NCBI RefSeq assembly: GCF_001642955.1
Contig: NZ_LWSK01000010.1
Coordinates: forward strand, 1 to 64,000
Length of the DNA stretch: 64,000 bases
From: Rubripirellula obstinata
GTDB lineage: Bacteria; Planctomycetota; Planctomycetia; Pirellulales; Pirellulaceae
Direction of reading: 5' to 3'
Shown: in pieces, positions 1 through 64,000 of the stretch
How positions within the stretch are numbered: the first letter of the stretch is position 1
Layout of the letters: every line of letters starts with the position of its first letter
Program-made: the position numbers and the translations under genes
Notes under the pieces: model-generated
What the model was told of the DNA's origin: nothing
Database searches by the model: none
What the model saw: only the letters and a program-made list of their open reading frames with translations

Positions 1-87
1 GCGAGGCGGAGCGTTCCATCGAAGGTCACCAGTACGAAGCGATTCGCCCGACAACTGCAAATCAGCCGTCCAAACACGAACCTTCGC

Positions 88-366
88 TCAGTCTCCCAGA
101 TTACCTATCGTGGCGCAATCGCCCTGGATTGGGCCGCCTTTGCAGATTCCGACACAACCGGTTTTGATCTGCACGATCCCGCCACGTTGGTCGAGTTTCA
201 ATTCTTTCAAACGCCGTTTCAAATGTTTCCAAACTTGTTGCATCTGTTTCGATCCGGCACACTTGGCCGTTTTCCGATCCATGCAGACCAGCAACGTTCG
301 CTCGGCTTGCCCCAACCCAAGTTTGTCGCATTTGCGGCCGGCAGATTTCAGTTCGGACGTTTTCAT
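88..366 (-). CDS. (2Fe-2S) thioredoxin-like ferredoxin domain protein, short C-terminus
   Basis: About 92 residues from an ATG at 366; an in-frame ATG at 405 would add 13. The sequence shows two cysteine pairs, C-x7-C in LLVCMDRKTAKC and C-x3-C in GCVGICKGGP, the ligand pattern of thioredoxin-fold [2Fe-2S] ferredoxins, which act in soluble electron transfer or cluster handling. In that family the GGP motif is usually followed by 30 to 40 more residues (a VYP-type strand and a final helix). Here the frame stops 12 residues after GPI, so the protein is either a short variant or has lost its C-terminus to a frameshift. It reads leftward, with a palindromic repeat upstream. The fold call is good; the electron partner is unknown. 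Confidence 0.7.
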   Translation of the reverse strand: MKTSELKSAGRKCDKLGLGQAERTLLVCMDRKTAKCAGSKQMQQVWKHLKRRLKELKLDQRGGIVQIKTGCVGICKGGPIQGDCATIGNLGD

Positions 367-428
367 CGGAATCCGCTGGGGTATGAAGATGCTGTGGGCC
401 GCCATGCTAATCGGCAGGAAGCCGTAAA

Positions 429-506
429 GTAGGCCTTAGCGAGTGGAGCGAGTTACGGCAGGGCTGCAACAAAATGCCGTAACTCGCTCCACTCGCTACG
501 GCCTAC
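429..506. repeat. Palindromic repeat, family B (GTAGGCCTTAGCGAG)
   Basis: The arm GTAGGCC(TTA)GCGAGTGGAGCGAGTTACGG at 429-457 is mirrored by CCGTAACTCGCTCCACTCGC..GGCCTAC ending at 506, with a loop of about 20 bases. Shorter relatives lie at 15484-15518 and 41262-41296. It is a REP/MITE-like hairpin with no coding content. Confidence 0.8.
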
Positions 507-999
507 AAAAAATGTCTGCCGATTCACGTGCCAGCCCTCATGCTGACCATCAAGATGCATTGGCATTGACGGTTGGCTGGCTCGGTCTATTCTTTATTGA
601 GAATCACTTTCATCAAGCCTATTCGTTACAGAAACCTCTTTCAGAGCAAAACGACTGTGCAAACTGAGACCATCCTGAATGTTTTCCCCGGTGCGAGCGA
701 CCAGCAGCGTTTGGTTCTGGCCCGCTGCACCACTCTGTGCGGCCTGGAACACCTCGTTTTGCGTCAAGAAACCCATTCGGCTGACATCGGTTGGTTCGTG
801 CAGAGCAGCGTCGCGATCGAGCCCGCACAAGTCGCCGGGCTAAAAATGACCCTCTCACCCGCAAGCGTCACCGGTACCACCCGCCGCGAAACGGCCGATC
901 CAGACGCACCGGCAATCCTACGATTCGAGCAGGCGAGCTAAACCATCAAGTAAAGGGTTTCTGACACCCTCGACTCTCGATTTACGCTCATCAAAATCA
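507..999. other. Stretch without a recognisable gene
   Basis: No reading frame has a convincing start, ribosome site and family motif. A leftward frame ending at 594 and a neighbouring leftward frame upstream of 840 both read as protein-like (hydrophilic, few rare residues), but they are broken by a stop at 840-842 and start only at TTG. This could be a decayed gene. I cannot assign a family. Confidence 0.4.
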
Positions 1000-1083
1000 A
1001 ACGCAAAGTCGCCAGGCCGCGAAGACGCAAAGAAGCGGCATTTCCGAAACCTTTGCGACCTTGCGGCTGAGCATCTTTGCGTT
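1000..1083. repeat. Imperfect inverted repeat (AACGCAAAG family F)
   Basis: The left arm 1000-1032 (AACGCAAAGTCGCC..GACGCAAAG) and right arm 1051-1083 (CTTTGCGACC..CTTTGCGTT) pair imperfectly around about 18 bases. It lies downstream of the ferritin-like gene. It is built like the inverted repeats at 3107-3182 and 59961-60046 but has a different sequence. Confidence 0.75.
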
Positions 1084-1145
1084 GAAAACCTCTGCCATCA
1101 GAGAACGCGTCGCTGGCGGCAGACCTTGTGTTGGTTTTTTATTTT

Positions 1146-1601
1146 CTATGCAGTCTTTTCGGACGGCTTTGTTCCAGCAGCGGATCCTTCTGAATTGCGA
1201 AGCAATTTGGTGTATTCGTCGACGCCTTCTTGTTCGTCGGCGAGGATGTCTTCCAGAAAGATCACCAAGGGGCGATTGCCTTCGGCCAGTTCCAGGGCTT
1301 GTTGGTACATTTCGACCGCTTTGGACTCGAATTCCAGGCTGAATTGCAGCACTTCCTGCAAGTCACGCGATTGCTTGATTTCGTTGCGAGTCGCCACGGG
1401 GACTCCACCAAGTGCGACAATTTTGTCACCCACCAGTTGGGCGTGACCAAATGACTCCTTGGCGTCACCGATAAATTTTTCGGCAAAGACTTCACGCCAA
1501 ACACCTTCGGCGATGAAACTGTTTTGCGAATACTGGGCAACGCCCGTCCATTCATGCTTTAGGATTTCGTTGAGTAGGTTTAGCAGTTCTTGGCTGGCCA
1601 T
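1146..1601 (-). CDS. Ferritin-like domain protein
   Basis: 151 residues; ATG at 1601 has an AAGGT Shine-Dalgarno element about 8 bases upstream. The all-helical pattern, HEWTGVAQYSQ near residue 16, AKESFGHAQ at 47-55 and EFESKAVEMYQQAL near 90, matches the ferritin/bacterioferritin-like superfamily, whose four-helix bundles carry a di-iron centre and store or oxidise iron. E17 and H53 are plausible ligands. The usual E-x-x-H spacing is off: E49 lies four residues before H53, and the second E-x-x-H reads ADEQEGVDEY, without histidine. The di-iron site may therefore be incomplete and the role structural or altered. The last 15 residues are a polar tail. It is transcribed alone, with no iron gene adjacent. 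Confidence 0.75.
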   Translation of the reverse strand: MASQELLNLLNEILKHEWTGVAQYSQNSFIAEGVWREVFAEKFIGDAKESFGHAQLVGDKIVALGGVPVATRNEIKQSRDLQEVLQFSLEFESKAVEMYQQALELAEGNRPLVIFLEDILADEQEGVDEYTKLLRNSEGSAAGTKPSEKTA

Positions 1602-1727
1602 GATGGCGACCTTTTAGTGAAGGTGAATCGAAATGGGATCGAATCCCGAAAGTAGTGGCATCAGTTGCATGATACATCCAAAGCAATAGTCTTTTTGAGT
1701 CCGATCGTCGATCCAGGGCAATTCACT

Positions 1728-3089
1728 TCAAGCCCGGACCAGAACGCTGCGGCAGACGTTGGCGATGGAATCTTTGTCGGACAGATAGAACGTTGGGATT
1801 CTAGACGCGATCAAGGGGCCAGCGATCGAGGTGTAGTCGTTGATGTCGTGAGTGTTGATAATGACGGCGACGGCGCGGCCTCGTTTGGACAGTCCGACCA
1901 GCGTTGCGATCGTTGCCGCAGAGGCTTGCTGAAGGATGATCAGCAACGTTGTGTCGCCCGAAAGTTGGCTTTCGCATTCGACCAATAATTCAGAAAGCGT
2001 CAGGCCATCGGTTCGTTCAAGTCGTGCCAGCGTGCGATGAATGTCTTTGAACTGGGCTGGGCCGCGCGAGGGTGAAATGATGACTGGATTCAGGCGATCG
2101 TTTTCGGATCGCATCGCTGCTGCATTGGAAACGTCGGAGCGTTTTTGCGGATGCGAAATTCGTTGATCGCCCTGCCATCCTTCGGTGCGAATACGGTCGG
2201 CGGCGTCGCGTCCATTGGTGACCAAGCCAAACGGTTCACCGGATTCGTGCAGTGACGCAGCGATTGACGCCGCAGCGGTGACGGCCAGATCCGTGCGCAC
2301 GGGTTCGTGCGAATTGGGGTTGGTGCTGGTGTGCATGTCCAAGATCAGGGTGGCACCGGCGATCGAAGATGGTTCGTAGATCTTGCTGTGCAGCGTTCCT
2401 GTTCGCGCGGTCGCAGCCCAGTGAACGCTTCGCATCGGGTCGCCGATTTGCCATTGGCGAATCCCTCTTAGCCGCGTCGGGTCGTCCATCACATTGGCTC
2501 GCATTCGGATTTCACCGATCGGACGTCTCGATCCAATTTCGTACTGCGTCAGCGGAACGATCTCTGGCATGACGGTGATGTACTGCGGATCGGTGCCAAC
2601 ACGGAACCGGCGAAACAAGCCCATCAAGTCACCGGTTTCCAGAACCGTCGGTCCGATTTGCAAATAGCCTCGGCGGCGGCAATCGACGTCATAGTCAATT
2701 GCTTTGGTTTCCCCCGGCCACAACAACATCACCGCCAAACGCTCGCCGTCAATTTTTAACGGTGGTGAATGTTTGCTTGCACTGAGAACTTGTTTGGGCA
2801 ACAGGTCTTCCACCAACAACCAAAGCATTGGGACTTTGGCGGTGTTAGTGATTTCAATTCGCGCGTTCGCCTTGGATCCGACTTTGAGTTCACGATCGCC
2901 GGTCGTTCGCAGTGCGGTCGCGGAAGTGGACCAAGTGTTTGCGAGCAGATAATTGACGCCCACCAATAAAGCGATCGTAATTCCGGCCAATACCCAAAGC
3001 GAAGCACCAAACAGAATGCCCACCAACAGCAAGGTGCTTACGCCTGCCGCGATGGTCAACTTGGCAGAAGGTGGCGACGAAGATTTCAT
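1728..3089 (-). CDS. DUF58 domain protein, membrane anchored
   Basis: 453 residues from ATG at 3089. A longer frame to 3224 would run through an inverted repeat, so the MKSSSPP start is preferred. Two adjacent hydrophobic segments near residues 10-50 (LTIAAGVSTLLLVGILF and LWVLAGITIALLVGVNYL) anchor it, followed by a beta-rich domain and the DUF58 core with R-x-W-x-x-GD-x-x-R-x-x-HW (RQWQIGDPMRSVHWAATART). A vWA-like C-terminal region follows. Family knowledge: DUF58 proteins are encoded beside MoxR ATPases and are thought to help assemble envelope or metalloprotein complexes. The MoxR gene lies directly upstream, which supports a functional pair. The substrate is unknown. Confidence 0.85.
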   Translation of the reverse strand: MKSSSPPSAKLTIAAGVSTLLLVGILFGASLWVLAGITIALLVGVNYLLANTWSTSATALRTTGDRELKVGSKANARIEITNTAKVPMLWLLVEDLLPKQVLSASKHSPPLKIDGERLAVMLLWPGETKAIDYDVDCRRRGYLQIGPTVLETGDLMGLFRRFRVGTDPQYITVMPEIVPLTQYEIGSRRPIGEIRMRANVMDDPTRLRGIRQWQIGDPMRSVHWAATARTGTLHSKIYEPSSIAGATLILDMHTSTNPNSHEPVRTDLAVTAAASIAASLHESGEPFGLVTNGRDAADRIRTEGWQGDQRISHPQKRSDVSNAAAMRSENDRLNPVIISPSRGPAQFKDIHRTLARLERTDGLTLSELLVECESQLSGDTTLLIILQQASAATIATLVGLSKRGRAVAVIINTHDINDYTSIAGPLIASRIPTFYLSDKDSIANVCRSVLVRA

Positions 3090-3106
3090 TGATCCGATCA
3101 GGTTTT

Positions 3107-3182
3107 GAACCACGGAGGCACAGAGAAACACAGAGGGTTGTGAATGAGTGATCGAAAGTGATCTCTGCGTCTCTGTGGTTTC
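3107..3182. repeat. Inverted repeat between moxR-like and DUF58 genes
   Basis: AACCACGGAGGCACAGAGA at about 3108 pairs with CTCTGCGTCTCTGTGGTT ending at 3180. It fills the gap between the MoxR stop and the preferred DUF58 start, so a transcript of both genes would carry this hairpin. The inverted repeat at 59961-60046 is a relative. Confidence 0.75.
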
Positions 3183-3198
3183 ATTTAGCGAAGTCTTG

Positions 3199-4263
3199 TC
3201 ACGTTCCGATCGTCGGGACTGCAATCTCGCTGACGATCTCGTCGATCACGCTCTCGGTGCTGACTTTACGCAACCGACTTTCGGGACGCAAAATCACACG
3301 GTGGTTCATCACCGGTTCGATAATTTTTTTCAGATCGTCAGGAAGCACATAGTTGCGACCTCGGATCGCGGCCATTGCTTGGGCACAACGAAACAGTGCG
3401 ATGCTGGCGCGTGGGCTGCCGCCGAGTGCCAGGTCTTCGTGTGACCGAGTTTGCGAAATGATTTGCAGCAGATAGCCGCGAAGTTTTGGATCGACGCGAA
3501 CTTTCTTGACGATCTGTTGGGCTCGCACAATTTCGGTCGCCTGGGCAACGGGTTGCAGCGTGTCCACGGGATGCTGGTGCTGCAACATTTCCAGCATTCG
3601 CATCTCTTCTTCCATCGTCGGATATCCCAAACTGAACCGCATCATAAAACGATCTAGCTGGGCTTCGGGCAGCGGAAACGTGCCTTCGTGATCGACTGGG
3701 TTTTGGGTGGCGATGACGATGAAGGGTGGATCGAGCGTGTGCGTGGTTCCATCGACCGTGACGCGTGTTTCCGCCATCGCTTCCAACAGTGAAGCTTGGG
3801 TTCGCGGTGTGGCGCGATTGATTTCGTCGGCCAACAAAATCTGAGTGAAGACAGGACCAGGGCGAAATTCAAACTCGGATGTCTTTTGGTTGAAAATCGA
3901 AGTGCCGGTCACATCGGTGGGCAACAAATCTGGCGTGCATTGAACTCGTTTGAACTTGCAGCCCACGCTGCGTCCCAATGCCCGAGCGAGCATGGTTTTG
4001 GCGACGCCGGGAACGTCTTCCAGTAAAATGTGGCCTCCCGAGAGCCAGGTTACCAGCGACAAAACAAGTTGTTTCCGTTTGCCCACGATCGCCAGTTCAA
4101 CGTTGGCAATGATCCGCTTAGCCAGATCGCTGACGATGGCGGCCTGGTCGGCTGGAGGCGTCGCCTTGACTGCCATTTTCGCAGCGGGCGCTTTCGCGTA
4201 TGGCGTTTTTGCGGCAGGTTTCGCCGCAGGTTTCGCCATCGGGGGCTGGTCAGCTTGGTCCAT
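3199..4263 (-). CDS. MoxR family AAA+ ATPase
   Basis: 354 residues from ATG 4263. The first 40 residues are Ala/Lys/Pro-rich (AKPAAKPAAKTPYAKAPAAK) and look disordered. The AAA+ core has Walker A EDVPGVAKT with Lys89, Walker B LLADEINRA, sensor 1 (VIATQNP) and a C-terminal lid with the GGSPRAS motif. MoxR proteins are chaperone-like ATPases that mature protein complexes, usually with vWA/DUF58 partners. Here the DUF58 gene follows on the same strand, separated by an inverted repeat of about 75 bp, so the two are probably one operon. The client complex cannot be read from the neighbours. Confidence 0.93.
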   Translation of the reverse strand: MDQADQPPMAKPAAKPAAKTPYAKAPAAKMAVKATPPADQAAIVSDLAKRIIANVELAIVGKRKQLVLSLVTWLSGGHILLEDVPGVAKTMLARALGRSVGCKFKRVQCTPDLLPTDVTGTSIFNQKTSEFEFRPGPVFTQILLADEINRATPRTQASLLEAMAETRVTVDGTTHTLDPPFIVIATQNPVDHEGTFPLPEAQLDRFMMRFSLGYPTMEEEMRMLEMLQHQHPVDTLQPVAQATEIVRAQQIVKKVRVDPKLRGYLLQIISQTRSHEDLALGGSPRASIALFRCAQAMAAIRGRNYVLPDDLKKIIEPVMNHRVILRPESRLRKVSTESVIDEIVSEIAVPTIGT

Positions 4264-4365
4264 GAGCGTCGTTTACATTTAAGGAACATCGGCACTGAAA
4301 TTGCTACTATCATGGTACCTAGACAATGGGCTGCCGTGGTGGCAGTTCGTCGGATTGAGAGCCCT

Positions 4366-4767
4366 ATGTTAATCCCCAACTCGTCGATACCGAACTTACT
4401 GGTCACCGATGACGACTCAGCGTTTCGCAGCGTTTTGTGCGAAGGGCTTGCGCGTCGTGGATTTAAGGTCACCGAAGCGGGGGACGGAATGCAAGCGATC
4501 GAGCTGATCGAGCGAAGTGAAGTCCATGTCTGCCTAGTCGACTTTCACATGCCAAGGCTTAACGGGCTGGAAGTCATCCGGCACATTCGCCGAACGTCCC
4601 AGCAAACTCCGTGCGTGTTAATGAGTGCCGACTTGGACGAAACAATCCGGGCTCAGGCAAAGCAAGTATCCGCCTACGAAGTGCTTTCCAAGCCGATTCG
4701 GTTAAAGCAAATTAGCGACTTGATCTGCACTGCCCTGTCGGATGTCTACGGTTGGCGTCCCGCCTGA
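4366..4767 (+). CDS. Single-domain response regulator (receiver only)
   Basis: 133 residues from ATG 4366 (MLIPNSSIPNLLVTDDD). All receiver landmarks are present: acidic pocket D15-D16-D17, phospho-acceptor D59 (CLVDFHMP), switch Ser87 (LMSAD) and Lys109-Pro110 (LSKPIR). There is no output domain, so it is a CheY/Spo0F-type phosphorelay or protein-binding regulator. No histidine kinase is adjacent. Its gene diverges from the MoxR operon, about 100 bp away, so the two may share a promoter region. A frame running back to 4030 overlaps the MoxR gene and is rejected as the start. Confidence 0.92.
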   Translation: MLIPNSSIPNLLVTDDDSAFRSVLCEGLARRGFKVTEAGDGMQAIELIERSEVHVCLVDFHMPRLNGLEVIRHIRRTSQQTPCVLMSADLDETIRAQAKQVSAYEVLSKPIRLKQISDLICTALSDVYGWRPA

Positions 4768-4790
4768 TCTCTCTTGGCATTTGACATTCT

Positions 4791-4880
4791 TGTAGGCCGG
4801 AACAAGCTTGCCGCAGTTCCGGCAATCGCATGGTACGACGTTGGTTTGCCGGAACTGCGCTAAGCTTGTTCCGGCCTACA
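4791..4880. repeat. Palindromic repeat, family A, copy 1 (TGTAGGCCGGAACAAGC)
   Basis: The arms 4791-4825 and 4846-4880 (ending GCTTGTTCCGGCCTACA) are nearly perfect complements, about 35 bp each with a 20-bp loop. The element sits between the converging ends of the response regulator and the Mur ligase, where it could act as a bidirectional terminator. Other copies: 7635-7724 (worn), 18888-18975, 38361-38458 and 51581-51671. Confidence 0.9.
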
Positions 4881-4903
4881 TCAATTCACAATCCAAGGAC
4901 TGC

Positions 4904-6457
4904 TTACCCAAACACTTTTAGCGTTGGCATTGGTCGAGCGATTTCCTGTTCGTCGCGAACCTTTTCGACCAACGTTTCGATCGCTTCGATTTCTTTGCGG
5001 CTTTGATGCGCGTTGGTCGCCGATTGATTGGTCATTACCAAGATCGTGTCGGACGGTTTTGCGTGGGCCATTGCCCACTGGATCGCTTTGGTTTGATCCG
5101 TGACCATTCGCATGGCGGCACATTTTTCGACGCCGTCGAGCACGGCGTGAGATGCAGCCAAGAACGATTTCTTTTGTTCAGGAAACGATGTCACGATCGC
5201 GTGGTCCGCGAACCGTTCCAATAAATTCCCCAAACGTGCGAGCGATGTTGGGTCTTCTTCGTTACTGATCGCTGCGATGCACCATAGTCGGCCGCTGGCC
5301 TTCATCGAACGAGCTGTTCGCATCGCGGTGGCACATCGTTCTGCTGATCCGGCAACATCAATCATCACCGATGCGTGACCGTAACGGCTAAGCGTTTGGC
5401 CGCGACCGGGAACCGATCGTAGGCTTCCCAGGTGGCTGGCGATTTCGGGTAATTCAAAATCTGTTAACAAGCCAACCGTCACTGCGGCTGCTTGATTGGC
5501 GGCCATCGCTCCGCCGCAAAGTGGTGTTTCCATCACGGCGGTGCTGTCATCGTGGGTGACCAACAAGGTCGTCATGCCACAGGATTGATCGATGATTTTT
5601 GCGGTCACATCAGCACTGCCGCGGACTCCGTAGCTGACTTGGCGAACGCCGGCTTCTTGGATGATCTGCATCGCTTTGTTGTCGTCGGCCGGTGCGATGA
5701 CGACGCCGTTGGGATTGAGAGTTTCCAATGCACAGGAAAGTGCGGACGGCCCAAAATCTTGACTGGCAATGGTTGATCCAGTTACGACTAACAAATCGAA
5801 ACCGATGCAGTCGTAGCGTCCTTGGCGAAGATCGGTATCGACCATTTCGATGATCGCGATTTGGCTATCGCAGTCAACGGCTTCGCCGACCCAATCGACA
5901 AGCGATGACGCTGAGTGCATTTTTTCGGTTTGAGTGGTCTGCACCACACCATCGCTGCTGCCCAGATCGGTCTGGTACGCCGTGCGAATGTTCTTGGCAC
6001 GGAACAACGTTGAGATCAACAGCGACGTGGTTGTCTTGCCCGCGGATCCGACAACGCCGATCGTCAGCAATTTCTGATCGGGGTTGTTCAGCAATGCAGA
6101 ATTGATATCCGCCATCGCTAATTCGATGTCGCCGACGATGCACTGCGGCAACGGGCAAGGCAGCACTTGTTCGGTCAAAATTCCCGATGCACCGCGCGAC
6201 AACGCGTCGGCAACGATTCGCATCGGATCGTCTTGGCCGATTCGATAGACGACTAGGTCGCCGGGCATTGCGGTCTTGGATGATTCGGCAACCGAAACAA
6301 ATTCAACGTCGCTGCCAGCATGGAACCGAGCACCAGCCAGAATCCCACGAAGCGATTGCGTGGGAGCTTCGGAAGTAGAGGTGATACCGGTACGGGTAGC
6401 ATCTGTCGGGGCGGATGAGAATTCAATCGCGCTGGTGTCAGTAGATTTCTGACGCAT
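4904..6457 (-). CDS. Mur ligase family protein (MurE-like), substrate unknown
   Basis: 517 residues. ATG at 6457 follows a strong AGGAGG five bases upstream. Order: N-terminal MurE-like substrate domain (residues about 40-120), ATP-binding domain with P-loop GVVGSAGKTTT (Lys141) and EMVDTDL region, then a C-terminal domain beginning near RSVPGRGQTL. Mur ligases add amino acids to UDP-MurNAc peptides in the cytoplasm using ATP. The MurE arginine motif DNPR is not visible; the corresponding region reads AAISNEEDP. The usual dcw-cluster neighbours are also absent. It may be a paralogue acting on another amide-forming reaction. The family is certain, the substrate is not. Confidence 0.85.
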   Translation of the reverse strand: MRQKSTDTSAIEFSSAPTDATRTGITSTSEAPTQSLRGILAGARFHAGSDVEFVSVAESSKTAMPGDLVVYRIGQDDPMRIVADALSRGASGILTEQVLPCPLPQCIVGDIELAMADINSALLNNPDQKLLTIGVVGSAGKTTTSLLISTLFRAKNIRTAYQTDLGSSDGVVQTTQTEKMHSASSLVDWVGEAVDCDSQIAIIEMVDTDLRQGRYDCIGFDLLVVTGSTIASQDFGPSALSCALETLNPNGVVIAPADDNKAMQIIQEAGVRQVSYGVRGSADVTAKIIDQSCGMTTLLVTHDDSTAVMETPLCGGAMAANQAAAVTVGLLTDFELPEIASHLGSLRSVPGRGQTLSRYGHASVMIDVAGSAERCATAMRTARSMKASGRLWCIAAISNEEDPTSLARLGNLLERFADHAIVTSFPEQKKSFLAASHAVLDGVEKCAAMRMVTDQTKAIQWAMAHAKPSDTILVMTNQSATNAHQSRKEIEAIETLVEKVRDEQEIARPMPTLKVFG

Positions 6458-6662
6458 GATGGCCTCCTTGCACATCGTAGGATTTGTTTCTCGCGGTCGT
6501 GTTTCACCGAATCATGGGTGACGACTGCGAGAAAAGAAAAGCGTTCCTCGCTTCTCGATATGCGTGATTGTTCCCATCGAGCAAAAACGGTCAAGGCCGA
6601 AAACTTTCAGTTTGTTCCGGCGGAGCCTCGGACGCGACATTTGCTTGCAAAGCTGGTTGCCG

Positions 6663-7538
6663 CTATTTCCCCGGCAATTCGATGCCCGCATCGGCCATCA
6701 ATCTCTGCAAATCTTCCCATGCAGCTTTTTTTGCGGCCGGGTTTCGAAGCAGGTAAGCGGGGTGATAGGTCACCAGGACTTTGCTGCCACGATATTGATG
6801 AAATTTTCCGCGGAGTCGTCCGACGGACAGTTTGGTGCCGAGCAATTCAGAAGCGGCAATCGCACCGAGACAGACGATGTATTCGGGGCGAATCAGGTTG
6901 AGTTGTTGTTGGTAAAACGCCTTGCAATTTTGCAGTTCATCGCCTTCGGGATTTCGATTCCCCGGTGGGCGACATTTGACCGTGTTGGTGATGTAACAAT
7001 CGGCGCGGTCCAGCGTGCAGGCAACGATCATCTTGGTTAGCAACTGTCCCGCCTTGCCAACAAAGGGACGGCCGCTGCGATCTTCGTCGGCACCGGGGCC
7101 TTCGCCAAAGAACAGGAACCGTGCTTGCGGACTGCCTTCGCCGAAAACGGTTTGAGTTCGACAGCTAGCCAGAATTTCGCAAGACGTACACTGAGAAACT
7201 TGTTCAGCCAGAATTTGCAACTGTGCCTTGCGATCGTCGGCCGACAATGCTTTCCCGTCGTAATCGCCGTCGGTGGTCGAAAATGCGGGGACGGTTTCTA
7301 GCCGGGTTTTCGGCATCGCTGGCTTGGACGCGGCGGCCGGAGCAGGCGGTTTGGGTGGCGAGACAGCAGGCGGATCGGGCGATGAGGGCTCTGGGACGGC
7401 AAACTGGTCGGCCAATAATTCGACGCTCGCCGGATTGGCGACTGGCAAGAACGAAACGCCCGATCGCTGGAGATGGGCGGCTAATGCAGCCGCTTGGGCG
7501 TGGATTTCGGCAGGATCGAGTGATTCGTTGTCAGACAT
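6663..7538 (-). CDS. Uracil-DNA glycosylase, family 4 type (4Fe-4S)
   Basis: 291 residues from ATG 7538 (MSDNESLDP); an upstream start at 7577 is possible. Residues 1-95 are Pro/Ala-rich and probably disordered. The catalytic domain follows: cluster ligands C117-x2-C120, then CRPPGNRNP and NCKAF; the GEGPGADED and GRPFVGKAG motifs; LRGKFHQ; and the TYHPAYLLRNP motif that contacts DNA. Family 4 enzymes remove uracil from DNA at the start of base excision repair. The N-terminal extension is longer than in typical enzymes of about 200 residues. The gene is monocistronic and diverges from der. Confidence 0.93.
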   Translation of the reverse strand: MSDNESLDPAEIHAQAAALAAHLQRSGVSFLPVANPASVELLADQFAVPEPSSPDPPAVSPPKPPAPAAASKPAMPKTRLETVPAFSTTDGDYDGKALSADDRKAQLQILAEQVSQCTSCEILASCRTQTVFGEGSPQARFLFFGEGPGADEDRSGRPFVGKAGQLLTKMIVACTLDRADCYITNTVKCRPPGNRNPEGDELQNCKAFYQQQLNLIRPEYIVCLGAIAASELLGTKLSVGRLRGKFHQYRGSKVLVTYHPAYLLRNPAAKKAAWEDLQRLMADAGIELPGK

Positions 7539-7634
7539 GCTGGGCAGTATATCGATCGAAATACAGTTAGTCGGCACCTGTGTGAAATTTACTGGACGGA
7601 TTAAGCTGTGGGGCTCCGAACAGGCCGGTAAAAA

Positions 7635-7724
7635 TGTAGGCCGGCAACAAGACGCGACAGCGGCGCAGTTCCGGCTTTTCGCGGTGGCTACTGCCGGAAC
7701 TTCGCTTCGCTTGTTTCGATCTAC
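7635..7724. repeat. Palindromic repeat, family A, degenerate copy
   Basis: Begins TGTAGGCCGGCAACAAG, has GCGCAGTTCCGGC in the middle and ends GCTTGTTTCGATCTAC, so the outer arms match family A with several substitutions. It lies between the divergent UDG and der genes, unlike the copies at gene ends. Confidence 0.65.
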
Positions 7725-7796
7725 TTTCGGCCAACATCACGGCCAACATCACGACGAGCAAAACAGCTCAACCCGTTTACCAAGCACTTAACCTGA

Positions 7797-9146
7797 ATGT
7801 CTGTCCCCAAAGTCGCCATCATCGGACGTCCAAACGTCGGCAAAAGCAGCCTCTTTAATTGGCTCGCACGCCGGCGGCTGGCCATCGTCGATGATTATTC
7901 CGGCGTGACCCGCGATCGAATGACGACCCTGATCGAACACGACGATCGGTTCTTTGAATTGACCGATACCGGTGGAATGGGCGTCGTCGACGATGATAAC
8001 CTGACCGAAGATGTCGTCCGCCAAATCGAAATGGCGATCACGTCCGCCGACATCATTCTGTTCGTCGTGGACATCCAAACCGGTTTGATGCCGCTGGATG
8101 TGACGGTTGCCGAACGACTGCGTGGGATCGAACGACCTGTAATTTTGGTTGCCAACAAAGCGGACCAACCGCATCAAGACATTGCAGCGGAGGAGTTCCA
8201 AAAGCTCGGACGAGGACACATCATTCGCGTCAGCTCGACTCAAAATCGGCACCGCGACGACTTGTTGGAATTGATCGTCGATCGTTTGCCCGAAGCGAAT
8301 GACGAAACCGTCGAAGAGCCTACGATGAAGATCGCGATCGTTGGTCGCCGGAATGTTGGCAAGAGTACGTTCGTCAACACGTTGGCCGAGACCGATCGAA
8401 TGATCGTCAGCGAGGTCGCCGGAACGACTCGTGACAGCGTGGATGTTCACTTTGACGTTGACGGCCAAACCTTCATCGCGATTGACACGCCGGGATTACG
8501 AAAACGAAAAAGCCAACGCACGGACCTGGAATGGTACGGCATGCACCGCGCCCAACGCAGCGTTCGTCGCGCCGACGTGGTGCTGATGTTCTTCGACGCC
8601 GTCGAAACCGCCAGCAAGGTTGATAAGCAGTTGCTCGGTTACGTGATGGAACATCACAAGCCTTGCATTTTTGTGATCAACAAATGGGACAAACTGCATG
8701 GAACCGTTCCAACGGATCGCTGGGTTCAATACTTGCGTGGCCAGTTTCCGACGCTCGCGTATGCTCCGATCGCGTTCATCACCGGCGAAACGGGCAAGAA
8801 CGTCAAGTCACTGTTAAATCACTCGGCGATGTTGTTCAAGCAAGCACGCGAACGAGTATCAACCGGCGTGCTGAACCGAGTGATCCGAGCCGCCATTGAT
8901 GCTCATGAACCACCGATGTATCAAAACCGTCGGCCCAAAATTTATTACGCCACGCAAGTCGCGACGGAACCGCCCACGGTCGTGCTGGTCTGCAACGACC
9001 CCAAAGCATTCAGCAACGATTACCAGCGATACCTCTTAAATGTCCTTCGTGACCATTTGTCGTTCGGCGAAGTCCCAATCAAATTGTATCTGCACAAAAA
9101 GCATCGCATGGATGACGGCACTGAAAAAGATTCGGTGCGACGTTAG
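7797..9146 (+). CDS. der: Ribosome assembly GTPase Der (EngA)
   Basis: 449 residues from ATG 7797. There are two tandem GTPase domains. The first has GRPNVGKS at residues 10-17, DTGGM and NKAD; the second has GRRNVGKS from about residue 183, DTPGL and NKWD. A KH-like C-terminal domain ends GEVPIKLYLHKKH. This is the diagnostic architecture of Der, which is essential for maturing the 50S ribosomal subunit in the cytoplasm. Length is normal and no motif is damaged. It stands alone on the plus strand, converging on the nucleotidyltransferase gene 36 bp downstream. Confidence 0.98.
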   Translation: MSVPKVAIIGRPNVGKSSLFNWLARRRLAIVDDYSGVTRDRMTTLIEHDDRFFELTDTGGMGVVDDDNLTEDVVRQIEMAITSADIILFVVDIQTGLMPLDVTVAERLRGIERPVILVANKADQPHQDIAAEEFQKLGRGHIIRVSSTQNRHRDDLLELIVDRLPEANDETVEEPTMKIAIVGRRNVGKSTFVNTLAETDRMIVSEVAGTTRDSVDVHFDVDGQTFIAIDTPGLRKRKSQRTDLEWYGMHRAQRSVRRADVVLMFFDAVETASKVDKQLLGYVMEHHKPCIFVINKWDKLHGTVPTDRWVQYLRGQFPTLAYAPIAFITGETGKNVKSLLNHSAMLFKQARERVSTGVLNRVIRAAIDAHEPPMYQNRRPKIYYATQVATEPPTVVLVCNDPKAFSNDYQRYLLNVLRDHLSFGEVPIKLYLHKKHRMDDGTEKDSVRR

Positions 9147-9182
9147 GTTCGTTTTCGCAGGTCGATTCGAACGCTTTTGTTA

Positions 9183-9734
9183 CTACACTCCGGCTTCCAA
9201 GCGAAGCTGCTTCAATTGCTGAGTCGTTTCATGTTTTGTCGCCCAGTCATCAATGTAGGACCAATCGAGCTTGTCTCCGGAAACGACTAGAAGGTTGACG
9301 ACATCGTCCAGGTCTTTACGCCGAGCCCATCGCAACTTCTGAATCACAACATCCTCGGCAGTCGGCACCCACGCTTTGCAGTCAATTTCAGCGATGCTTG
9401 CTTTTACCTTTCGCTGCCACTGTTCAAGATGGTGCGGGTCTTGGGTGGCTTGGAACAGCTCGATCTCGAAGTCCGTCGGCGAATAGCAAAGAACATGTCG
9501 CACTGATCCGGTGAAGATTTCCATCATCATTTGTGGGTCGAGTTTGAAATCGTCCCCAAGAGACTTTGTGAATTTAACAATGTCAGGCTGAGGTAAAGTG
9601 ACGACAAAGTCTGCGTCATTGGTGGATCGAGGTACCGCATACAAGTTGCAAGCGAATGCACCGACCAACAAGTATTCAATATCTTGTTTCTCTAACTCGA
9701 TGATCACGGCCCGAATCGCTTCCAAGCTATTCAT
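9183..9734 (-). CDS. Nucleotidyltransferase-fold protein (AbiEii/DUF6036-like)
   Basis: 183 residues, ATG 9734. The N-terminal half shows the minimal nucleotidyltransferase pattern: YLLVGAFACNLYAVPRSTNDADFVV, with the second glycine of the GG motif replaced (VGAFA) and the metal-binding D-A-D pair near residues 40-42. A later EDVVIQKLRWARRKDLDDV motif resembles the helix of AbiEii/DUF6036 proteins. Such proteins transfer NMP to RNA, tRNA or protein and are often toxins paired with an upstream gene. Here a small gene lies 22 bp upstream on the same strand. Toxin activity is inference; it could also be a housekeeping minimal nucleotidyltransferase. Confidence 0.75.
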   Translation of the reverse strand: MNSLEAIRAVIIELEKQDIEYLLVGAFACNLYAVPRSTNDADFVVTLPQPDIVKFTKSLGDDFKLDPQMMMEIFTGSVRHVLCYSPTDFEIELFQATQDPHHLEQWQRKVKASIAEIDCKAWVPTAEDVVIQKLRWARRKDLDDVVNLLVVSGDKLDWSYIDDWATKHETTQQLKQLRLEAGV

Positions 9735-9756
9735 CTATCGCAATAACCTGATCGCA

Positions 9757-10014
9757 TTAGGCAAACTCATCGGTAGAAACGTTGACGTAGATTTCTTTCT
9801 CGTGGACCTGCCGTGTTGCGTTCCGCCGACGCTTCAGCTCTTCCCGTACCTGCATCTCTGACCAATCTGGATGCTGGCCAATGATCGAATGAATCAACAC
9901 CGCACGGCTCAAATCATAGAGCCTCGCTCCATCAGCCAGTTTTTCGCTGGCTGCTCGACCACGAGCTCGAGCAGCTTTGCGAGTTAGAATTGATTTTTGA
10001 AGTGGTTGAATCAC
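9757..10014 (-). CDS. Small basic protein upstream of nucleotidyltransferase, unknown
   Basis: 85 residues if it starts at GTG 10014 (MIQPLQKSI). The frame is open to a TTG at 10110 and contains no ATG before the conserved-looking part, so the start is uncertain. The sequence is helical and basic: SILTRKAARARGRAASEKL, then LYDLSRAVLIHSIIGQHPDWSEMQVREELKRRR. The HPDWS-x-x-x-V-x-E-x-x-RR pattern occurs in small proteins encoded just before nucleotidyltransferase genes in several phyla (from memory). The 22-bp gap to the downstream gene suggests co-transcription. It may be a partner or antitoxin; no function is assigned. Confidence 0.55.
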   Translation of the reverse strand: MIQPLQKSILTRKAARARGRAASEKLADGARLYDLSRAVLIHSIIGQHPDWSEMQVREELKRRRNATRQVHEKEIYVNVSTDEFA

Positions 10015-10313
10015 GAATTGATAGTGTGTGACTTGGCAGGCTTGGATACGACATCGACTCTGATAATCTACATCGATCGACGGATACTTGCACCTAGAAA
10101 GAACCTGCAAACGATCGCTCTCCAGTTCGGATGGCGAGCAAAACTCGCGTATTTGACAACATTGCTAGCAACCCAGTTTCACAAAAAAGATTCTGATCTT
10201 GGCTCGGTTTCACGAAATCCGTTAAACTCCCAGGCCTACGTAGCCGAGCGCGGCGGATTTGTCTTTACATGATGTGAAGCACCACCGCTCGCGAAAACCA
10301 TGGAAGGTAGACA

Positions 10314-11555
10314 ATGTCAGGCGAATCATTCCGGTTCATTCACGCCAGCGATTTTCATCTCGAAACACCGCTGGGCGATCTCGATGCACTGCCCGCACAC
10401 TTGCGAGACGCGATGGCGGACGCGCCACGCCGCGCCGCCGCAGCGGTTTTTGAGGCAGCGCTCGCCGACAATATCGACTTCTTGGTTCTAAGCGGCGATT
10501 TGCTTTCGCCCGCTTCGGCCGGTCCGCACGGCATGTCGTTGTTGTTGGACTACTTTGACAAATTGCACGCCAAGAAAACGCCTGTGTTCTGGTCCGCCGG
10601 CATCGCCGACGATCCCGCACGTTGGCCTGATTCAGTACCGCTGCCACCCAACGTGACCATGTTCCCCAAGAACCGCGCCGTTGCGGTTCCGGTTGAACGG
10701 GCTGGACGAACGATCGCTGTTGTGGTCGGTCGCAGCAGTGACGGTCGAAGCATTTTGCATGTCCCCAGCTTTCGCGTTGATCCCACTGATGAATACACCG
10801 TCGCGGTCGGTTACGGCGATGCCGATGCCGACGCATTAGCGGAAGGCCGATTCGATTACTGGGCATTGGGCGGACAGCACAACCGCAGCGAAATCGAAGG
10901 CGGCGCACAGTCGGCGGCGATCTATTGTGGTTCGCCGCAAGGACGATCGATCGAAGAAACAGGAGCCCACGGTTACAGCACCGTCGATGTTGATTCGGAC
11001 GGAACCACGCGAGTCCACGCGATCGAGTGTGACGCGTTTCGCTATGCCGATGTGGAAGTATCGGCGGACGAGATTGCATCGGTTGGCGGCATTCGCAATC
11101 TAATCGGCGAAAAGATGTCGCGACTGCAACACGATGCCGGCGGGCGTCATTTGATCGTCGGTTTCGATATCTCGATCACCAGCGGCGAGTCCTTGCAATC
11201 GATCGGCGACGTCGAAGAACTGATCACCTGGGCACGCCGCGAATACGGACACGGAACGCCATCGTCTTGGACAACACGAATCAAGGTTCGCACGCCGCGA
11301 TCCTATCCGAAATCGTGGCAAGACGAAGACACGATTCTTGGCGACTTTTTGCGTGCGGCTGAAAAGCATCGTGCCACCGAAGGTCGCGATTTGAATCTGT
11401 TGCCGTTTACCGAAGAAGAGCCTTCGCTGCCATCGACGACGCAGTCGATTTTGGCGGAGGTGTCATCGAGCGAGCGAAGTGAATTGCTTGGCGAGGCGTC
11501 GTTGCTTGGCGTCGAGTTACTGCGTGGCGGAAAACTAAAACAACCTGTTGCCTAG
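10314..11555 (+). CDS. SbcD/YhaO-like metallophosphoesterase, metal site degenerate
   Basis: 413 residues. ATG 10314 is preceded by GGAAGG at six bases. The fold is that of SbcD/Mre11 nucleases: motif I HASDFHLE (D13, H15), motif II LSGDLL (D62), a DYWALG strand and a long C-terminal domain. Several metal ligands are missing. The GNHD motif reads GIADD at 96-100, the motif IV histidine region reads AVGYGD, and GH-x-H reads GGQH at 186-189. Canonical Mre11/SbcD enzymes need these residues for two Mn ions. The protein may be a non-catalytic partner of the SbcC-like ATPase encoded next. The stop codon lies within a 14-bp palindrome (GTTGCCTAGGCAAC). Confidence 0.85.
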   Translation: MSGESFRFIHASDFHLETPLGDLDALPAHLRDAMADAPRRAAAAVFEAALADNIDFLVLSGDLLSPASAGPHGMSLLLDYFDKLHAKKTPVFWSAGIADDPARWPDSVPLPPNVTMFPKNRAVAVPVERAGRTIAVVVGRSSDGRSILHVPSFRVDPTDEYTVAVGYGDADADALAEGRFDYWALGGQHNRSEIEGGAQSAAIYCGSPQGRSIEETGAHGYSTVDVDSDGTTRVHAIECDAFRYADVEVSADEIASVGGIRNLIGEKMSRLQHDAGGRHLIVGFDISITSGESLQSIGDVEELITWARREYGHGTPSSWTTRIKVRTPRSYPKSWQDEDTILGDFLRAAEKHRATEGRDLNLLPFTEEEPSLPSTTQSILAEVSSSERSELLGEASLLGVELLRGGKLKQPVA

Positions 11556-11564
11556 GCAACAACT

Positions 11565-11630
11565 GTGAGCCGCTGGCCGTAAGGCCTCGGGCAACGAGAG
11601 AATCCCGGCCGCTTACGCGTCGCGGCTCAC
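11565..11630. repeat. Palindromic repeat, family E (GTGAGCCGC / GCGGCTCAC)
   Basis: GTGAGCCGCTGGCCGTAAGGC at the left pairs with GGCCGCTTACGCGTCGCGGCTCAC at the right. It sits in the 126-bp gap between the SbcD-like and SbcC-like genes. A partial copy containing the right arm is at 40462-40488. Confidence 0.75.
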
Positions 11631-11681
11631 AAAGTCAGAAATGTTACTAACGCCAAAACGGCTAACGAAACGAATGAAATC

Positions 11682-14600
11682 ATGAAGATTAAAGACATTC
11701 AGATCGATGGATTCGGCGTATGGACCGGCCTGTCAGTCGATTCGCTGCCCGAAGGCATGACGTTGTTCTATGGCCCCAACGAAGCGGGCAAGACAACGTT
11801 GATGCAGTTCGTCCGCGCGATGCTGTACGGCTTCACTGCCGACCGCCGCGAAAAATACTTGCCACCGGTTCACGGCGGAACGCCCGGTGGAGCGATGCGA
11901 GTGACCGGACCGGGCGGCGGGTACGAAATTCGTCGTCACAGTCAATTGACCGACACCAACGTCACCGGCCGCTTGACCGTGACTGGCCAAGACGGGCTTA
12001 GCCAAGGTCAACATCGCCTCAGCAGTTTGCTGGGCCAGATCGACGAACCGATCTTTACCAACGTGTTTGCCATCGGCATGCGCGAACTGCAAGAGCTAAG
12101 CACGTTGGACGACACCTCCGCTGCTGATGAACTGTACAAGTTGTCCAGCGGTCTCGATCGCGTCAGCTTGGTGGACGTGATGCGCAGCCTGCGTGGCGGG
12201 CGCAAGTCGTTGGTCGGCAAGTCAAGCGTCGTCGATGATGCTGATGCCGACAAAATGGCGGGGCTGATTTCCAAGCGAGAAAAACTACGCGATGAAGTTG
12301 CCGGGCTGACGCGTGGCGGACGTCGTTGGAGCGAATTGGCGTCACAGCGTCGCAGCGGTCTGCAAGAAATCGAACAGTTAACCGAACGGATCGGCGTTTG
12401 GGAACAGGAAGCCAAGACGGTCGAAACGGCCACCAGTGTTTTTGAGACTTGGCGTGAGCGTGAAAAGATCGCTGAGCAAATTAAGCAAGGTGAGAGCGAA
12501 GTTCATCTGCCCGACGAAGCCCCCGGGCAATTGATCCAAATCGATGCGTCGATGGAAGAGCGTCGTCATAAACTGGAAGAAGTCAAAAACAAACGGCGTG
12601 CGATCCGCGAAAAAGCACATCAGTTGCCCGTTTCGAAACGAATGCTTGATCTGCAAGGTCGGATCGAAGCGGCCGCTGAACAAGCGACTTGGGTGGAAGC
12701 ACTCGAAGAACAAATCACGCGTCTTGATTCCCAAATCGGTAAAGCACGCACACAATTGGATGCCGATGCTGATCGTTTGGGTTTGGACGAAGAAGAACGT
12801 CGTGACTTGGTCGAAGGCAACGCGGGCAACTTGCCCGACATGTCGCGTCAAACGCTCAGCGCGTTGTCGGCTCCGGCAAAACAGGTCAAGGAGCAATCGT
12901 TCCTGCTCAAGCAAGCTCGTGCGACCGGAGCCGAACACAAAAAGCGTGCCGACAAAATGTCGGACCAGCTTCGCGAAACGCTTGAACGAGCTCGCGCCAG
13001 CGACTTGCAACAAGCGATCCGTGATCAAACCAAGTTGATCGCGACGCTGAAGCATCGCATCCAAGTCGGCGAGCATTTAGATAAGCTGAAACGGCATTAC
13101 CGTGAACTTGAAAAGGAATCGATCGAACTGACCACTGCGGAAGCGCTGCCGATCGACCGGCTAATACTGTTAGCTGTGCCGTTCATCTTTGGCGGCATCG
13201 CATTAATCTACGGATGTGCAAATCTTTTCGGCATTAATTGGTTGGTCGATGAGCCTGATCCGACCTGGGGCATGCTTTGCTTGATGGTCGGAATCATGGG
13301 CATGATGACCTATTACTTCGGTCGCGAAAATGGAATGCGATCGAATTCGTTTGATCGTGAAGAAACCGAACGTCAAATCGAAACGATGCGAAAACAGATC
13401 CGCGAAATCGAAGGCGAGCGAGGCGACATTGACAGTTCGCTTCCCACCACCGGCGAATCGCTGGAACTTCGGCTCCGTGAATCCGAGCATCTGCTTGACG
13501 AATTGGAAGCATCGCTGCCGACCTATCACAATCACCAAGCCGCGATCCAAGCTTACAAAACTACTCGCACCAATGCACAGCGTGCGGCCGAAGGTTTGCG
13601 GGAAGCCAAGCGAGAATGGGCTTCCACGCTGGAACACCTGGGGCTTAGCGAATCGATGTCACCATCAAGCGTTCGCAAACTGGGCGATGGATACGAAACG
13701 CTGCAAGCGAGTCGCCGTCGGTTGGATGAATTGTTGGCTGAAAAGGATCAGCGAAAAAGCGAACGACAAACGATCGCCAAGCGAATTGAATTGCTGTACC
13801 TGGAATCACTGGAAGTCGGCAAAGAATCGACACTTGAATCTTCGTCTGACAAGTTCGAGATCGATAAAGAAGACGTACACTCAACCGGCAACGGCCAATT
13901 GGCGGTCAAGTCGCGCAGCGGTCCACTGGAACAACTCAACCACCTGCACGAAGAACTTTCTCGCCAGCAACACTGGATCAAACGGCGTCGCGAGCTGAAA
14001 GAACAAGATCAACAGCTCAAACGTCAACAATCCAGTCATCATCAAAATCTGGAACGCAGCGAACAACAGCGTCGAGCTTTGTGGGCCAAGTGCGGCGTTG
14101 CAACGCCCGAACAGTTCTACACGATGGTTGACACGAAAGCCCGTTTGGCCGAACTGGACAAGAATCATCGTGAACTCGATAAGCAAATTCGTTCGATCAT
14201 CGGCAACCACGTTTCCTATGAAGACGTTGAACGAGAAATCGACGGGGCAACCGCTGGCGATCTCGAAAAGCGTTGGGAATCGCTCACCAATCGCATGACG
14301 GAAACCGAGTCTCGGATCGCTGAATTGCGAACCTCGCACGGGCAACTTGCTCAAGAAATGAAACACCTTGGCGATGACAATCGTTTGTCGGTCGCTCAGT
14401 TGGAATTGGGCTGCATCGAACGTCGCATTGAATCGCTGGCACGTCGTTGGCAAACGTTGGGCATGGCCAGTTGTTTGCTGGAAGACGTTTGCAGCACGGT
14501 CGAGCGTGAACGCCAGCCCGAAACGCTGCGTGAAGCGTCTTCGTTCTTGTCGCAATTGACCGACGGAAAATACAAACGCATCTGGACTCCGTTGGGCACT

Positions 14601-15452
14601 AACCAACTGAAGATCGATGACAAGGATAAGAAATCACTTCCGCTTGATGTTCTCAGTCGTGGTACTCGTGAAGCCGTCTTCATTGCACTGCGATTGTCCT
14701 TGGCGGCAGCCTATTCACGCCGCGGTGTGATGCTGCCGTTGGTCCTGGACGACGTGCTGGTCAACTTTGACCGTGACCGTGCCATTCATGCAGCTCGAAC
14801 ACTGAAAACGTTCGCCGAACTTGGACATCAAGTCATGATGTTTACCTGTCACGAACACATCGTCGATATCTTCCACGACATCGACGTCGAAGTCCGCTTG
14901 ATGCCAGCACAAGGTGAACCCGGCCGCGCGACGGTGTTGATTCCAGAAGAAGTTGAAGAAGAGGAGTACGAAGAAGAGGAAGAATACGAATACGTCGAAG
15001 AGGAAATGGAGCTGGAACCGGAAGAGCAGGTCGAAGAAGTTGAACCAGAGCCCGAACCGGAACCGATCGTGGTTGAGCGAAAGCCTGAACCGAAGCCAGA
15101 GCCAGAAACCAAAATCGTTTATGTGGATCGACCAGCACCCAAGCCGAAAAAGAAACCCAAACCGGTCGTCGAGTACATCGAACGCGAACCGGAACCGGTC
15201 TATGTCGAACCAGAACGAGTGTTTGAACCGGAGCCGGAACCCGCCGCGATTGGGTGGGCGTGGTTTGAACGAGAACCACAGCGACGGATCAACGAAGCCG
15301 AAGAAGCGCTCGCCGCAATTACCAGCGACGAATGGGACGACCAACGCTTGATCGAGAACGGTTGGGTTGGCCAAGAAGAACCCGCGTTGCCAGATGACAT
15401 CTGGAATCGAGCTTCCGCGTCCGACGGTCCAGCTTGGTGGGACGGGAAGTAG
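11682..15452 (+). CDS. SbcC/YhaN-like SMC-type ATPase with membrane segments and acidic tail
   Basis: 1256 residues from ATG 11682. Walker A YGPNEAGKTT (31-39); long coiled coils on both sides of a hydrophobic pair at about 493-520 (LILLAVPFIFGGIALIYG) and 529-547 (WGMLCLMVGIMGMMTYYFG); ABC signature VLSRGTRE near 990; Walker B LPLVLDDVLVNFD near 1018-1030. From residue 1088 it carries about 170 extra residues, first Glu/Tyr-rich, then PEPEPEP and KPKKKPKP, ending in a Trp-containing segment. SbcC and YhaN ATPases pair with SbcD/YhaO nucleases in DNA end processing. The membrane hairpin replaces the usual zinc hook apex and would place the coiled-coil tip in the membrane. No CxxC hook was seen. 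It follows the SbcD-like gene. Confidence 0.88.
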   Translation: MKIKDIQIDGFGVWTGLSVDSLPEGMTLFYGPNEAGKTTLMQFVRAMLYGFTADRREKYLPPVHGGTPGGAMRVTGPGGGYEIRRHSQLTDTNVTGRLTVTGQDGLSQGQHRLSSLLGQIDEPIFTNVFAIGMRELQELSTLDDTSAADELYKLSSGLDRVSLVDVMRSLRGGRKSLVGKSSVVDDADADKMAGLISKREKLRDEVAGLTRGGRRWSELASQRRSGLQEIEQLTERIGVWEQEAKTVETATSVFETWREREKIAEQIKQGESEVHLPDEAPGQLIQIDASMEERRHKLEEVKNKRRAIREKAHQLPVSKRMLDLQGRIEAAAEQATWVEALEEQITRLDSQIGKARTQLDADADRLGLDEEERRDLVEGNAGNLPDMSRQTLSALSAPAKQVKEQSFLLKQARATGAEHKKRADKMSDQLRETLERARASDLQQAIRDQTKLIATLKHRIQVGEHLDKLKRHYRELEKESIELTTAEALPIDRLILLAVPFIFGGIALIYGCANLFGINWLVDEPDPTWGMLCLMVGIMGMMTYYFGRENGMRSNSFDREETERQIETMRKQIREIEGERGDIDSSLPTTGESLELRLRESEHLLDELEASLPTYHNHQAAIQAYKTTRTNAQRAAEGLREAKREWASTLEHLGLSESMSPSSVRKLGDGYETLQASRRRLDELLAEKDQRKSERQTIAKRIELLYLESLEVGKESTLESSSDKFEIDKEDVHSTGNGQLAVKSRSGPLEQLNHLHEELSRQQHWIKRRRELKEQDQQLKRQQSSHHQNLERSEQQRRALWAKCGVATPEQFYTMVDTKARLAELDKNHRELDKQIRSIIGNHVSYEDVEREIDGATAGDLEKRWESLTNRMTETESRIAELRTSHGQLAQEMKHLGDDNRLSVAQLELGCIERRIESLARRWQTLGMASCLLEDVCSTVERERQPETLREASSFLSQLTDGKYKRIWTPLGTNQLKIDDKDKKSLPLDVLSRGTREAVFIALRLSLAAAYSRRGVMLPLVLDDVLVNFDRDRAIHAARTLKTFAELGHQVMMFTCHEHIVDIFHDIDVEVRLMPAQGEPGRATVLIPEEVEEEEYEEEEEYEYVEEEMELEPEEQVEEVEPEPEPEPIVVERKPEPKPEPETKIVYVDRPAPKPKKKPKPVVEYIEREPEPVYVEPERVFEPEPEPAAIGWAWFEREPQRRINEAEEALAAITSDEWDDQRLIENGWVGQEEPALPDDIWNRASASDGPAWWDGK

Positions 15453-15483
15453 GGCGTTTGTTCAGTTTCTGAAAAGGCTAAAG

Positions 15484-15546
15484 TAGGCCTTATTGAGCGG
15501 AGCGCAATACGGCCCACAAAATTGCAGCTTGCAGCTTGCAGCTTGC
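15484..15546. repeat. Family B fragment plus TTGCAGC triplet tandem
   Basis: GTAGGCCTTATTGAGCGGAG (15484 onward) with CAATACGGCCCAC is a compact relative of the 429-506 palindrome. It is followed directly by three copies of the 7-mer TTGCAGC at 15523-15543. Confidence 0.6.
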
Positions 15547-15621
15547 CGCGCACGAAAAAAGTCGCTGGGTTCGATGGACCTAGCGACTATCGAAGTCAAA
15601 AATTCGCTGGAATACTTCCAA

Positions 15622-15726
15622 CTAAGGAACTCGCGCCTTTTGATAGTCGCCTTTCGCTCCGCGAAAGCAGCGGATTCGCTACTTTCGCGGAGCGAAAGGC
15701 GACCCTTATTCCTCGCTCGTTCCTAC
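15622..15726. repeat. Palindromic repeat, family C, copy 1
   Basis: Nested inverted repeats: outer AAGGAAC..GTTCCT and inner GTCGCCTTTCGC..GCGAAAGGCGAC. The inner 58 bp is nearly identical, in opposite orientation, to the element at 60191-60293. Its right end runs into the stop codon of the A-type carrier gene. Confidence 0.85.
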
Positions 15727-16055
15727 GCTTGGAAGGAGCTTCCGCAACCGCAGCTCTTGGTTGCGTTGGGATTCTCGAAGGTGAATCCTTGCTTTTCGAG
15801 GCTTTCGTACCAATCGACGGTGGTGCCGTCCAAGTACAACGCACTCTTCTTGTCGACGACGACGGCGACGCCGCCGCAATCGTATTTGGTGTCAGCTTTT
15901 TCGTCGAACGTGTCGTCGAAATTCAGCGTGTAGCTGAATCCGCTGCAACCGCCGGCTGCAATGCCGATACGGAGCACCATTTCGTCGCCAAAGTTGTGCT
16001 CGACTTGAAACTGCTTGACTTGTTCCGCTGCTCGTTCGGTCAGTTTAACTGCCAT
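15723..16055 (-). CDS. erpA: A-type iron-sulfur carrier protein (ErpA/IscA/HesB)
   Basis: 110 residues from ATG 16055. The three conserved cysteines of A-type carriers are present: C37 (GGCSGF) and C102/C104 (SCGCG) near the C-terminus, which hold a [2Fe-2S] or [4Fe-4S] cluster for delivery to target enzymes. The LTERAAEQV start and [11 protein letters not shown] end are typical. The fit to ErpA rather than IscA or SufA is a best guess: no isc or suf genes are near, and stand-alone carriers are usually ErpA-like. Its stop codon overlaps a family C palindrome. Confidence 0.9.
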
Positions 16056-16300
16056 CGTTCTTAGTCACCCTAGGCTGGATTGATCGCAAGCGATCATGAG
16101 TTTGGTTAAGTGGAGGTCTGCGACGCAGTTTATGCGGCTGGCAAACCTGATTCCGTCTGCCCCATCATATTCAAGAAAGTCAGTTTTGGGCAAGCGCGAG
16201 CTGCCCGGAATGCTTGGGAGTGCGAAATTTCACTCAAATGCTTAGAACAATGGCTTCACGGCGACCAAACTCATCTCAATCCTTCCACAAATAGAGTCCC

Positions 16301-17452
16301 ATGCGGCGAATTGGCACCTTAGATACGTCCGATCAGGCCCGCAAACTGCTCGGATATCTGCAAAGCGAGTCCATCGACGCCATGATCGACCCGGTGGACG
16401 ATTCGCTCAATCGTGATTCCAACCAGGGGGATTCAAAAGATGGCAGTCAAAAAAACTCTGCGCTGCAAAATCCTGGGCTGCAAAATTCTGGGCCGCAAAA
16501 CTCTGGACCGTGGAACCTTTGGGTCCGCGACGAAGTGGATGTGGACGAAGCGAAATCGGCCTATAAAGATTTTCTTGAATCGCCTGAGTCGCCCAAGTTC
16601 GATGTTCCGCTGGCCGACCTGCCCAGTCGATCAAATCCTGGCTTAGCACGAGCCCGACAAGCCGATCGCCGTCAAGAAAAGGATCGCGTCAAATCCGCGC
16701 GGCGGCGAGCCGCTTCGCGTGACCTAAATCAATTGGACATGCCCGTCGGTGATGTTGCGCGACAACAAAGCATTCCAGTGGTGATTGGGATTATCATCAT
16801 TTCGGTCGTCATGTCGCTGTCCACCAACTTTTCGAAGCCGCGTGCGAATCGCTTGGGCACCGAAACGTTGGAGCAGAAGATTTATCGGGCGACATCGTTT
16901 GTCGATCGTGATTTGTATCGAAGCGAAGGTGGCGATTCTTTTGCATCGGTTCGTAAAGGCGAAGTGTGGCGGTTTGTGACGCCGATGTTTTTGCACGGCG
17001 ATGAATTTCACCTGGCGTTTAACATGCTGTGGATCTTCTTTTTGGGATCCGTGATTGAAAAGTTGCACGGCTCGCTATTTTTTGCAGTCCTGGTCACGTT
17101 GACTCAGTTGGGCGGGATGGCGTTGCAAGTTGGGTTGCCGGCGGAGGATTGGGTGCCCCAGTCATTGCACGGCAGCCCGTTTGTGGTCGGTGCCTCCGGT
17201 GCAGTCTATGGTTTGTTCGGGTTCCTGCTGGTTCGTCCTTGGGTGGACGGTGACTATCCGATCAACCTGGTGCCCATCAACGTCGTCTTGATGTTTGTGA
17301 TGTTGTTCGCCGGGATCCTGGAATTTGTACCCAACGTTGCCAACGGTGCTCACCTGGGTGGATTGATTGCGGGTTTGGTGTTAGGTGCGATTCCGTTCTT
17401 CGGCAAGCTCGCTGCATCAAAGCGATCTTCTCATTCGTTTTCAGGAGACTGA
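16301..17452 (+). CDS. Rhomboid family intramembrane serine protease
   Basis: 383 residues. The catalytic dyad is visible: Ser299 in GASGAVYG and His351 in GAHLGG, with HLAFNM and other loop-1 features. At least six membrane segments are seen from residue 155 on (SIPVVIGIIIISVVMSL onward). The N-terminus (1-35) resembles the small cytoplasmic domain found before other rhomboids, followed by a low-complexity run with QNPGLQNSGPQNSGPWN repeats and then a basic Arg-rich stretch. Rhomboids cut single-pass membrane proteins within the bilayer; the substrate here is unknown. The MATE gene starts seven bases after the stop, so the two are translationally linked. Confidence 0.93.
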   Translation: MRRIGTLDTSDQARKLLGYLQSESIDAMIDPVDDSLNRDSNQGDSKDGSQKNSALQNPGLQNSGPQNSGPWNLWVRDEVDVDEAKSAYKDFLESPESPKFDVPLADLPSRSNPGLARARQADRRQEKDRVKSARRRAASRDLNQLDMPVGDVARQQSIPVVIGIIIISVVMSLSTNFSKPRANRLGTETLEQKIYRATSFVDRDLYRSEGGDSFASVRKGEVWRFVTPMFLHGDEFHLAFNMLWIFFLGSVIEKLHGSLFFAVLVTLTQLGGMALQVGLPAEDWVPQSLHGSPFVVGASGAVYGLFGFLLVRPWVDGDYPINLVPINVVLMFVMLFAGILEFVPNVANGAHLGGLIAGLVLGAIPFFGKLAASKRSSHSFSGD

Positions 17453-17459
17453 ATTCGTT

Positions 17460-18869
17460 TTGAGCACTGAAACTAAGCAGGGGCAACAGGTTTCGTTTGC
17501 TGCCGCGATCGCCGAAGTGTGGCGAATTGCGTTGCCGTTGATGATCAGCACGGGGACGTTTTCGCTGGTGCTGTTTGCCGACCGAACATTGCTGTTGAAG
17601 TACGACGGCGCGTCGATGAGTGCAGCGATGACAGGCGGTAATTTGTTTTGGGTTTTGGTTTGTTTACCGATGGGGATTGTGTCGATGACGGGCGCGATCG
17701 TCAGCCAGTACATCGGAGCGGGTAAGCCCGAACGGGTTGGTCGTTTTCTTTGGCAGTCGGTCTGGATTTCACTCAGTTTTACGCCCTTCTTCATCGCGCT
17801 CGCTTATTTTGCACCCTGGATTTTTCGAGCAACCGGCCAGCCCGAATCTCTGATCGATCTCAATTCGATCTACTTTAGAATTTTGATGATTGGTGCGGTG
17901 GGTCAGGTGCTTGAAACGGCACTGAGCGGTTTTTTTAGCGGTACCGAACGTACGGGAACCGTTATGTGGGTTTCGATCGTTTCGGGATTGATCAACCTGT
18001 TGGCGGACTACTTACTGATCTTTGGCATGTTGGGCTTACCCGAGATGGGAATCAAGGGGGCCGCGATCGCCAGCGTGATTTCATTCTGGTTTAAGGTCGT
18101 CGTTTATGGATGGTTGCTGACGCGGCCTCGCTTCGAAGCGGTGTATCAGTTTTCGTCGGGCAGGGCATGGGATCGGGGGATGCTGGTGAAGCTGATTTTC
18201 TTTGGCTTTCCCACTGGCTTGATGTACCTGAACGAGGCCGGTGCGTTCACGGTGATGGTGCTGCGTATCGGAACGCTGGGCGATGTTCCGCTACGTGCAA
18301 CCACGATGGCAATCAATTTTAATATGATCGCATTCATTCCGCTGATTGGCGTTTCGATTGCGGCAAGTGTCTTGGTGGGGCGGCATCTAACAGAGACGGG
18401 GCCCAACCGAGCTGCAAAAAGTGTCGCGGCTGCCATGGCCATTGGGCTGGTCTACAGCAGCCTATGGATGATCGCGTTTCTGACCATCGGCGACGTGATG
18501 ATGTCGCTGTATGAATTCAATAGCGATGGCGAGGACTCCGCGCGGGCGATTGAGCTTTCACGAGGATTGCTCGGCTTCGTCGCGATCTATGTCGTGCTCG
18601 ATGCCACGCAATTGATTCTGGCGGGGGCACTTCGCGGCGCAGGCGACACCTGGTTTGTGCTTTTTGGCGGCATCACCGCATCAGCGATCGCGTTGTCGAT
18701 CGGCTTTGCGTTTGAACCAAGCGTCGCGAACATTGGTTCGGGCACCTCTTACAACGCGGGGCTGAATTGGTGGTGGACCGTGCTGGCGTTGTGGGTGTGC
18801 TTGTTGGCTGTCCTGATGGCCTTGAGATTCGCGACCGGCCAATGGCGAAAAATGCGAATGGTGGATTAG
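17460..18869 (+). CDS. MATE family efflux transporter
   Basis: 469 residues if it starts at TTG 17460, which has AGGAG upstream at 17443-17447, at the end of the rhomboid gene. About 12 membrane segments form two pseudo-symmetric halves; conserved features include LMISTGTFSLVLFADRTLL in TM1, GAIVSQYIGAGKPE, and the repeat in the second half GVSIAASVLVGRHL. MATE proteins export cationic drugs or metabolites using Na+ or H+ gradients from the inner membrane. The specificity cannot be judged. Co-expression with the rhomboid is likely from the 7-bp spacing. The 3' side ends in a family A palindrome. Confidence 0.9.
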   Translation: MSTETKQGQQVSFAAAIAEVWRIALPLMISTGTFSLVLFADRTLLLKYDGASMSAAMTGGNLFWVLVCLPMGIVSMTGAIVSQYIGAGKPERVGRFLWQSVWISLSFTPFFIALAYFAPWIFRATGQPESLIDLNSIYFRILMIGAVGQVLETALSGFFSGTERTGTVMWVSIVSGLINLLADYLLIFGMLGLPEMGIKGAAIASVISFWFKVVVYGWLLTRPRFEAVYQFSSGRAWDRGMLVKLIFFGFPTGLMYLNEAGAFTVMVLRIGTLGDVPLRATTMAINFNMIAFIPLIGVSIAASVLVGRHLTETGPNRAAKSVAAAMAIGLVYSSLWMIAFLTIGDVMMSLYEFNSDGEDSARAIELSRGLLGFVAIYVVLDATQLILAGALRGAGDTWFVLFGGITASAIALSIGFAFEPSVANIGSGTSYNAGLNWWWTVLALWVCLLAVLMALRFATGQWRKMRMVD

Positions 18870-18887
18870 TTCAGGTAAAGAATGGAT

Positions 18888-18975
18888 GTAGGCCGGAACA
18901 AGCTTGGCGCAGTTCCGGCAATCCAGCGCAGTACCATGCAATTGCCGGAACTGCGCCAAGCTTGTTCCGGCCTAC
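18888..18975. repeat. Palindromic repeat, family A, copy 2
   Basis: GTAGGCCGGAACAAGCTTGG at the left and CCAAGCTTGTTCCGGCCTAC at the right, near-perfect arms with a central AATCCAGCGCAGTACCATGCAATT loop. It lies between converging genes (MATE and HtrA), as copy 1 does. Confidence 0.9.
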
Positions 18976-19006
18976 GATTGTTCCGAATTCTTGGCGGCCA
19001 GAAACG

Positions 19007-20332
19007 TTAGTTCAAGTCAGCCAAGCTGACTTCGGTGCGGTAACGTTTGCCGCCGCGGTAGATGATCATCGGCGTTGATTCGCCGATGGGCGTCAATCCG
19101 ACACGAGCGACCAAGTGGTCATCGCTCTCGACCGCTTTGCCGTCGAATTGAACGATGATGTCACCGCGTTGCAAATGTGCTTGTTCGGCTGGTGAGCCAG
19201 GGCGAACGTTTTTCACCAGAGCTCCGCTTAGGATGCCTGCTTGCACGAGTTCGCGATTGGCAGCGGCAAGGTCTGCGGGTGTGAAGTCGGGATCTAGCGT
19301 GACGCCCAAGTACCCACGTCGCATGCGGCCTTGGCGGGTCAGTTGGTCGGCGACTCGCATTGCCATGTCGATTGGAATTGCAAAACCGATGCCTTCACTG
19401 CCGCCGCTGCTGCTGGCGATGGCAGTGTTCAGCCCGACCACTTCGCCACGCAGGTTCAGCAGCGGACCGCCGCTGTTGCCGGGATTGATTGCCGCGTCGG
19501 TTTGAAAGAAATCTTGCAAGTCGATCTTCTGCTCGCCCAGCGAAAGATCTCGCCGACCTTTGGCGCTTAGAATTCCAAACGTCACGCTATGGCTTAAACC
19601 AAAGGGGCTTCCGATTGCGATCACGAAGTCACCAATTTCGATCGCTTCGCTGTCGCCTAATCTCGCGGCCGGCAAACCGGTGTTATCGATTCGCATGACT
19701 GCGACATCGGTGCTGGCGTCGGAGACAACTTTGCTGGGATAGAATTCGCGACCGTCGCTGCTACGCAGTAAAATTTCTCGCGGGCTGGCACCCACAATCA
19801 CGTGGCGATTGGTCAGCACCCACAGCGAGCCGTCCATTGCTTCAATGACCACGCCGCTGCCGGCTTCGTCGTACGATTGACGCGCGCCGCCCTTGGTTTC
19901 GGTTTTGTGAGCTTCGATGTGGATGACACTTGGTTTGACTAACAGTGAAACTCGTCGGACCAGTGATCCAAGTCGGTCGAAGGCTTCAAACTCTTCCGCC
20001 AGTTCGTTGAACAACCGCTCTCGCTGCGTGTCGATATCGACCTTTTGAATCGGCGCGAGTTCGTCAATGGACGGCTTGCGAACGCTGACGGATTGGTTGT
20101 CTTGGAAGGCCTGGTTGCCCTGAAAACCCTGGCTTCCCTGAAAGCCCTGGCTTCCCTGAAAACCATAGGGCAGAGCAACTGCATCTTGGGCTGACAACGA
20201 ACCGGCCGCAAGTCCGGCGAAGCTGCCGCAGGCAATCGCAATGACGCAGCGACGCAGAACGGTTTTCAAAACGGAGCCGGATCGATTTCGGTGCTTCTTT
20301 CCAGGTGCTTTGGCGAGAGAATCAATGACCAT
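19007..20332 (-). CDS. HtrA/DegP-like serine protease with one PDZ domain
   Basis: 441 residues from ATG 20332, with a basic N-terminus and a signal-like hydrophobic stretch (VIAIACGSFAGLAAG) ending near SLSAQ, so it is probably periplasmic. The catalytic triad is His177 (NRHVI), Asp209 (TDVAVMRID) and Ser287 (GNSGGPL). A C-terminal PDZ domain holds GYLGVTLD and GDIIVQFDG. Just after the signal is an in-frame tandem repeat of GFQGSQ (18-bp units near 20100-20165), absent from typical HtrA and probably variable in length. These proteases degrade misfolded envelope proteins. A second HtrA gene is at 33099-34421. Confidence 0.94.
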   Translation of the reverse strand: MVIDSLAKAPGKKHRNRSGSVLKTVLRRCVIAIACGSFAGLAAGSLSAQDAVALPYGFQGSQGFQGSQGFQGNQAFQDNQSVSVRKPSIDELAPIQKVDIDTQRERLFNELAEEFEAFDRLGSLVRRVSLLVKPSVIHIEAHKTETKGGARQSYDEAGSGVVIEAMDGSLWVLTNRHVIVGASPREILLRSSDGREFYPSKVVSDASTDVAVMRIDNTGLPAARLGDSEAIEIGDFVIAIGSPFGLSHSVTFGILSAKGRRDLSLGEQKIDLQDFFQTDAAINPGNSGGPLLNLRGEVVGLNTAIASSSGGSEGIGFAIPIDMAMRVADQLTRQGRMRRGYLGVTLDPDFTPADLAAANRELVQAGILSGALVKNVRPGSPAEQAHLQRGDIIVQFDGKAVESDDHLVARVGLTPIGESTPMIIYRGGKRYRTEVSLADLN

Positions 20333-20518
20333 GGGCGGGCAATGGGATGCGAGAGTTTGGGAGGAGCGGGGGCGTTAGCAACGGCGGCTTTGGGAGGAGC
20401 CAGTTTAGGAGGAGCCAGTGCTATCTTACGCATCGTCCACCTGGATAGGAAAGCTTGGCACTTGTCACCGGCGGCATTCCTGAGCGGGCAATCTGGCAAA
20501 ACCCTCAATTTCAGCGCA

Positions 20519-20550
20519 TTAAAAACGGCCGGTGAATCCACCGACCGTTT
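20519..20550 (-). terminator. Rho-independent terminator downstream of the DksA-type gene
   Basis: Read on the minus strand, AAACGGTCGGTG pairs with CACCGGCCGTTT across a 4-base loop (20523-20534 with 20539-20550) and is followed by a T-rich run. It lies 38 bp beyond the stop of the DksA-type gene. Confidence 0.75.
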
Positions 20551-20588
20551 GCGTTATTGGTAACGAAGGTAACGACAAGGATGGCCGT

Positions 20589-21002
20589 TTAGACCGGGTC
20601 CGCTTCGACGTTATCGAATACACGGTTCCAGGCGACGCCGCCGCCACGTGCTGATCGCACTTCCGCACGACGCTTGCAGTCGATGCACTCGGTGGCGTAG
20701 GGAATCGCTCGCAATCGAGTCAGCGGGATCGGCTTGCCGCAGCCGTCGCAATTTCCATAGTACCCAGCATCGAAACGAGCGATCGCTTCGTTGATCGCGG
20801 ATAGCTCTCGACTTTCCGCTTCGATCAATTGACTGTTCAATTCGTCTTGGACCGTATTGGCTGCGGCGTCAAGTACGTCGCCAGTTCGCTCTTGATGCAG
20901 TTCCCGCAGCAGGCTGAGGTCACCGTCAAACGCTCGTTGCAACGCTTCGCGACGTCTGACTAATTGGTCACGGAGCTTTTGGATGGAATCTTTTCGAGGC
21001 AT
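20589..21002 (-). CDS. DksA/TraR family C4 zinc finger protein
   Basis: 137 residues from ATG 21002, which has AAGG eight bases upstream; an ATG at 21011 is too close to that site. An N-terminal helical hairpin (IQKLRDQLVRRREALQRAF, then EAESRELSAINEAIARF) leads into the C4 finger CDGC..C-x2-C (NCDGCGKPIPL and TECIDCKRR), the signature of DksA/TraR proteins. They bind the secondary channel of RNA polymerase and adjust transcription with ppGpp. The acidic pair at the DksA tip is not clearly preserved, so whether it acts like DksA is uncertain. It ends at a good intrinsic terminator. Confidence 0.88.
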   Translation of the reverse strand: MPRKDSIQKLRDQLVRRREALQRAFDGDLSLLRELHQERTGDVLDAAANTVQDELNSQLIEAESRELSAINEAIARFDAGYYGNCDGCGKPIPLTRLRAIPYATECIDCKRRAEVRSARGGGVAWNRVFDNVEADPV

Positions 21003-21517
21003 CGCATTCACCTTTTGGTTGGAAGAGAAGGTCGCCGCGAATCGAGGCGGTTGGGGAGGGATTCGGTCGCTAGCAACTGTGGGGCCCTTCGCGTCAGATG
21101 ACTCCCGACCGACAGCTTATGATAGGGACGGACCCCCGCGTTGACAGCATTTTCTTGCCAAGATTCTGGCGAAAAGTGTCCCGCTAGGGGCCGCCTAGCA
21201 CCGGTTGTAGTGCGTTTAGGGGGATTTCGACGCAAAAATGCACTCAGATTCGCCAGCACCTGCCGTCTGTGAATCATAGCCAGAACGCAGTTAAGTGTTC
21301 GTTTGTACACATTTGGCGGTAGGGTTGATCGTCAGGATCGTTCAACTTTGACTGATCCGACAAATTGGCTCACCGCTGTCGCGTCGATCGCCGAAGTACG
21401 AAAGACAAGGGACCTTCGCGCAGTAGCGGGTTTTCGCGCTGACCGCGAAATTCGGGTTCCAAGGCAGGCAGGATGTGCCTTCACTGATCTGATACGGAAA
21501 GACAACGGGCGTTTAGC
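21003..21517. other. Divergent intergenic region, 515 bp
   Basis: This gap separates the leftward DksA-type gene from the rightward FHA gene and must hold promoters for both. Reading frames in it are short and without motifs. A TTGACT box near 21350 has no clear -10 partner, so no promoter is called. Confidence 0.5.
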
Positions 21518-24500
21518 ATGGATCAAACAAACGAACCGCTCTCGGGAATGGATTCCACCTCCTTTCACGCAGATTCGACCTCGATGTTCTCACCCACTTC
21601 TGCGGGTGGGACACTTCCGCCGCTGCCTAGTTTTCAAACGCCAGGCAACTCCGCAACCGAGTCGCAAACAGCGATCCCGCAGTCAGCGATCCCGCAGTCA
21701 GGGATGCCACAGTCAGCGATTCCTGGGCAATCGAGTTTGTTGGGCAGCGGCAGTGGAAATCGTTCAGCCAGCCCGCTCGATAACTTCGCAAACAAGACCG
21801 CCGACACACAATCAATTGAATTCCGCGTCGCTCGCGCCGACTCGCCCGTACGCCGACTTCGCCTGACCGGAAACCGTTACACCTTTGGCAGCGCCGAAGG
21901 TTGCTCGATCCGTTTGAACGAGCCCAGCCTGCGCCCCATGCATGCGGTACTGACGCGTGATGGAGACCGCGTGGTGGTCCGTGCTTACTCGGTTCCGATC
22001 GAGGTGAATCGCAATCGAGTCAACGAAACAACACTTGCTGTGGGCGACCAACTGCGACTTGGTGATTACGAGTTTGAACTGTTGGCGATCAGCGGTTCAA
22101 GTTCCTCTGACGTATCGTCAAGTTTTTCTTCAGCGACTTACGACACCGCTCCTGTCCTGAACAACCCAAGCAGCACTCAGACTGATCATGAGGAAGCCGT
22201 TTGGCGACAAAGGCTTCGCAAAGAGATCGACCAATGGCGTTCCAAGCAAGTCGAATGCGACCGACGGGCCAGTCAATGCGATGAACGTGAAGCCCACCTG
22301 CGCGGTCGCGAATCTGAACTATGGTCGCGAGCGGAAAACTTGTATCGCCGCGAGGCAAAGATTCAAGATCAAGAATCCGCCGTGTATCAAATGCACGATG
22401 ATTATGCCGAACGTCAACAAGAACTGCTGCGGCTGCGCGAAGATACGAACCAGAAACAACGTCACATCCAACAGCGCGAATCCGAATTCGCTCGCCAGGA
22501 AACTGAGTATCGCCAGCAACTAGAAGAGGCAACGGCACACCTGTTGCAATCGCAAGCCCAGGCGACCGCGGCGACCGAAGCGGTCAAGGAAATGCGTCAG
22601 CAGTTCGAGGCGCTCAATGAGCAGATCGAAGAGCTGTCGAACCAACAGAGCGACCTGAAACGCAACGAAGAAACCGAGCGGGAAGAAAACCAACGTCAGC
22701 GACGCGATCTGGAAACACAGCGAGACGCTGCGATCGATGCTCAGGCCGAAAGTGATGCTCGCCGTCGCGAAGCACTCGATCGTGTTGAACAGATGTCGGC
22801 GGAACTTGACCGGCTGCGAACCGAGCAAGCCGAATGCGGCGAGGTTGACGACCAAAGGTTGCAAGAAAACGAAGCGACAATCGATTCGCTTCGTAAACAA
22901 GTCGAAGGCCTGCAGCATAACGTTGACGAAGCATCCGAAGAAGCAAACCGACTTCGCAGCGATTACCGCGACGCTCTTGATTCCGTGCGTCAACTCGAAG
23001 AACTGGTCGCGCAAAGCAATCAGCGGGGCGATACCGATCGTGATCAATGGGCGTCCGATGCGGATTGCCTGCGAGCGGAAATTGAATCGCTTTCAACTGA
23101 TCTGGAAAAAACTCGCGAAGAACTCGATAGTTTGCGACAAGCAAATCAATCGCTGAACACTCGGTTGCATGAAGTGGAAACCGAACGCGACCACGCGATT
23201 GAAGAGGTTTCCGATCGCCCGACACGCGAAGCATTCGATCATCTGCGTAGCGAACTCGAAAACGCCAACCAAACTCTGGCCGATTTGCGTCAGGGAATTA
23301 CCAAAGGTGATAGCGACGACAATTCCGCTAGCGAAGTCGTTGAATCTGTTGTCTCTGTTGCCGATGACAGCGTGGAAGCATCCAGTTTGTCGGTTTGGGA
23401 GCTTCCCGAAGCGAATTCGATTGATGAGGCTCCGGCCGAGGAGATGCTTGTTGAGGACCAATTGGTCGTTGAAGAAGAGGAAGAACCATCCAATGTTGAC
23501 GCGTCGATCGAAGAGACGCCTGACGATGTTTGGCCGACCTATCAAGTGACGGAAACTCCGGAACCCGAAATTGAGCCCGAAACGGAGACTGAGCCCGAGC
23601 AGGTTTCCGAAGAGATCGAAGCTGAAAGTTCGCGATCGGTTTGGGACTTGGCATCATCCGACGATCAACCAGAAGAAATGATCGAGAATACCGGGGTCTG
23701 GAATCCAAGCCCCGCTGAAGACGCATTTTCCGACATTGACCAAGACACACCTCAACAACTTGCTTTCGAGTCACCCAAATCGAGTTGGGAATCATCCATC
23801 GATGATCCAGTCGATGCCCCGATTGAAGCCCCAGTCGAATCCCCAGTCGAATCCCCAGTCGAATCACAGTTGGAAGGTGAATCAGATGAGCCCGAAGTTT
23901 CAATCTGGAACCAGGTGGCAACCCATCAAGAGAATCAAGACGAAGCTGGGCCAAAGACTGGATCGCTTGCCAGCCAGTTGATTGCCGACTTGGGTGACGG
24001 TGACGAATCAGAAGTGATCACGCCATCGGGCCAAGTTGATGAAGTCGAGAACGACGGTCCCATTTCGCTGGATCAGGCAATGGACCAAACGGAAGATCCG
24101 GTTGTCGAGGGTCTCGCTGAAAATGATGTTGCTGAAAACGATCTTGCTGAGGAACCGATCGGGTTGATGGCGTTGCTTGCGGATGATTCGGTTGATGAAG
24201 GGGCCAGCGAAGACGTTTCAGATTCGCCGACATCTGAGAGCGTTGCTGCATGGGACCGCGAATACGTAGAAGAGTCCGAGTCGCATCTGATGTCAGAATC
24301 GTCTAGTGATAGCGTTTGGGACGTCGAGGCCAACAACGAAGCCAACAACGACGAAAGTGAAAGCAACGCAGACAGCTTTCGTGATGCGTACGACCAATGC
24401 GAGGCCGAGGATCAGGCCATCACTCCCGCAGTAAGCGAATCCGAAGATGATCATTCGCAAGACCGTGTGGATGTGACGGCGATGATGCCTAGCATGGAAG

Positions 24501-25303
24501 AACTCGAAGACGAGGAGTCGGACGAAGAAGATTCCTATGCCAGCTTTAAGCAACAAAGTGAAGCGATCGATGCGGAACCATCCTCTGCTACGCCTGCTGA
24601 AACTTCACCCGAATCGGGCGGCAACGCCGGTGCCACACAAGAGATGGGTGCAACAGAAGAAGCGGATGATGATTCGATCGAAGCGTACATGAACCGTTTG
24701 CTTGGACGCGTTCAGGGAACTCCGGGAACGGATAGCAAAGCGCCCGCCGAATCGGTATCGCTGTCTTCCGTATCGGTGAGCCCGCAAGACGCGTCGGAAG
24801 TGGAATCGGAAAGTGGTTCTTCGCCAATCGCACCGCAATCGGAAATTGATCCCGACGCTCCTTTGGTACCCCGCTCGCACGCACCGGAGCGGAACAGCGA
24901 TCTGTCAGCGATGCGTGACTTGGCAAACCAGTCTGCCAGGACCGCCATCAGCCGCAGCACCCGTATTCAGACTCGCAACATGCAAATGGCGGGCGTCATG
25001 AATTTTGGGGTCGCTGTTGTTGCCGTGCTCTTTGGTCTGGGAGCATCGCTGTTTTTGACCGGCGGCCTGCTTTACCTGGCCTGGGCAATGGTTGTCATTA
25101 TCGCGGTGATTTCGATTCGCGATGGGCTCAGGAATCTCTCCGACGCTCGTACTCGAATGCAAGCCGCCGAACGTGGCGAACTACCACAAGCACTGGAGGA
25201 AACGCTTTCGACTCCAGACGAACAGGCCGCCCACGCCGAAGATCGTCTCGCCCTGCAAAACGCAGCAGCCAAGGCCGCTCGAGAGCAACATGCAGCCGAG
25301 TAA
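21518..25303 (+). CDS. FHA domain, coiled-coil, acidic and two-TM protein
   Basis: 1261 residues from ATG 21518. Order: Ser/Gln/Pro-rich start with IPQSAIPQSGMPQSAIPG repeats; an FHA phosphothreonine-binding domain at about 105-190 (YTFGSAEGCSIRLNEPSLRPMHAVL); a long coiled coil at about 220-600; an acidic, disordered region at about 610-1090 with at least eight short motifs of the form V/I/S-W-D/E/N (SVWELP, SVWDLA, GVWNPS, SIWNQV, SVWDVE and others) and a PVESPVESPVES run; then two hydrophobic helices near 1160-1205 and a basic tail. FHA domains read Ser/Thr kinase signals, and a kinase is encoded at 47.5 kb. It is probably a membrane-tethered scaffold. No enzymatic domain was seen. Confidence 0.85.
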   Translation: MDQTNEPLSGMDSTSFHADSTSMFSPTSAGGTLPPLPSFQTPGNSATESQTAIPQSAIPQSGMPQSAIPGQSSLLGSGSGNRSASPLDNFANKTADTQSIEFRVARADSPVRRLRLTGNRYTFGSAEGCSIRLNEPSLRPMHAVLTRDGDRVVVRAYSVPIEVNRNRVNETTLAVGDQLRLGDYEFELLAISGSSSSDVSSSFSSATYDTAPVLNNPSSTQTDHEEAVWRQRLRKEIDQWRSKQVECDRRASQCDEREAHLRGRESELWSRAENLYRREAKIQDQESAVYQMHDDYAERQQELLRLREDTNQKQRHIQQRESEFARQETEYRQQLEEATAHLLQSQAQATAATEAVKEMRQQFEALNEQIEELSNQQSDLKRNEETEREENQRQRRDLETQRDAAIDAQAESDARRREALDRVEQMSAELDRLRTEQAECGEVDDQRLQENEATIDSLRKQVEGLQHNVDEASEEANRLRSDYRDALDSVRQLEELVAQSNQRGDTDRDQWASDADCLRAEIESLSTDLEKTREELDSLRQANQSLNTRLHEVETERDHAIEEVSDRPTREAFDHLRSELENANQTLADLRQGITKGDSDDNSASEVVESVVSVADDSVEASSLSVWELPEANSIDEAPAEEMLVEDQLVVEEEEEPSNVDASIEETPDDVWPTYQVTETPEPEIEPETETEPEQVSEEIEAESSRSVWDLASSDDQPEEMIENTGVWNPSPAEDAFSDIDQDTPQQLAFESPKSSWESSIDDPVDAPIEAPVESPVESPVESQLEGESDEPEVSIWNQVATHQENQDEAGPKTGSLASQLIADLGDGDESEVITPSGQVDEVENDGPISLDQAMDQTEDPVVEGLAENDVAENDLAEEPIGLMALLADDSVDEGASEDVSDSPTSESVAAWDREYVEESESHLMSESSSDSVWDVEANNEANNDESESNADSFRDAYDQCEAEDQAITPAVSESEDDHSQDRVDVTAMMPSMEELEDEESDEEDSYASFKQQSEAIDAEPSSATPAETSPESGGNAGATQEMGATEEADDDSIEAYMNRLLGRVQGTPGTDSKAPAESVSLSSVSVSPQDASEVESESGSSPIAPQSEIDPDAPLVPRSHAPERNSDLSAMRDLANQSARTAISRSTRIQTRNMQMAGVMNFGVAVVAVLFGLGASLFLTGGLLYLAWAMVVIIAVISIRDGLRNLSDARTRMQAAERGELPQALEETLSTPDEQAAHAEDRLALQNAAAKAAREQHAAE

Positions 25304-25360
25304 GTCGAGCGACAGTTGAGCAACTGTTTTAAAACAACCTGAGAGGTTGCCCGCGACCTG

Positions 25361-25387
25361 CCCGTAGCTGATCCCGCCAGGGTTCAG
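25361..25387. repeat. 27-bp dispersed repeat (CCCGTAGCTGATCCCGCCAG)
   Basis: A 27-base sequence with three mismatches to 57762-57788. It is found once beside the family D array and once beside the 58-kb repeat block. Confidence 0.6.
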
Positions 25388-25414
25388 TCGAGCCTAATCC
25401 GATCGTGGACCGAA

Positions 25415-25585
25415 CCCAACGCCGTGAAGGGTTTTAAATCGTTTAACCGCGTGGGCATCGCCCCGCGCGTTGTGCTGGCCTCGAACGCGCGGGGCGATGC
25501 CCAACGCCGTGAAGGGTTTTTAAATCGTTTAACCGCGTGGGCATCGCCCCGCGCGTCGTGCGGCTCCGAACGCGCGGGGCGATGC
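25415..25585. repeat. Two tandem copies of family D hairpin repeat
   Basis: Two direct units of about 86 bp (25415-25499 and 25500-25585). Each contains CGTTTAACCGCGTGG followed by a hairpin of GCATCGCCCCGCGCGT with ACGCGCGGGGCGATGC. Related pieces occur at 51546-51563 and 51680-51713. The second unit is cut by the insertion element directly after its hairpin. Confidence 0.88.
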
Positions 25586-27290
25586 CTGGGCTGATGAAAA
25601 ACGAGCTGTGCTGGAAATTTGGGCAAGGTTAGAATTGCAAAACTGCTACGCATCCTTTACTTGATTTGGTATCAAATCACACCAAGCGAAGGAGCGCAGC
25701 AGTGGCACAATTATTATTCCAATCCGTCTCGCGGTACAGGTCCTCCCTTTACGAAACGGCACGCAATCTGTTGCGAAGTCGGAACAATCAATTTGCAAAG
25801 GTTCAAAGACTACAAAAGCAACTTGGCGAAGCTCGCGTGGAGGCGGAAAGACTCAAAAACGAGTGGCAACGCACCAACGACGATCTGCACGAGGCACGCA
25901 GGCAACTGAAACAGCAACAGGATCGCGCCGACCAACTCCAAGAGCGTACCAATCGTCTGCCCAGCGACCTCCCGCTGAAGCACCACTGCTTTGGGCCCAA
26001 GATGATCGCTTTGTGTTTGAATCTGAGCAACAAAATCGGGTTTCGACCGACCGAACAAGCTCTCAAAATGACTTTTGAGTTCCTTGGAATTCCCGACAAG
26101 CCACCGACGTGGAGCACGATCCGAAAGTGGAGTTGTCGAGCGGGCGTTGCGCTGCTGAAGGAACCTGTCGAAGCAGCCGATGACTGGATTTGGTTTGTGG
26201 ATCACTCATGTCAAATCGGTCAGGACAAGGCGATGCAGATCCTTGGTGTGCGAGCCGGTGAGTTGCCCAGTCCGGGAGAGACTTTACCGCTGGAGAAGAT
26301 GCGACCGCTGGCCGTCTCGATCAAAACCAGATGGACATGGGACGACGTTCGCAAAGAGTATGCTCAACTTGCGAAGCGAATTGGAACGCCACGATACATT
26401 GTCACCGATGGGGCGAAGGAACTTTGGGAAACGGTCGATGTCCTGCAAAAACCGGATAAAGAGGTGATCGTGCTACGTGACTTCAAGCACTACGCGGCGA
26501 ATGTCTTCAAGAGGTCGATCGGCAAAAGCGATCGTTTTTTAGCATTTCGCAAGCAATGGGGGCAAACAAGAAGCGCGATCCAACAAACCGAACTGGGCTA
26601 CTTCACTCCGCCAGCACAAAAAGAAAAGGCTCGCTTCATGAATCTTGGCCCGACGCTGCGTTGGGCATCGATGATCCTGTATCACCTGGATCGTCCCGGT
26701 TCCAAGACAAGGAAAACAATCAGCGAGTCACGAATGAACGAGAAGCTCGGATGGGTCCGAACCTACCGAGATGACATCCAGTGCTGGAGTCGATGTCAAA
26801 GTATCATCCAAACGTCGCTGCGATTGATCAATCGCGTAGGATTGTCCGCAGGGACTTCCTTGCGGCTCAAAGAAGAACTGACTCAACTCAAGGTGCGTCA
26901 TTCATGGGACTGTTCAACCAGTGATGCGATGTGCGAGGAACTCGTCAGCTTTGCACTCGCTGAAGAATCCAAGCTGAAGGACGACGAACGAACTTGGATC
27001 TCGACGGAGAATCTCGAGTCCGGTTTTGGGCAGTTCAAACGACTTGAGGGCCAGCATAGTAAAGGCGGTCTGACGAGCCTTTCAGCAGCGATGGGTACTG
27101 TGCTTTGTCACTGGACACCGCAACGTGTCAGGGAATTGCTTCCGACCGTCAGCACGAAGCAAGTTGACCAATGGGTGAAACAAGAACTTGGCAGCACGCT
27201 CGCAGCGAAACGCAAACTCGCCTACCAGGAAGCAGCAAACTCATCCGGGTAGCAGTAAAAGCCTTTGCACGACATTTTCATCAGCCCAGG
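25585..27290 (+). mobile_element. Insertion element with 16-bp terminal inverted repeats
   Basis: CCTGGGCTGATGAAAA at 25585-25600 is the exact reverse complement of 27275-27290, and the interval holds one transposase gene (25702-27252). Total length is about 1.7 kb. No target duplication is obvious. The left end abuts the hairpin of a family D repeat. I do not recognise the IS family. Confidence 0.82.
25702..27252 (+). CDS. DDE-type transposase of the insertion element
   Basis: 516 residues from GTG 25702, which has AAGGAG seven bases upstream; longer TTG starts are less likely. A coiled-coil N-terminal region (QLGEARVEAERLKNEWQ) precedes a probable RNase H-like core with Asp167 (FVDHS), Asp236 (VTDGAKEL) and a candidate glutamate near 439 (ENLESGFGQFKR). 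The gap before the glutamate is long, as in transposases with an inserted helical domain. The encoding element has matching terminal repeats at both ends. The frame is intact, so the element may be active. Assignment to a named IS family needs a database search. Confidence 0.82.
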   Translation: MAQLLFQSVSRYRSSLYETARNLLRSRNNQFAKVQRLQKQLGEARVEAERLKNEWQRTNDDLHEARRQLKQQQDRADQLQERTNRLPSDLPLKHHCFGPKMIALCLNLSNKIGFRPTEQALKMTFEFLGIPDKPPTWSTIRKWSCRAGVALLKEPVEAADDWIWFVDHSCQIGQDKAMQILGVRAGELPSPGETLPLEKMRPLAVSIKTRWTWDDVRKEYAQLAKRIGTPRYIVTDGAKELWETVDVLQKPDKEVIVLRDFKHYAANVFKRSIGKSDRFLAFRKQWGQTRSAIQQTELGYFTPPAQKEKARFMNLGPTLRWASMILYHLDRPGSKTRKTISESRMNEKLGWVRTYRDDIQCWSRCQSIIQTSLRLINRVGLSAGTSLRLKEELTQLKVRHSWDCSTSDAMCEELVSFALAEESKLKDDERTWISTENLESGFGQFKRLEGQHSKGGLTSLSAAMGTVLCHWTPQRVRELLPTVSTKQVDQWVKQELGSTLAAKRKLAYQEAANSSG

Positions 27291-27319
27291 GTCAGGCCTT
27301 GTGTTGAGTTTTCAAGTGC

Positions 27320-27349
27320 TCCTGATGGGGACAGTCCTGATGGGGACAG
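27320..27349. repeat. Tandem 15-mer TCCTGATGGGGACAG, two copies
   Basis: Two exact units (27320-27334, 27335-27349) followed by GGCA, downstream of the RAYT gene. The core GGGGACAGGGCA also occurs at 28790-28900 (as its complement) and in the 57.9-58.6 kb block. Confidence 0.75.
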
Positions 27350-27542
27350 GGCATATTCTTGACGGAGCAGAGTCGCACGCCGACGTGATATTGCGATCTA
27401 CGGGCATGCTTGATGCTCAATAACGCTATTAGGCGGCGAATCCAAGCAGAAATTGCGGTCAAACATACGCGAAAGCGCAGCATGCGTTATGGCAAACCAA
27501 TTGGGTCGCTGCTCTAGAAGAAAGAAAAGACGTGGTTGCCGG

Positions 27543-28610
27543 TTAGTCTTCCGTTGACATTAACTCGCGGACCCGGCGGTGGACTCGGAAACGCTGGTGC
27601 TTGCGATGGCTGCGCATTGAGTCAATCGTATCGGGATTACCGGCCACGTGATGGAACAGCCTGCCGAAACTGCTCACCAATTCACACCAATCATCTGGGG
27701 CGATTCCCAGACGCTTTATCACCGGGGGAAGATCGGTGGGCGTCTTGCCTCGTTTGCTTCGGTGACTCTGACGAGCCGTCCAGTCGAGCAGTTCGATATA
27801 GTCAAGCAAGGACATCGCCAGAAACCCCTTCTCGCTGCATCGTTTCCCTTGGTCGCTGGCGCATGGTCCGGTGGGATCCGACTTCTCATCGATCGATAAT
27901 GGACTCAAGAAAGCAGCAGGGTCTCGCTGAAAGGACTTCGGTTCGGGGCGCTCGGCTTGGTGTTGCTGCCGCATCGAATCGATGCGACGCCGGGCTGAAG
28001 TATGCTCACTCGACTCGATCGTCTGGCAGATCTCCGCTCGGATGGGGTTCAAATCCACGTAGGCACTGCAAGCGATGATCGAAGCTTCGTCGATCAACCG
28101 AATGGCTTTGTAACGTTCTTCAAAGAAGCGTCCGGTCGCCTGATCTTCTCGGTTACTTCGCATGGCAATTCGCTGGCACAAAAGCCGCATCCACCACGAG
28201 ACATCAGCCAAACGCTCTCGCGTCTGCGCTAGCTTGAGCGGGCAATTTCGGATCAGGTTCAGTTCCGCCTCGCTGGGTGCCATCGGCTTGCCTTGCTTGT
28301 CGGTTCGGTGCGGGCAGATCATCAGCCAGCGGCGAGCGACTTCGGTATCGGACCAAGTTCTGACCACGTCGGGCCGATTGCGGAGGATCAAATGAAAATG
28401 GTTATTGAGCACCGCGAAGGTCAATAAATCGATACCGAAGTGGGCGGCGAAGTGTTCGAGCCATTCTTCGATCCAGACTTTACGGTGATCGAAATTCTTA
28501 TCGGTCAGAGGGTCCTGGCCAAAGAGGAAGCACCGTCGAACGGTTCGGTTGTAAACATGAACGACATTGATTTCGGATGAGTCAATTACCTCACATCGAG
28601 CTTTTCGCAT
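27543..28610 (-). CDS. RAYT-type (Y1, REP-associated tyrosine) transposase
   Basis: 355 residues from ATG 28610 (MRKARCEVIDSS). The Y1 transposase core is present: VHVYNRTVRRCFLFG at the start, the metal-binding pair His71-Phe-His73 (NNHFHLIL) and catalytic Tyr184 in SAYVDLNP. Such enzymes bind and cut single-stranded REP palindromes to disperse them. The C-terminal 170 residues are longer than in most RAYTs and basic. Both flanks carry GGGGACAGGGCA sequences, and the upstream flank is homologous to the repeat block near 58 kb, so those are probably its substrates. The gene is intact. No accessory gene accompanies it. Confidence 0.85.
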   Translation of the reverse strand: MRKARCEVIDSSEINVVHVYNRTVRRCFLFGQDPLTDKNFDHRKVWIEEWLEHFAAHFGIDLLTFAVLNNHFHLILRNRPDVVRTWSDTEVARRWLMICPHRTDKQGKPMAPSEAELNLIRNCPLKLAQTRERLADVSWWMRLLCQRIAMRSNREDQATGRFFEERYKAIRLIDEASIIACSAYVDLNPIRAEICQTIESSEHTSARRRIDSMRQQHQAERPEPKSFQRDPAAFLSPLSIDEKSDPTGPCASDQGKRCSEKGFLAMSLLDYIELLDWTARQSHRSKRGKTPTDLPPVIKRLGIAPDDWCELVSSFGRLFHHVAGNPDTIDSMRSHRKHQRFRVHRRVRELMSTED

Positions 28611-28738
28611 CACGCTGATCCAGGTCAGAGGAATTGAACACATCAAAGAGAGTGGCAATGCGTTCAGTTGCGATGAAATTAACGAGATTGCGACCAAACT
28701 GTCAAATTTTGTGCTAGCAAGCCTCCGATACTCCTGCA

Positions 28739-28920
28739 AAACGGGGACAATCCGCAATTGCATTTGCTATCAATTCAGCCTGCAACTCTCGCTCATGCCC
28801 TGTCCCCGTTCGCGCCCCTCGCTCGTGCCCTGTCCCCGTTCGCGTCCTCCCCGTTCGCGTTCGCGCTTTCGCGCCCTCGTGCCCTGTCCCCGTTCGCGGT
28901 CGCGGCGCCGTTCGCGGTCG
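28739..28920. repeat. RAYT-linked GC-rich repeat region
   Basis: GGGGACAATCCGCAATTGC at 28743 onward, then CAACTCTCGCTCATGCCCTGTCCCC, is homologous to the segments at 58132-58265 (GGGACAATCTGCAATCGC..TGCCCTGTCCCC). It is followed by several GTGCCCTGTCCCCGTTCGCG-like units. It lies just upstream of the RAYT gene. Confidence 0.82.
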
Positions 28921-28938
28921 GATGAGCGGATTTTTTGG

Positions 28939-29033
28939 CAAAACGATGAGGGGGCAAAACGATGGTGCGCGGTAATCATGCCGCTTTCTCGCTCGCATGC
29001 AGCGCACCATCGTTTTGCCCCCTCATCGTTTTG
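28939..29033. repeat. Perfect 32-bp inverted repeat
   Basis: The arms 28939-28970 and 29002-29033 are exact complements around a 31-bp spacer. Each arm holds the 10-mer CAAAACGATG twice with a G-tract between. It is at the edge of the mobile region, between the RAYT repeats and asd. No gene is inside. Confidence 0.92.
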
Positions 29034-29130
29034 TCCAGTTTGTTAAAGAGAGCAAACCGTACGGACGATTCACAATGCAGCGGATTGGAACCAGCCCAGC
29101 TTTGCAGATGAATGCGCAGGATAATACGAT

Positions 29131-29160
29131 GACTGAAGCTGACTGAAGCTGACTGAAGCT
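29131..29160. repeat. Tandem 10-mer GACTGAAGCT, three copies
   Basis: Three exact copies lie just downstream of the asd stop codon, with a fourth partial copy (GATTGACG) following. Confidence 0.8.
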
Positions 29161-29170
29161 GATTGACGCG

Positions 29171-30190
29171 TTAGCTTGCGGTTGCGGCGGCCTGCTTGAC
29201 TAGCAATTCGGCAATTTGGACTGCGTTGGTGGCAGCGCCTTTTCGCAAGTTGTCGCTGACGCACCAAAACGAAATCCCGTTTCCGCCACTGATGTCTGGG
29301 CGGATGCGGCCGACGAAGACATCATCTTTGCCGTCGCAGTCAAGCGGCATCGGATACTTCTGTGCATCAAGATCATCGACGACGGTGACTCCTTCGGCGG
29401 CCTCGAACAATTCTTTGGCTTCGGCCACACTTAGCGGACGTTCGGTTTCGACCAGGATCGATTCGCTGTGGCCGATCGCGACGGGAACACGAACGCAAGT
29501 CGGACAGACCTGGATTTCTTCGTCGCCCAGAATCTTGCGGGTCTCGTAGACCATCTTCATTTCTTCGCTGGTGTAACCTTCGTGCTTTTCGGATCCGATT
29601 TGCGGGATCAGATTAAATCCAATCGGATACTGAAAAGTTTTGGGTGTGTGTTTTTTGCCAGCCAGCGATTGTCGGATGCTGTCGTTGAGTTCTTCGTTGC
29701 CAGCTAGTCCAGCACCGCTGGTTGCTTGATAGGTGCTGACGACGACGCGTCGGACGCGGGCAGCTTTGTGTAAAGGCGCAAGCGCGACAACCATTTGAGT
29801 CGTGCTGCAGTTGGGGCTGGCGATGATGCCTTCGTGTCCAAGCGTTGCCTCTGGATTGACTTCGGGGACGATCAAAGGCACCTTGGGATCCATTCGCCAA
29901 TAGCCGCTTTCGTCCACGACAACCGCACCGGCATCGACCGCCCAAGACGCGAATTCGGCAGAGACTTCGTCGGGCGTACTGGCGATGACCAAGTCAATGT
30001 TTTTGAACGCACCCGGTTCCAACAATTCCACCTTGATCATTTCGCCTTGAAAGCGAACTTCCTTGCCAACACTTCGCTGGGAGGCCAATAGCTTTAGCCG
30101 CTTCATCGGAAACTGACGTTCGGCAAGCTGTTGTAAAACGATTCGGCCAACGGCACCTGTGGCACCAACAAGAGCAACGGTTTCGTACAC
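29171..30190 (-). CDS. asd: Aspartate-semialdehyde dehydrogenase
   Basis: 339 residues. GTG 30190 gives the family-typical start VYETVALVGATGAVG; a TTG 45 bp upstream is less likely. The NADPH fold has GATGAVG, the active-site cysteine is in SPNCSTTQM, and catalytic residues follow in the IGSEKHEGYTSEE region and RVPVAIGHSE. The enzyme reduces aspartyl phosphate to aspartate semialdehyde, the branch point to lysine/DAP, methionine and threonine, and thus also supplies peptidoglycan DAP. It is alone, with no lysC or dapA neighbour. Length and motifs are normal. A GC-rich inverted repeat lies upstream. Confidence 0.96.
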   Translation of the reverse strand: MYETVALVGATGAVGRIVLQQLAERQFPMKRLKLLASQRSVGKEVRFQGEMIKVELLEPGAFKNIDLVIASTPDEVSAEFASWAVDAGAVVVDESGYWRMDPKVPLIVPEVNPEATLGHEGIIASPNCSTTQMVVALAPLHKAARVRRVVVSTYQATSGAGLAGNEELNDSIRQSLAGKKHTPKTFQYPIGFNLIPQIGSEKHEGYTSEEMKMVYETRKILGDEEIQVCPTCVRVPVAIGHSESILVETERPLSVAEAKELFEAAEGVTVVDDLDAQKYPMPLDCDGKDDVFVGRIRPDISGGNGISFWCVSDNLRKGAATNAVQIAELLVKQAAATAS

Positions 30191-30334
30191 GGGACTATTT
30201 CTGGATAAGTGAATGAGTAATTGAACTGCCGCCAATCATAGCTAGAACACAGATTGAGGGAACGGCTGGAGCAGTTTTGCCATTCAGAAAGTGAGCCGGG
30301 CATCGCGTCCGTGATTGGGCACCGGTACCAGTAA

Positions 30335-30389
30335 GTGGCATTGGCTTGCAGCCTGTGGTTTCTCAATCTAAGGCTGGAAGCCTAGCCAC
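30335..30389. repeat. Imperfect inverted repeat upstream of asd
   Basis: GTGGCATTGGCTTGCAGCCT (30335-30354) pairs with AGGCTGGAAGCCTAGCCAC (30371-30389). It lies between the asd start and the end of the FGE-fold gene. Confidence 0.7.
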
Positions 30390-30418
30390 CTATGGTTCAG
30401 ACGTCCCTCAGTCAAACG

Positions 30419-31621
30419 TCAACCTTCCAATTCTTTCAGCGCCGAAGGCAACTCTGGGTCCACCAAGCCGCGTCCGCTGCGTCCGCTGAAAATACGAGAT
30501 TCAACGTCTTCGATGACATCTTCCGCGGTGGGTTCCCAGAACTTTTGAATCGTTTCACTGGAGAGCGGTTGATAGGAACGGAACAATCGAAAGCCGACAC
30601 CGCGAGCCGGATCGCTGGTGAACCACCATGGGCTAAGCGGAAAGTTTGGGTCCTCTTCTTTCCAAGCTTCGTCATCGGAAACCAGCCGGGCAGCACAGCG
30701 AAGGGCCGCGACATCGTCAGCCCAGTGACCACCACGCACGACGCACTCGGTACCCATTTCGGGCCAAACCCCAGCATCGGTCGCCCCCAATGGCTCTTTG
30801 GCTTTTAAGTCGTTGTAGTTTTCAGTGTGCTGATTCACTGTCCACTCCGCAACGTTACCCAGCATGTCATGCAATCCAAAGCCGTTCGGTTTCAATAACC
30901 CCACTTGTTTTTGACCTTCACCAGCGTTGTCAAAAAACCACGCAAACTGATCAGCCTGATCTGGATCGTCGCCCCAATAGAAGGCCGTCGTTGTGCCACC
31001 ACGTGCCGCGTATTCCCACTCGGCTTCGGTCGGCAATCGATATTGCAAGCCGGTGATCTTGCTAAGCCATTTCGTAAATTGTTGTGACGCGTACTGCGTC
31101 ATCGACACGGCTGCCTGGTCAGGCTCGTTGCCATATTCGTAAGTGAAGCTGGAATCATACAACTCAGTCGGCGCGGTAATCGCATCAACCTTGTTGCCAT
31201 CGTCTACCATCCGAACACCGTCCGACTCGAACGTCTTGAACGCACTGTAAAGACTCATGAACTCTTCGTACTGAGCCCACGTGACCTCGGTCTTGGCGAC
31301 CCACATTGGGGCAACGTTAACTTTGACCTGCGGTCCTTCGTCGTCAGATCGGTCGGGTTCTGCGTCGGGGCTTCCCAACTGAAAAGAACCAGCCGGAATC
31401 GGAATCATCTCGAAGGTCAGATCGGTGCCGGGAATGATTTGCGTGTAAGGGACCATGAAGCCGCCATCGATTTCAATCGCAGGGCCCTCGCTGGGTTTGG
31501 TTTTGGAGATGCCTGGCTTGTTGGCGACATTGATATCAGCAATTTCGGCTTTGCAAACGCCCGCCGAGAAACCGGCAAAGGAAACAAGCATCAAACCGGC
31601 AACTAAGAAACGATGGAGCAT
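30419..31621 (-). CDS. Secreted FGE-sulfatase (SUMF1) fold protein without catalytic cysteines
   Basis: 400 residues from ATG 31621, with a signal peptide (MLHRFLVAGLMLVSFAGFSAG). The formylglycine-generating-enzyme fold is clear: GSFQLGS, VTWAQYEEFM, RLPTEAEWEYAARGG, GNVAEWTVN and VGFRLFR. In true FGE the C-terminal region reads GGS-x-x-C-x4-C with two redox cysteines. Here it reads RGGHWADDVAALRCAAR, with only the later, non-catalytic cysteine position kept. It is therefore probably not an active sulfatase-maturing enzyme; such paralogues can bind ligands or regulate. No sulfatase gene is in the window. The Wzy-like gene lies 11 bp upstream on the same strand, so they may be one operon. Confidence 0.88.
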   Translation of the reverse strand: MLHRFLVAGLMLVSFAGFSAGVCKAEIADINVANKPGISKTKPSEGPAIEIDGGFMVPYTQIIPGTDLTFEMIPIPAGSFQLGSPDAEPDRSDDEGPQVKVNVAPMWVAKTEVTWAQYEEFMSLYSAFKTFESDGVRMVDDGNKVDAITAPTELYDSSFTYEYGNEPDQAAVSMTQYASQQFTKWLSKITGLQYRLPTEAEWEYAARGGTTTAFYWGDDPDQADQFAWFFDNAGEGQKQVGLLKPNGFGLHDMLGNVAEWTVNQHTENYNDLKAKEPLGATDAGVWPEMGTECVVRGGHWADDVAALRCAARLVSDDEAWKEEDPNFPLSPWWFTSDPARGVGFRLFRSYQPLSSETIQKFWEPTAEDVIEDVESRIFSGRSGRGLVDPELPSALKELEG

Positions 31622-31632
31622 CAAAGGGAACT

Positions 31633-32988
31633 CTAAAGGTGGGAGAGATTCGTTGGTTGGGGCTGCCGCGAAGCTTTGTAACGAGACAGTCCTTCAAGCG
31701 TTGGATAGATCAGGACGACTAGCCACAGCAGGGTTGAAGGTGATGCAAACGTGTCCAGCACAGTGTCCTCGAAAATGCCTGAAACGAGCACGTAAATCGA
31801 GATGGCTCGGACGAGAGGTTCGTTGCTGGTCAGGCCAAAGAAGAAGTTCCATCCGAGCAAAACGAGCACCAGTAACCCAGCCAGTATGCCGCCTGACATT
31901 GATGCATGGAGCACGACATTGTGCGGGTGCAACGAAAACTCTTTCATCATGAACGGAGCGCTGTTCAGGCCATAGCCGGTGATCGGGCTCAGCGAAATCA
32001 GACGCAACGATTCGGCCCAGATTGCAGTTCGTCCTGTCGCCGAAGTCAGCTCTTCCATGTCACCTGTTTTGGTTGTCATCGAAAGAAATGAATCACTAAA
32101 GAAACCTCCGCCGCTAATCAATTCTAGACTGACCACCGCAGCGATCAGCATCGTGATCGCTGACACGGTGTAGAACATACCGATGCGCGTGAAGATCTTG
32201 TCCAGCAACAACAAGCCGACTGCGAAAGCGCCGGCAACGATCGCGGTCCGGCTGAAAGTCGCCAGCATGGTCATGCAACCCAGGACGATCACAGCAATCA
32301 AAAGCGTCCGGCCGAGTGGAAGACGCGGCGCTAAGTCACGGCTTCGCAACATCGATAACGCCAAAATGATTGACAGCACTCCGGTACGTGCGACGGAGTT
32401 GGGGTGACCGAGTCCGCCCATACGCCGCGCGATCACGTTGCTCCACAATTCTTCTTCGTAAACACCTGACGCCGGAAAGCCCAGATACATAATCCAGTTG
32501 ATTACCAAGTTGGTCACCAATGCAATCAAGCAGATGATTGTCAATCGCCGAAGTCCGAGCAGCGAGATCGCAGCCGGGACAAAACACAAATATCCAAAGT
32601 TAACGATCGCTGCCACGCGTGCCACCGTCGCGGCTTCTGGCAACGCAACCGATGACGTGACAATAAACACAAACGCCAACGCCACCAAGATGCACCCGGG
32701 CAGCGAAACAAGAGCAGATCGAACCTGGGCGCTAAACAAAATTGCCAGCAAGCCTAGCGATGAACAAGCCGCGGCAATGACCAGCTTGATGGCAACCTGC
32801 CAATCCAAACCGACATGGTCTTCGCCGCCAGAATACCCGTAGTTCAAATCGACCGTGTTAAAGAAACAAGCGAGCGCCAACAGGCCAGCACACAAGATCG
32901 GAAACGCTCGCAATCCACTCATCGAGTAATCACGATTGCCCTGCAATTCTTCGCCGGCAGTTGAATTGGTGGTCGCGAGAGTTGGCAC
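31633..32988 (-). CDS. O-antigen ligase/polymerase-like (Wzy/WaaL) membrane protein
   Basis: 451 residues. About 11 membrane segments from residue 25 on. The O-antigen ligase domain is seen in the GRTAIWAESLRLI..SPITGYGLN region and HPHNVVLH, where the loop histidine and arginine bind the lipid-linked glycan in characterised members. Such proteins join or polymerise undecaprenyl-linked saccharides at the periplasmic face. No other polysaccharide synthesis genes are near, so the glycan is unknown. The start ATG 32988 gives a polar N-terminus (MPTLATTNSTAGEEL). The FGE-fold gene follows at 11 bp, suggesting co-transcription. Confidence 0.88.
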   Translation of the reverse strand: MPTLATTNSTAGEELQGNRDYSMSGLRAFPILCAGLLALACFFNTVDLNYGYSGGEDHVGLDWQVAIKLVIAAACSSLGLLAILFSAQVRSALVSLPGCILVALAFVFIVTSSVALPEAATVARVAAIVNFGYLCFVPAAISLLGLRRLTIICLIALVTNLVINWIMYLGFPASGVYEEELWSNVIARRMGGLGHPNSVARTGVLSIILALSMLRSRDLAPRLPLGRTLLIAVIVLGCMTMLATFSRTAIVAGAFAVGLLLLDKIFTRIGMFYTVSAITMLIAAVVSLELISGGGFFSDSFLSMTTKTGDMEELTSATGRTAIWAESLRLISLSPITGYGLNSAPFMMKEFSLHPHNVVLHASMSGGILAGLLVLVLLGWNFFFGLTSNEPLVRAISIYVLVSGIFEDTVLDTFASPSTLLWLVVLIYPTLEGLSRYKASRQPQPTNLSHL

Positions 32989-33098
32989 GTCAGGGGTCGT
33001 CGATTTCAGCGGTCAGGAAGCAAGAAGGTCAGCCGAAAACCAGCATACTTGACCAAGGCGATTTTCGTATAGCAATGATGAAAATACCTCGCTCGGAA

Positions 33099-34421
33099 CT
33101 ATCGAAGAGCCAAATTGACGCCCAATACTACCGGTATTTCCAAAACTGCGCCCGATCGATCAATTTTCAACTTCACTTCTTCGCCCGGAACCGCTTCGCC
33201 AATCACCTGCATCAAGTGCTGAGTGTCGCGAACCGCAACGCCGTTAACTTCCAGAACAATGTCTCCCTTCAAAACTCCTGCTCGGGCTGCCGGGCCGGTC
33301 TTGTCGTGCAAGTGTTCGATTCGAGAACCTCGTAACCTGCGGTTGCCGCCGACCAATTGTTCGTCCGTTACCGTCGCCAACGATACGCCCAACCAACCGC
33401 GTTCCACACGTCCGTCGGCTTTGATGCGAGTGTAGATTTTCTTGGCGACATTGCTGGGAACAGAAAAGCTGACGCCTTGATAAGTTTCACCGACGATCGC
33501 GGTGTTGATGCCGACCAACGTGCCGCGAGCGTCAACAAGCGGTCCACCGCTGTTGCCCGGATTCACCGCAACATCGCTTTGCATAAAGTCTTGCCACTCT
33601 GTGCTGGCGCGGACCTTTCGATGTTTTCCGCTGACGATCCCAAACGTGACCGTACGATCAAGTCCGAAGGGGCTGCCGACAGCCCACACCGGCGAACCCA
33701 CGCGACATCGATCACTATCACCCCAAGCGATCGGAATCAGTTGCTTGGCATCGACTTTTAAAACAGCCAAGTCAGTCAACGCGTCTGTGCCAACAACCAG
33801 CGCAGGCAAACGTCGGCCATCACTCAGCGTCACCGTAATGTCTTCGCCATCGGAAATGACGTGGCGATTGGTCAGCAGGTAACCTTCGGAATCGACGACC
33901 ACTCCGCTGCCCTGATCGGAACTGGGCAATAACCGAGCCGTCAAACCTGATGGCAGGCTAGCCTGGTCAACGGTCAGGCGACGACTGACATCGATGTGGA
34001 CGACACTCGGGCCAACCGCAGCGGTCACCATTTCGTAAGCGTCGCTGAGTGCTTCAAGCGAAACATTTTTTAGGCCATCGGTGCCGGTTTCATATTCAGC
34101 TCGCAATTCCCCGCGATGCCACGCGTACCGAACCTCTTCGACGACCTGCGGCACCAGGAATCGGGCGGCCAGCAAAATCAATCCGATTGTGGCCAGCACG
34201 CCCAGGCTTTGAGTGATCGGGTCTGCTTGTCTTGAACGATGCCGACTTTCGTTACTCGAAATCTCCTCACTGTCTTTGCCAATATCGCGGCTGGCAATAT
34301 CGGTTGGCTCGCCAGTGTTTTCGTCAATCGCTTGATGCTCTTGGCACGATTCCAGTCGCCCGAATTCTGTTGGATAAGCTTCCGATGGTGCTTCTTCGCG
34401 TTGCGAATCGTCATGCATCAT
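33099..34421 (-). CDS. Membrane-anchored HtrA-like serine protease with PDZ domain
   Basis: 440 residues from ATG 34421 (MMHDDSQ). A polar, acidic N-terminus of about 75 residues precedes one membrane helix (ITQSLGVLATIGLILLAARFLV), then the protease with His187 (TNRHVIS), Asp217 (LTDLAVLKVD) and Ser291 (GNSGGPL), and a PDZ domain with GDIVLEVNG. The arrangement resembles DegS: a tethered periplasmic protease that responds to exposed C-termini. The frame continues upstream without a good start site. It is a distinct paralogue of the soluble HtrA at 19007-20332. No anti-sigma factor lies nearby. Confidence 0.93.
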   Translation of the reverse strand: MMHDDSQREEAPSEAYPTEFGRLESCQEHQAIDENTGEPTDIASRDIGKDSEEISSNESRHRSRQADPITQSLGVLATIGLILLAARFLVPQVVEEVRYAWHRGELRAEYETGTDGLKNVSLEALSDAYEMVTAAVGPSVVHIDVSRRLTVDQASLPSGLTARLLPSSDQGSGVVVDSEGYLLTNRHVISDGEDITVTLSDGRRLPALVVGTDALTDLAVLKVDAKQLIPIAWGDSDRCRVGSPVWAVGSPFGLDRTVTFGIVSGKHRKVRASTEWQDFMQSDVAVNPGNSGGPLVDARGTLVGINTAIVGETYQGVSFSVPSNVAKKIYTRIKADGRVERGWLGVSLATVTDEQLVGGNRRLRGSRIEHLHDKTGPAARAGVLKGDIVLEVNGVAVRDTQHLMQVIGEAVPGEEVKLKIDRSGAVLEIPVVLGVNLALR

Positions 34422-34723
34422 GGGCTCGGTTCCAAAAGGGAGAGTCGAAGAGAAGCCTCGGGATCGTGACGTCCATTGTAGCGCCCGCCACGCAGCGCCG
34501 CACGTTTTTTTTGCAAAACGGACGGAAATGTGGGTTAGAAAAACCGGCGCAATGTGACCAATTCCAGCAGGCTTAACGGCTAACGCATCTGGGCGCTCGC
34601 TTCGCTGGCGGAGTATCTTGTATTGATTGGAGACGATGTCGCCGATGCGATTTTTCAGACTTTCACGATGCGAAACTATTAGTTTTCCTGGTTTCAACCT
34701 CAAAACGATCCCGCCGCTAATCC

Positions 34724-36691
34724 ATGACTCAATCTATTCGCGATTCGATCTACGATGAAATCGCCTCAATTCGGCTGATCGATCCCCACACCCACATTGA
34801 TCCGCACGCGCCAGCATCATCGACATTGGCGGATATTCTGGGCTACCACTATTACACTGAATTGGCCCATTCGGCGGGGATGCCTAAAGACCAGATTGAG
34901 GAACCAGGGATCGGACCAAGGGAACTGGTCAAACGTCTTGCGCTGAACCTGCAGCCGATCGAAAACACAGCGAATTATCGTTGGCTGATTGAATTGTGCC
35001 GCAAGTTTTTTGGTTTCCAGCACGATCGAATCAACGCATCGAATTGGGAATCGCTCTACGATTCAGCCGAGTCAAAGATGGCCCGCGCCGATTGGTCTCA
35101 GATGGTCTTGGACCAGAGCAACGTCGAATCGGTTTTTTTGACGAACGATTTTGATGATGATCTGGAAGGCTTCGATTCAAACACCTACATCCCGTGTCTG
35201 CGAACCGATGACTTGGTGTTCCATCTGGCAAAATCATCGGTGCAAGAACGCTTGGTTGGATGTAGCGGCATCGAGTTGGATGGTTCGTTGGCGAGCCTGC
35301 GATCCAGTTTGCATCAACGGTTTGAACACTTTGTTGGTCGCGGAGCCAGGGCGTGCGCGATTTCAATTCCACCGACTTTCGTTCCCACACCGGTCAGCGA
35401 TGGTCGTGCGGCCAGCGCGTTAACGCAAGTTTTGAAACAAGGCGAACTCGCCGACGTCGCCCACCGTGATGCGTTGTCTCGACGAGTGTTTTGGACCTTG
35501 GCAGAATTGTGTGACGAGTTTGGATTGCCGTTCGATTTGATGATTGGCGTCAATCGCGGTGTCTATCCTGGCGGCGTTTATCAAGGGCAAGATTTGTACG
35601 ACAGTCGCGTGTCGTTGACTCAGTATCGTGAATTGTTCAATGCTTTTCCGAACGTCAAGTTTCCAGTTTCTGTCCTGGCCAGTGTTACCAATCAAGAATT
35701 AGTCAGCCACGCTTGGATTTTTCCCAACGTCATCACCAATGGGCATTGGTGGTACAGCAATACGCCTTCGTTTATTGCTCGTGATGCAATGGCTCGTTTG
35801 GAAGCAGTCCCGCAAAACAAACAAATCGCGTACTACAGCGATGCCTACAAATTGGAATTTGTCTGGCCCAAATTTGACATGTACCGAAATGTCTTGGCCG
35901 ACTTGCTGGCGGAACATTTTGTCGGTCGCTGCGGATGGAACGAAGAGCGGGCGGTTGAATTGGGCCGGCGGATTCTTCGCGACAACGTCGATGAAATTTT
36001 CCCGGCTCGTGATCTGCCACTTTCCAAGCCAGGTGCCAGCGATACGATCGTAGAAGACCCCGACGCAACCGTTGACGACATCCTGTTGGCCGGATCATCC
36101 GCGGCGTTGGCTGCGGGTGCGATCGGGATGGTCGAAGTTGATGCGGCTGATTCGGTCGACGACACTTTGTCGATGGAAACGGTGGTCGAAGAATTGGCAG
36201 ATGACTCAGGCGACGATCAGTCCGATCTGGCCGACTTGCCCACCCAAATCGAAGACAATGACGAAACGGTCCGCATTGAAGAAGAGATTGACGAGGATTC
36301 GGTGGAATTTGATTTGGATCCAAGTCCCAGTGATGCCGAAGTCGACGTTTTAGAGACATCCGACGTCGTGATTTCGGATGTTGCGAACGAGGAAACTGTC
36401 GATTTGGAAGACTTGCAAGTCGATGAACCCGCGTTGGACGTCGGCGATTTGCTAAGCGATTCCGAAGTCGATCCAGGATTGGAAACAGTCGGTCTTGACG
36501 ATGAAACAATGAATCCCGCAATTACGCCGCTGCGAAATGAAGATTCATTTTCTCCCGACGAAGATTCGATTCAAGTCAAACCCGATCCGCTGACCGGCGA
36601 GCTGAAATTTAATACTCCGACCGATCAGAATGCCGATGACGACACAGACGATTTGCTAATTGACTTCCTGGACGACGACGATTCAAAGTAG
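34724..36691 (+). CDS. Uronate isomerase-like amidohydrolase fused to an acidic tail
   Basis: 655 residues from ATG 34724. Residues 1-440 match the uronate isomerase (UxaC) type of the amidohydrolase superfamily: metal ligands His22 and His24 in DPHTHIDP, then ALNLQP, TNDFDDD, the GVNRGVYP strand and a late NGHWWYSN segment. UxaC interconverts glucuronate and fructuronate. The remaining 210 residues are very acidic (DEDSVEFDLDPSPSD, DLLIDFLDDDDSK) and resemble no enzyme domain. Family members normally end near residue 470. The tail may keep the protein soluble or bind a partner. No other uronate catabolic gene is beside it, so activity and substrate are uncertain. Confidence 0.82.
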   Translation: MTQSIRDSIYDEIASIRLIDPHTHIDPHAPASSTLADILGYHYYTELAHSAGMPKDQIEEPGIGPRELVKRLALNLQPIENTANYRWLIELCRKFFGFQHDRINASNWESLYDSAESKMARADWSQMVLDQSNVESVFLTNDFDDDLEGFDSNTYIPCLRTDDLVFHLAKSSVQERLVGCSGIELDGSLASLRSSLHQRFEHFVGRGARACAISIPPTFVPTPVSDGRAASALTQVLKQGELADVAHRDALSRRVFWTLAELCDEFGLPFDLMIGVNRGVYPGGVYQGQDLYDSRVSLTQYRELFNAFPNVKFPVSVLASVTNQELVSHAWIFPNVITNGHWWYSNTPSFIARDAMARLEAVPQNKQIAYYSDAYKLEFVWPKFDMYRNVLADLLAEHFVGRCGWNEERAVELGRRILRDNVDEIFPARDLPLSKPGASDTIVEDPDATVDDILLAGSSAALAAGAIGMVEVDAADSVDDTLSMETVVEELADDSGDDQSDLADLPTQIEDNDETVRIEEEIDEDSVEFDLDPSPSDAEVDVLETSDVVISDVANEETVDLEDLQVDEPALDVGDLLSDSEVDPGLETVGLDDETMNPAITPLRNEDSFSPDEDSIQVKPDPLTGELKFNTPTDQNADDDTDDLLIDFLDDDDSK

Positions 36692-36697
36692 CGTCGT

Positions 36698-38245
36698 CTA
36701 CTCGCGTTTTTCTGAAATGATTCGGTTGATTGCGTTTAGCATCGCCAAAATCGTGCTCTCAACGCTGTCGGTACTAACTCCGATGCCTCGGTAAGTCTTG
36801 CCTTTGTATTCCACTTCCAGATTTACTTCGCCAATCGCGTCCCGACCCAGCGTGGCGCTGCGGACGCGAAAGTCTTTGCAGACCACTTCGATGCCGGTGA
36901 TCTTTTCGACAGCCCAAAACGCAGCGTCGATCGGTCCATCGCCCTGCTCTACCCTTTGGGTCTTTTCATCGTCGCCATGCTTCAGCGTGACCTCGACCAC
37001 TGGCGTACGATTTTTGCCGCTGGTGACCGTGTAATCGATCAACGCCCATTCCTGTTCGACGCTACCGCTGATTTGTTGTTGCACCAACGCGATGATGTCA
37101 CCGTCATAGATCTCTTTTTTCTTATCCGCCAAGATTTTGAATTGCTCGAACACCGTGACCAACTGTTCGGGACTCAAAGAAAACCCAAGCGTCTTTGCTC
37201 GGTCGGCTAAGGCTGCTCGTCCGCTGTGCTTGCCAAGCACAAGATCGGTTTTCGAGAAGCCAACATCTTCGGGCGACATGATTTCATAGGTGCTGCGTTC
37301 TTTCAGCATGCCGTCTTGGTGGATGCCGGATTCATGTGCGAAGGCATTGCGACCGACGATGGCCTTGTTGCGTTGCACTTGAATGCCCGTCGTCTTACTA
37401 ACCAAGCGGCTGGCGGGGACCAGTCGCTGGGTATCGATCGCGGTCGTGCAGTTGAAAAAGTCTTGACGTGTTTTCATCGCCATTACAATTTCTTCCAGAG
37501 CCGCATTGCCGGCCCGTTCACCGATGCCGTTGATCGTGCATTCAATCTGCCCCGCCCCGGCTGCCACGGCCGCCATGCTGTTGGCGACTGCCATTCCAAG
37601 ATCATTGTGACAATGCGTACTCAAGATCGCTTTATCGATGTTGGGCACACGATTGCGGACCATCGAAAATCGATCAAAAATTTCGTTGGGCGTGGTGTAG
37701 CCAACGGTGTCGGGCATGTTGATCGTGGTGGCACCAGCGTCGATCGCGGCTTCGACGACGCGGCAAAGGAAATCGTCTTCGGTTCGGCAAGCGTCTTCGG
37801 GTGAAAATTCGATGTCGTCGCAAAGATTGCGAGCCCGCTTCACGCCGGCGATTGCTCGCTGGACGATTTCGTCAGGCGTCATTCGCAGCTTGAATTCACG
37901 ATGGATCGCGCTGGTGGCCAAGAAGACGTGAATCCGTCCCTGCTTGGCCGGCTTTACCGCTTCCGCCGCCGCATCGATATCCTTGTCACTGCATCGTGCC
38001 AATCCGCAGATCGTGGAACGCTGGATTGTTTCGGCAACTTTCTTGACGGATTCAAAATCACCAGGCGACGCGATCGGAAAACCGGCCTCGATAATATCGA
38101 CGCCCATTTCGTCCAGCAGGCTGGCAACTTCCAGCTTTTCGGCCAGGTTCATGCTCGCACCGGGCGACTGTTCGCCATCACGCAGCGTGGTGTCAAAGAT
38201 TCGGATCATCCGCGGCGATTCGTGGGGCTGCGAGGATGTCGTCAT
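36698..38245 (-). CDS. leuA: 2-isopropylmalate synthase
   Basis: 515 residues. The TIM-barrel catalytic domain begins with [16 protein letters not shown], has the HCHNDLGMA metal-binding motif and GIGERAGNA, and is followed by a C-terminal regulatory domain ([42 protein letters not shown]) that binds leucine in characterised enzymes. It condenses acetyl-CoA with 2-oxoisovalerate in the first step of leucine synthesis. Length is standard for the long bacterial form. It converges on the uronate isomerase-like gene with only six bases between the stop codons. No other leu genes are adjacent. Confidence 0.97.
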
Positions 38246-38360
38246 CGAAGTGCTTCCAAGAGAGTGGGAAAAGGACAGGGGCTAAAGCATAAAAGAAAAA
38301 TGTCTGATCGCTAGGCGACCAGGGTTTTCAATGTGTTTTCTTCGCTGCTTCGCGAGTGAA

Positions 38361-38458
38361 GTAGGCCGGAACAAGCGAAACGCAGTTCCGGAAATTGCAT
38401 CGCACTGCATTTTACTGTGCCGTATTGCCGGAACTTCGCTTCGCTTGTTCCGGCCTAC
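38361..38458. repeat. Palindromic repeat, family A, copy 3
   Basis: GTAGGCCGGAACAAGCGAAACGCAG at the left and CTTCGCTTCGCTTGTTCCGGCCTAC at the right. It lies between the start of leuA and the end of the ABC permease gene. Confidence 0.88.
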
Positions 38459-38506
38459 ATCATGTTGATCAGGACCGAATAACAGTATCAATGGTTCATG
38501 CGATTT

Positions 38507-39355
38507 CTAAGAACTTGCACTGCGGTAGCTGAGCAGTGCTTTTCGGAATACCCAACGGCTAGCCAGGACGCTCAGGACGGTCGCAACCAACGCCCAACCC
38601 ATGAACATCCATTCTTGGTCGGTGCGGGGATCGATCGGTTTGGCGATCAGTCGCGCTGGCACATTGACGACCAACAAAACGGGAATCACGAAGGTAAAGA
38701 AACCGTACAGCGGTGCGCCCCAACCGCGATTGTAGATTTCCATCGGGTAACGGCTGAAGTTGGTGATGTAAAACCAAAAATTGTACAGCGTTTGATTGCG
38801 ACCCAACCAAATGCTGGTCGCGCTTAAACAAATCATCAGGCTATACATGATCGTTACGCCGCAGGCCAAGAAAATCAAATACAGAATCACCGACAGTGCC
38901 GACGGAATCATCGGATCGACGTCTCGGGTGGCGAGTCGAAATAACGCGACTCCCGCGATCAACAGTCCTGCGAAGAAGTTCGACAGCGCACTCCAATCCA
39001 TCCGACGAAACGAAATCAGGAATTGAGTGTCAATCGGTTTCAGTAAAGCAAAGTCCAGCCCGCCGGTCCGGATCATCTCGCTAAACTCTTCCGCGTTGGG
39101 CATGAAGAACGCTTGCACCAATGAATTGATGAACCACGTCGTTGCGATGAACAGAAAGAATTTTTCGCGGTCCCATCCGCTGCCTTCACCGATCGTGTCG
39201 GTGTACTGAAAAATGATCAGGTAAAAACCAACGTTCATCGCCGTCCAACCCAAACTGCTGATGCATTGCAGAATGAAGTTGGTGCGAAAGGTCATGTCAC
39301 GCACTAACGAGTTCCGCGCGAACGTTGCTAGGACTTTTCCATAGGAAGGTTTCAT
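38507..39355 (-). CDS. ABC-2 family transporter permease
   Basis: 282 residues from ATG 39355. Six hydrophobic segments, with an ABC-2/DUF990-type pattern: an N-terminal amphipathic part (GKVLATFARNSLVRDMTFRTNF), then FYLIIFQYTD, LLKPIDTQFL and FWFYITNFSRYPMEIY, which is typical of this permease subfamily. Such permeases pair with a separate ATPase to export lipids, glycans or drugs. A second permease lies five bases upstream on the same strand and the pair is an operon. No ATPase gene is in the window beside them, so one must be encoded elsewhere or lost. The substrate is unknown. Confidence 0.85.
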   Translation of the reverse strand: MKPSYGKVLATFARNSLVRDMTFRTNFILQCISSLGWTAMNVGFYLIIFQYTDTIGEGSGWDREKFFLFIATTWFINSLVQAFFMPNAEEFSEMIRTGGLDFALLKPIDTQFLISFRRMDWSALSNFFAGLLIAGVALFRLATRDVDPMIPSALSVILYLIFLACGVTIMYSLMICLSATSIWLGRNQTLYNFWFYITNFSRYPMEIYNRGWGAPLYGFFTFVIPVLLVVNVPARLIAKPIDPRTDQEWMFMGWALVATVLSVLASRWVFRKALLSYRSASS

Positions 39356-39360
39356 TTGCG

Positions 39361-40251
39361 TCAGCCTCCGTAGCCACTGTAACGACGCACGCCTCGATTA
39401 AACGCAAACCGGCAGACCACGATAAAGAACGTCAACCAAGCCGCTTCGATTGCCATTTCCATCGGCAAGTCCTCGTCCGGGATTTTTCCCAAGAACACCG
39501 CCGCAGGAAAGTAGGCCAAGTATTTTAAAGGCAGAAAAGTGACGATGGTTTCAATCGAATCGGGCAACAACGAAAGTGGAAACATGTGTCCCGACAGAAA
39601 GAAACTGAACAGCATGTAAATGAACAGCAGCGAAGAGACTTCCAAGAACCAGAAACCGATCATTCCAATCGCGGCTTCCAGAAAAAAGCCAATCATGAAT
39701 CCCATCAGCAGCGTGCCGATGAACGCAGTCATGCGATACGGTGGCGGCCAACCATCGACGAAGTAATCGCGGCACAGAAAAAACACCAACGCAAATGGAG
39801 CGATCGCAACCGCATAGAACGCTAACTTGTGTGCGATCCGCGTCAGCAGCAGCAATCCGATCAGGTCCACTGGTTGGATCAAGTAACGTTTGATTTCGCC
39901 TTCACGAATCTCGCGAGCGATTCCGGACGCCAAACCAGGCATGCTGGAAAACGCTCTTGCGATCATCGTTAGCAGGTAGTAAGCAACGATCTCGCGAAAC
40001 CCAAATCCGCCAATCGTTGCGGCTTCTTCGCCTTCGGCATTGCCGATCGCATCGAAGACGGCGAACCAAAGGAACACCTGAGTCACGATGGGCAGAAACC
40101 GCATCAGGGTGCCGAGTGCGAAATCACCTCGATAAACCAATCGTTCACCGAGTGCCGTCTTCAAAATTGATCCGTAAGTCCGCAATTTTTGGCGGGTTCC
40201 GGTCAAGTGCGTCGGCACAGAATGGGTGGGGGAGTTAGCGGCAGTACTCAC
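39361..40251 (-). CDS. ABC-2 family transporter permease, second subunit
   Basis: About 296 residues if it starts at GTG 40251; the core probably begins at LRTYGSILKTALGERLVYRGDF, and a TTG start there cannot be excluded. The six-helix pattern includes YLLTMIARAFSS, EGEIKRYLIQPVDL (mirroring LLKPID in the partner) and PLKYLAYFPAAVFLGK. The stop is five bases before the partner ATG, so the two probably form a heterodimer. The closest family is the DUF990/YadH-like permease group. The start remains the main uncertainty. Confidence 0.8.
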   Translation of the reverse strand: MSTAANSPTHSVPTHLTGTRQKLRTYGSILKTALGERLVYRGDFALGTLMRFLPIVTQVFLWFAVFDAIGNAEGEEAATIGGFGFREIVAYYLLTMIARAFSSMPGLASGIAREIREGEIKRYLIQPVDLIGLLLLTRIAHKLAFYAVAIAPFALVFFLCRDYFVDGWPPPYRMTAFIGTLLMGFMIGFFLEAAIGMIGFWFLEVSSLLFIYMLFSFFLSGHMFPLSLLPDSIETIVTFLPLKYLAYFPAAVFLGKIPDEDLPMEMAIEAAWLTFFIVVCRFAFNRGVRRYSGYGG

Positions 40252-40461
40252 AAAGTGACTGTATGAAAAGGAAGGAAGCAAAGAGCTGGTTTCCCACCTT
40301 GATAGTCGTAATGCTGGATTCAGGGTAGGCCGTGGCAAGCCTTCAGCGAGGTGCGGCGACGCTAGTCCTGGAGGGACGAAAGCTCGGTGCCGGGTGCGAA
40401 GCCCCCGGAATCAATGCAACAAACAACCTTCTCAGCCTGGATCACCGGGCAATGCGGTAGG

Positions 40462-40488
40462 CCCGGCCGCTTACGCGTCGCGGCTCAC
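40462..40488. repeat. Family E repeat fragment
   Basis: CCCGGCCGCTTACGCGTCGCGGCTCAC matches the right arm of the repeat at 11565-11630. It lies in the 290-bp gap between the permeases and fliO; the rest of that gap has no gene. Confidence 0.65.
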
Positions 40489-40541
40489 TTTAGTCGCCCG
40501 GTCGTGACGCGGCTCGCTGCACTGCGGCCCGCTGCACTGCG

Positions 40542-41237
40542 TTACGCGGTCGTGAACAGGCTGCCGCGGGTTCGTGGTGCGGGCGCTGCGGCGGGCTGAC
40601 CCAGGAAACCGTCGCCGGCTGGTTCGCGTTCAATTGACTTTAGCGTGTCGGTGAATTTGGCCTTCGAATCACCGATGCAGTGCGCGGTCAGGTTTCTTAC
40701 TTCTTCGGGATCGGTGATTTCAGAGATCGGTGTGATTCCGCTGGCGGTTTGCGCCACGACCAGAATACGACTGCCCAAGCGAATCATCGTGATCCGTGTT
40801 CGCGGGTCGATCGGCGTGGTGCCGAGTGTTTGAATGACCTCGTTTGGAATCGCACCGCCCATGGTCTTGGATCCGTACTTTCGCGACACCCAAACCAGAG
40901 CTGCGAACAAGCCCAAGACAACCGCCAAACTGGACGTCACGGTTACCAGCGGTGCGGCGAACTGGTTCTTGGATTCACTAGCAGTGACTGGTTCGCCATC
41001 GCTGTTATTACTGATCAGCAATTTTGGAAACGAGCTTTTCTTTGTCGGTTCAGAAGCAACCGCAACATCCGGCGGTCGTCCGTAAACAGAGGCCTCGACG
41101 TTTTCACGTCCGGCGAATGATTGATGGTTGTAGTCTTGGCCGTTTGCGACTGGTGAACTGACGACTGGTGAACTGACGATTGATGAACTAATCGCGAACA
41201 GCAATAGAGTGCAAGTGACGATGATGGATCGATTCAT
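40542..41237 (-). CDS. fliO: FliO-like flagellar biosynthesis protein
   Basis: 231 residues from ATG 41237. A signal-like N-terminus (IIVTCTLLLFAISSSIVSS) and a second hydrophobic helix (LVTVTSSLAVVLGLFAALVWVS) precede the FliO C-terminal domain with PNEVIQTLGTTPIDPRTRITMIRLGSRILVV, the usual beta-rich region after the membrane helix. FliO helps build the FliPQR export gate in the basal body. It is downstream of fliN on the same strand, as in flagellar operons. Unusually, fliP, fliQ and fliR do not follow; ABC permeases do. VSSPVVSSPVAN is a small repeat in the periplasmic linker. Confidence 0.85.
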   Translation of the reverse strand: MNRSIIVTCTLLLFAISSSIVSSPVVSSPVANGQDYNHQSFAGRENVEASVYGRPPDVAVASEPTKKSSFPKLLISNNSDGEPVTASESKNQFAAPLVTVTSSLAVVLGLFAALVWVSRKYGSKTMGGAIPNEVIQTLGTTPIDPRTRITMIRLGSRILVVAQTASGITPISEITDPEEVRNLTAHCIGDSKAKFTDTLKSIEREPAGDGFLGQPAAAPAPRTRGSLFTTA

Positions 41238-41261
41238 GCTGCGTTTTCCTGGAAGCCGATG

Positions 41262-41296
41262 CTGAGGCCGTATTTCGCTCCGCTCAATACGGTTTA
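41262..41296. repeat. Family B relative
   Basis: GAGGCCGTATTTCGCTCCGC followed by TCAATACGGTTTACC, a compact hairpin related to 429-506 and 15484-15518, between fliO and fliN. Confidence 0.5.
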
Positions 41297-41322
41297 CCGA
41301 ACCTGCAAAGCAAAAAATTCAA

Positions 41323-41850
41323 CTACGCGCCGACAAGCTCAGTCACGCGTATACAGAAATTATCGTTCATCACCAATACTTCTCCGCGAGCAACCAAGCG
41401 TCCGTTGACAAAAATATCAACCGGGTCGCCCGCCAACTTGTCGAGCGCCACGACGCTGCCGCCGCGAAGTTGCAGAACCTCTTCCAGTCGCATGCGGGTT
41501 CGACCGAGTTCAACCCGCAGGTCCATTTCCACTTCGCCAAGCAAATCGATCGGCTGCGACGGATTGGCGTCTGAATCGGGTGTCAGATCGCCGAGTGCAT
41601 AGGGCTTGGGCGAACCATCGCCAGCGGCCGCGGGTGCTGAATCATCAACGGCTTGATCAAGATTTTGCGATGCCTCAGCGAGCAGTTTTTCGATGTCGTC
41701 TGTCGCGAGACTCTCTTGTGAGTCATCGGCACCGACATCGGTTGCTTTGTCAGTGGCAACCGAAGCGGGCGAATCGCTACCTGCATTTTCACCGGTTTCC
41801 GCCGGTGTGTCAGTTTTGGCTTCGTCGTTTTCGTTGGTGGGATCAGCCAC
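41323..41850 (-). CDS. fliN: Flagellar motor switch protein FliN
   Basis: 175 residues from ATG 41850. The SpoA/FliN domain forms the last 80 residues: LGEVEMDLRVELGRTRMRLEEVL, then LAGDPVDIFVNGRLVARGEVLV and FCIRVTELV. The first 95 residues are an acidic, Ser/Asp/Ala-rich extension that most FliN proteins lack in this length. FliN forms the cytoplasmic C-ring of the flagellar switch with FliM and FliG. It lies between fliL and fliO, as usual, but fliM is not between fliL and fliN here. A CheC-type phosphatase site is not seen. Confidence 0.93.
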   Translation of the reverse strand: MADPTNENDEAKTDTPAETGENAGSDSPASVATDKATDVGADDSQESLATDDIEKLLAEASQNLDQAVDDSAPAAAGDGSPKPYALGDLTPDSDANPSQPIDLLGEVEMDLRVELGRTRMRLEEVLQLRGGSVVALDKLAGDPVDIFVNGRLVARGEVLVMNDNFCIRVTELVGA

Positions 41851-41910
41851 GTAAGCGTCCTTCCGTTGGACAGTTTCACGCCAGTTTTCTGGCTTAGAAA
41901 CAGAAACGTT

Positions 41911-42492
41911 CTATTGTTCGATCAATTGATACGCTTTGAAGCCAACTCCAAGCAACATGTCTTCTGAAAGCAAATGATTGCATTCAGTCAAAATGCGACG
42001 TTCCAGCATTCCGTGATTGTTCTCGTTCAGCTCTTCCATTGAACTGTTGCGAATTTTTCGGCGAATCGCGTTTCGGAGCCTGCCTTCTTTTTCGACAAAC
42101 TGTTCCTTCATCTTTTCTTCGTTTTTGGTCAGAATTAGCCCGTAGATATCAATTTCGACACGGTAATTCTTGACTGTATCGTGTGGGCTAAAAATTTCGC
42201 CGTAGCGTCCCAATTGAAATTCGATCGGCTTATTTTCGTCGGTCGCCTGTTCCGCCGACTCGACGTCCAATTCCTGAACCGACTTAATCAACTTAGCTTC
42301 GGCAAGCGCGCTGACATCTTCGGCACTGGGCACCAAGAAGAAGAACATGGCCGTTTCCAGCAACACGATCACTCCCACGAATGCCATGATCAGCACCCGT
42401 GAACTGCTACCTCCAGCACCGGAGCCGCCTGCAGCACTGGATTGGGGCGTTTCTTCGCCGTCGACTTCAGGTTCGTTGTTTTCGTCAGCCAT
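41911..42492 (-). CDS. fliL: Flagellar basal body-associated protein FliL
   Basis: 193 residues from ATG 42492; the frame further upstream lies inside motB and is not the start. An acidic and Gly/Ser-rich cytoplasmic segment leads to one membrane helix (VLIMAFVGVIVLLETAMFFFLV) and the periplasmic stomatin-like FliL domain (IDIYGLILTKNEEKMKEQF, RNAIRRKIRN). FliL surrounds the stator and modulates torque. It starts 16 bp after the motB stop, so it is in the same transcript. Length is normal for FliL. Confidence 0.93.
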   Translation of the reverse strand: MADENNEPEVDGEETPQSSAAGGSGAGGSSSRVLIMAFVGVIVLLETAMFFFLVPSAEDVSALAEAKLIKSVQELDVESAEQATDENKPIEFQLGRYGEIFSPHDTVKNYRVEIDIYGLILTKNEEKMKEQFVEKEGRLRNAIRRKIRNSSMEELNENNHGMLERRILTECNHLLSEDMLLGVGFKAYQLIEQ

Positions 42493-42508
42493 GATATTTG
42501 AATCGTGA

Positions 42509-43288
42509 TTACGTACGGGTTCGACTGTTTGAGCCGTTGATGTTGATCGTCGCCGCATTTCTTTCATCGGCTGTTCCGAGCAAATCCTCGACTGTTTCGT
42601 CCAGCATGAAGGCTTCGACACGCGGGTTTTGCGTGACGGATCCACCATGACCACTGGTGCTCATCGGTTCGCTGTCCGCGGCCGATGAAATGCGGAATCG
42701 TGCTGATTCGATGCCTTCGGTTTCAACCAAGTATCGACGCACGGCCGACGCTCGCTTGATGCCCAACAACATTGCCTGATCGGTACCAGCGGTACGAGCG
42801 GCAAACTCTGCCGAGACGTGTCCGCGGATTTCGATCTTCTGTGGTTTCCCACGAAGTTGTTTCGCCAGGTTCCTCAGCACTGCGATGTCGTTTTCGCCAA
42901 GCTGGTAAGAGCCCATCTCGAAAAAGACCACGCTGCCCACCGCTGTCACTTGTCCAGGACGGACGATTCGGACCAAGGGGTCTTCGCCAACAGGAGCCTT
43001 TTCTGGGACTCCGCCGACCGCGGTGTCTTTCTTCTTGGCCCGGCCGGTCGTCGCCAACGGTGTGAACGCAGTGGAACGCGGTTTCTTTTCACCGGGTGAC
43101 AAAGCGTCCAGTGTTTTCTGGTAACCGAATTGTTGCTGCATCGAATCGACGAGCGCCTGATAGGTTTCTTCTTCTTTGATCTCGCTAAGCGAAACCAACA
43201 TGATAAAGAACGTTAACAGTAGGCTCATCATATCACCAAAGGTGACGACCCATTCGGGAATGCCAATTTCATCTGATTCTTCGTCCAT
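42509..43288 (-). CDS. motB: Flagellar motor stator protein MotB
   Basis: 259 residues from ATG 43288. The single N-terminal helix carries the ion-binding aspartate Asp19 (VTFGDMMSLLLTFFIMLVSL). The OmpA-like peptidoglycan-binding domain follows (FFEMGSYQLGENDI, IEIRGHVSAE, ASAVRRYLVE, FRISSAADSEP). MotB and MotA form the stator that drives rotation with protons or sodium; which ion is used cannot be fixed from sequence alone. The gene begins three bases after motA, so they are co-translated. A 30-residue tail after the OmpA domain is uncharacterised. Confidence 0.95.
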   Translation of the reverse strand: MDEESDEIGIPEWVVTFGDMMSLLLTFFIMLVSLSEIKEEETYQALVDSMQQQFGYQKTLDALSPGEKKPRSTAFTPLATTGRAKKKDTAVGGVPEKAPVGEDPLVRIVRPGQVTAVGSVVFFEMGSYQLGENDIAVLRNLAKQLRGKPQKIEIRGHVSAEFAARTAGTDQAMLLGIKRASAVRRYLVETEGIESARFRISSAADSEPMSTSGHGGSVTQNPRVEAFMLDETVEDLLGTADERNAATININGSNSRTRT

Positions 43289-43291
43289 GAT

Positions 43292-44053
43292 TTACTCCTC
43301 ACCGCGTTGGCTAGGTGGCAAGAACGTCTTCAGCTTTTGATCGATCGCACGCGGGCTTTCACCGGACTGGATCGCCATCACGCCACGAATGGCGATTTCC
43401 AGGCTAACCATTTCGTTGCGGCTGATCAGTCCAAGCTTTTCGGCGAACGGACAGAAGAACACGTTGGCGACAATCGCACCGTACATGGTCGTGATCAAAG
43501 CCACCGCCATCCCGGCACCAATGCCCGACGGATCGCTCATGTCTTGCAACATCATGATCAAACCCATCAAGGTTCCGATCATTCCGTACGCAGGTGCGAA
43601 ACGCCCTAGTTGATCCATGATGCCTTTGCCCTCTTTGTGCCGAACCGCGATCGCTTCGGTTTCGGTTCGCAGGACTTCTTCGACCACCTCAGGCGTGCTG
43701 CCATCGACTGCCATTTGAATACCTGTTTTAACCAACGGGTTGTCGATTTCACCGACCTTAGATTCCAAGGCCAACAAACCGTCGCGGCGAGCCGTTTCGG
43801 CAAGGTCAACGATTTGCTTGATCAGGCCAAGGCGATCTTCGCCCTTGTTCAAGATCACCTTCAACGCGATCTTGGGCGACTTCAGCATGCTCTTCAGCGG
43901 GAATGCGATCAGAGCGGCTGCGAACGCACCACCGATCACGACAAGCCCCGAAGGAACGTCGATGAACGCGGCGAACGGAGCGTTGCCCATTGCGATCGAG
44001 CCAAGGATCAAGCCCATGGCAAGAATCAATCCAATAACGCTGGCGATATCCAT
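43292..44053 (-). CDS. motA: Flagellar motor stator protein MotA
   Basis: 253 residues from ATG 44053. Four membrane segments are visible (IGLILAMGLILGSIAMG, GLVVIGGAFAAALIAF, then APAYGMIGTLMGLIMML and GAGMAVALITTMYGAIVANVFF). The cytoplasmic loop has charged residues (ALRHKEGK-type EAIAVRHKEGKGIMDQ) that engage FliG. The PomA/MotA sequence AYGMIGTLMGLIMML is diagnostic. It is the first stator gene after flbD, 32 bp downstream of it. The membrane segments and lengths are normal. Confidence 0.96.
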   Translation of the reverse strand: MDIASVIGLILAMGLILGSIAMGNAPFAAFIDVPSGLVVIGGAFAAALIAFPLKSMLKSPKIALKVILNKGEDRLGLIKQIVDLAETARRDGLLALESKVGEIDNPLVKTGIQMAVDGSTPEVVEEVLRTETEAIAVRHKEGKGIMDQLGRFAPAYGMIGTLMGLIMMLQDMSDPSGIGAGMAVALITTMYGAIVANVFFCPFAEKLGLISRNEMVSLEIAIRGVMAIQSGESPRAIDQKLKTFLPPSQRGEE

Positions 44054-44085
44054 AGTGTTTTAGCTGCAGTTGGTGAGGTCGAGGT

Positions 44086-44343
44086 TTAGGATTGGTCAGC
44101 AGAGACGTGGGACTTCAAGGCCGTCGGCGGTATGAAGTGTTTTCGTTGTTGATAACAAACAGCTTGTTCGATCACGTCATCCATCGATTCAGCGACCACG
44201 ATGCGATCGCCCGACGTCAGTGTGATGAACGTGTCAGGACGCTGTTCGACATACTTGATCAAATCACCGTTAAGCACAAAGTGCTCGCCGTCGAGTCGAG
44301 TTAGTTTGATCATCAAGAAGTCCCCGTTTTGATTCGTACTCAT
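44086..44343 (-). CDS. flbD: FlbD family flagellar protein
   Basis: 85 residues from ATG 44343, or 75 from the internal MIKLTRL at 44313, which is the usual family start. The FlbD signature is MIKLTRLDGEHFVLNGDLIKYVEQRPDTFITLTSGDR. This small protein is encoded directly before motA in many flagellar operons; its role in flagellar regulation or assembly is poorly known (it is not the sigma-54 activator also called FlbD). It heads the leftward run motA-motB-fliL-fliN-fliO, so the operon promoter should lie between 44344 and about 44486. Confidence 0.92.
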   Translation of the reverse strand: MSTNQNGDFLMIKLTRLDGEHFVLNGDLIKYVEQRPDTFITLTSGDRIVVAESMDDVIEQAVCYQQRKHFIPPTALKSHVSADQS

Positions 44344-44486
44344 TCAGCAGTTGTGCGACTGCGAATGCATTCGGTGCGGATACACTGAACGCTCAAAGCT
44401 AGAACACGACTAGGGATCAGGTCGTATGTTGCAAAAAAGAAACATCGTCTACCGACATGGAATCTCTTCCGTAGCCGGTGCAATCG

Positions 44487-45197
44487 TTACAGTCGTCGTG
44501 GCCGATAGAGATCCAGGGTCTCGCGACCGCCAAGCCGAGCAAAAACGTCAACGATTTGCTGATAGCCGGATCGAAACTGCCGTTCGATATCGTCCGCAGC
44601 CACGTCATCGAACTCGCCGCCGATCCGAAACCAATACTCCGTCGATGCCGGCAGGGATTGGTGCAACGAGTCATCATTGCCGGTCGCGACAATCACGGCT
44701 TCGACATTCAACGTCGACTTTTCGCCACTGGCCGTTTGTAAGTGAAGGCGAAAATCATCGGGAAGGAACTGTTCAACTTCGGGTTCTTCGTCTTCTGAAT
44801 CCAGTTCAATCGGAACCAACTCAATCGAATCCACCTTCGTTTGAGTCATCACACGACCGCGCATCAGATCGGTTTGGGTCAGTCCCACCAATCCATCGTC
44901 GATCCACTCCCCAATCGTGGTTGGCAAAACCTGCGGACCTGATTCATGAGCCTGAGTCGCCAGAGCCGACATTGCCAGAGACGACAAGCAGCGATCCGGC
45001 AAAACCGGCAGCGGTTGATCACGCATCGCTTCAGCCGAACTGCCAATCGATTCCGCTTCGATCAAAGTCACCGCATAGCCAAGAAATCGACCATACAAAG
45101 CAGCCTCCACCCCCAACGCACCGCCCCCAATCACGGCAATCGTACCGGGCGGATCGAGCGTGGCGAATTCAAGCGACGAGTCAGAATCGGGCTGCAT
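44487..45197 (-). CDS. Short NAD(P)/FAD-binding Rossmann protein
   Basis: 236 residues from ATG 45197. A nucleotide-binding fingerprint is seen near residue 20: GTIAVIGGGALGVEAALYGRFLGYAVTLIEAE, followed by a flavoprotein-like region and the VEAVIVATGND motif near 190. Pyridine-nucleotide oxidoreductases have this arrangement but are usually 310 or more residues and carry a second dinucleotide domain; that domain and any CxxC are missing. The protein may be a single-domain enzyme or a reduced relative. It lies on the thiO strand, 127 bp downstream of thiO. No specific substrate can be named. Confidence 0.6.
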   Translation of the reverse strand: MQPDSDSSLEFATLDPPGTIAVIGGGALGVEAALYGRFLGYAVTLIEAESIGSSAEAMRDQPLPVLPDRCLSSLAMSALATQAHESGPQVLPTTIGEWIDDGLVGLTQTDLMRGRVMTQTKVDSIELVPIELDSEDEEPEVEQFLPDDFRLHLQTASGEKSTLNVEAVIVATGNDDSLHQSLPASTEYWFRIGGEFDDVAADDIERQFRSGYQQIVDVFARLGGRETLDLYRPRRL

Positions 45198-45324
45198 AAT
45201 GTAAGACGCGGGAGAAAGTTTGCTGGAGAGTCGGTGCATCAGCGGTCAGGATAATGAAAACAGAGTGATGTAGAGAGTGGTGTTCAGCAACCGCCACCAG
45301 AGTTGTTTTGCAAAACCAGAGCTT

Positions 45325-46494
45325 TCACAGAGAAGTGTCGAAAACCTGTTGTTTGCCGACTGCAAAACTGCTGATATCGATGGCGGGTCGTTCGCCTAAA
45401 ATGGCATCGGCAAGCGTGACGGCGGTGGCGGGGGCCAAGTGGATTCCGCTGCGGTAGTGACCTGATGCGACCCACAAACCTGGTTGGCTGGGCACCGGTC
45501 CGATCATCGGGAATCCGTCGAACGTCATCGGCCGCAGTCCCGACCACGCGGACACTCGCGATGCTGTCCGTAAACTTGGCACCGTCGCAATCGCAAACTG
45601 ATGCAGCGTTTCCAGCATGGTTTCATCCGTGGACAGATCGAATCCGGATTCCTCTTCACAGGATCCCACCAACGTGTGTCCGTCTTCGCGAGCAATCACA
45701 TAACGGTTGCCAACGTTCACAATACTTTCAATCACTGGGCGGTCTGTTTTTAGAAGTAACATTTGTCCGCGGATCGGGATCAGTGATTGGTTCAAATGCA
45801 ATCGATCGGCCAGACCGCCGGTCCAAACTCCGCTGCAAAGGATCGCATGATCGGCTTTGATGGTTGTACGATCGGCAAGCGAAACGACTGCGGTTCCCCG
45901 GTTACTGGCGACATCGTGACTGGCGACATCGTTACTGGCGACATCAACAACTTCGCAGCCTTGGCGAATGGTGACGCCTGAACTAACACACGCTGCATGC
46001 AAAGCCTGGGTCAATCGTGGTGGTCGGATTTGGTATTCGTCGGGAACCCACCACGCGGCAGCGCTGGGTGTCTGAGTGGTCCAGTTTGCAAGACTAGGTT
46101 CGCGTCGGGCAACGTCGGGCAAAGGCACCGCGTCACACTGGATTTGCATTTCATTCCAATATGCAATCATCCCCGCCATCAACGCTCGTTCCCCCGCGGT
46201 TTCGGCAAGGTACCAACCACCGCATCGACGCAATTCAATGTCAATCGAGGTCTCTTTCAAAAGTTGTTCAGACCACTTCGGATAAAGTTGGTGCGACAAC
46301 CCGCGTAAACGGTCCATGGGATCGGTTGCGTGTTCCAAGTTGGCTGGCGGCAAAATTCCTGCGGCCGTCCAAGTGGTCCCACTGCCGACTTCGCCGCGAT
46401 CGATCAGCGTGACCTCGCAATCTCGTCGTGCAAGTTCCCACGCCAAGGAGAGTCCGACCGCGCCGCCGCCGACAACGATGATGCTAGGATTCAT
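45325..46494 (-). CDS. thiO: Glycine oxidase-like FAD enzyme (ThiO family)
   Basis: 389 residues from ATG 46494. N-terminal FAD fingerprint IIVVGGGAVGLSLAWELARRDCEVTLIDR, then GTTWTAAGILPP, the ARREPSL loop, GHTLVGSCEEESGFD and the C-terminal WSGLRPMTFDGFPMIGP motif that identifies the DAO/ThiO group. ThiO oxidises glycine to the imine used for the thiazole ring of thiamine. Residues near 186-200 carry NDVASHDVASN, encoded by three 15-bp repeats at 45901-45945. It overlaps the DUF2064 gene by 11 bp. No other thi gene is adjacent, so the pathway link is by family only. Confidence 0.85.
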   Translation of the reverse strand: MNPSIIVVGGGAVGLSLAWELARRDCEVTLIDRGEVGSGTTWTAAGILPPANLEHATDPMDRLRGLSHQLYPKWSEQLLKETSIDIELRRCGGWYLAETAGERALMAGMIAYWNEMQIQCDAVPLPDVARREPSLANWTTQTPSAAAWWVPDEYQIRPPRLTQALHAACVSSGVTIRQGCEVVDVASNDVASHDVASNRGTAVVSLADRTTIKADHAILCSGVWTGGLADRLHLNQSLIPIRGQMLLLKTDRPVIESIVNVGNRYVIAREDGHTLVGSCEEESGFDLSTDETMLETLHQFAIATVPSLRTASRVSAWSGLRPMTFDGFPMIGPVPSQPGLWVASGHYRSGIHLAPATAVTLADAILGERPAIDISSFAVGKQQVFDTSL

Positions 46495-47299
46495 GTTCAG
46501 TTTTCAACACTTGGTCGATGGATTCAGAAAGTCGTTTGACGGATGCAGCGCTCGTTGGAAAATTCTCAGCAAGCGACGTGCGAAGTCGGTTCAGTTCAAC
46601 TTCTGTGTCGACATCTTCTTGCGTTGGTAGAAAGGAAACTGTCATTCCAACTTCTTTGATGCGCTGACAAGTGACATCGAACACGTCATCTTGGCTCCAG
46701 GCAATTTCACTGAACACGCGTTTTGTTTGCGGATTCAATGGAGCTCGGAACCCGATTAAATAGTAACCCCCGTCCGCTGCTGGTCCCAAGACCGCGTCGC
46801 TATGACGCAGCTTTTCCAGAGCAAGCGTGATGTCAGATCGGCAAATCAGCGGGCAGTCAGCACCGATCAGGATTGCCTTTTGGAATATGGCCTCGCGTTT
46901 GGGGGGCTCGTGTGCGGCTAGATCATCTGCACCGAGTTGACGGTCAAACCAGCGATACATTCGGTCTCCCAGATCGCCTTCGCCCTGATCAACAACGTCA
47001 ACGCATTGCTCGTTCTGTTCCAGATTCCAGAGTGAAATCTGCTGGCGACTGACTTCCAGGCAATCCGACGGTGAAGAAACCCATTGGGTGTGCCAGCCTC
47101 TTTTCCCGGATTCATCTCCGGTCATTTCCGACAGCAAATGACCGACAAACAACTGATGAAGCTGCGCGGACCGTTCCATTCCGATGGTGGAACCCAATCG
47201 AGTCTTCACGCGGCCGGGTTGCCAGAACTTTGCCATCACTCCCAGCACGGAGGAATGCTCTGTTTGCTTTCGTTTTTGCTTGTTATCGGTCAGACTCAT
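46484..47299 (-). CDS. DUF2064 (TIGR04282-type) glycosyltransferase-like protein
   Basis: 271 residues from ATG 47299 (MSLTDN); an adjacent ATG at 47302 is equally possible. The nucleotide-diphospho-sugar transferase-like fold is indicated by VMAKFWQPGRVKTRLG, IGADCPLICRSDI, AVLGPAADGGYYLIGF and a TEVELNRLR-type end. This family (arsenosugar-biosynthesis TIGR04282 or MobA-like) contains enzymes of uncertain substrate. It overlaps thiO by 11 bp on the same strand and is thus co-translated with it. The overlap links the two genes but does not show a shared pathway. Confidence 0.85.
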   Translation of the reverse strand: MSLTDNKQKRKQTEHSSVLGVMAKFWQPGRVKTRLGSTIGMERSAQLHQLFVGHLLSEMTGDESGKRGWHTQWVSSPSDCLEVSRQQISLWNLEQNEQCVDVVDQGEGDLGDRMYRWFDRQLGADDLAAHEPPKREAIFQKAILIGADCPLICRSDITLALEKLRHSDAVLGPAADGGYYLIGFRAPLNPQTKRVFSEIAWSQDDVFDVTCQRIKEVGMTVSFLPTQEDVDTEVELNRLRTSLAENFPTSAASVKRLSESIDQVLKTEHES

Positions 47300-47516
47300 C
47301 ATTTGCAGACTAGGGTAGGTGGAGAGAGCTTGACAGGTGCTGGGTAAATCGGCACGCCCAGAATTCCCTCGGCCAGTTCCCAATGGTTTCACTGATTGCC
47401 CTAGAATTAGAAACTTCTCACATGCACCGTGCCAGCGACATGATTTGCAACATTATGATTTGCAACATTACGGAACACGGCTAGCAACCACAGTGAGCGA
47501 TCTCGGCTGGACGCCC

Positions 47517-49151
47517 ATGACGCAAAAAAAAATCGACTCCGAACACTTCCTGAAGATTGTCGCCAAGAGCGGCATCGTTGATCCTAAGGCGCTTGACCGC
47601 CTGGTGGGAAAGGTGCGCGAAAAACTCGATGGTCGATTGCCCAGCGATCCAAGGAAACTTGCCGCTCTGTTCGAGAAAAAGAAATTGATCACACCGTGGC
47701 ACTCCGAAAAACTGCTGGCGGGAAAGTATAAAGGTTTCTTTTTAGGCAAACACAAACTGCTCGGTCACATCGGTACCGGCGGAATGAGCAGCGTCTATCT
47801 GGCTGAACACATTCGCATGGGCGACCGACGTGCGATCAAGGTGATGCCCAAAAGCCGCGTTGCCGATGCAACTTACTTGGCCCGATTTCAACTGGAAGCC
47901 AAAGCGATCGCTTCGCTGAATCATCCCAACATTGTGCTGGCCTACGACATCGATAACGAAGGTGATGTCCATTACATTGTCATGGAACATGTCGATGGAT
48001 TGGATTTGCAACAACTGGTCAAACGTGACGGTGCCCTCGACTTCTCCACCGCTGCCGACATTATCGCTCAAGCAGCAAGAGGCTTACAGCATGCGCACAG
48101 CAAAGGTGTCATTCATCGGGACGTCAAACCGGCCAACTTGTTGGTGGATCCCGACGGTGTGGTCAAGCTGTTGGACATGGGACTGGCACTGGTTGCGTCT
48201 GGGGAAGAAGAATCATTGACGGTCGTCAATAACGAAAATGTTTTGGGAACGGCAGACTACTTGGCACCCGAACAGGCTCTCAACAGTCATACCGTCGATC
48301 ATCGTGCTGACATTTATGGCTTGGGTTGCACCTTGTATTTTCTGCTGACAGGAAAGCCGCCGTTCTCTGATGGAACCCTGGCTCAACGTATCGCTAAACA
48401 TCAAACGGAAATGCCACCACCGATTTGTTTGCATCGTCCAGATTGCCCGGGCGAATTGGATGGCGTCTGCGTCAAGATGATCCAAAAGGATCCCAAGTAC
48501 CGTTACCAAAACGCGGCCGACGTTGCCGAAGTGTTGGAAAGGTTTGCGGCGGCAGTTCCCAAGGGCGCAAAAATTTCAGTCGGCTTGGGTCAGCAAGTCG
48601 ATCCGTTTGGCGATTCTTCGTCAATCTCGTTGGATGATCTTCAGCGTCTTTCGGGAATCGGTAGCGATACCGTTAGCAACAAGAACGAAGAAACGCTTGC
48701 GGAATCGCGTAGTCGAATTCTGCGGGAAGGCGGCATCAGCAGCGGTGACAGCGGTCGATTGGTGGACGTCAAACTTCGCTCTGATAGTTTGGGCGGCAGT
48801 TTTTTGGATCTGCAGTTGGAATCTGGGTATCGTCCAAATTCCCAAGTGGGCAAAAACGACAAGCAATTTGATTCCTCCAAGTCGGGTGCGTCTGAGGTCC
48901 ACCGGAGTGTCAGCAGCGTCAGCAGTTTGTCTGGGTCCGCCGACGGGAAATCAACCGTCAGTTTGGATCGTCACGCCAGTCGATCCGGTCTGTCTCATTC
49001 GGGCAGTCGAGGTTCTGGGAAAACTTCTGGGAAAACGTCTGGGAAAAAAAAGTATGGTGGAATGAACCCCTGGTTGATCGGGACTTTGGTGACGGTACTG
49101 TTTTTTGTCGCCGCTGCGATCGGATTTTTTCTCGCCAGAGTGACCAGCTAG
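47517..49151 (+). CDS. Membrane-anchored serine/threonine protein kinase
   Basis: 544 residues from ATG 47517 (MTQKKIDSEH); the frame is open further upstream through a stretch with CATGATTTGCAACATTA repeats. A helical N-terminal segment of about 75 residues (KIVAKSGIVDPKALDRLV) precedes the kinase: GTGGMSSVYLAE glycine loop (86 on), Lys108 (AIKVM), Asp202 in HRDVKPANLL, DMGLA in place of DFG, and APEQ. A Ser-rich linker with SGKTSGKTSGKK repeats follows, then one membrane helix near the C-terminus (WLIGTLVTVLFFVAAAIGFFL). PASTA domains are absent. It is directly followed by the acyltransferase ATG. Confidence 0.92.
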   Translation: MTQKKIDSEHFLKIVAKSGIVDPKALDRLVGKVREKLDGRLPSDPRKLAALFEKKKLITPWHSEKLLAGKYKGFFLGKHKLLGHIGTGGMSSVYLAEHIRMGDRRAIKVMPKSRVADATYLARFQLEAKAIASLNHPNIVLAYDIDNEGDVHYIVMEHVDGLDLQQLVKRDGALDFSTAADIIAQAARGLQHAHSKGVIHRDVKPANLLVDPDGVVKLLDMGLALVASGEEESLTVVNNENVLGTADYLAPEQALNSHTVDHRADIYGLGCTLYFLLTGKPPFSDGTLAQRIAKHQTEMPPPICLHRPDCPGELDGVCVKMIQKDPKYRYQNAADVAEVLERFAAAVPKGAKISVGLGQQVDPFGDSSSISLDDLQRLSGIGSDTVSNKNEETLAESRSRILREGGISSGDSGRLVDVKLRSDSLGGSFLDLQLESGYRPNSQVGKNDKQFDSSKSGASEVHRSVSSVSSLSGSADGKSTVSLDRHASRSGLSHSGSRGSGKTSGKTSGKKKYGGMNPWLIGTLVTVLFFVAAAIGFFLARVTS

Positions 49152-50423
49152 ATGAGTGTTGTTCTTACGAGGCCCTACGAATTTGTCGGGCCTCATCGCG
49201 GCAACCTCTGGCCGTCACTAATTCAGGCTCTTCGGATCGTTGATTGGTACCTCGCCAAGAAAGAAGGTGTGGTCGATTACGATTTGCGAGGCATGCATCA
49301 TTGGCAACAATCGTTGCAACGCGGCGATGGGATTTTGTTGGCACCGAATCATTGTCGGTACGCCGACCCGTTGGTCATCGGCAAGCCTGCTAGGCAGTTA
49401 GGGACGCACGTCTTTGCGATGGCGTCTTGGCATTTGTTTAACACCGGATTTTTTGATTCGTTTGCGATTCGCAAAATGGGTGGCTTTAGCATTCATCGCG
49501 AAGCGTCGGATCGGCAATCGCTGGAAACCGCAATCTCGATCTTAGCCACCGCCGAACGTCCACTGATCCTATTCCCCGAAGGCACGACCAACCGAACCAA
49601 CGATGTGCTGAAGCCGTTGCTTGATGGTGTCGCATTCATCGCACGAACTGCCGCCAGGCGAAGGTCCAAAGTGGATCAAGGTAAAGTTGTGATGCATCCG
49701 ATGGCACTAAAATACTTGTGCGTCGGTGACGCCAAACCTTGGGCCGAGCAACAGCTTTCGCAAATGGAAACGCAACTTGGATGGTCAGGTAAGAATCATC
49801 AAGGCTTCAACGATCGCACCGTGTTGCAGCGGACTGTCGCGTTGGCCGAAGCCATGCTGTCGCTAAAAGAGATCGAACACTTCGGGCATTCGGTCAGCGG
49901 CCCGCTGCCGAACCGTCGCGATGCATTGATCGACCACTTGCTGACAACAGGCGAATCTCGCTTGGCTTTGGGCGACGACAAAAATGACAAGATGAATGTT
50001 CGTGATCGAGTGCGTGCGATTCGATCCGAAGTTGTATCGCGTCAATTTGGTCCTCGTGATCAGTCCGTGCAGCATAATGTTGCAAGTTTTGATCAGGCCA
50101 GCTTGCAGCAAGAAGCAGACAATGCGAATTTGGCGCAAGAATTATTGTCTTATCCCGATTCGTATCTGCAGGGTGACGAAGTGACGGACACCCGCATTGT
50201 CGAAACGATTCAGCGGATGCAAGAAACATTCTTGGGGAAAGCCAACGTCGAGATTCCGTTGAAAGTCGTGATTCAGTGTGACGAAGCCATCGAAGTTCCC
50301 GCCGCCAAAGCACCGCGTGGCGAAACGGATCCTTTGATGCAGCAATTGGACCAGCGGCTACGATCCATGGTGAACGCGTTGTCAACCGAAGCAAGAACAG
50401 CAACCCAAGCCGGAATGGCTTAA
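49152..50423 (+). CDS. PlsC-like acyltransferase
   Basis: 423 residues; the ATG is the base after the kinase stop codon (TAG then ATG), so translation is coupled. The acyltransferase catalytic motif is NHCRYAD (His-x4-Asp, residues about 67-72), then GGFSIHRE and FPEGTTNR, the acyl-acceptor motif. PlsC-type enzymes put fatty acids on lysophosphatidate or related acceptors at the membrane. The C-terminal 200 residues are an uncharacterised helical extension, longer than in AGPAT proteins of about 250 residues. The acceptor cannot be named. Confidence 0.85.
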   Translation: MSVVLTRPYEFVGPHRGNLWPSLIQALRIVDWYLAKKEGVVDYDLRGMHHWQQSLQRGDGILLAPNHCRYADPLVIGKPARQLGTHVFAMASWHLFNTGFFDSFAIRKMGGFSIHREASDRQSLETAISILATAERPLILFPEGTTNRTNDVLKPLLDGVAFIARTAARRRSKVDQGKVVMHPMALKYLCVGDAKPWAEQQLSQMETQLGWSGKNHQGFNDRTVLQRTVALAEAMLSLKEIEHFGHSVSGPLPNRRDALIDHLLTTGESRLALGDDKNDKMNVRDRVRAIRSEVVSRQFGPRDQSVQHNVASFDQASLQQEADNANLAQELLSYPDSYLQGDEVTDTRIVETIQRMQETFLGKANVEIPLKVVIQCDEAIEVPAAKAPRGETDPLMQQLDQRLRSMVNALSTEARTATQAGMA

Positions 50424-50436
50424 AAGGATCTTAGAA

Positions 50437-51540
50437 ATGATTGTAGGTATCCCCAGTGAAGTCAAATCCGATGAGTATCGGATTGCAATGTTGCCGGTCG
50501 GTGTAGAGGAATTGGTGCGACGTGGTCATCAAGTGATTGTGCAAGCGGGTGCCGGTCTTGGCAGCGGATTAGCAGATCACGATTATTTGCGGGCTGGTGC
50601 AGAATTGGTTGCCGGTGGCAGCGATGTGTTTGAACGCGCGGACTTGATCATCAAAGTCAAGGAACCGCAACCGAGTGAGTTTGACCTGATCCGTTCGGGC
50701 CAGTTGCTGTTCACCTACTTTCACTTTGCCGCCAGTCGTGAATTGACCGATGCGATGGTCGATAGCGGATCCAGTTGTCTGGCTTACGAAACGCTGCGCG
50801 ACGCCAAGGGACGTTTGCCGTTGTTGACGCCAATGAGCGAAGTAGCCGGGCGAATGAGCATTCAACAAGGTGCGAAGTATTTAGAGAAGCCGCAAATGGG
50901 TCGTGGGATTTTGCTTGGCGGGATTCCCGGTGTCGCGCCAGCTCACATTACCGTTTTGGGTGGCGGCGTGGTCGGTGCCAACGCCGCTCGGATCGCTGCA
51001 GGGTTCCAGGCGGATGTTGTCATCCTTGACGTTGACTTGGATCGGCTGCGGTATCTCGATGACGTCATGCCGGCCAACGTCAACACGTTATTCAGTGACC
51101 GGTATAACGTTCTGGAACAGCTCGAGCGCGCGGACTTGGTCATTGGGTCGGTGTTAATTCCCGGAGCGAAGGCTCCGCAATTGGTCCTTGCCGAAGATCT
51201 GTCGCGTATGAAACCTGGCAGCGTCATCATCGACATTGCCGTTGACCAAGGTGGTTGCATTGAAACAAGCAGACCCACGACTCACAGCGATCCAACCTTT
51301 GTCGTCGACGAAGTCGTTCACTACTGCGTCGCCAACATGCCAGGCGCGGTCGGCCGGACCAGCACGTTCGGACTGTGCAACGCAACCTTGCCATGGGTCT
51401 TGCGACTCGCCGATTCAGGATTGCGAGCAGCGATCGATAGTTCACGACCGCTGCGAGCGTCGCTCAACATTCACCAAGGTAAGGTCACCAACAAAGCGGT
51501 TGCCGGTGCCTTTGACTTGCCATTTGATTCGATGGAATAG
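50437..51540 (+). CDS. ald: Alanine dehydrogenase
   Basis: 367 residues from ATG 50437, with AGGA upstream. Motifs: MIVGIPSEVKSDEYRIAM at the N-terminus, catalytic Lys in IKVKEPQ and His in FTYFHFA, NAD fingerprint VLGGGVVGANAARIA, and GGCIETSRPTTHSDPTF and VANMPGAVGRTSTFGL at the end. It interconverts alanine and pyruvate with NAD. The gene is 13 bp after the acyltransferase, making a kinase-acyltransferase-ald unit; pyruvate kinase is about 0.6 kb beyond the ald stop on the other strand. Length and active-site residues are normal. Confidence 0.97.
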   Translation: MIVGIPSEVKSDEYRIAMLPVGVEELVRRGHQVIVQAGAGLGSGLADHDYLRAGAELVAGGSDVFERADLIIKVKEPQPSEFDLIRSGQLLFTYFHFAASRELTDAMVDSGSSCLAYETLRDAKGRLPLLTPMSEVAGRMSIQQGAKYLEKPQMGRGILLGGIPGVAPAHITVLGGGVVGANAARIAAGFQADVVILDVDLDRLRYLDDVMPANVNTLFSDRYNVLEQLERADLVIGSVLIPGAKAPQLVLAEDLSRMKPGSVIIDIAVDQGGCIETSRPTTHSDPTFVVDEVVHYCVANMPGAVGRTSTFGLCNATLPWVLRLADSGLRAAIDSSRPLRASLNIHQGKVTNKAVAGAFDLPFDSME

Positions 51541-51580
51541 CTCTAAATCGTTTAACCGCGTGGAGCGCTTTTTAAATTGA

Positions 51581-51671
51581 TGTAGGCCGGAACAAGCTTT
51601 GCGCAGTTCCGGCAATCCGACAGTAGTACAATGCAATTGCCGGAACTGCGCTGCGCTTGTTCCGGCCTACA
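51581..51671. repeat. Palindromic repeat, family A, copy 4
   Basis: TGTAGGCCGGAACAAGCTTT at the left and GCGCTTGTTCCGGCCTACA at the right. It is downstream of ald and may terminate that operon. A family D fragment (ATCGTTTAACCGCGTGG) lies on either side, at 51546 and 51680. Confidence 0.88.
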
Positions 51672-51679
51672 CAAACGCT

Positions 51680-51713
51680 CAATCGTTTAACCGCGTGGGC
51701 ATCGCCCCGCGCG
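51680..51713. repeat. Family D hairpin repeat fragment
   Basis: ATCGTTTAACCGCGTGGGCATCGCCCCGCGCGTT matches the units at 25415-25585; the second half of the hairpin is only partly present here. Confidence 0.7.
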
Positions 51714-51766
51714 TTCGGCCCCGCGCGACCTCGCGAATCAACAATCTCACACGCACAGAACACACG

Positions 51767-52153
51767 ATGCACATCATTCGACTCAGGCGACCTTGGACAA
51801 GAGACTCTGTGGACTCGTCCGGCGATCTGCATACCGATTCAAAGGCGGACGTGCCGGATTCGGATCTGTCAAATACGTCGGATAAAAAAATCTATCGGCG
51901 GTCTTTCAACCGCCCGACCGGCCTAAGCGAACAAGCACGCGTTTTCTTGGCCATTAGTCAATGGCAAGGAAGTTTGCAAAGTTTGCAAGTCAATAAGAAG
52001 GCAATCGAGTGGAACGATCCGATGGAAACCCCGCTTCGGGTTGAGATCACCAAGCAGCTTGAATTGTCCAACAAGATTGAAATTCAGATTGCAAAATCTG
52101 GCGATCAATCACCGCTGTTGTGCGGAACCGTTCACATTGAAATTGACGATTGA
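51767..52153 (+). CDS. Hypothetical protein, conserved-looking
   Basis: 128 residues from ATG 51767 (MHIIRLRRPW). A polar, Ser/Asp-rich stretch is followed by YRRSFNRPTGLSEQARVFLAISQWQGSLQSLQVNKKAIEW and EITKQLELSNKIEIQIA, with mixed beta and helical propensity. No family is recognised. There is no signal peptide or membrane segment. No ribosome site is obvious before the ATG. It converges on pyk with about 32 bp between stops. Codon use and composition are like the neighbours, so it is probably a real gene, but nothing shows what it does. Confidence 0.55.
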   Translation: MHIIRLRRPWTRDSVDSSGDLHTDSKADVPDSDLSNTSDKKIYRRSFNRPTGLSEQARVFLAISQWQGSLQSLQVNKKAIEWNDPMETPLRVEITKQLELSNKIEIQIAKSGDQSPLLCGTVHIEIDD

Positions 52154-52185
52154 TCACGGAACGTTGTTGCTGTTTTATGCGAACG

Positions 52186-53661
52186 CTATTTAACCGTATG
52201 CACCACCACTGAATTGTGAACTTTTTCGATCAGCTTGGTGCCAGTCATGAATACGACGCGGTCACCTGTTTTTAGCAAATCGTTTTCTTTGCCCCAGTTA
52301 GACATCGCTTGGATGAACTCGGTGGGTTCGCCAACTGATTCGACGTGGAACGGTTTAATGCCCCACATCAAATTCATCCGACGCAGCGTTCCGACTGATT
52401 CGCTGACGCCCAATGTCGGGATGATTGAACGGCTTTGGCTCTTTACCCATGCGGTGTTTCCACTGCGAGTTGCAATGACCACCAACTTCGCACCAATCGA
52501 TTCGGCAACGTTTGTCGCTGCTTCGGTCATCGCCGACGTCACTTCGTGGACGCGTCCGACTCTGCGGTGTTGTTTTTGACCGAACGATATGCTGGTTGAC
52601 GTTAAGTCATTCTCGGTGCAGCACATGATATGGTTCATGGTCTGCAGAGCTTTGACGGGGTGATCGCCGATCGCCGTTTCACCGCTTAACATGCAAGCGT
52701 CGGCACCGTCCAGAATCGCGTTGGCAACATCGCTGACTTCGGCGCGTGTTGGGCGACTGTGATGGTGCATCGATTCCAGCATTTGTGTCGCCACGATGAC
52801 GGGTTTGATTCGGCTGCGGCAAACTCGAATGATGCGTTTCTGTGCGACGGGTGTTTCCGCGATGTCGATTTCGACGCCCAAGTCACCTCGGGCAACCATG
52901 ATCGCATCGGTTGCGTCGACGATTTCTTCCAGGCATTGAAGCGCTTCGGGCTTTTCGATCTTGGCAACAATAATGGCTTTGGAATCGTGTTCATCTAATA
53001 GTTTTCGCAGCGAGTGGACGTCTTCGGGTGATCGGACAAAAGACAAGCTGATGATGTCCACTTCGTTTTTGGCGGCCCAAATTGCGTTATCGATATCGCG
53101 AGGCAGCATGGCCAGGACGGACAGCTTGACGCCGGGTAGGTTGATGCCTTGGCGAGACCGGATCGCGCCGCCTCCGGTCACCACACACTCGGCTCGTTGC
53201 TCGGTAGCCTGAGTGACCCGCAGCGATACCAATCCGTCGGCCAGCATGACTCGGTCGCCGACTTCCAATTCAGAAATCAAATTTTCATAGGTGCTGGTCA
53301 GTTCAAGTTCGCTTGGTGAGTCGTCACCGGCGACGAAGGAGACTGTCATTCCTTCGTCCAGTTGCAGCGGTTCTGTAACAAGCTGACCCAGTCGGATTTT
53401 GGGTCCGGCCAAATCGACCAGCACCGCTGCGTGGAAATCCGCTTCGGCCGATGCTTGGCGAACATTGTCCAGGGTTTGTTGGTGGGCAGCCCGATCTCCG
53501 TGGGCGGTGTTGATGCGAAACACGTCGGCACCGGCCTGGATCAGCTTGGTAATCATTTCCACCGAGTCGGACGCGGGGCCCAACGTGGCAACGATTTTGG
53601 TACACGCTTCACCGGCAAAAGGGCGTTTTTTGGGAATCGATGGAGCAGCAAATGGAGGCAT
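52186..53661 (-). CDS. pyk: Pyruvate kinase
   Basis: 491 residues from ATG 53661. Motifs run in order: CTKIVATLGPAS, RINTAHGDR, VDLAGPKIRLG, the B domain, then MVARGDLGVEI with catalytic Lys in the VAKIEKPEAL strand and ATQMLESMHHHSRPTRAEVSDVANAILDGADACMLSGETA. The C-terminal allosteric domain has VVIATRSGNTAW. It transfers phosphate from phosphoenolpyruvate to ADP in the last step of glycolysis. The first signature is RINTAHGDR rather than the more common RxNxSHG. The gene stands alone, diverging from the SDR gene 109 bp away. Confidence 0.96.
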   Translation of the reverse strand: MPPFAAPSIPKKRPFAGEACTKIVATLGPASDSVEMITKLIQAGADVFRINTAHGDRAAHQQTLDNVRQASAEADFHAAVLVDLAGPKIRLGQLVTEPLQLDEGMTVSFVAGDDSPSELELTSTYENLISELEVGDRVMLADGLVSLRVTQATEQRAECVVTGGGAIRSRQGINLPGVKLSVLAMLPRDIDNAIWAAKNEVDIISLSFVRSPEDVHSLRKLLDEHDSKAIIVAKIEKPEALQCLEEIVDATDAIMVARGDLGVEIDIAETPVAQKRIIRVCRSRIKPVIVATQMLESMHHHSRPTRAEVSDVANAILDGADACMLSGETAIGDHPVKALQTMNHIMCCTENDLTSTSISFGQKQHRRVGRVHEVTSAMTEAATNVAESIGAKLVVIATRSGNTAWVKSQSRSIIPTLGVSESVGTLRRMNLMWGIKPFHVESVGEPTEFIQAMSNWGKENDLLKTGDRVVFMTGTKLIEKVHNSVVVHTVK

Positions 53662-53770
53662 CGTTTAGCTTTTGCAGAGCGTGGAATAGATGGGGAAAGT
53701 TTCAGAGATTACAGTAGGGTTACGGTCTTCGATCCAAGAGGTTATCCGAGAAACTGAGATTTCAAACAAG

Positions 53771-54586
53771 ATGAACGATGTGAATAAGGTCGCTGTGGTG
53801 ACGGGAGGCTCTGCGGGGTTGGGCTTTTTGATCGCTCAAGCTCTGCTTCGACAAGACTACTTTGTCGTAATCGTGGGACGTAGCGAAGAACGACTCCGCG
53901 AAGCCGCCCGGCAATTAGAGGCTGGATCGGTCAAAGGTGTCGCCTTCCAGGTTGCTGATGTTACCGTTTCGTCGGACGCAAAATTAGTCTTTGATGAAGT
54001 TTTGAAGAATCAAGGGCGACTCGATGTCCTGGTGAACTGTGTCGGGCAAAGTGATCGCGGGCAAATTGCGACACTGACGGTCGATCGACTTAACGAACTG
54101 ATCAATCAAAACGTCGTCTCAGCAATGCTGTGCTGCCAGTCAGCAATAGAGTTGCTTGAAAAGTCCGGTGGAGTCATTGTCAACATCGGTTCGCTAGCCG
54201 CAAAAGTCAGTCCGCGTTTTCTAGGCGGTTACGCGATCGCCAAACACGCGCTCGCTGCCATGACGGGACAAATGAGACTGGAGCTGAGACCCAAGGGCAT
54301 TCACGTCGGTCTCGTCAATCCAGGCCCGATCCGTCGCAGCGATGCGGGCAGTCGTTACGACAACCAACTCGATGCAAGTTTGCCGGATCAGGCCAAAAAA
54401 CCTGGCGCGGGAGCACGGATTTCTGGACTCGATCCGCAACGAGTCGTCAACCAGGTCCTCCGCATGATCCGCAAACGCAAACCAGACATCCTGATACCCG
54501 GCTATTTGCGATACCTAATCGCCGCTGGCCAAGCCACGCCACGTTTCGGCGATTGGTTGCTGATGAAATTCACTTCGGGAAAGTAG
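53771..54586 (+). CDS. Short-chain dehydrogenase/reductase
   Basis: 271 residues from ATG 53771 (MNDVNK); a longer frame to 53690 runs into the upstream region. Classical SDR features: TGGSAGLGF cofactor motif near residue 11, DVTV and NCVGQSD, catalytic Ser in NIGSLA, and Tyr-x3-Lys in GYAIAKHAL. It should oxidise or reduce an alcohol/ketone with NAD(P)H. The end, FGDWLLMKFTSGK, has no membrane helix. The gene is alone and faces away from pyk. Family is certain; substrate unknown. Confidence 0.9.
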   Translation: MNDVNKVAVVTGGSAGLGFLIAQALLRQDYFVVIVGRSEERLREAARQLEAGSVKGVAFQVADVTVSSDAKLVFDEVLKNQGRLDVLVNCVGQSDRGQIATLTVDRLNELINQNVVSAMLCCQSAIELLEKSGGVIVNIGSLAAKVSPRFLGGYAIAKHALAAMTGQMRLELRPKGIHVGLVNPGPIRRSDAGSRYDNQLDASLPDQAKKPGAGARISGLDPQRVVNQVLRMIRKRKPDILIPGYLRYLIAAGQATPRFGDWLLMKFTSGK

Positions 54587-54640
54587 CCAAAGGCGACTCT
54601 GATTTCTGCGGAACCAAACTGCGTTGAAAACGTCTATACT

Positions 54641-54658
54641 GTTGTTTTGCAAAACAAC
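54641..54658. promoter_or_regulatory. Perfect 18-bp palindrome upstream of surface protein
   Basis: GTTGTTTTGCAAAACAAC is fully symmetric and lies 28 bp before the surface protein ATG. It could be an operator for a dimeric regulator or a small hairpin in the 5' leader. No evidence separates the two. Confidence 0.4.
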
Positions 54659-54685
54659 TGTTCTTCTTGACGTTTAGGTTAGCTG

Positions 54686-57600
54686 ATGAGATCGTACCAT
54701 CGTCGCCAAAAAACCGTTCGTAATCGCCGACGGCTGAGATGCGAATCGCTTGAAAGTCGTCGCTTGTTGGCAGCTTCGCTGGGATTTGATTCAGTTGGAT
54801 TCGACACCGATAGTTCCTTGGCGGAAGGCGAAGATCAGACGTTTGTCGTCACGACGCTGGATGACGAACTCGATCAGAATCCGGGTGACGACTTGTCGGA
54901 CCTAAGTCTGCGAGAAGCGATTTCGTTAGCAAACCAGCTTGCAGGCCGTGACACGATTTCGTTCGCCAACGGGTTGACGGGAACGATCGAATTCGAGGTT
55001 GGTCTGGGGCAGCTATTGATCGATGATCCCGTCGATCTAATTGGGCCAGGTGCCGATGCAATCACGCTGAATGCGATGAACAATTCGCGAGTGATCCAGT
55101 TGTCGGCCAATGCTGGTGATGTTCGGATCGAAGGCTTAACTCTGACCGGTGGACGCACGACCGCTGATCTAGCCGGTGGTGCTGGGATTCGATCACTATC
55201 GACGGGGATGTTGACGATTGATGGTGTCGTGATCACTGGCAACAATACCTTTGGTCAGGGAGCTGCCGGCGCGGGGGTGATTTCCGGTTTTTCGATTGCC
55301 GACCGAGATAATCCCGGCAGCTTAACCGTGATCGATTCGGTGATCTCCAACAACCAAACAGGCAGCTTGTTCGCCGGTGGTGGTGGAGTGTTTTCTGGTG
55401 GTGGAACGCTGACGATCTCGGGCAGCACCGTTTCGGGAAACCAAACCCAGGGCGAGAGTGCGATCGGTGGCGGTATCTACACCACCAACACCGTCGTCAC
55501 AATTACAGACTCAACCATCAGCGGCAACTCGACCAGGGGAATCAATTCAAGCGGCGGTGGCTTGGCGATTCAAAACAGTACCTTGGATATTCAATCCAGC
55601 ACAATCTCAGGCAACACCACCGCTGAGCAAGATTCACTCGGCGGTGGCATCTTTGCGCGGCGAACCGACGTCACCCTGATCAACAGCACGATTTCAGGGA
55701 ATACCGCTACAATAGAAAATGGTGGTGGCTTGTATGCGTCGCGAGGAACGGTTGACATCAACCACAGCACCATCACGGGCAACCAGTCCGGTGGAAACGG
55801 TGGCGGTGTCGCGGTACCAGAAACTGCTAGCCAAGTTGTACTGACCGCTGTTCATTCCATCATCGCCGCCAACACCGACACGGCCGGCACCGCACCTGAT
55901 TTGTTGGTCGGTGATTCGCTTGACACAGCCGGTTCGGTGACGTTCAGTTTGATCGGCAACAATGCTGGGACTGGGCTAACCGAATCACAATCGGTTGACC
56001 CCAGTTCCGGTAATCTGGTCGGCGATTCAAGCGGCAGTGGTCTGATCGACCCGTTGCTCGGCGATCTGGCTGATAACGGTGGTCCGACGCTGACGCATTC
56101 GTTGCTAGGCGGAAGCCCCGCAATCGACGCGGGAGATACCAATTTCCCGAACCCACCAACCGAACCCAGTGAAACGACCGATCAACGCGGTGACGGGTTC
56201 CCCAGAGTCATCAATGACCGAATCGATATTGGATCCTTCGAATTCTCGACGATCGTTTCGACGCCTACTTTAGACTTTGGCGATGCCAGCGGTGACTACG
56301 CCGTCTTGGCATCCGATGACGGAGCCCGGCATGTTGTGTCATCATTGTTTCTGGGAAATCAGGTCGATGCAGAAGTTGACGGACAGGTTTCCGCAACCGC
56401 CGACGGTGATGGCTCCGACGATGATGGTCTGATCGCGATCAGCGATTTTGTGACCTCCGCTAGCAGCAGCACGACGGCCGCTTACCTAGTCACAGCGTCC
56501 GAAGCGGGGCGTTTGGACGGTTGGATTGACTTCAATCAAGATGGCGATTGGTTGGACGCAGGCGAACAGATCTTTGCCAGTGTCGATGTGACCGCCGGAT
56601 CAAACACCCTGCCCTTCTCTATTCCCGCTGGTGCAAATTCCGGGACCACCTTTGCTAGATTCCGCATCAGCACCGCAGGCGGTTTGTCGCCGCTTGGTCA
56701 AGCAGATGACGGTGAAGTCGAAGACTATCAAGTAACGTTGCTTGATGGCTCGGCAACACCCAACGTTGGCATACAGTTTTCCGGTGATCAAACAAGCGTT
56801 GCGACCGAGTCGGGTGAAGCGGTTGTTCGGATCGGGACGGTGGAAGTTTTTCGTGCTCCGTTAACGGCCACCGGAACACTCACGTTGACCGGTGCGGAGG
56901 AAGACACGACTTTGACCGTCAACGTTGTCGACGGAATCGATCTTCCCAACGGCGGACTCAGCATCGTCGGTGGTGCGGGCAGCAACACGTTGTCGGTCGT
57001 CGGCGATGGTGGTGCAATCGATTTCACCTCCGCCAATATCAATGTGACCGGTTTTGGAACTCTCGATCTATCCAATCCTGATTTGAATACCGTCACGATT
57101 GATGCGCCGACCATTCAAGCCTGGTCGCCCGCCACCGCACGGCTTTCCATCTTATTGGGGGAAACGACACCGGCGTCTGATGGTAGCACCGACTTCGACA
57201 CGCTGATCGTTTCCGACGCGGAGGATTGGTTGATGGCGGATCCGGTCACGGTCGACGGCCAGTTCCGGTTAACTGCCGAAACTATTGATGGCGGCGGAGA
57301 AACAATCGAGGTTAGCAAGCCAGCGGTTTGGCAAAACGTGTTGCAAATTAACGATGTCAACAACAACGGCACAGTCACAGCCTTGGACGCACTTCAAATC
57401 ATCAACGAATTGGCGCGAGGAACGTTTTCAGATCCAGATACTGGAATTTTGTTAGACCCGCTGACGATCAGTGATTTCCCCGGTCGGTACTTTGACCAAA
57501 ATGGTGACGGACGAATTACCGCATTGGACGCGCTGCGAGTCATTAATGAGTTGGCACGTCAAGCCGACAATTCAGCAACCGACAGTGAATTTGAAGGGGA

Positions 57601-57715
57601 ACTCGTTTCCGGTTTGACCGAAGCCCAGCAACTGCCCGTTCGAAACGAGGTCAGCGAAAGTCAGCAAGACGATGACGCGGAAGCAACCGACGTGGCGCTG
57701 AACCAGCTTTTCTAA
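54686..57715 (+). CDS. Surface beta-helix protein with GEVxDY and dockerin domains
   Basis: 1009 residues from ATG 54686. The N-terminus MRSYHRRQKTVRNRRRLRCE then LESRRLLAAS matches the planctomycete LE-R-LLA export motif. A right-handed beta-helix with repeated I-T-x-S/N-x-I-S-G-N units spans about residues 130-460, ending in the choice-of-anchor-Q motif PAIDAGD. Next come the GEVEDYQV domain near 640-690 and a beta-sandwich region. The C-terminus holds two dockerin type I repeats (DVNNNGTVTALDALQIINEL and DQNGDGRITALDALRVINEL), which bind calcium and cohesin in other systems. It is probably secreted or surface-bound; a polysaccharide lyase activity cannot be read. No cohesin gene is visible here. 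Confidence 0.9.
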   Translation: MRSYHRRQKTVRNRRRLRCESLESRRLLAASLGFDSVGFDTDSSLAEGEDQTFVVTTLDDELDQNPGDDLSDLSLREAISLANQLAGRDTISFANGLTGTIEFEVGLGQLLIDDPVDLIGPGADAITLNAMNNSRVIQLSANAGDVRIEGLTLTGGRTTADLAGGAGIRSLSTGMLTIDGVVITGNNTFGQGAAGAGVISGFSIADRDNPGSLTVIDSVISNNQTGSLFAGGGGVFSGGGTLTISGSTVSGNQTQGESAIGGGIYTTNTVVTITDSTISGNSTRGINSSGGGLAIQNSTLDIQSSTISGNTTAEQDSLGGGIFARRTDVTLINSTISGNTATIENGGGLYASRGTVDINHSTITGNQSGGNGGGVAVPETASQVVLTAVHSIIAANTDTAGTAPDLLVGDSLDTAGSVTFSLIGNNAGTGLTESQSVDPSSGNLVGDSSGSGLIDPLLGDLADNGGPTLTHSLLGGSPAIDAGDTNFPNPPTEPSETTDQRGDGFPRVINDRIDIGSFEFSTIVSTPTLDFGDASGDYAVLASDDGARHVVSSLFLGNQVDAEVDGQVSATADGDGSDDDGLIAISDFVTSASSSTTAAYLVTASEAGRLDGWIDFNQDGDWLDAGEQIFASVDVTAGSNTLPFSIPAGANSGTTFARFRISTAGGLSPLGQADDGEVEDYQVTLLDGSATPNVGIQFSGDQTSVATESGEAVVRIGTVEVFRAPLTATGTLTLTGAEEDTTLTVNVVDGIDLPNGGLSIVGGAGSNTLSVVGDGGAIDFTSANINVTGFGTLDLSNPDLNTVTIDAPTIQAWSPATARLSILLGETTPASDGSTDFDTLIVSDAEDWLMADPVTVDGQFRLTAETIDGGGETIEVSKPAVWQNVLQINDVNNNGTVTALDALQIINELARGTFSDPDTGILLDPLTISDFPGRYFDQNGDGRITALDALRVINELARQADNSATDSEFEGELVSGLTEAQQLPVRNEVSESQQDDDAEATDVALNQLF

Positions 57716-57761
57716 AAGGTTCTCAAACCTAGGAACAGTCCCGAAATAACTTCCGGGTTTT

Positions 57762-57788
57762 CCCGTAGCTGGGCCCGCCGGGGTTCAG
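57762..57788. repeat. 27-bp dispersed repeat, copy 2
   Basis: CCCGTAGCTGGGCCCGCCGG plus GGTTCAG, three mismatches from 25361-25387. It lies just after the surface protein gene. Confidence 0.6.
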
Positions 57789-57804
57789 TACCTGCTCAGT
57801 CCAC

Positions 57805-57887
57805 AAAAAAGGTGTCAGGTACCAAAAAGTGAGAATAGGTAATACAGAGATGTTCCGAGCAATCAAAGGGTTGCCTGTCACCTTTAT
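57805..57887. repeat. Imperfect inverted repeat (AAAAAGGTGTCAGGTACC)
   Basis: AAAAAAGGTGTCAGGTACC at 57805-57823 is mirrored with mismatches by GGGTTGCCTGTCACCTTTAT at 57868-57887. It borders the larger repeat block. Confidence 0.6.
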
Positions 57888-57897
57888 CTTGCGTTCC

Positions 57898-58559
57898 TTA
57901 AACCTAGGCCGTGAGTCGGATAGCTTCACACGGCCTCCATGCTCCCAATTTTTTTGTCGCTAATTTTTTTGTCTAACCTTCACCGGAACGCGTGGTGTGC
58001 TTGCCAGCCTAGGAGCGAGGTTGGGAGGATTTTGACAAAAAAACTAGCGACAAAAAAATGGTGTGCTCGTGATAATCCCAAACGGGGACAGCCAAAATCT
58101 CAAACGGGGACAGGGCATACCAAACGGTGCCGGGACAATCTGCAATCGCACTTGCTATCATTTCAGTTCCAAACGGGGACAGGGCATGTCAAACGGCTCC
58201 GGGACAATCTGCAATCGCACTTGCTATCATTTCAGTCGACAACTCTCGCTCGTGCCCTGTCCCCATTTGACCCTTTAAACCTAGGCCGTGAGTCGGATAG
58301 CTTCACACGGGCTTCATGCTCCCAATTTTTTTGTCGCTAATTTTTTTGTCTAACCTTCACTGGAACGCGTGGTGTGCTTGCCAGCCTAGGAGCGAGGTTG
58401 GGAGGATTTAGACAAAAACATTAGCGACAAAAAAATGGTGTGCTCGTGATAATGCCAAACGGGGACAGGGCATGCCAAACGGTGCCGGGACAATCTGCAA
58501 TCGCACTTGCTATCATTTCAGTCGACAACTCTCGCTCGTGCCCTGTCCCCATTTGACCC
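57898..58559. repeat. Duplicated repeat block related to RAYT flanks
   Basis: Two direct units, about 375 bp (57898-58272) and 286 bp (58274-58559). Each has TTAAACCTAGGCCGTGAGTC, an inverted pair built on TTTTTTTGTCGCTAATTTTTT, then GGGGACAGGGCA and CGGGACAATCTGCAATCGC, ending in GTGCCCTGTCCCCATTTGACC. The first unit carries an extra internal copy of about 70-90 bp. The segment with GGGACAATCTGCAATCGC and TGCCCTGTCCCC matches the region upstream of the RAYT gene at 28739-28810. The reading frames inside are repeat-derived and not annotated. Confidence 0.88.
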
Positions 58560-58624
58560 ATTTGACCTTGCCCTGTCCCCATTTGACCTTGCTTGAAACC
58601 TAATTGTATCGAATCACGTTAGCG

Positions 58625-59476
58625 TTAAGCTGCTTGCAGTCGGGCCATTACGCGTTTCCACGCCAAACACTTTGCCAGGTCAAAGGCTGTCATGCCGTTG
58701 TTGGCTTTCTTTTTTGTATCCGCTCCGTGTTTCAGGCAGACATCGACGCCGTCCAACGATCCCGCCAACGCTAATTGATGTAGGAATGTGAACCCGTGGG
58801 CGTCATCGGCCTGCTCCAGCATTTCGGGATTCTCTTGCAACGCTTGCTCGAAAGACTCTCGCATATTGACCGACATGGGATGCTCGGCTGCGGCCACCTT
58901 TTTGTAATCTTGTGGTTTCTGCGGCACCTTCTTGAATTTTGAAAACAACCCTTTCTTCTTCGGTGCTTCGTCGCCGAGATGGCTTGTTGGCACCAAGGGG
59001 ACAACCCCAGCATCACCAAAATCATGCCCCCAAGCTGCATCGTGCTGTTTACGTTCACTCGCACTCATCCGACTTCGCATCAGATCCACCGTGAATCCAC
59101 CGCAGACTTCTCCCGTGCAAACGTACATCCAGTCACCGACCTGCTTGCCGGCGATTTTCACTTGCTGACCTTCGTGATAGGTCTTCAACGAGTGAGGCTT
59201 ATTGATCAGTGTGCCTTCGACATGTCGGCCATCGAAGTCAATGTCCATCAACCACATGTGTTCGACTTCTAATCCGCCCGGGTTGGCCGCCCGAACTTCG
59301 GCAGGATCGGACAAAGACGCTTTCACGGCGGCCAGTTCGAGTCCTGGGATGATGCGACGACGCTCCCAAGCCAACTCTCGCCAAAAGAACTTGAAGGTCT
59401 GACGAGCTTTCTTGCTCGCCTCGAACATCTCAGGATCATCACCGGAAGAAAAAAAGACAGGAGGATCATCGCTCAC
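58625..59476 (-). CDS. DUF2314 and ankyrin repeat protein
   Basis: 283 residues from ATG 59476. An N-terminal helical region leads to a DUF2314 domain at about 70-145 (VEHMWLMDIDFDGRHVEGTLINKP, KIAGKQVGDWMYV, GGFTVDLMRSRMS). After a basic linker (KKKGLFSKFKKVPQKP) comes at least one ankyrin-type repeat with HGFTFLHQLALAGSLDGVDVCLKHGAD and a partial second (NGMTAFDLAKCLAWKRV). DUF2314 has no known activity; ankyrin repeats bind proteins. There is no signal peptide or membrane helix. It is alone, bounded by the 58-kb repeat block and a repeat-rich gap. Confidence 0.85.
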   Translation of the reverse strand: MSDDPPVFFSSGDDPEMFEASKKARQTFKFFWRELAWERRRIIPGLELAAVKASLSDPAEVRAANPGGLEVEHMWLMDIDFDGRHVEGTLINKPHSLKTYHEGQQVKIAGKQVGDWMYVCTGEVCGGFTVDLMRSRMSASERKQHDAAWGHDFGDAGVVPLVPTSHLGDEAPKKKGLFSKFKKVPQKPQDYKKVAAAEHPMSVNMRESFEQALQENPEMLEQADDAHGFTFLHQLALAGSLDGVDVCLKHGADTKKKANNGMTAFDLAKCLAWKRVMARLQAA

Positions 59477-59960
59477 GGTCGGTACCCATTTAACGGTGCG
59501 GAAACTTGCGGATGTTTTTTAGGCGACCGCCAAACAAGTCGCCCAACGCAACCCTAAGGTACAGCCTCCAAAAAGCCACGTGTGCTTGCGACGGAGCAAA
59601 CTCCTGCGGATCAAGGAGAAAGAAAGGGAACGGGGGCGGTTGCAATGCAAAACATTTTTCAAAATAGGTGATAAACACGGGCAGGGCGTTTCCTCCATGA
59701 TCTGGTGGTGGATGGCTGCTGGATTTTTTTGTTGCTTCACGCTTAATTGCGAGTGGACGCTTGGTTGTGACTATTCGAGAAGAGAATGGTGCCAGAATTT
59801 ACGAGTCGGCGTAGCACTCAGTGACGCAAATGATGCAAGTCATTGATGCGGAAGAAAAGTTTTGGCGGGCGGCCACTGTTGGTCCGACCTTTGGGACAGA
59901 TCATAGGTGTCGGCTACCTTCCACCCTTTCGCGAAACATCTCGTGCGTGGTGAGTACAAA

Positions 59961-60046
59961 ACTTTGTGTTCTCTGTGCCCTTTGTGGCTAGCGAATCGCC
60001 AAACGGCGAACGTTTTCAGCCACAAAGGGCACAGAGGACACAAAGG
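59961..60046. repeat. Inverted repeat CTTTGTGTTCTCTGTGCC / GGCACAGAGGACACAAAG
   Basis: The arms 59961-59989 and 60018-60046 are almost exact complements (ACTTTGTGTTCTCTGTGCCC, then TTTGTGGCT, against AGCCACAAAGGGCACAGAGG). The loop includes a smaller AATCGCC..GGCGAA pairing. Related in sequence to 3107-3182. Confidence 0.88.
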
Positions 60047-60190
60047 AAAGCGACTTGATGCAAAGCGATTTCATGGTCGCACATCGATGGGTGGCTCGAT
60101 TGAGCATCGCGTGAAAAACAACTGATATCGCGAAACTCGTAGAGAGATTTGGCCGTGCAAGAAATCAAACGTCTCTGCGACTTTTGCTAC

Positions 60191-60293
60191 CTAAGGAACG
60201 AGCGGGAAATTAGTGTCGCCTTTCGCGGAGCGAAAGTAGCGAATCCGCTGCTTTCGCGGAGCGAAAGGCGACTATAAAAGTCGCACGTTCCTA
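60191..60293. repeat. Palindromic repeat, family C, copy 2
   Basis: Outer arms CTAAGGAACG and CGTTCCTA; inner arms GTCGCCTTTCGCGGAGCGAA and TTCGCGGAGCGAAAGGCGAC. The inner part is nearly identical to the reverse complement of 15622-15726. It is just downstream of the toroid protein gene. Confidence 0.88.
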
Positions 60294-60322
60294 AATCAAT
60301 GCCGCTATCGAACGTTGCCGCA

Positions 60323-63046
60323 CTACTCTGCCGTGTCTTCGTAGATCGGCAGGTGGCGGTAGTAGACTTCTAGGTTCAGCAGGTTCATGGTCGTCACGTA
60401 TAGACGTCCCGCATGCACACTCCAGCGATCGCGAACTGGCAACATCGGATCCCAGCTTCCTGCATAGGGACCGTCTTCGAGTTGGCTTTCTAGCAACACG
60501 GGATTCAGGTTGCGGTTCCAATCCTTCCAGTAATCACCGCCCATGTGGAACATCACTTGGGTTGCGTAGTACCAGTAATAAGCGTCGCGTTGGGGCGATT
60601 GAGGCGTGCCCATTTGCGGCGGATATTCCAATAAGTAATCCGCAGCGGATTGCATCGCGGGCGTGTCGCGACGCCAACCCGAATACATTCGCATCAACAT
60701 GCCAACCGATGTCATCGTGGGTGTCGGCTTGGATCCGTGACGCTGGGTTGGGGTGTTGGGGGCGTAAGGATCGTATCGGTATCGGTCGCGGCGATCGGGT
60801 GATTGCGCGACGCTAAGCCAACGATCGATTCCTTTGTAAGTTTTTTCAGGAGCGTTCAAACCGGATAGCTGTCCGCTTTTCAGCGCCATCATCATCCAAC
60901 CGGTCACGCTGGTGTCGGCGCTGACCTGTGGCGTGTATCGCCATCCGCCTCGGGTGCGATGCTGTGTTGCGGCGATGTAGTTGAGTGCCAATTGCGCTGG
61001 CTTTTTCAGGTCAGGATCCTGAGTCATTCCGTAGGCTTCCGACATCGCCAGCGCCGCGATGCCGTGTGAATAGAACGCGACGTTCCGATCGCTGGTTGCA
61101 TTCTCTTTGCGATAAAGGTCGCCATTGGTTTTCTGATTGTCGATCAAAAACTTCAATCCGCGGCTGACCGTATCGGCGTATTGATGTTGGCGATGCGTGT
61201 ATCCCGCTCCTTGATACGCCAGCAAGCATAGACCGGTGGCGGCAGTATCGCTGCGCAGGATCACCTTGCCGCCATGTCCTTGCAGCGACCAACTGCCATC
61301 TTCATTTTGAATGCTGTCCAAATACGCCAAGCCGCGTTCGATCGCCTCTTCGGTTGCCGGTCCCACCATGCCTGACGGCGTCGGCGCACGACCACCTTCG
61401 GTTCGCATGATCCGGCGGTTGAACGATTCCACCGACGCGACCTTCGTACCGAACGGTGTCGCCGGCCCACCAACGTCGCGTCGCTGGCGGGTTCCGGTCG
61501 TCAGATCAAGCGAAGCAATCTTGGGCTGTTGATCCGATGGAACAACGCCCGCGGTTTTTCCGATCGCGTCGGCGAACCCGATCGGTCCTGTGGCGGCCAT
61601 CAGATCAAGCGATGGACTCTGATTAGGCGTCGTGCGATCGACTGCGGCGGCGTCCGCGTTCTGTCGTCGAGCGATCTCGGTTGCTTTGACAGACGCGGAC
61701 ATTTCGGCTGGAATCGATTCAGCGGTAGCGTCCGTTGAATTTGCATCCGGGCGACTGACCGATTCAGCAACCGCTTTGGTGTTGGGCATTCCGGCCGGGT
61801 CGCTGCCAACGCCAAAGTCAGCAGTCTTGGACCGTCCAGGTCGGCGGAACGCTTGGCCAGCATCGACGTTTGGCAAACCGGCGGACGCGGCTAACTGATT
61901 TCGCGTTGCAGAGATAGCCGATGTTTCGCCTTCGATTTTTGGGTTGCTAGAAACAACCGCCGACGTGCCAGGCGTCAATTGAGCTCCGGTTGTTTTTCCT
62001 CGCTTCAGCAAAGTTGATTCAATCGGCGCGATCATTCGATCCGCTGCGATGGATTGACGAGCGACTGGAACACTTCGCGGCGCGGGCGCGGCACCGGCAG
62101 GCTCAGCGCCGCTTGGTTTTGCGGTCGCACGTCGTTGTGGGCGACTCAGTCCCATGTCGCCGATCCGCGGAGGCGATGCATCGTTTTGGCGAAGTCCCGC
62201 CAGCGGTTGAATCTTTGACTCGGCCATTGCTGGCTCAGGCATCGATGGACTCGTCATCGACGCAGTCATCGCAGAGGTCGATCGTCGTCGCGGGGTGTCA
62301 TCAGAACTTCGTTCGGCCGCCTCTTGCATGACATCGGCTCGGACCGCCGTGCTGGGGGCGATTGGTTTTGACGACGGTCTGGGGACAGGTTGGTCAGCAG
62401 CGTTTTGGCTTCTCGCAAGTTTGGCCGGTGAATTTGATGGCTGCGGTTTAGATTCCGATGCTGTTTCGCGGCGAAGCAAATGTTGTTTGTCCAAACGACG
62501 GATCGGCGTCGGTGGCCGCGGCATTTCTAATTGAGCGGCGGAATGCTCGACCGGCGGTAGCTTGCGTTGTTCCCGCGGTGCGACCGGCGAAGCGGTTTCC
62601 GCATCAGCGGGTTTCGACCAATCAGGTTGTGCATCGCGGTTTTCAGTTGTCTTGAACAGATATTCTGGAACCGTCCGACTGACCGGTGAACGCTCGGGTT
62701 TGACTCCCATCACGCTTTGCGGATTGTATCGGCTAAAGATTAAAACGCCTGTCGCCAACATCAGCAGCAACAAGTGCAGAGACACGCTAAACAGAAATCC
62801 AATTTGGATTGATTTCTGAACGTAGTGCGATGCGATCCGGCGCAGGACAATGTCCATGGCAATCGCGATCAACGGAACCGAGATCACGTAGGTCCATGCG
62901 TTGTGCGTGGGGCGAGAATCGCTGAAGCTTAACCGCGTCGCGATCAGGTACATCACCAGCCCGGCAAGTCCGGCGATGCAGACATCCAGCGGCCACATTC
63001 GATCCGAATTTGGATCGTGGTCATTCGTTTGAGTCACGCTAGCCAT
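60323..63046 (-). CDS. Membrane-anchored alpha/alpha-toroid (prenyltransferase-fold) protein
   Basis: 907 residues from ATG 63046. Three N-terminal membrane helices (LDVCIAGLAGLVMYLIATRL, TYVISVPLIAIAMDIVL, GFLFSVSLHLLLLMLATGVLI) lead into a long Pro/Ser/Ala-rich linker of about 400 residues, then an alpha/alpha toroid domain of the prenyltransferase/squalene-cyclase type from about 560 (AIERGLAYLDSIQNEDGSW, GLCLLAYQGAGYT, AALAMSEAYGM, TPTMTSVGMLMRMY). No lipid cyclase DXDD motif is seen, so the toroid is probably a binding or structural domain. The ATG lies inside the exbD end (8-bp overlap), so it is translated with the ExbB/ExbD motor. Confidence 0.85.
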   Translation of the reverse strand: MASVTQTNDHDPNSDRMWPLDVCIAGLAGLVMYLIATRLSFSDSRPTHNAWTYVISVPLIAIAMDIVLRRIASHYVQKSIQIGFLFSVSLHLLLLMLATGVLIFSRYNPQSVMGVKPERSPVSRTVPEYLFKTTENRDAQPDWSKPADAETASPVAPREQRKLPPVEHSAAQLEMPRPPTPIRRLDKQHLLRRETASESKPQPSNSPAKLARSQNAADQPVPRPSSKPIAPSTAVRADVMQEAAERSSDDTPRRRSTSAMTASMTSPSMPEPAMAESKIQPLAGLRQNDASPPRIGDMGLSRPQRRATAKPSGAEPAGAAPAPRSVPVARQSIAADRMIAPIESTLLKRGKTTGAQLTPGTSAVVSSNPKIEGETSAISATRNQLAASAGLPNVDAGQAFRRPGRSKTADFGVGSDPAGMPNTKAVAESVSRPDANSTDATAESIPAEMSASVKATEIARRQNADAAAVDRTTPNQSPSLDLMAATGPIGFADAIGKTAGVVPSDQQPKIASLDLTTGTRQRRDVGGPATPFGTKVASVESFNRRIMRTEGGRAPTPSGMVGPATEEAIERGLAYLDSIQNEDGSWSLQGHGGKVILRSDTAATGLCLLAYQGAGYTHRQHQYADTVSRGLKFLIDNQKTNGDLYRKENATSDRNVAFYSHGIAALAMSEAYGMTQDPDLKKPAQLALNYIAATQHRTRGGWRYTPQVSADTSVTGWMMMALKSGQLSGLNAPEKTYKGIDRWLSVAQSPDRRDRYRYDPYAPNTPTQRHGSKPTPTMTSVGMLMRMYSGWRRDTPAMQSAADYLLEYPPQMGTPQSPQRDAYYWYYATQVMFHMGGDYWKDWNRNLNPVLLESQLEDGPYAGSWDPMLPVRDRWSVHAGRLYVTTMNLLNLEVYYRHLPIYEDTAE

Positions 63047-63461
63047 TGGGGCCTTCCTGTGTCGTCACGCTGTAATCGCTGACACCCGTTCGATTGCAAA
63101 CATCCATCACGCTAACGACCGGCTGAAAACTAGTGCGATGATCCGAGCGAATCACGACGGTTTGACTGGTTGGGTTTTCAGCGACCGCCAATTCTAGCAC
63201 CGATTGTAATTCGGTCAGCGCTTTTAGCTTTCCACCAACGTAGATGTTTCCGCTGGCATCAATGTCCACCACGATTTCGCGTGGCTTGCTGGTCATCGGC
63301 ATCGCACTGGTGGCCGTTGGCAAGACAATGTCCAAACGCCGCTCTTCATCTTCAAATTCGCTGGTCACCAAGAAAAAAATCAGCAACAAGAAAACTACGT
63401 CAATCAGCGGAGTGAGGCTGAGGGTGCTGGCGACGGAGGACCGCTTTATTTTGATAGCCAT
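63039..63461 (-). CDS. exbD: ExbD/TolR family biopolymer transport protein
   Basis: 140 residues from ATG 63461. One N-terminal membrane helix with the proton-pathway aspartate Asp21 (LTPLIDVVFLLLIFFLVTSEF), then a periplasmic domain (DIDASGNIYVGG, VVIRSDHRTSFQPVVSVMDVC). ExbD with ExbB uses the proton gradient to drive outer-membrane or envelope processes. It starts two bases after exbB and overlaps the toroid gene by 8 bp, a strictly coupled operon. No TonB gene is visible in the window. Confidence 0.94.
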   Translation of the reverse strand: MAIKIKRSSVASTLSLTPLIDVVFLLLIFFLVTSEFEDEERRLDIVLPTATSAMPMTSKPREIVVDIDASGNIYVGGKLKALTELQSVLELAVAENPTSQTVVIRSDHRTSFQPVVSVMDVCNRTGVSDYSVTTQEGPNG

Positions 63462-63463
63462 TT

Positions 63464-64000
63464 CTAATTTGCCCTCGCTCCGCCGTCATTCGGGCCACCT
63501 GAATTCACCGTTTCAGGCGGCGGTGGCGGGACTGAACCCACGGGAGGAACCGCAGCCGGCGGCGGTACGGAGCTGCCTGCGTCGATGGGCTGAAGTTTGC
63601 CACTGGCATCCATCCGATTTCGCCCTGCAAAACGAACCAGACCCGGTGAAATTCGGAATGCAAATTCCTCCATCTGATGAAACAATTTTGCCAATCGGTT
63701 TTCAAGGTACAACGCCAAAATCGCCGCAGGAATGGCAACCACCAATCCCGCAAGCGTTGTCACCAGCGCCGTATAAATGCCTTCGGAAAGTTGTTCGCTG
63801 CGACTGCGGTCAGCGGTCAAAGTTGTCGATTCATGGAACGCAACAATCATTCCCCAAACCGTTCCCAACAATCCCATCAGCGGTGTTGCCGCAGCGGCAA
63901 GAGTCAACCAACGAATCGGCGCGGCTTGGGTGTCGGCTTCGCGTTCCAGGGCATCCGTTGCGGCGCGTTCGATATCGGCGAGCGGTTGACCGGTCCGTTC
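63464..64000 (-). CDS. exbB: MotA/TolQ/ExbB proton channel protein, truncated by window edge
   Basis: The frame is open to the window edge, so the N-terminus is missing. At least 178 residues are seen: a cytoplasmic segment (DIERAATDALEREADTQAAP), membrane helices with TPLMGLLGTVWGMIVAFHE and GIYTALVTTLAGLVVAIPAAILALYL, and a Pro/Gly-rich tail (PPPAAVPPVGSVPPPPPE). The LLGTVWGM and TAL-x-TT-x-AGL patterns define the ExbB/TolQ family, whose pentamer surrounds ExbD to form the motor. The proline-rich tail is unusual. An apparent internal start at 63907 is a TTG within the frame and is not the true start. Confidence 0.93.
   Translation of the reverse strand, partial: ERTGQPLADIERAATDALEREADTQAAPIRWLTLAAAATPLMGLLGTVWGMIVAFHESTTLTADRSRSEQLSEGIYTALVTTLAGLVVAIPAAILALYLENRLAKLFHQMEEFAFRISPGLVRFAGRNRMDASGKLQPIDAGSSVPPPAAVPPVGSVPPPPPETVNSGGPNDGGARAN

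Follow-up and report, generated by a model that had tools for sequence, protein, structure and literature searches.

We propose that the Y1/HUH transposase gene near 28 kb of the analysed stretch of DNA (64 kb, hereafter the window) lies within an insertion-sequence-like element, and that both ends of this element are inverted copies of a linear motif. The motif would consist of a conserved core, GGGGACA (minimally GGACA), followed by a lineage-specific tail of 5-6 nt, which is GGGCAY here. Most likely, the enzyme reads the motif at each end on a single DNA strand; Tyr184 would cut and the strand between the motifs would move, a single-strand chemistry taken by analogy from the HUH/Y1 family. 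Gene-less motif pairs (units of 65, 64 and 90 bp) may be mobilised in trans as non-autonomous mini-elements, and such mini-elements would make up the repeats at 58 kb. We assign a probability of about 0.72 to this reading as a whole, namely a subclass 2.3 HUH enzyme with linear core-plus-tail inverted ends and trans-mobilised mini-elements.

The transposase gene (27543..28610, minus strand) has TnpAY1 subclass 2.3-like features. Its longest open reading frame, 27543-28763 (-), encodes 406 aa; alignment with relatives places the likely start at the ATG at 28610, which gives a protein of 355 aa. An earlier note made from the letters of the window had described a Y1-type gene with HxH and the catalytic Tyr intact, and this was confirmed. 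The HuH motif (N70-H71-F-H73) and the tyrosine (Y184, within YVDLNP) are intact and 110 aa apart, and H71, H73 and Y184 are invariant in all 24 alignment rows (window and 23 relatives). Pfam Y1_Tnp matched the protein with E 0.027, below the cut-off. A PDB sequence search gave weak matches only (best E 0.0042), the top three being chains named transposase, and AlphaFold2 on the 24-row alignment reached a mean pLDDT of 52, so the model was not used. The genome carries a 93% identical paralogue on contig C266, a 50% identical one on C237 and gene fragments on C1. The window and C266 genes differ with dS 0.33 and dN 0.025, and the resulting dN/dS of 0.077 indicates that purifying selection has maintained both. 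Immediately downstream of the element, a 528-aa open reading frame (25666-27252) looks transposase-like by eye; no Pfam or NCBIfam model matched it over the cut-off.

The 12-mer GGGGACAGGGCA occurs ten times in the window, four times at the transposase gene and six times at 58.1-58.6 kb. As the earlier note had it, the repeat flanks the gene on both sides. All four copies here point inward. The 5' terminal copy (28796..28807, -) points into the element, and homology to the C266 paralogue stops 5 bp outside it, at 28812; further copies lie upstream at 28826..28837 and 28880..28891 (both -). The 3' terminal copy (27342..27353, +) also points into the element, and an outer partial motif, GGGGACAG with the tail GTCCTG, is found at 27327..27334 (+). 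At 58 kb, a solo GGGGACAGGGCA is located at 58569..58580 (-) and a solo variant, GGGGACAGCC, at 58084..58093 (+). Across the genome (6.58 Mb, 307 contigs) we counted 41 copies of the 12-mer, 23 on the plus and 18 on the minus strand, compared with a single copy of the same pattern read backwards (0 and 1 per strand). Nine of the 41 adjoin the window and C266 transposase genes, with four copies at the former and five at the latter, and 32 are elsewhere; all 41 taken together have a preferred 5' extension, roughly CCRAAY ahead of GGGG. The 3' piece 27342-27393 recurs on contig C258 with 85% identity over 52 bp, and Rfam gave no match within 27000-29200.

The match between the upstream flank and the 58-kb block, also claimed in the earlier note, stood as well: 28744-28807 aligns with 58201-58264 and 58487-58550 over 64 bp at 87.5% identity. 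Within the window, GGGACAATC is present only at 28744, 58132, 58201 and 58487, the unit with 58132 being truncated. A chance or compositional likeness of G-rich intergenic DNA might be suggested by the shortness of the core. The length of this match and the reversed controls, which were near zero or far lower here and in the relatives described below, refute it, and we regard its probability as negligible; the earlier claim that chance is excluded thus holds.

That the motifs mark the ends of a transposon is best seen in Neorhodopirellula pilleata Pla100. This genome has eight copies of the element, 94-98% identical over 1.44-1.48 kb, in unrelated surroundings. At the left ends homology is lost 1-32 bp outside GGGGACA (at most 13 bp in 26 of 28 pairs), and at the right ends 5-14 bp outside TGTCCCC (28 pairs). 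The left and right tails of these copies differ (TAGCAC versus CGACAC). The window and C266 copies share the 5' end up to 28812, and their 3' sides are non-homologous beyond 27475 (the last 130 bp); for this genome the comparison thus does not establish that the 3' motif at 27342 moves together with the gene. We are highly confident that the enzyme's element ends at these motifs. We also examined the folding of the first 70 nt inward from the motif. The mean z was 0.02 for 54 left ends and -0.12 for 41 right ends, as against -0.56 for control stretches (n = 89), so that element ends fold no better than shuffles. Since the ends lack excess folding, a canonical REP hairpin is unlikely to be the recognition signal as a rule. 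The right ends of N. pilleata do contain a hairpin of 8-9 bp, and some members may therefore use one.

The link between motif and gene extends to the planctomycete relatives. The family that contains the source genome also takes in genomes which, at these loci, are identical to N. pilleata Pla100 (G198) and Rhodopirellula rubra (G158), so the host is a planctomycete of the Pirellulaceae. A homologue at E 1e-20 was found in at least 120 of the 199 genomes of the family, source genome included, with only part of the first-look candidates scored; homologue counts in this and the gammaproteobacterial sample are thus lower bounds, and "without homologue" below refers to part-scored candidates. We collected 132 loci, comprising 130 from relatives (60 stretches and 70 loci from named genomes), the window and C266, and kept 89 after dropping 43 (partial gene, short flank, duplicate or no match). 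Among all 8,192 heptamer classes, GGGGACA ranked first by number of loci with a copy in the flanks (68 of 89; median class, 8), and its 311 flank copies compare with six of the reversed heptamer, in five loci. Its orientation is mostly inward, with 139 forward copies upstream and 118 reverse copies downstream against 36 and 18 in the other orientation. Inward copies on both sides were seen at 37 of the 89 loci, and at some loci the motifs on both sides run in one direction. Of the 21 loci without GGGGACA, 16 share an inverted sister word, such as AGGGACAGAGCAT or GGGGCCACCCA (read by eye), and five have none. Dereplication at 85% identity left 59 loci. [AG]GGGACA was present in 53 of them, 45 of which carry it on both sides, and missing within 450 bp in the other six; for the reversed motif the corresponding counts were 7 and 0. 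For the innermost inward motif the median position is about 150 bp on the upstream side (48 loci) and 254 bp on the downstream side (45 loci). Three weak matches (L218, L219 and L220) have no [AG]GGGACA in their loci; L219 was the origin of the gammaproteobacterial sample.

Copies of the motif also bound units without a gene, at several places, as in MITEs and REPINs. The 65-bp unit at 28743..28807, repeated at 58 kb, lies upstream of the likely gene start and outside the gene; its inner boundary is GGGGACA with the tail ATCCGC, and its other boundary TGTCCCC. The 58-kb block holds two 90-bp inverted-pair units of the form GGGGACAGGGCA...TGCCCTGTCCCC, which are REPIN/MITE-like (58175..58264 and 58461..58550, with two further copies on contig C78), and a truncated copy at 58106..58165 (+). 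Genome-wide, gene-less inverted pairs of 64 bp (seven), 90 bp (four) and 40 bp (two) were found; the 64-bp pairs are on two separate contigs, and the tail of the 40-bp units differs at one end. On both C116 and C20, a stretch of exactly 127 bp is repeated at a contig end. This is probably an assembly k-mer effect, and we therefore excluded the unit order there from the evidence. The sequences support the view that copies away from the gene resemble non-autonomous derivatives of the transposase element, and this link holds in two phyla. The earlier suggestion that the enzyme disperses these repeats thus stands as far as repeats being element ends and distant copies resembling their derivatives is concerned; that the enzyme itself spreads the solo units we infer to be likely. 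No transposition event, target duplication or empty site came to light.

Several other repeats were observed in this genome. A 194-bp hairpin repeat with no relation to the motif units is also part of the 58-kb block (57898-58091 and 58275-58468). In the hairpins at 28936-29037, 57941-58066 and 58318-58443, each arm contains a direct repeat with a period of 15-16 bp, of the CAAAACGATG or ACAAAAAAAT type, and part of the first type also occurs beside GGGGACAGGGCA clusters on C78 (twice) and C258. The AATCGTTTAACCGCGTGGGCATCGCC repeat is located at 25415-25600 and 51535-51735, with parts on C20, C101 and C237. A palindromic repeat built of CTTTCGCGGAGCGAAAGGCGAC occurs at 15646-15703 and 60215-60272, about 44 kb apart. 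A stretch of C266 (L053) contains a 546-bp duplication (6921-7466 and 8461-9006, 99.8% identical) in which the second ORF copy is cut short at a 64-bp inverted-pair unit, by either a real rearrangement or an assembly effect.

The motif might instead be an operator or binding site through which the transposase or a host protein controls the gene, its copies having arisen by slippage, gene conversion and segmental duplication. Some arrangements would suit such an origin. The two 58-kb units sit amid duplicated stretches (119 bp spaced 286 bp and 194 bp spaced 377 bp), and the motifs of some loci run in one direction as noted above. Tandem motif arrays were found in two single-contig genomes, 25 units of 19 bp in G105 and nine of 21 bp in G148; these arrays look iteron-like (L149 2216-2701, 19 bp x 25.5; L230 816-997, 21 bp x 8.8). 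At E 1e-3 no homologue of the gene was found in any of 13 G148 regions with dispersed copies, and slippage may thus account for array growth; among 20 stretches with dispersed copies, one homologue was found at this threshold, and it is broken. A control site would leave unexplained the inward motifs on both sides at so many loci, the element copies that end at the motifs in unrelated surroundings and the 64-bp pairs on separate contigs. We consider this explanation unlikely, and transposon ends the better account.

The tail that follows GGGGACA carries further information. Its six nucleotides are identical on both sides of the gene in 26 of 50 loci, where 2.8 are expected, and in 19 of 33 dereplicated loci, where 2.3 are expected. 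In the dereplicated set the mean distance between the two tails is 0.70 vs. 2.44 +/- 0.18, the lowest of 5000 permutations being 1.79. Tail distance correlates with protein distance (r 0.45 over 53 loci, highest of 2000 permutations 0.25; r 0.34 over 38 dereplicated loci, highest of 500 permutations 0.25), and the tail thus appears to follow the transposase tree weakly but clearly. Within one genome (G179), three loci have the tail GACCCC and a fourth CGGCAC. It is plausible that the tail is a specificity code. No protein column covaried with the tail beyond chance (best value 0.256 vs. 95% null of 0.33), and the column scan gave no candidate for a single position that sets it. A common core with lineage-specific endings points to a separate tag for each enzyme, which that enzyme would recognise and spread.

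Dispersal of the tails was measured in 42 chosen genomes, 22 with a homologue at E 1e-20 and 20 without. GGGGACAGACCCC had 231, 82, 79, 69 and 58 copies in five genomes of one genus, 6-10 in four others, 39 in G021 and none in the remaining 32; its reversed control had two copies over all 42. GGGGACACGGCAC had 8-25 copies in six genomes and at most two elsewhere, and GGGGACATAGCAC had 15 in N. pilleata, five in G111 and one or two in three others. All homologue-less genomes except G021 (19 of 20) had none of the three tails tested; other RAYT-type genes are present in 10 of these 20, G021 included. The earlier note had made its reading depend on the repeat being enriched where this subfamily is present. 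This expectation failed for the exact 12-mer, of which the other 198 genomes have at most seven copies each, and was borne out once the lineage tail was allowed to vary. The exact GGGGACAGGGCA is therefore ruled out as a subfamily marker, because the tail varies by lineage.

The presence of the repeat without any RAYT relative, which the same note had named as contrary evidence, was encountered once and in part. In G021 no homologue at E 1e-20 was found among the 9 of 53 candidates scored, despite the 39 GGGGACAGACCCC copies; a family search gave two weaker RAYT matches (E 2.5e-11 and 4.2e-11). At all four places fetched, the GGGGACAGACCCC copies are inside a single repeat, roughly 1.4 kb long (L221 1271-2760, with homologous stretches in L222, L223 and L224), whose copies are mostly 90-95% identical, so the 39 copies represent few independent events. 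No Y1 gene was seen by eye among the open reading frames of two of the repeat copies. G021 is the one clear exception, in which the enzyme was perhaps lost or missed. The G021 repeat would fit the idea that the element is a passenger which inserts in or next to GGGGACA repeats of another enzyme, as some insertion sequences target REPs, and so would the window and C266 copies, which share the 5' side only. A passenger would not be expected to show a tail that varies from one transposase lineage to another and agrees between the two sides, different tails among its copies within one genome (G179), or the lack of all three tails from 19 homologue-less genomes. We regard it as very improbable.

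Further support for an enzyme-specific motif came from the Gammaproteobacteria. In the class containing the Pseudomonadales genome G199, at least 50 of 369 genomes have a homologue at E 1e-25, and the sister motif there is GGACACCCAY. GGACACCC is present in 24 of 33 gammaproteobacterial loci with 49 copies (reversed, 0), mainly inward (29 forward upstream and 17 reverse downstream). The exact word is on both sides in only eight of the 33 loci; among the 24 loci with full flanks it is found in 15, on both sides in seven. The same places also have variants, for instance GGACAGCCAT and GGACAGTCAT. We counted GGACACCCAT in 18 of the 50 genomes with a homologue and in 19 without (of 20, G218 was left out, at 400 kb). 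The former had 315 copies versus 67 reversed, and the latter 59 versus 58. The excess is carried by eight of the 18 genomes, G199 alone having 110 of the 315 copies; the other ten have fewer than 10 copies or less than twice the control. Because these relatives carry the core with a lineage tail, the GGACA core with its tail is apparently older than the split of the two groups or was spread by transfer.

We then compared the enzymes themselves. Among 82 planctomycete proteins, window included, 60 matched our HuH-Tyr expression, 47 with a spacing of 110; among 33 gammaproteobacterial relatives 30 matched, 23 with a spacing of 109 (unmatched, 22 and 3). YVDLNP is present in 57 of the 60 and in all 30. 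The HuH variant of the window, NHFH, is shared by 28 of the 60 matched planctomycete proteins; NHYH occurs in six of these 60 and in 24 of the 30 matched gammaproteobacterial ones. By spacing and Y motif the window enzyme fits TnpAY1 subclass 2.3, as compared with the published description of that subclass.

The label RAYT, which the earlier note had used, did not hold in its canonical sense. NCBIfam NF047646 (REP-associated tyrosine transposase) gave 30.4 bits (E 3e-07), under its curated cut-off of 80 bits, and no GTAG foot was found at the GGGGACAGGGCA motif or in its neighbourhood. A canonical RAYT with GTAG REPs is thus ruled out, the motif being without GTAG and its ends without excess folding. 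Two classical RAYTs of the source genome, on C33 and C306 (DHWH/YIHWNP), have 16 and 12 GTAGGCC copies and no GGGGACA in their 3.45-kb loci. That window-type GTAGGCC repeats surround other RAYTs of the genome further weakens a GTAG-REP identity. On C237 the 50% paralogue, too, has GTAGGCC repeats nearby; some 85 bp upstream of it lies AGGGACAGGCAT. Classical GTAG-type REP pairs (GTAGGCCGGAAC...) are present in the window at 4791-4886, 18887-18975, 38361-38462 and 51581-51671.

In its accessible text, a published survey lists subclass 2.3 as a Y1 group without cognate DNA (PMC6006769), and the present data supply a candidate motif. A constant core with a lineage tail offers a direct substrate for biochemistry, and the tails would provide a series of naturally altered specificities, some of them side by side in one genome. 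The data would suggest that linear signals can serve HUH Y1 enzymes in place of hairpins, a point of relevance to the origin of REP-type repeats from mobile elements. As a tentative extension, to which we give somewhat less than even odds, subclass 2.3 enzymes may use a two-part linear address in place of a hairpin. An old, near-fixed core (GGACA; GGGGACA in Planctomycetota) would be read by all of them, the lineage tail would isolate a mini-element family from those of sister enzymes in the same genome, and the arrays of up to 25 units would be accumulated landing or docking sites.

Compared with known systems, the element resembles IS200/IS605 in its predicted HUH/Y1 catalysis and in that the gene would move as a defined element. 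It differs from that family in having Y---NP (YVDLNP) rather than Y---Q, no excess subterminal hairpin and linear inverted end motifs. With RAYT/REPtron and REPIN systems it shares a Y1 enzyme with Y---NP and dispersed inverted pairs that are possibly mobile in trans. It is unlike GTAG-type RAYTs in lacking GTAG and an excess end hairpin, and in forming near-identical multi-copy elements in at least one species. In TIRYTs/TIRtrons, as described by Di Nocera et al. (2013, PMC3733652), terminal inverted repeats flank a Y1 gene; many of these repeats bear no relation to GTAG REPs, some share GGGGWSAS, and some make up families that include dimers and clusters. A Y1 gene between non-GTAG terminal inverted repeats is likewise found here, and GGGGWSAS is matched by GGGGACAG of the window, whereas the GGGGACAT and AGGGACA forms of relatives do not fit it. 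The two-sided lineage tail, the long tandem arrays and the gammaproteobacterial GGACACCCAY set the present elements apart from TIRYTs as these are portrayed in the text of PMC3733652. Of the Di Nocera examples, 26 have been placed, in subclasses 2.1 (20), 2.2 (4) and 2.5 (2) and none in 2.3, according to the accessible text of PMC6006769.

Subclass 2.3 is reported mostly from Proteobacteria, with a median HuH-Y spacing of 110 aa, YVDLNP, a median length of 325 aa and several copies per genome; in the same accessible account, automatic or manual search gave no REP-like sequence for subclass 2.1 or 2.3 (Quentin et al. 2018, PMC6006769). We found no paper linking subclass 2.3 with this motif in the open-access literature, which mostly omits subscription journals. 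The enzymes described here are like that published subclass in spacing, YVDLNP and several copies, with NHYH in most of the gammaproteobacterial relatives. Relative to its description in PMC6006769, as far as accessible, the present set differs by including members from Planctomycetota and by having cognate inverted motifs.
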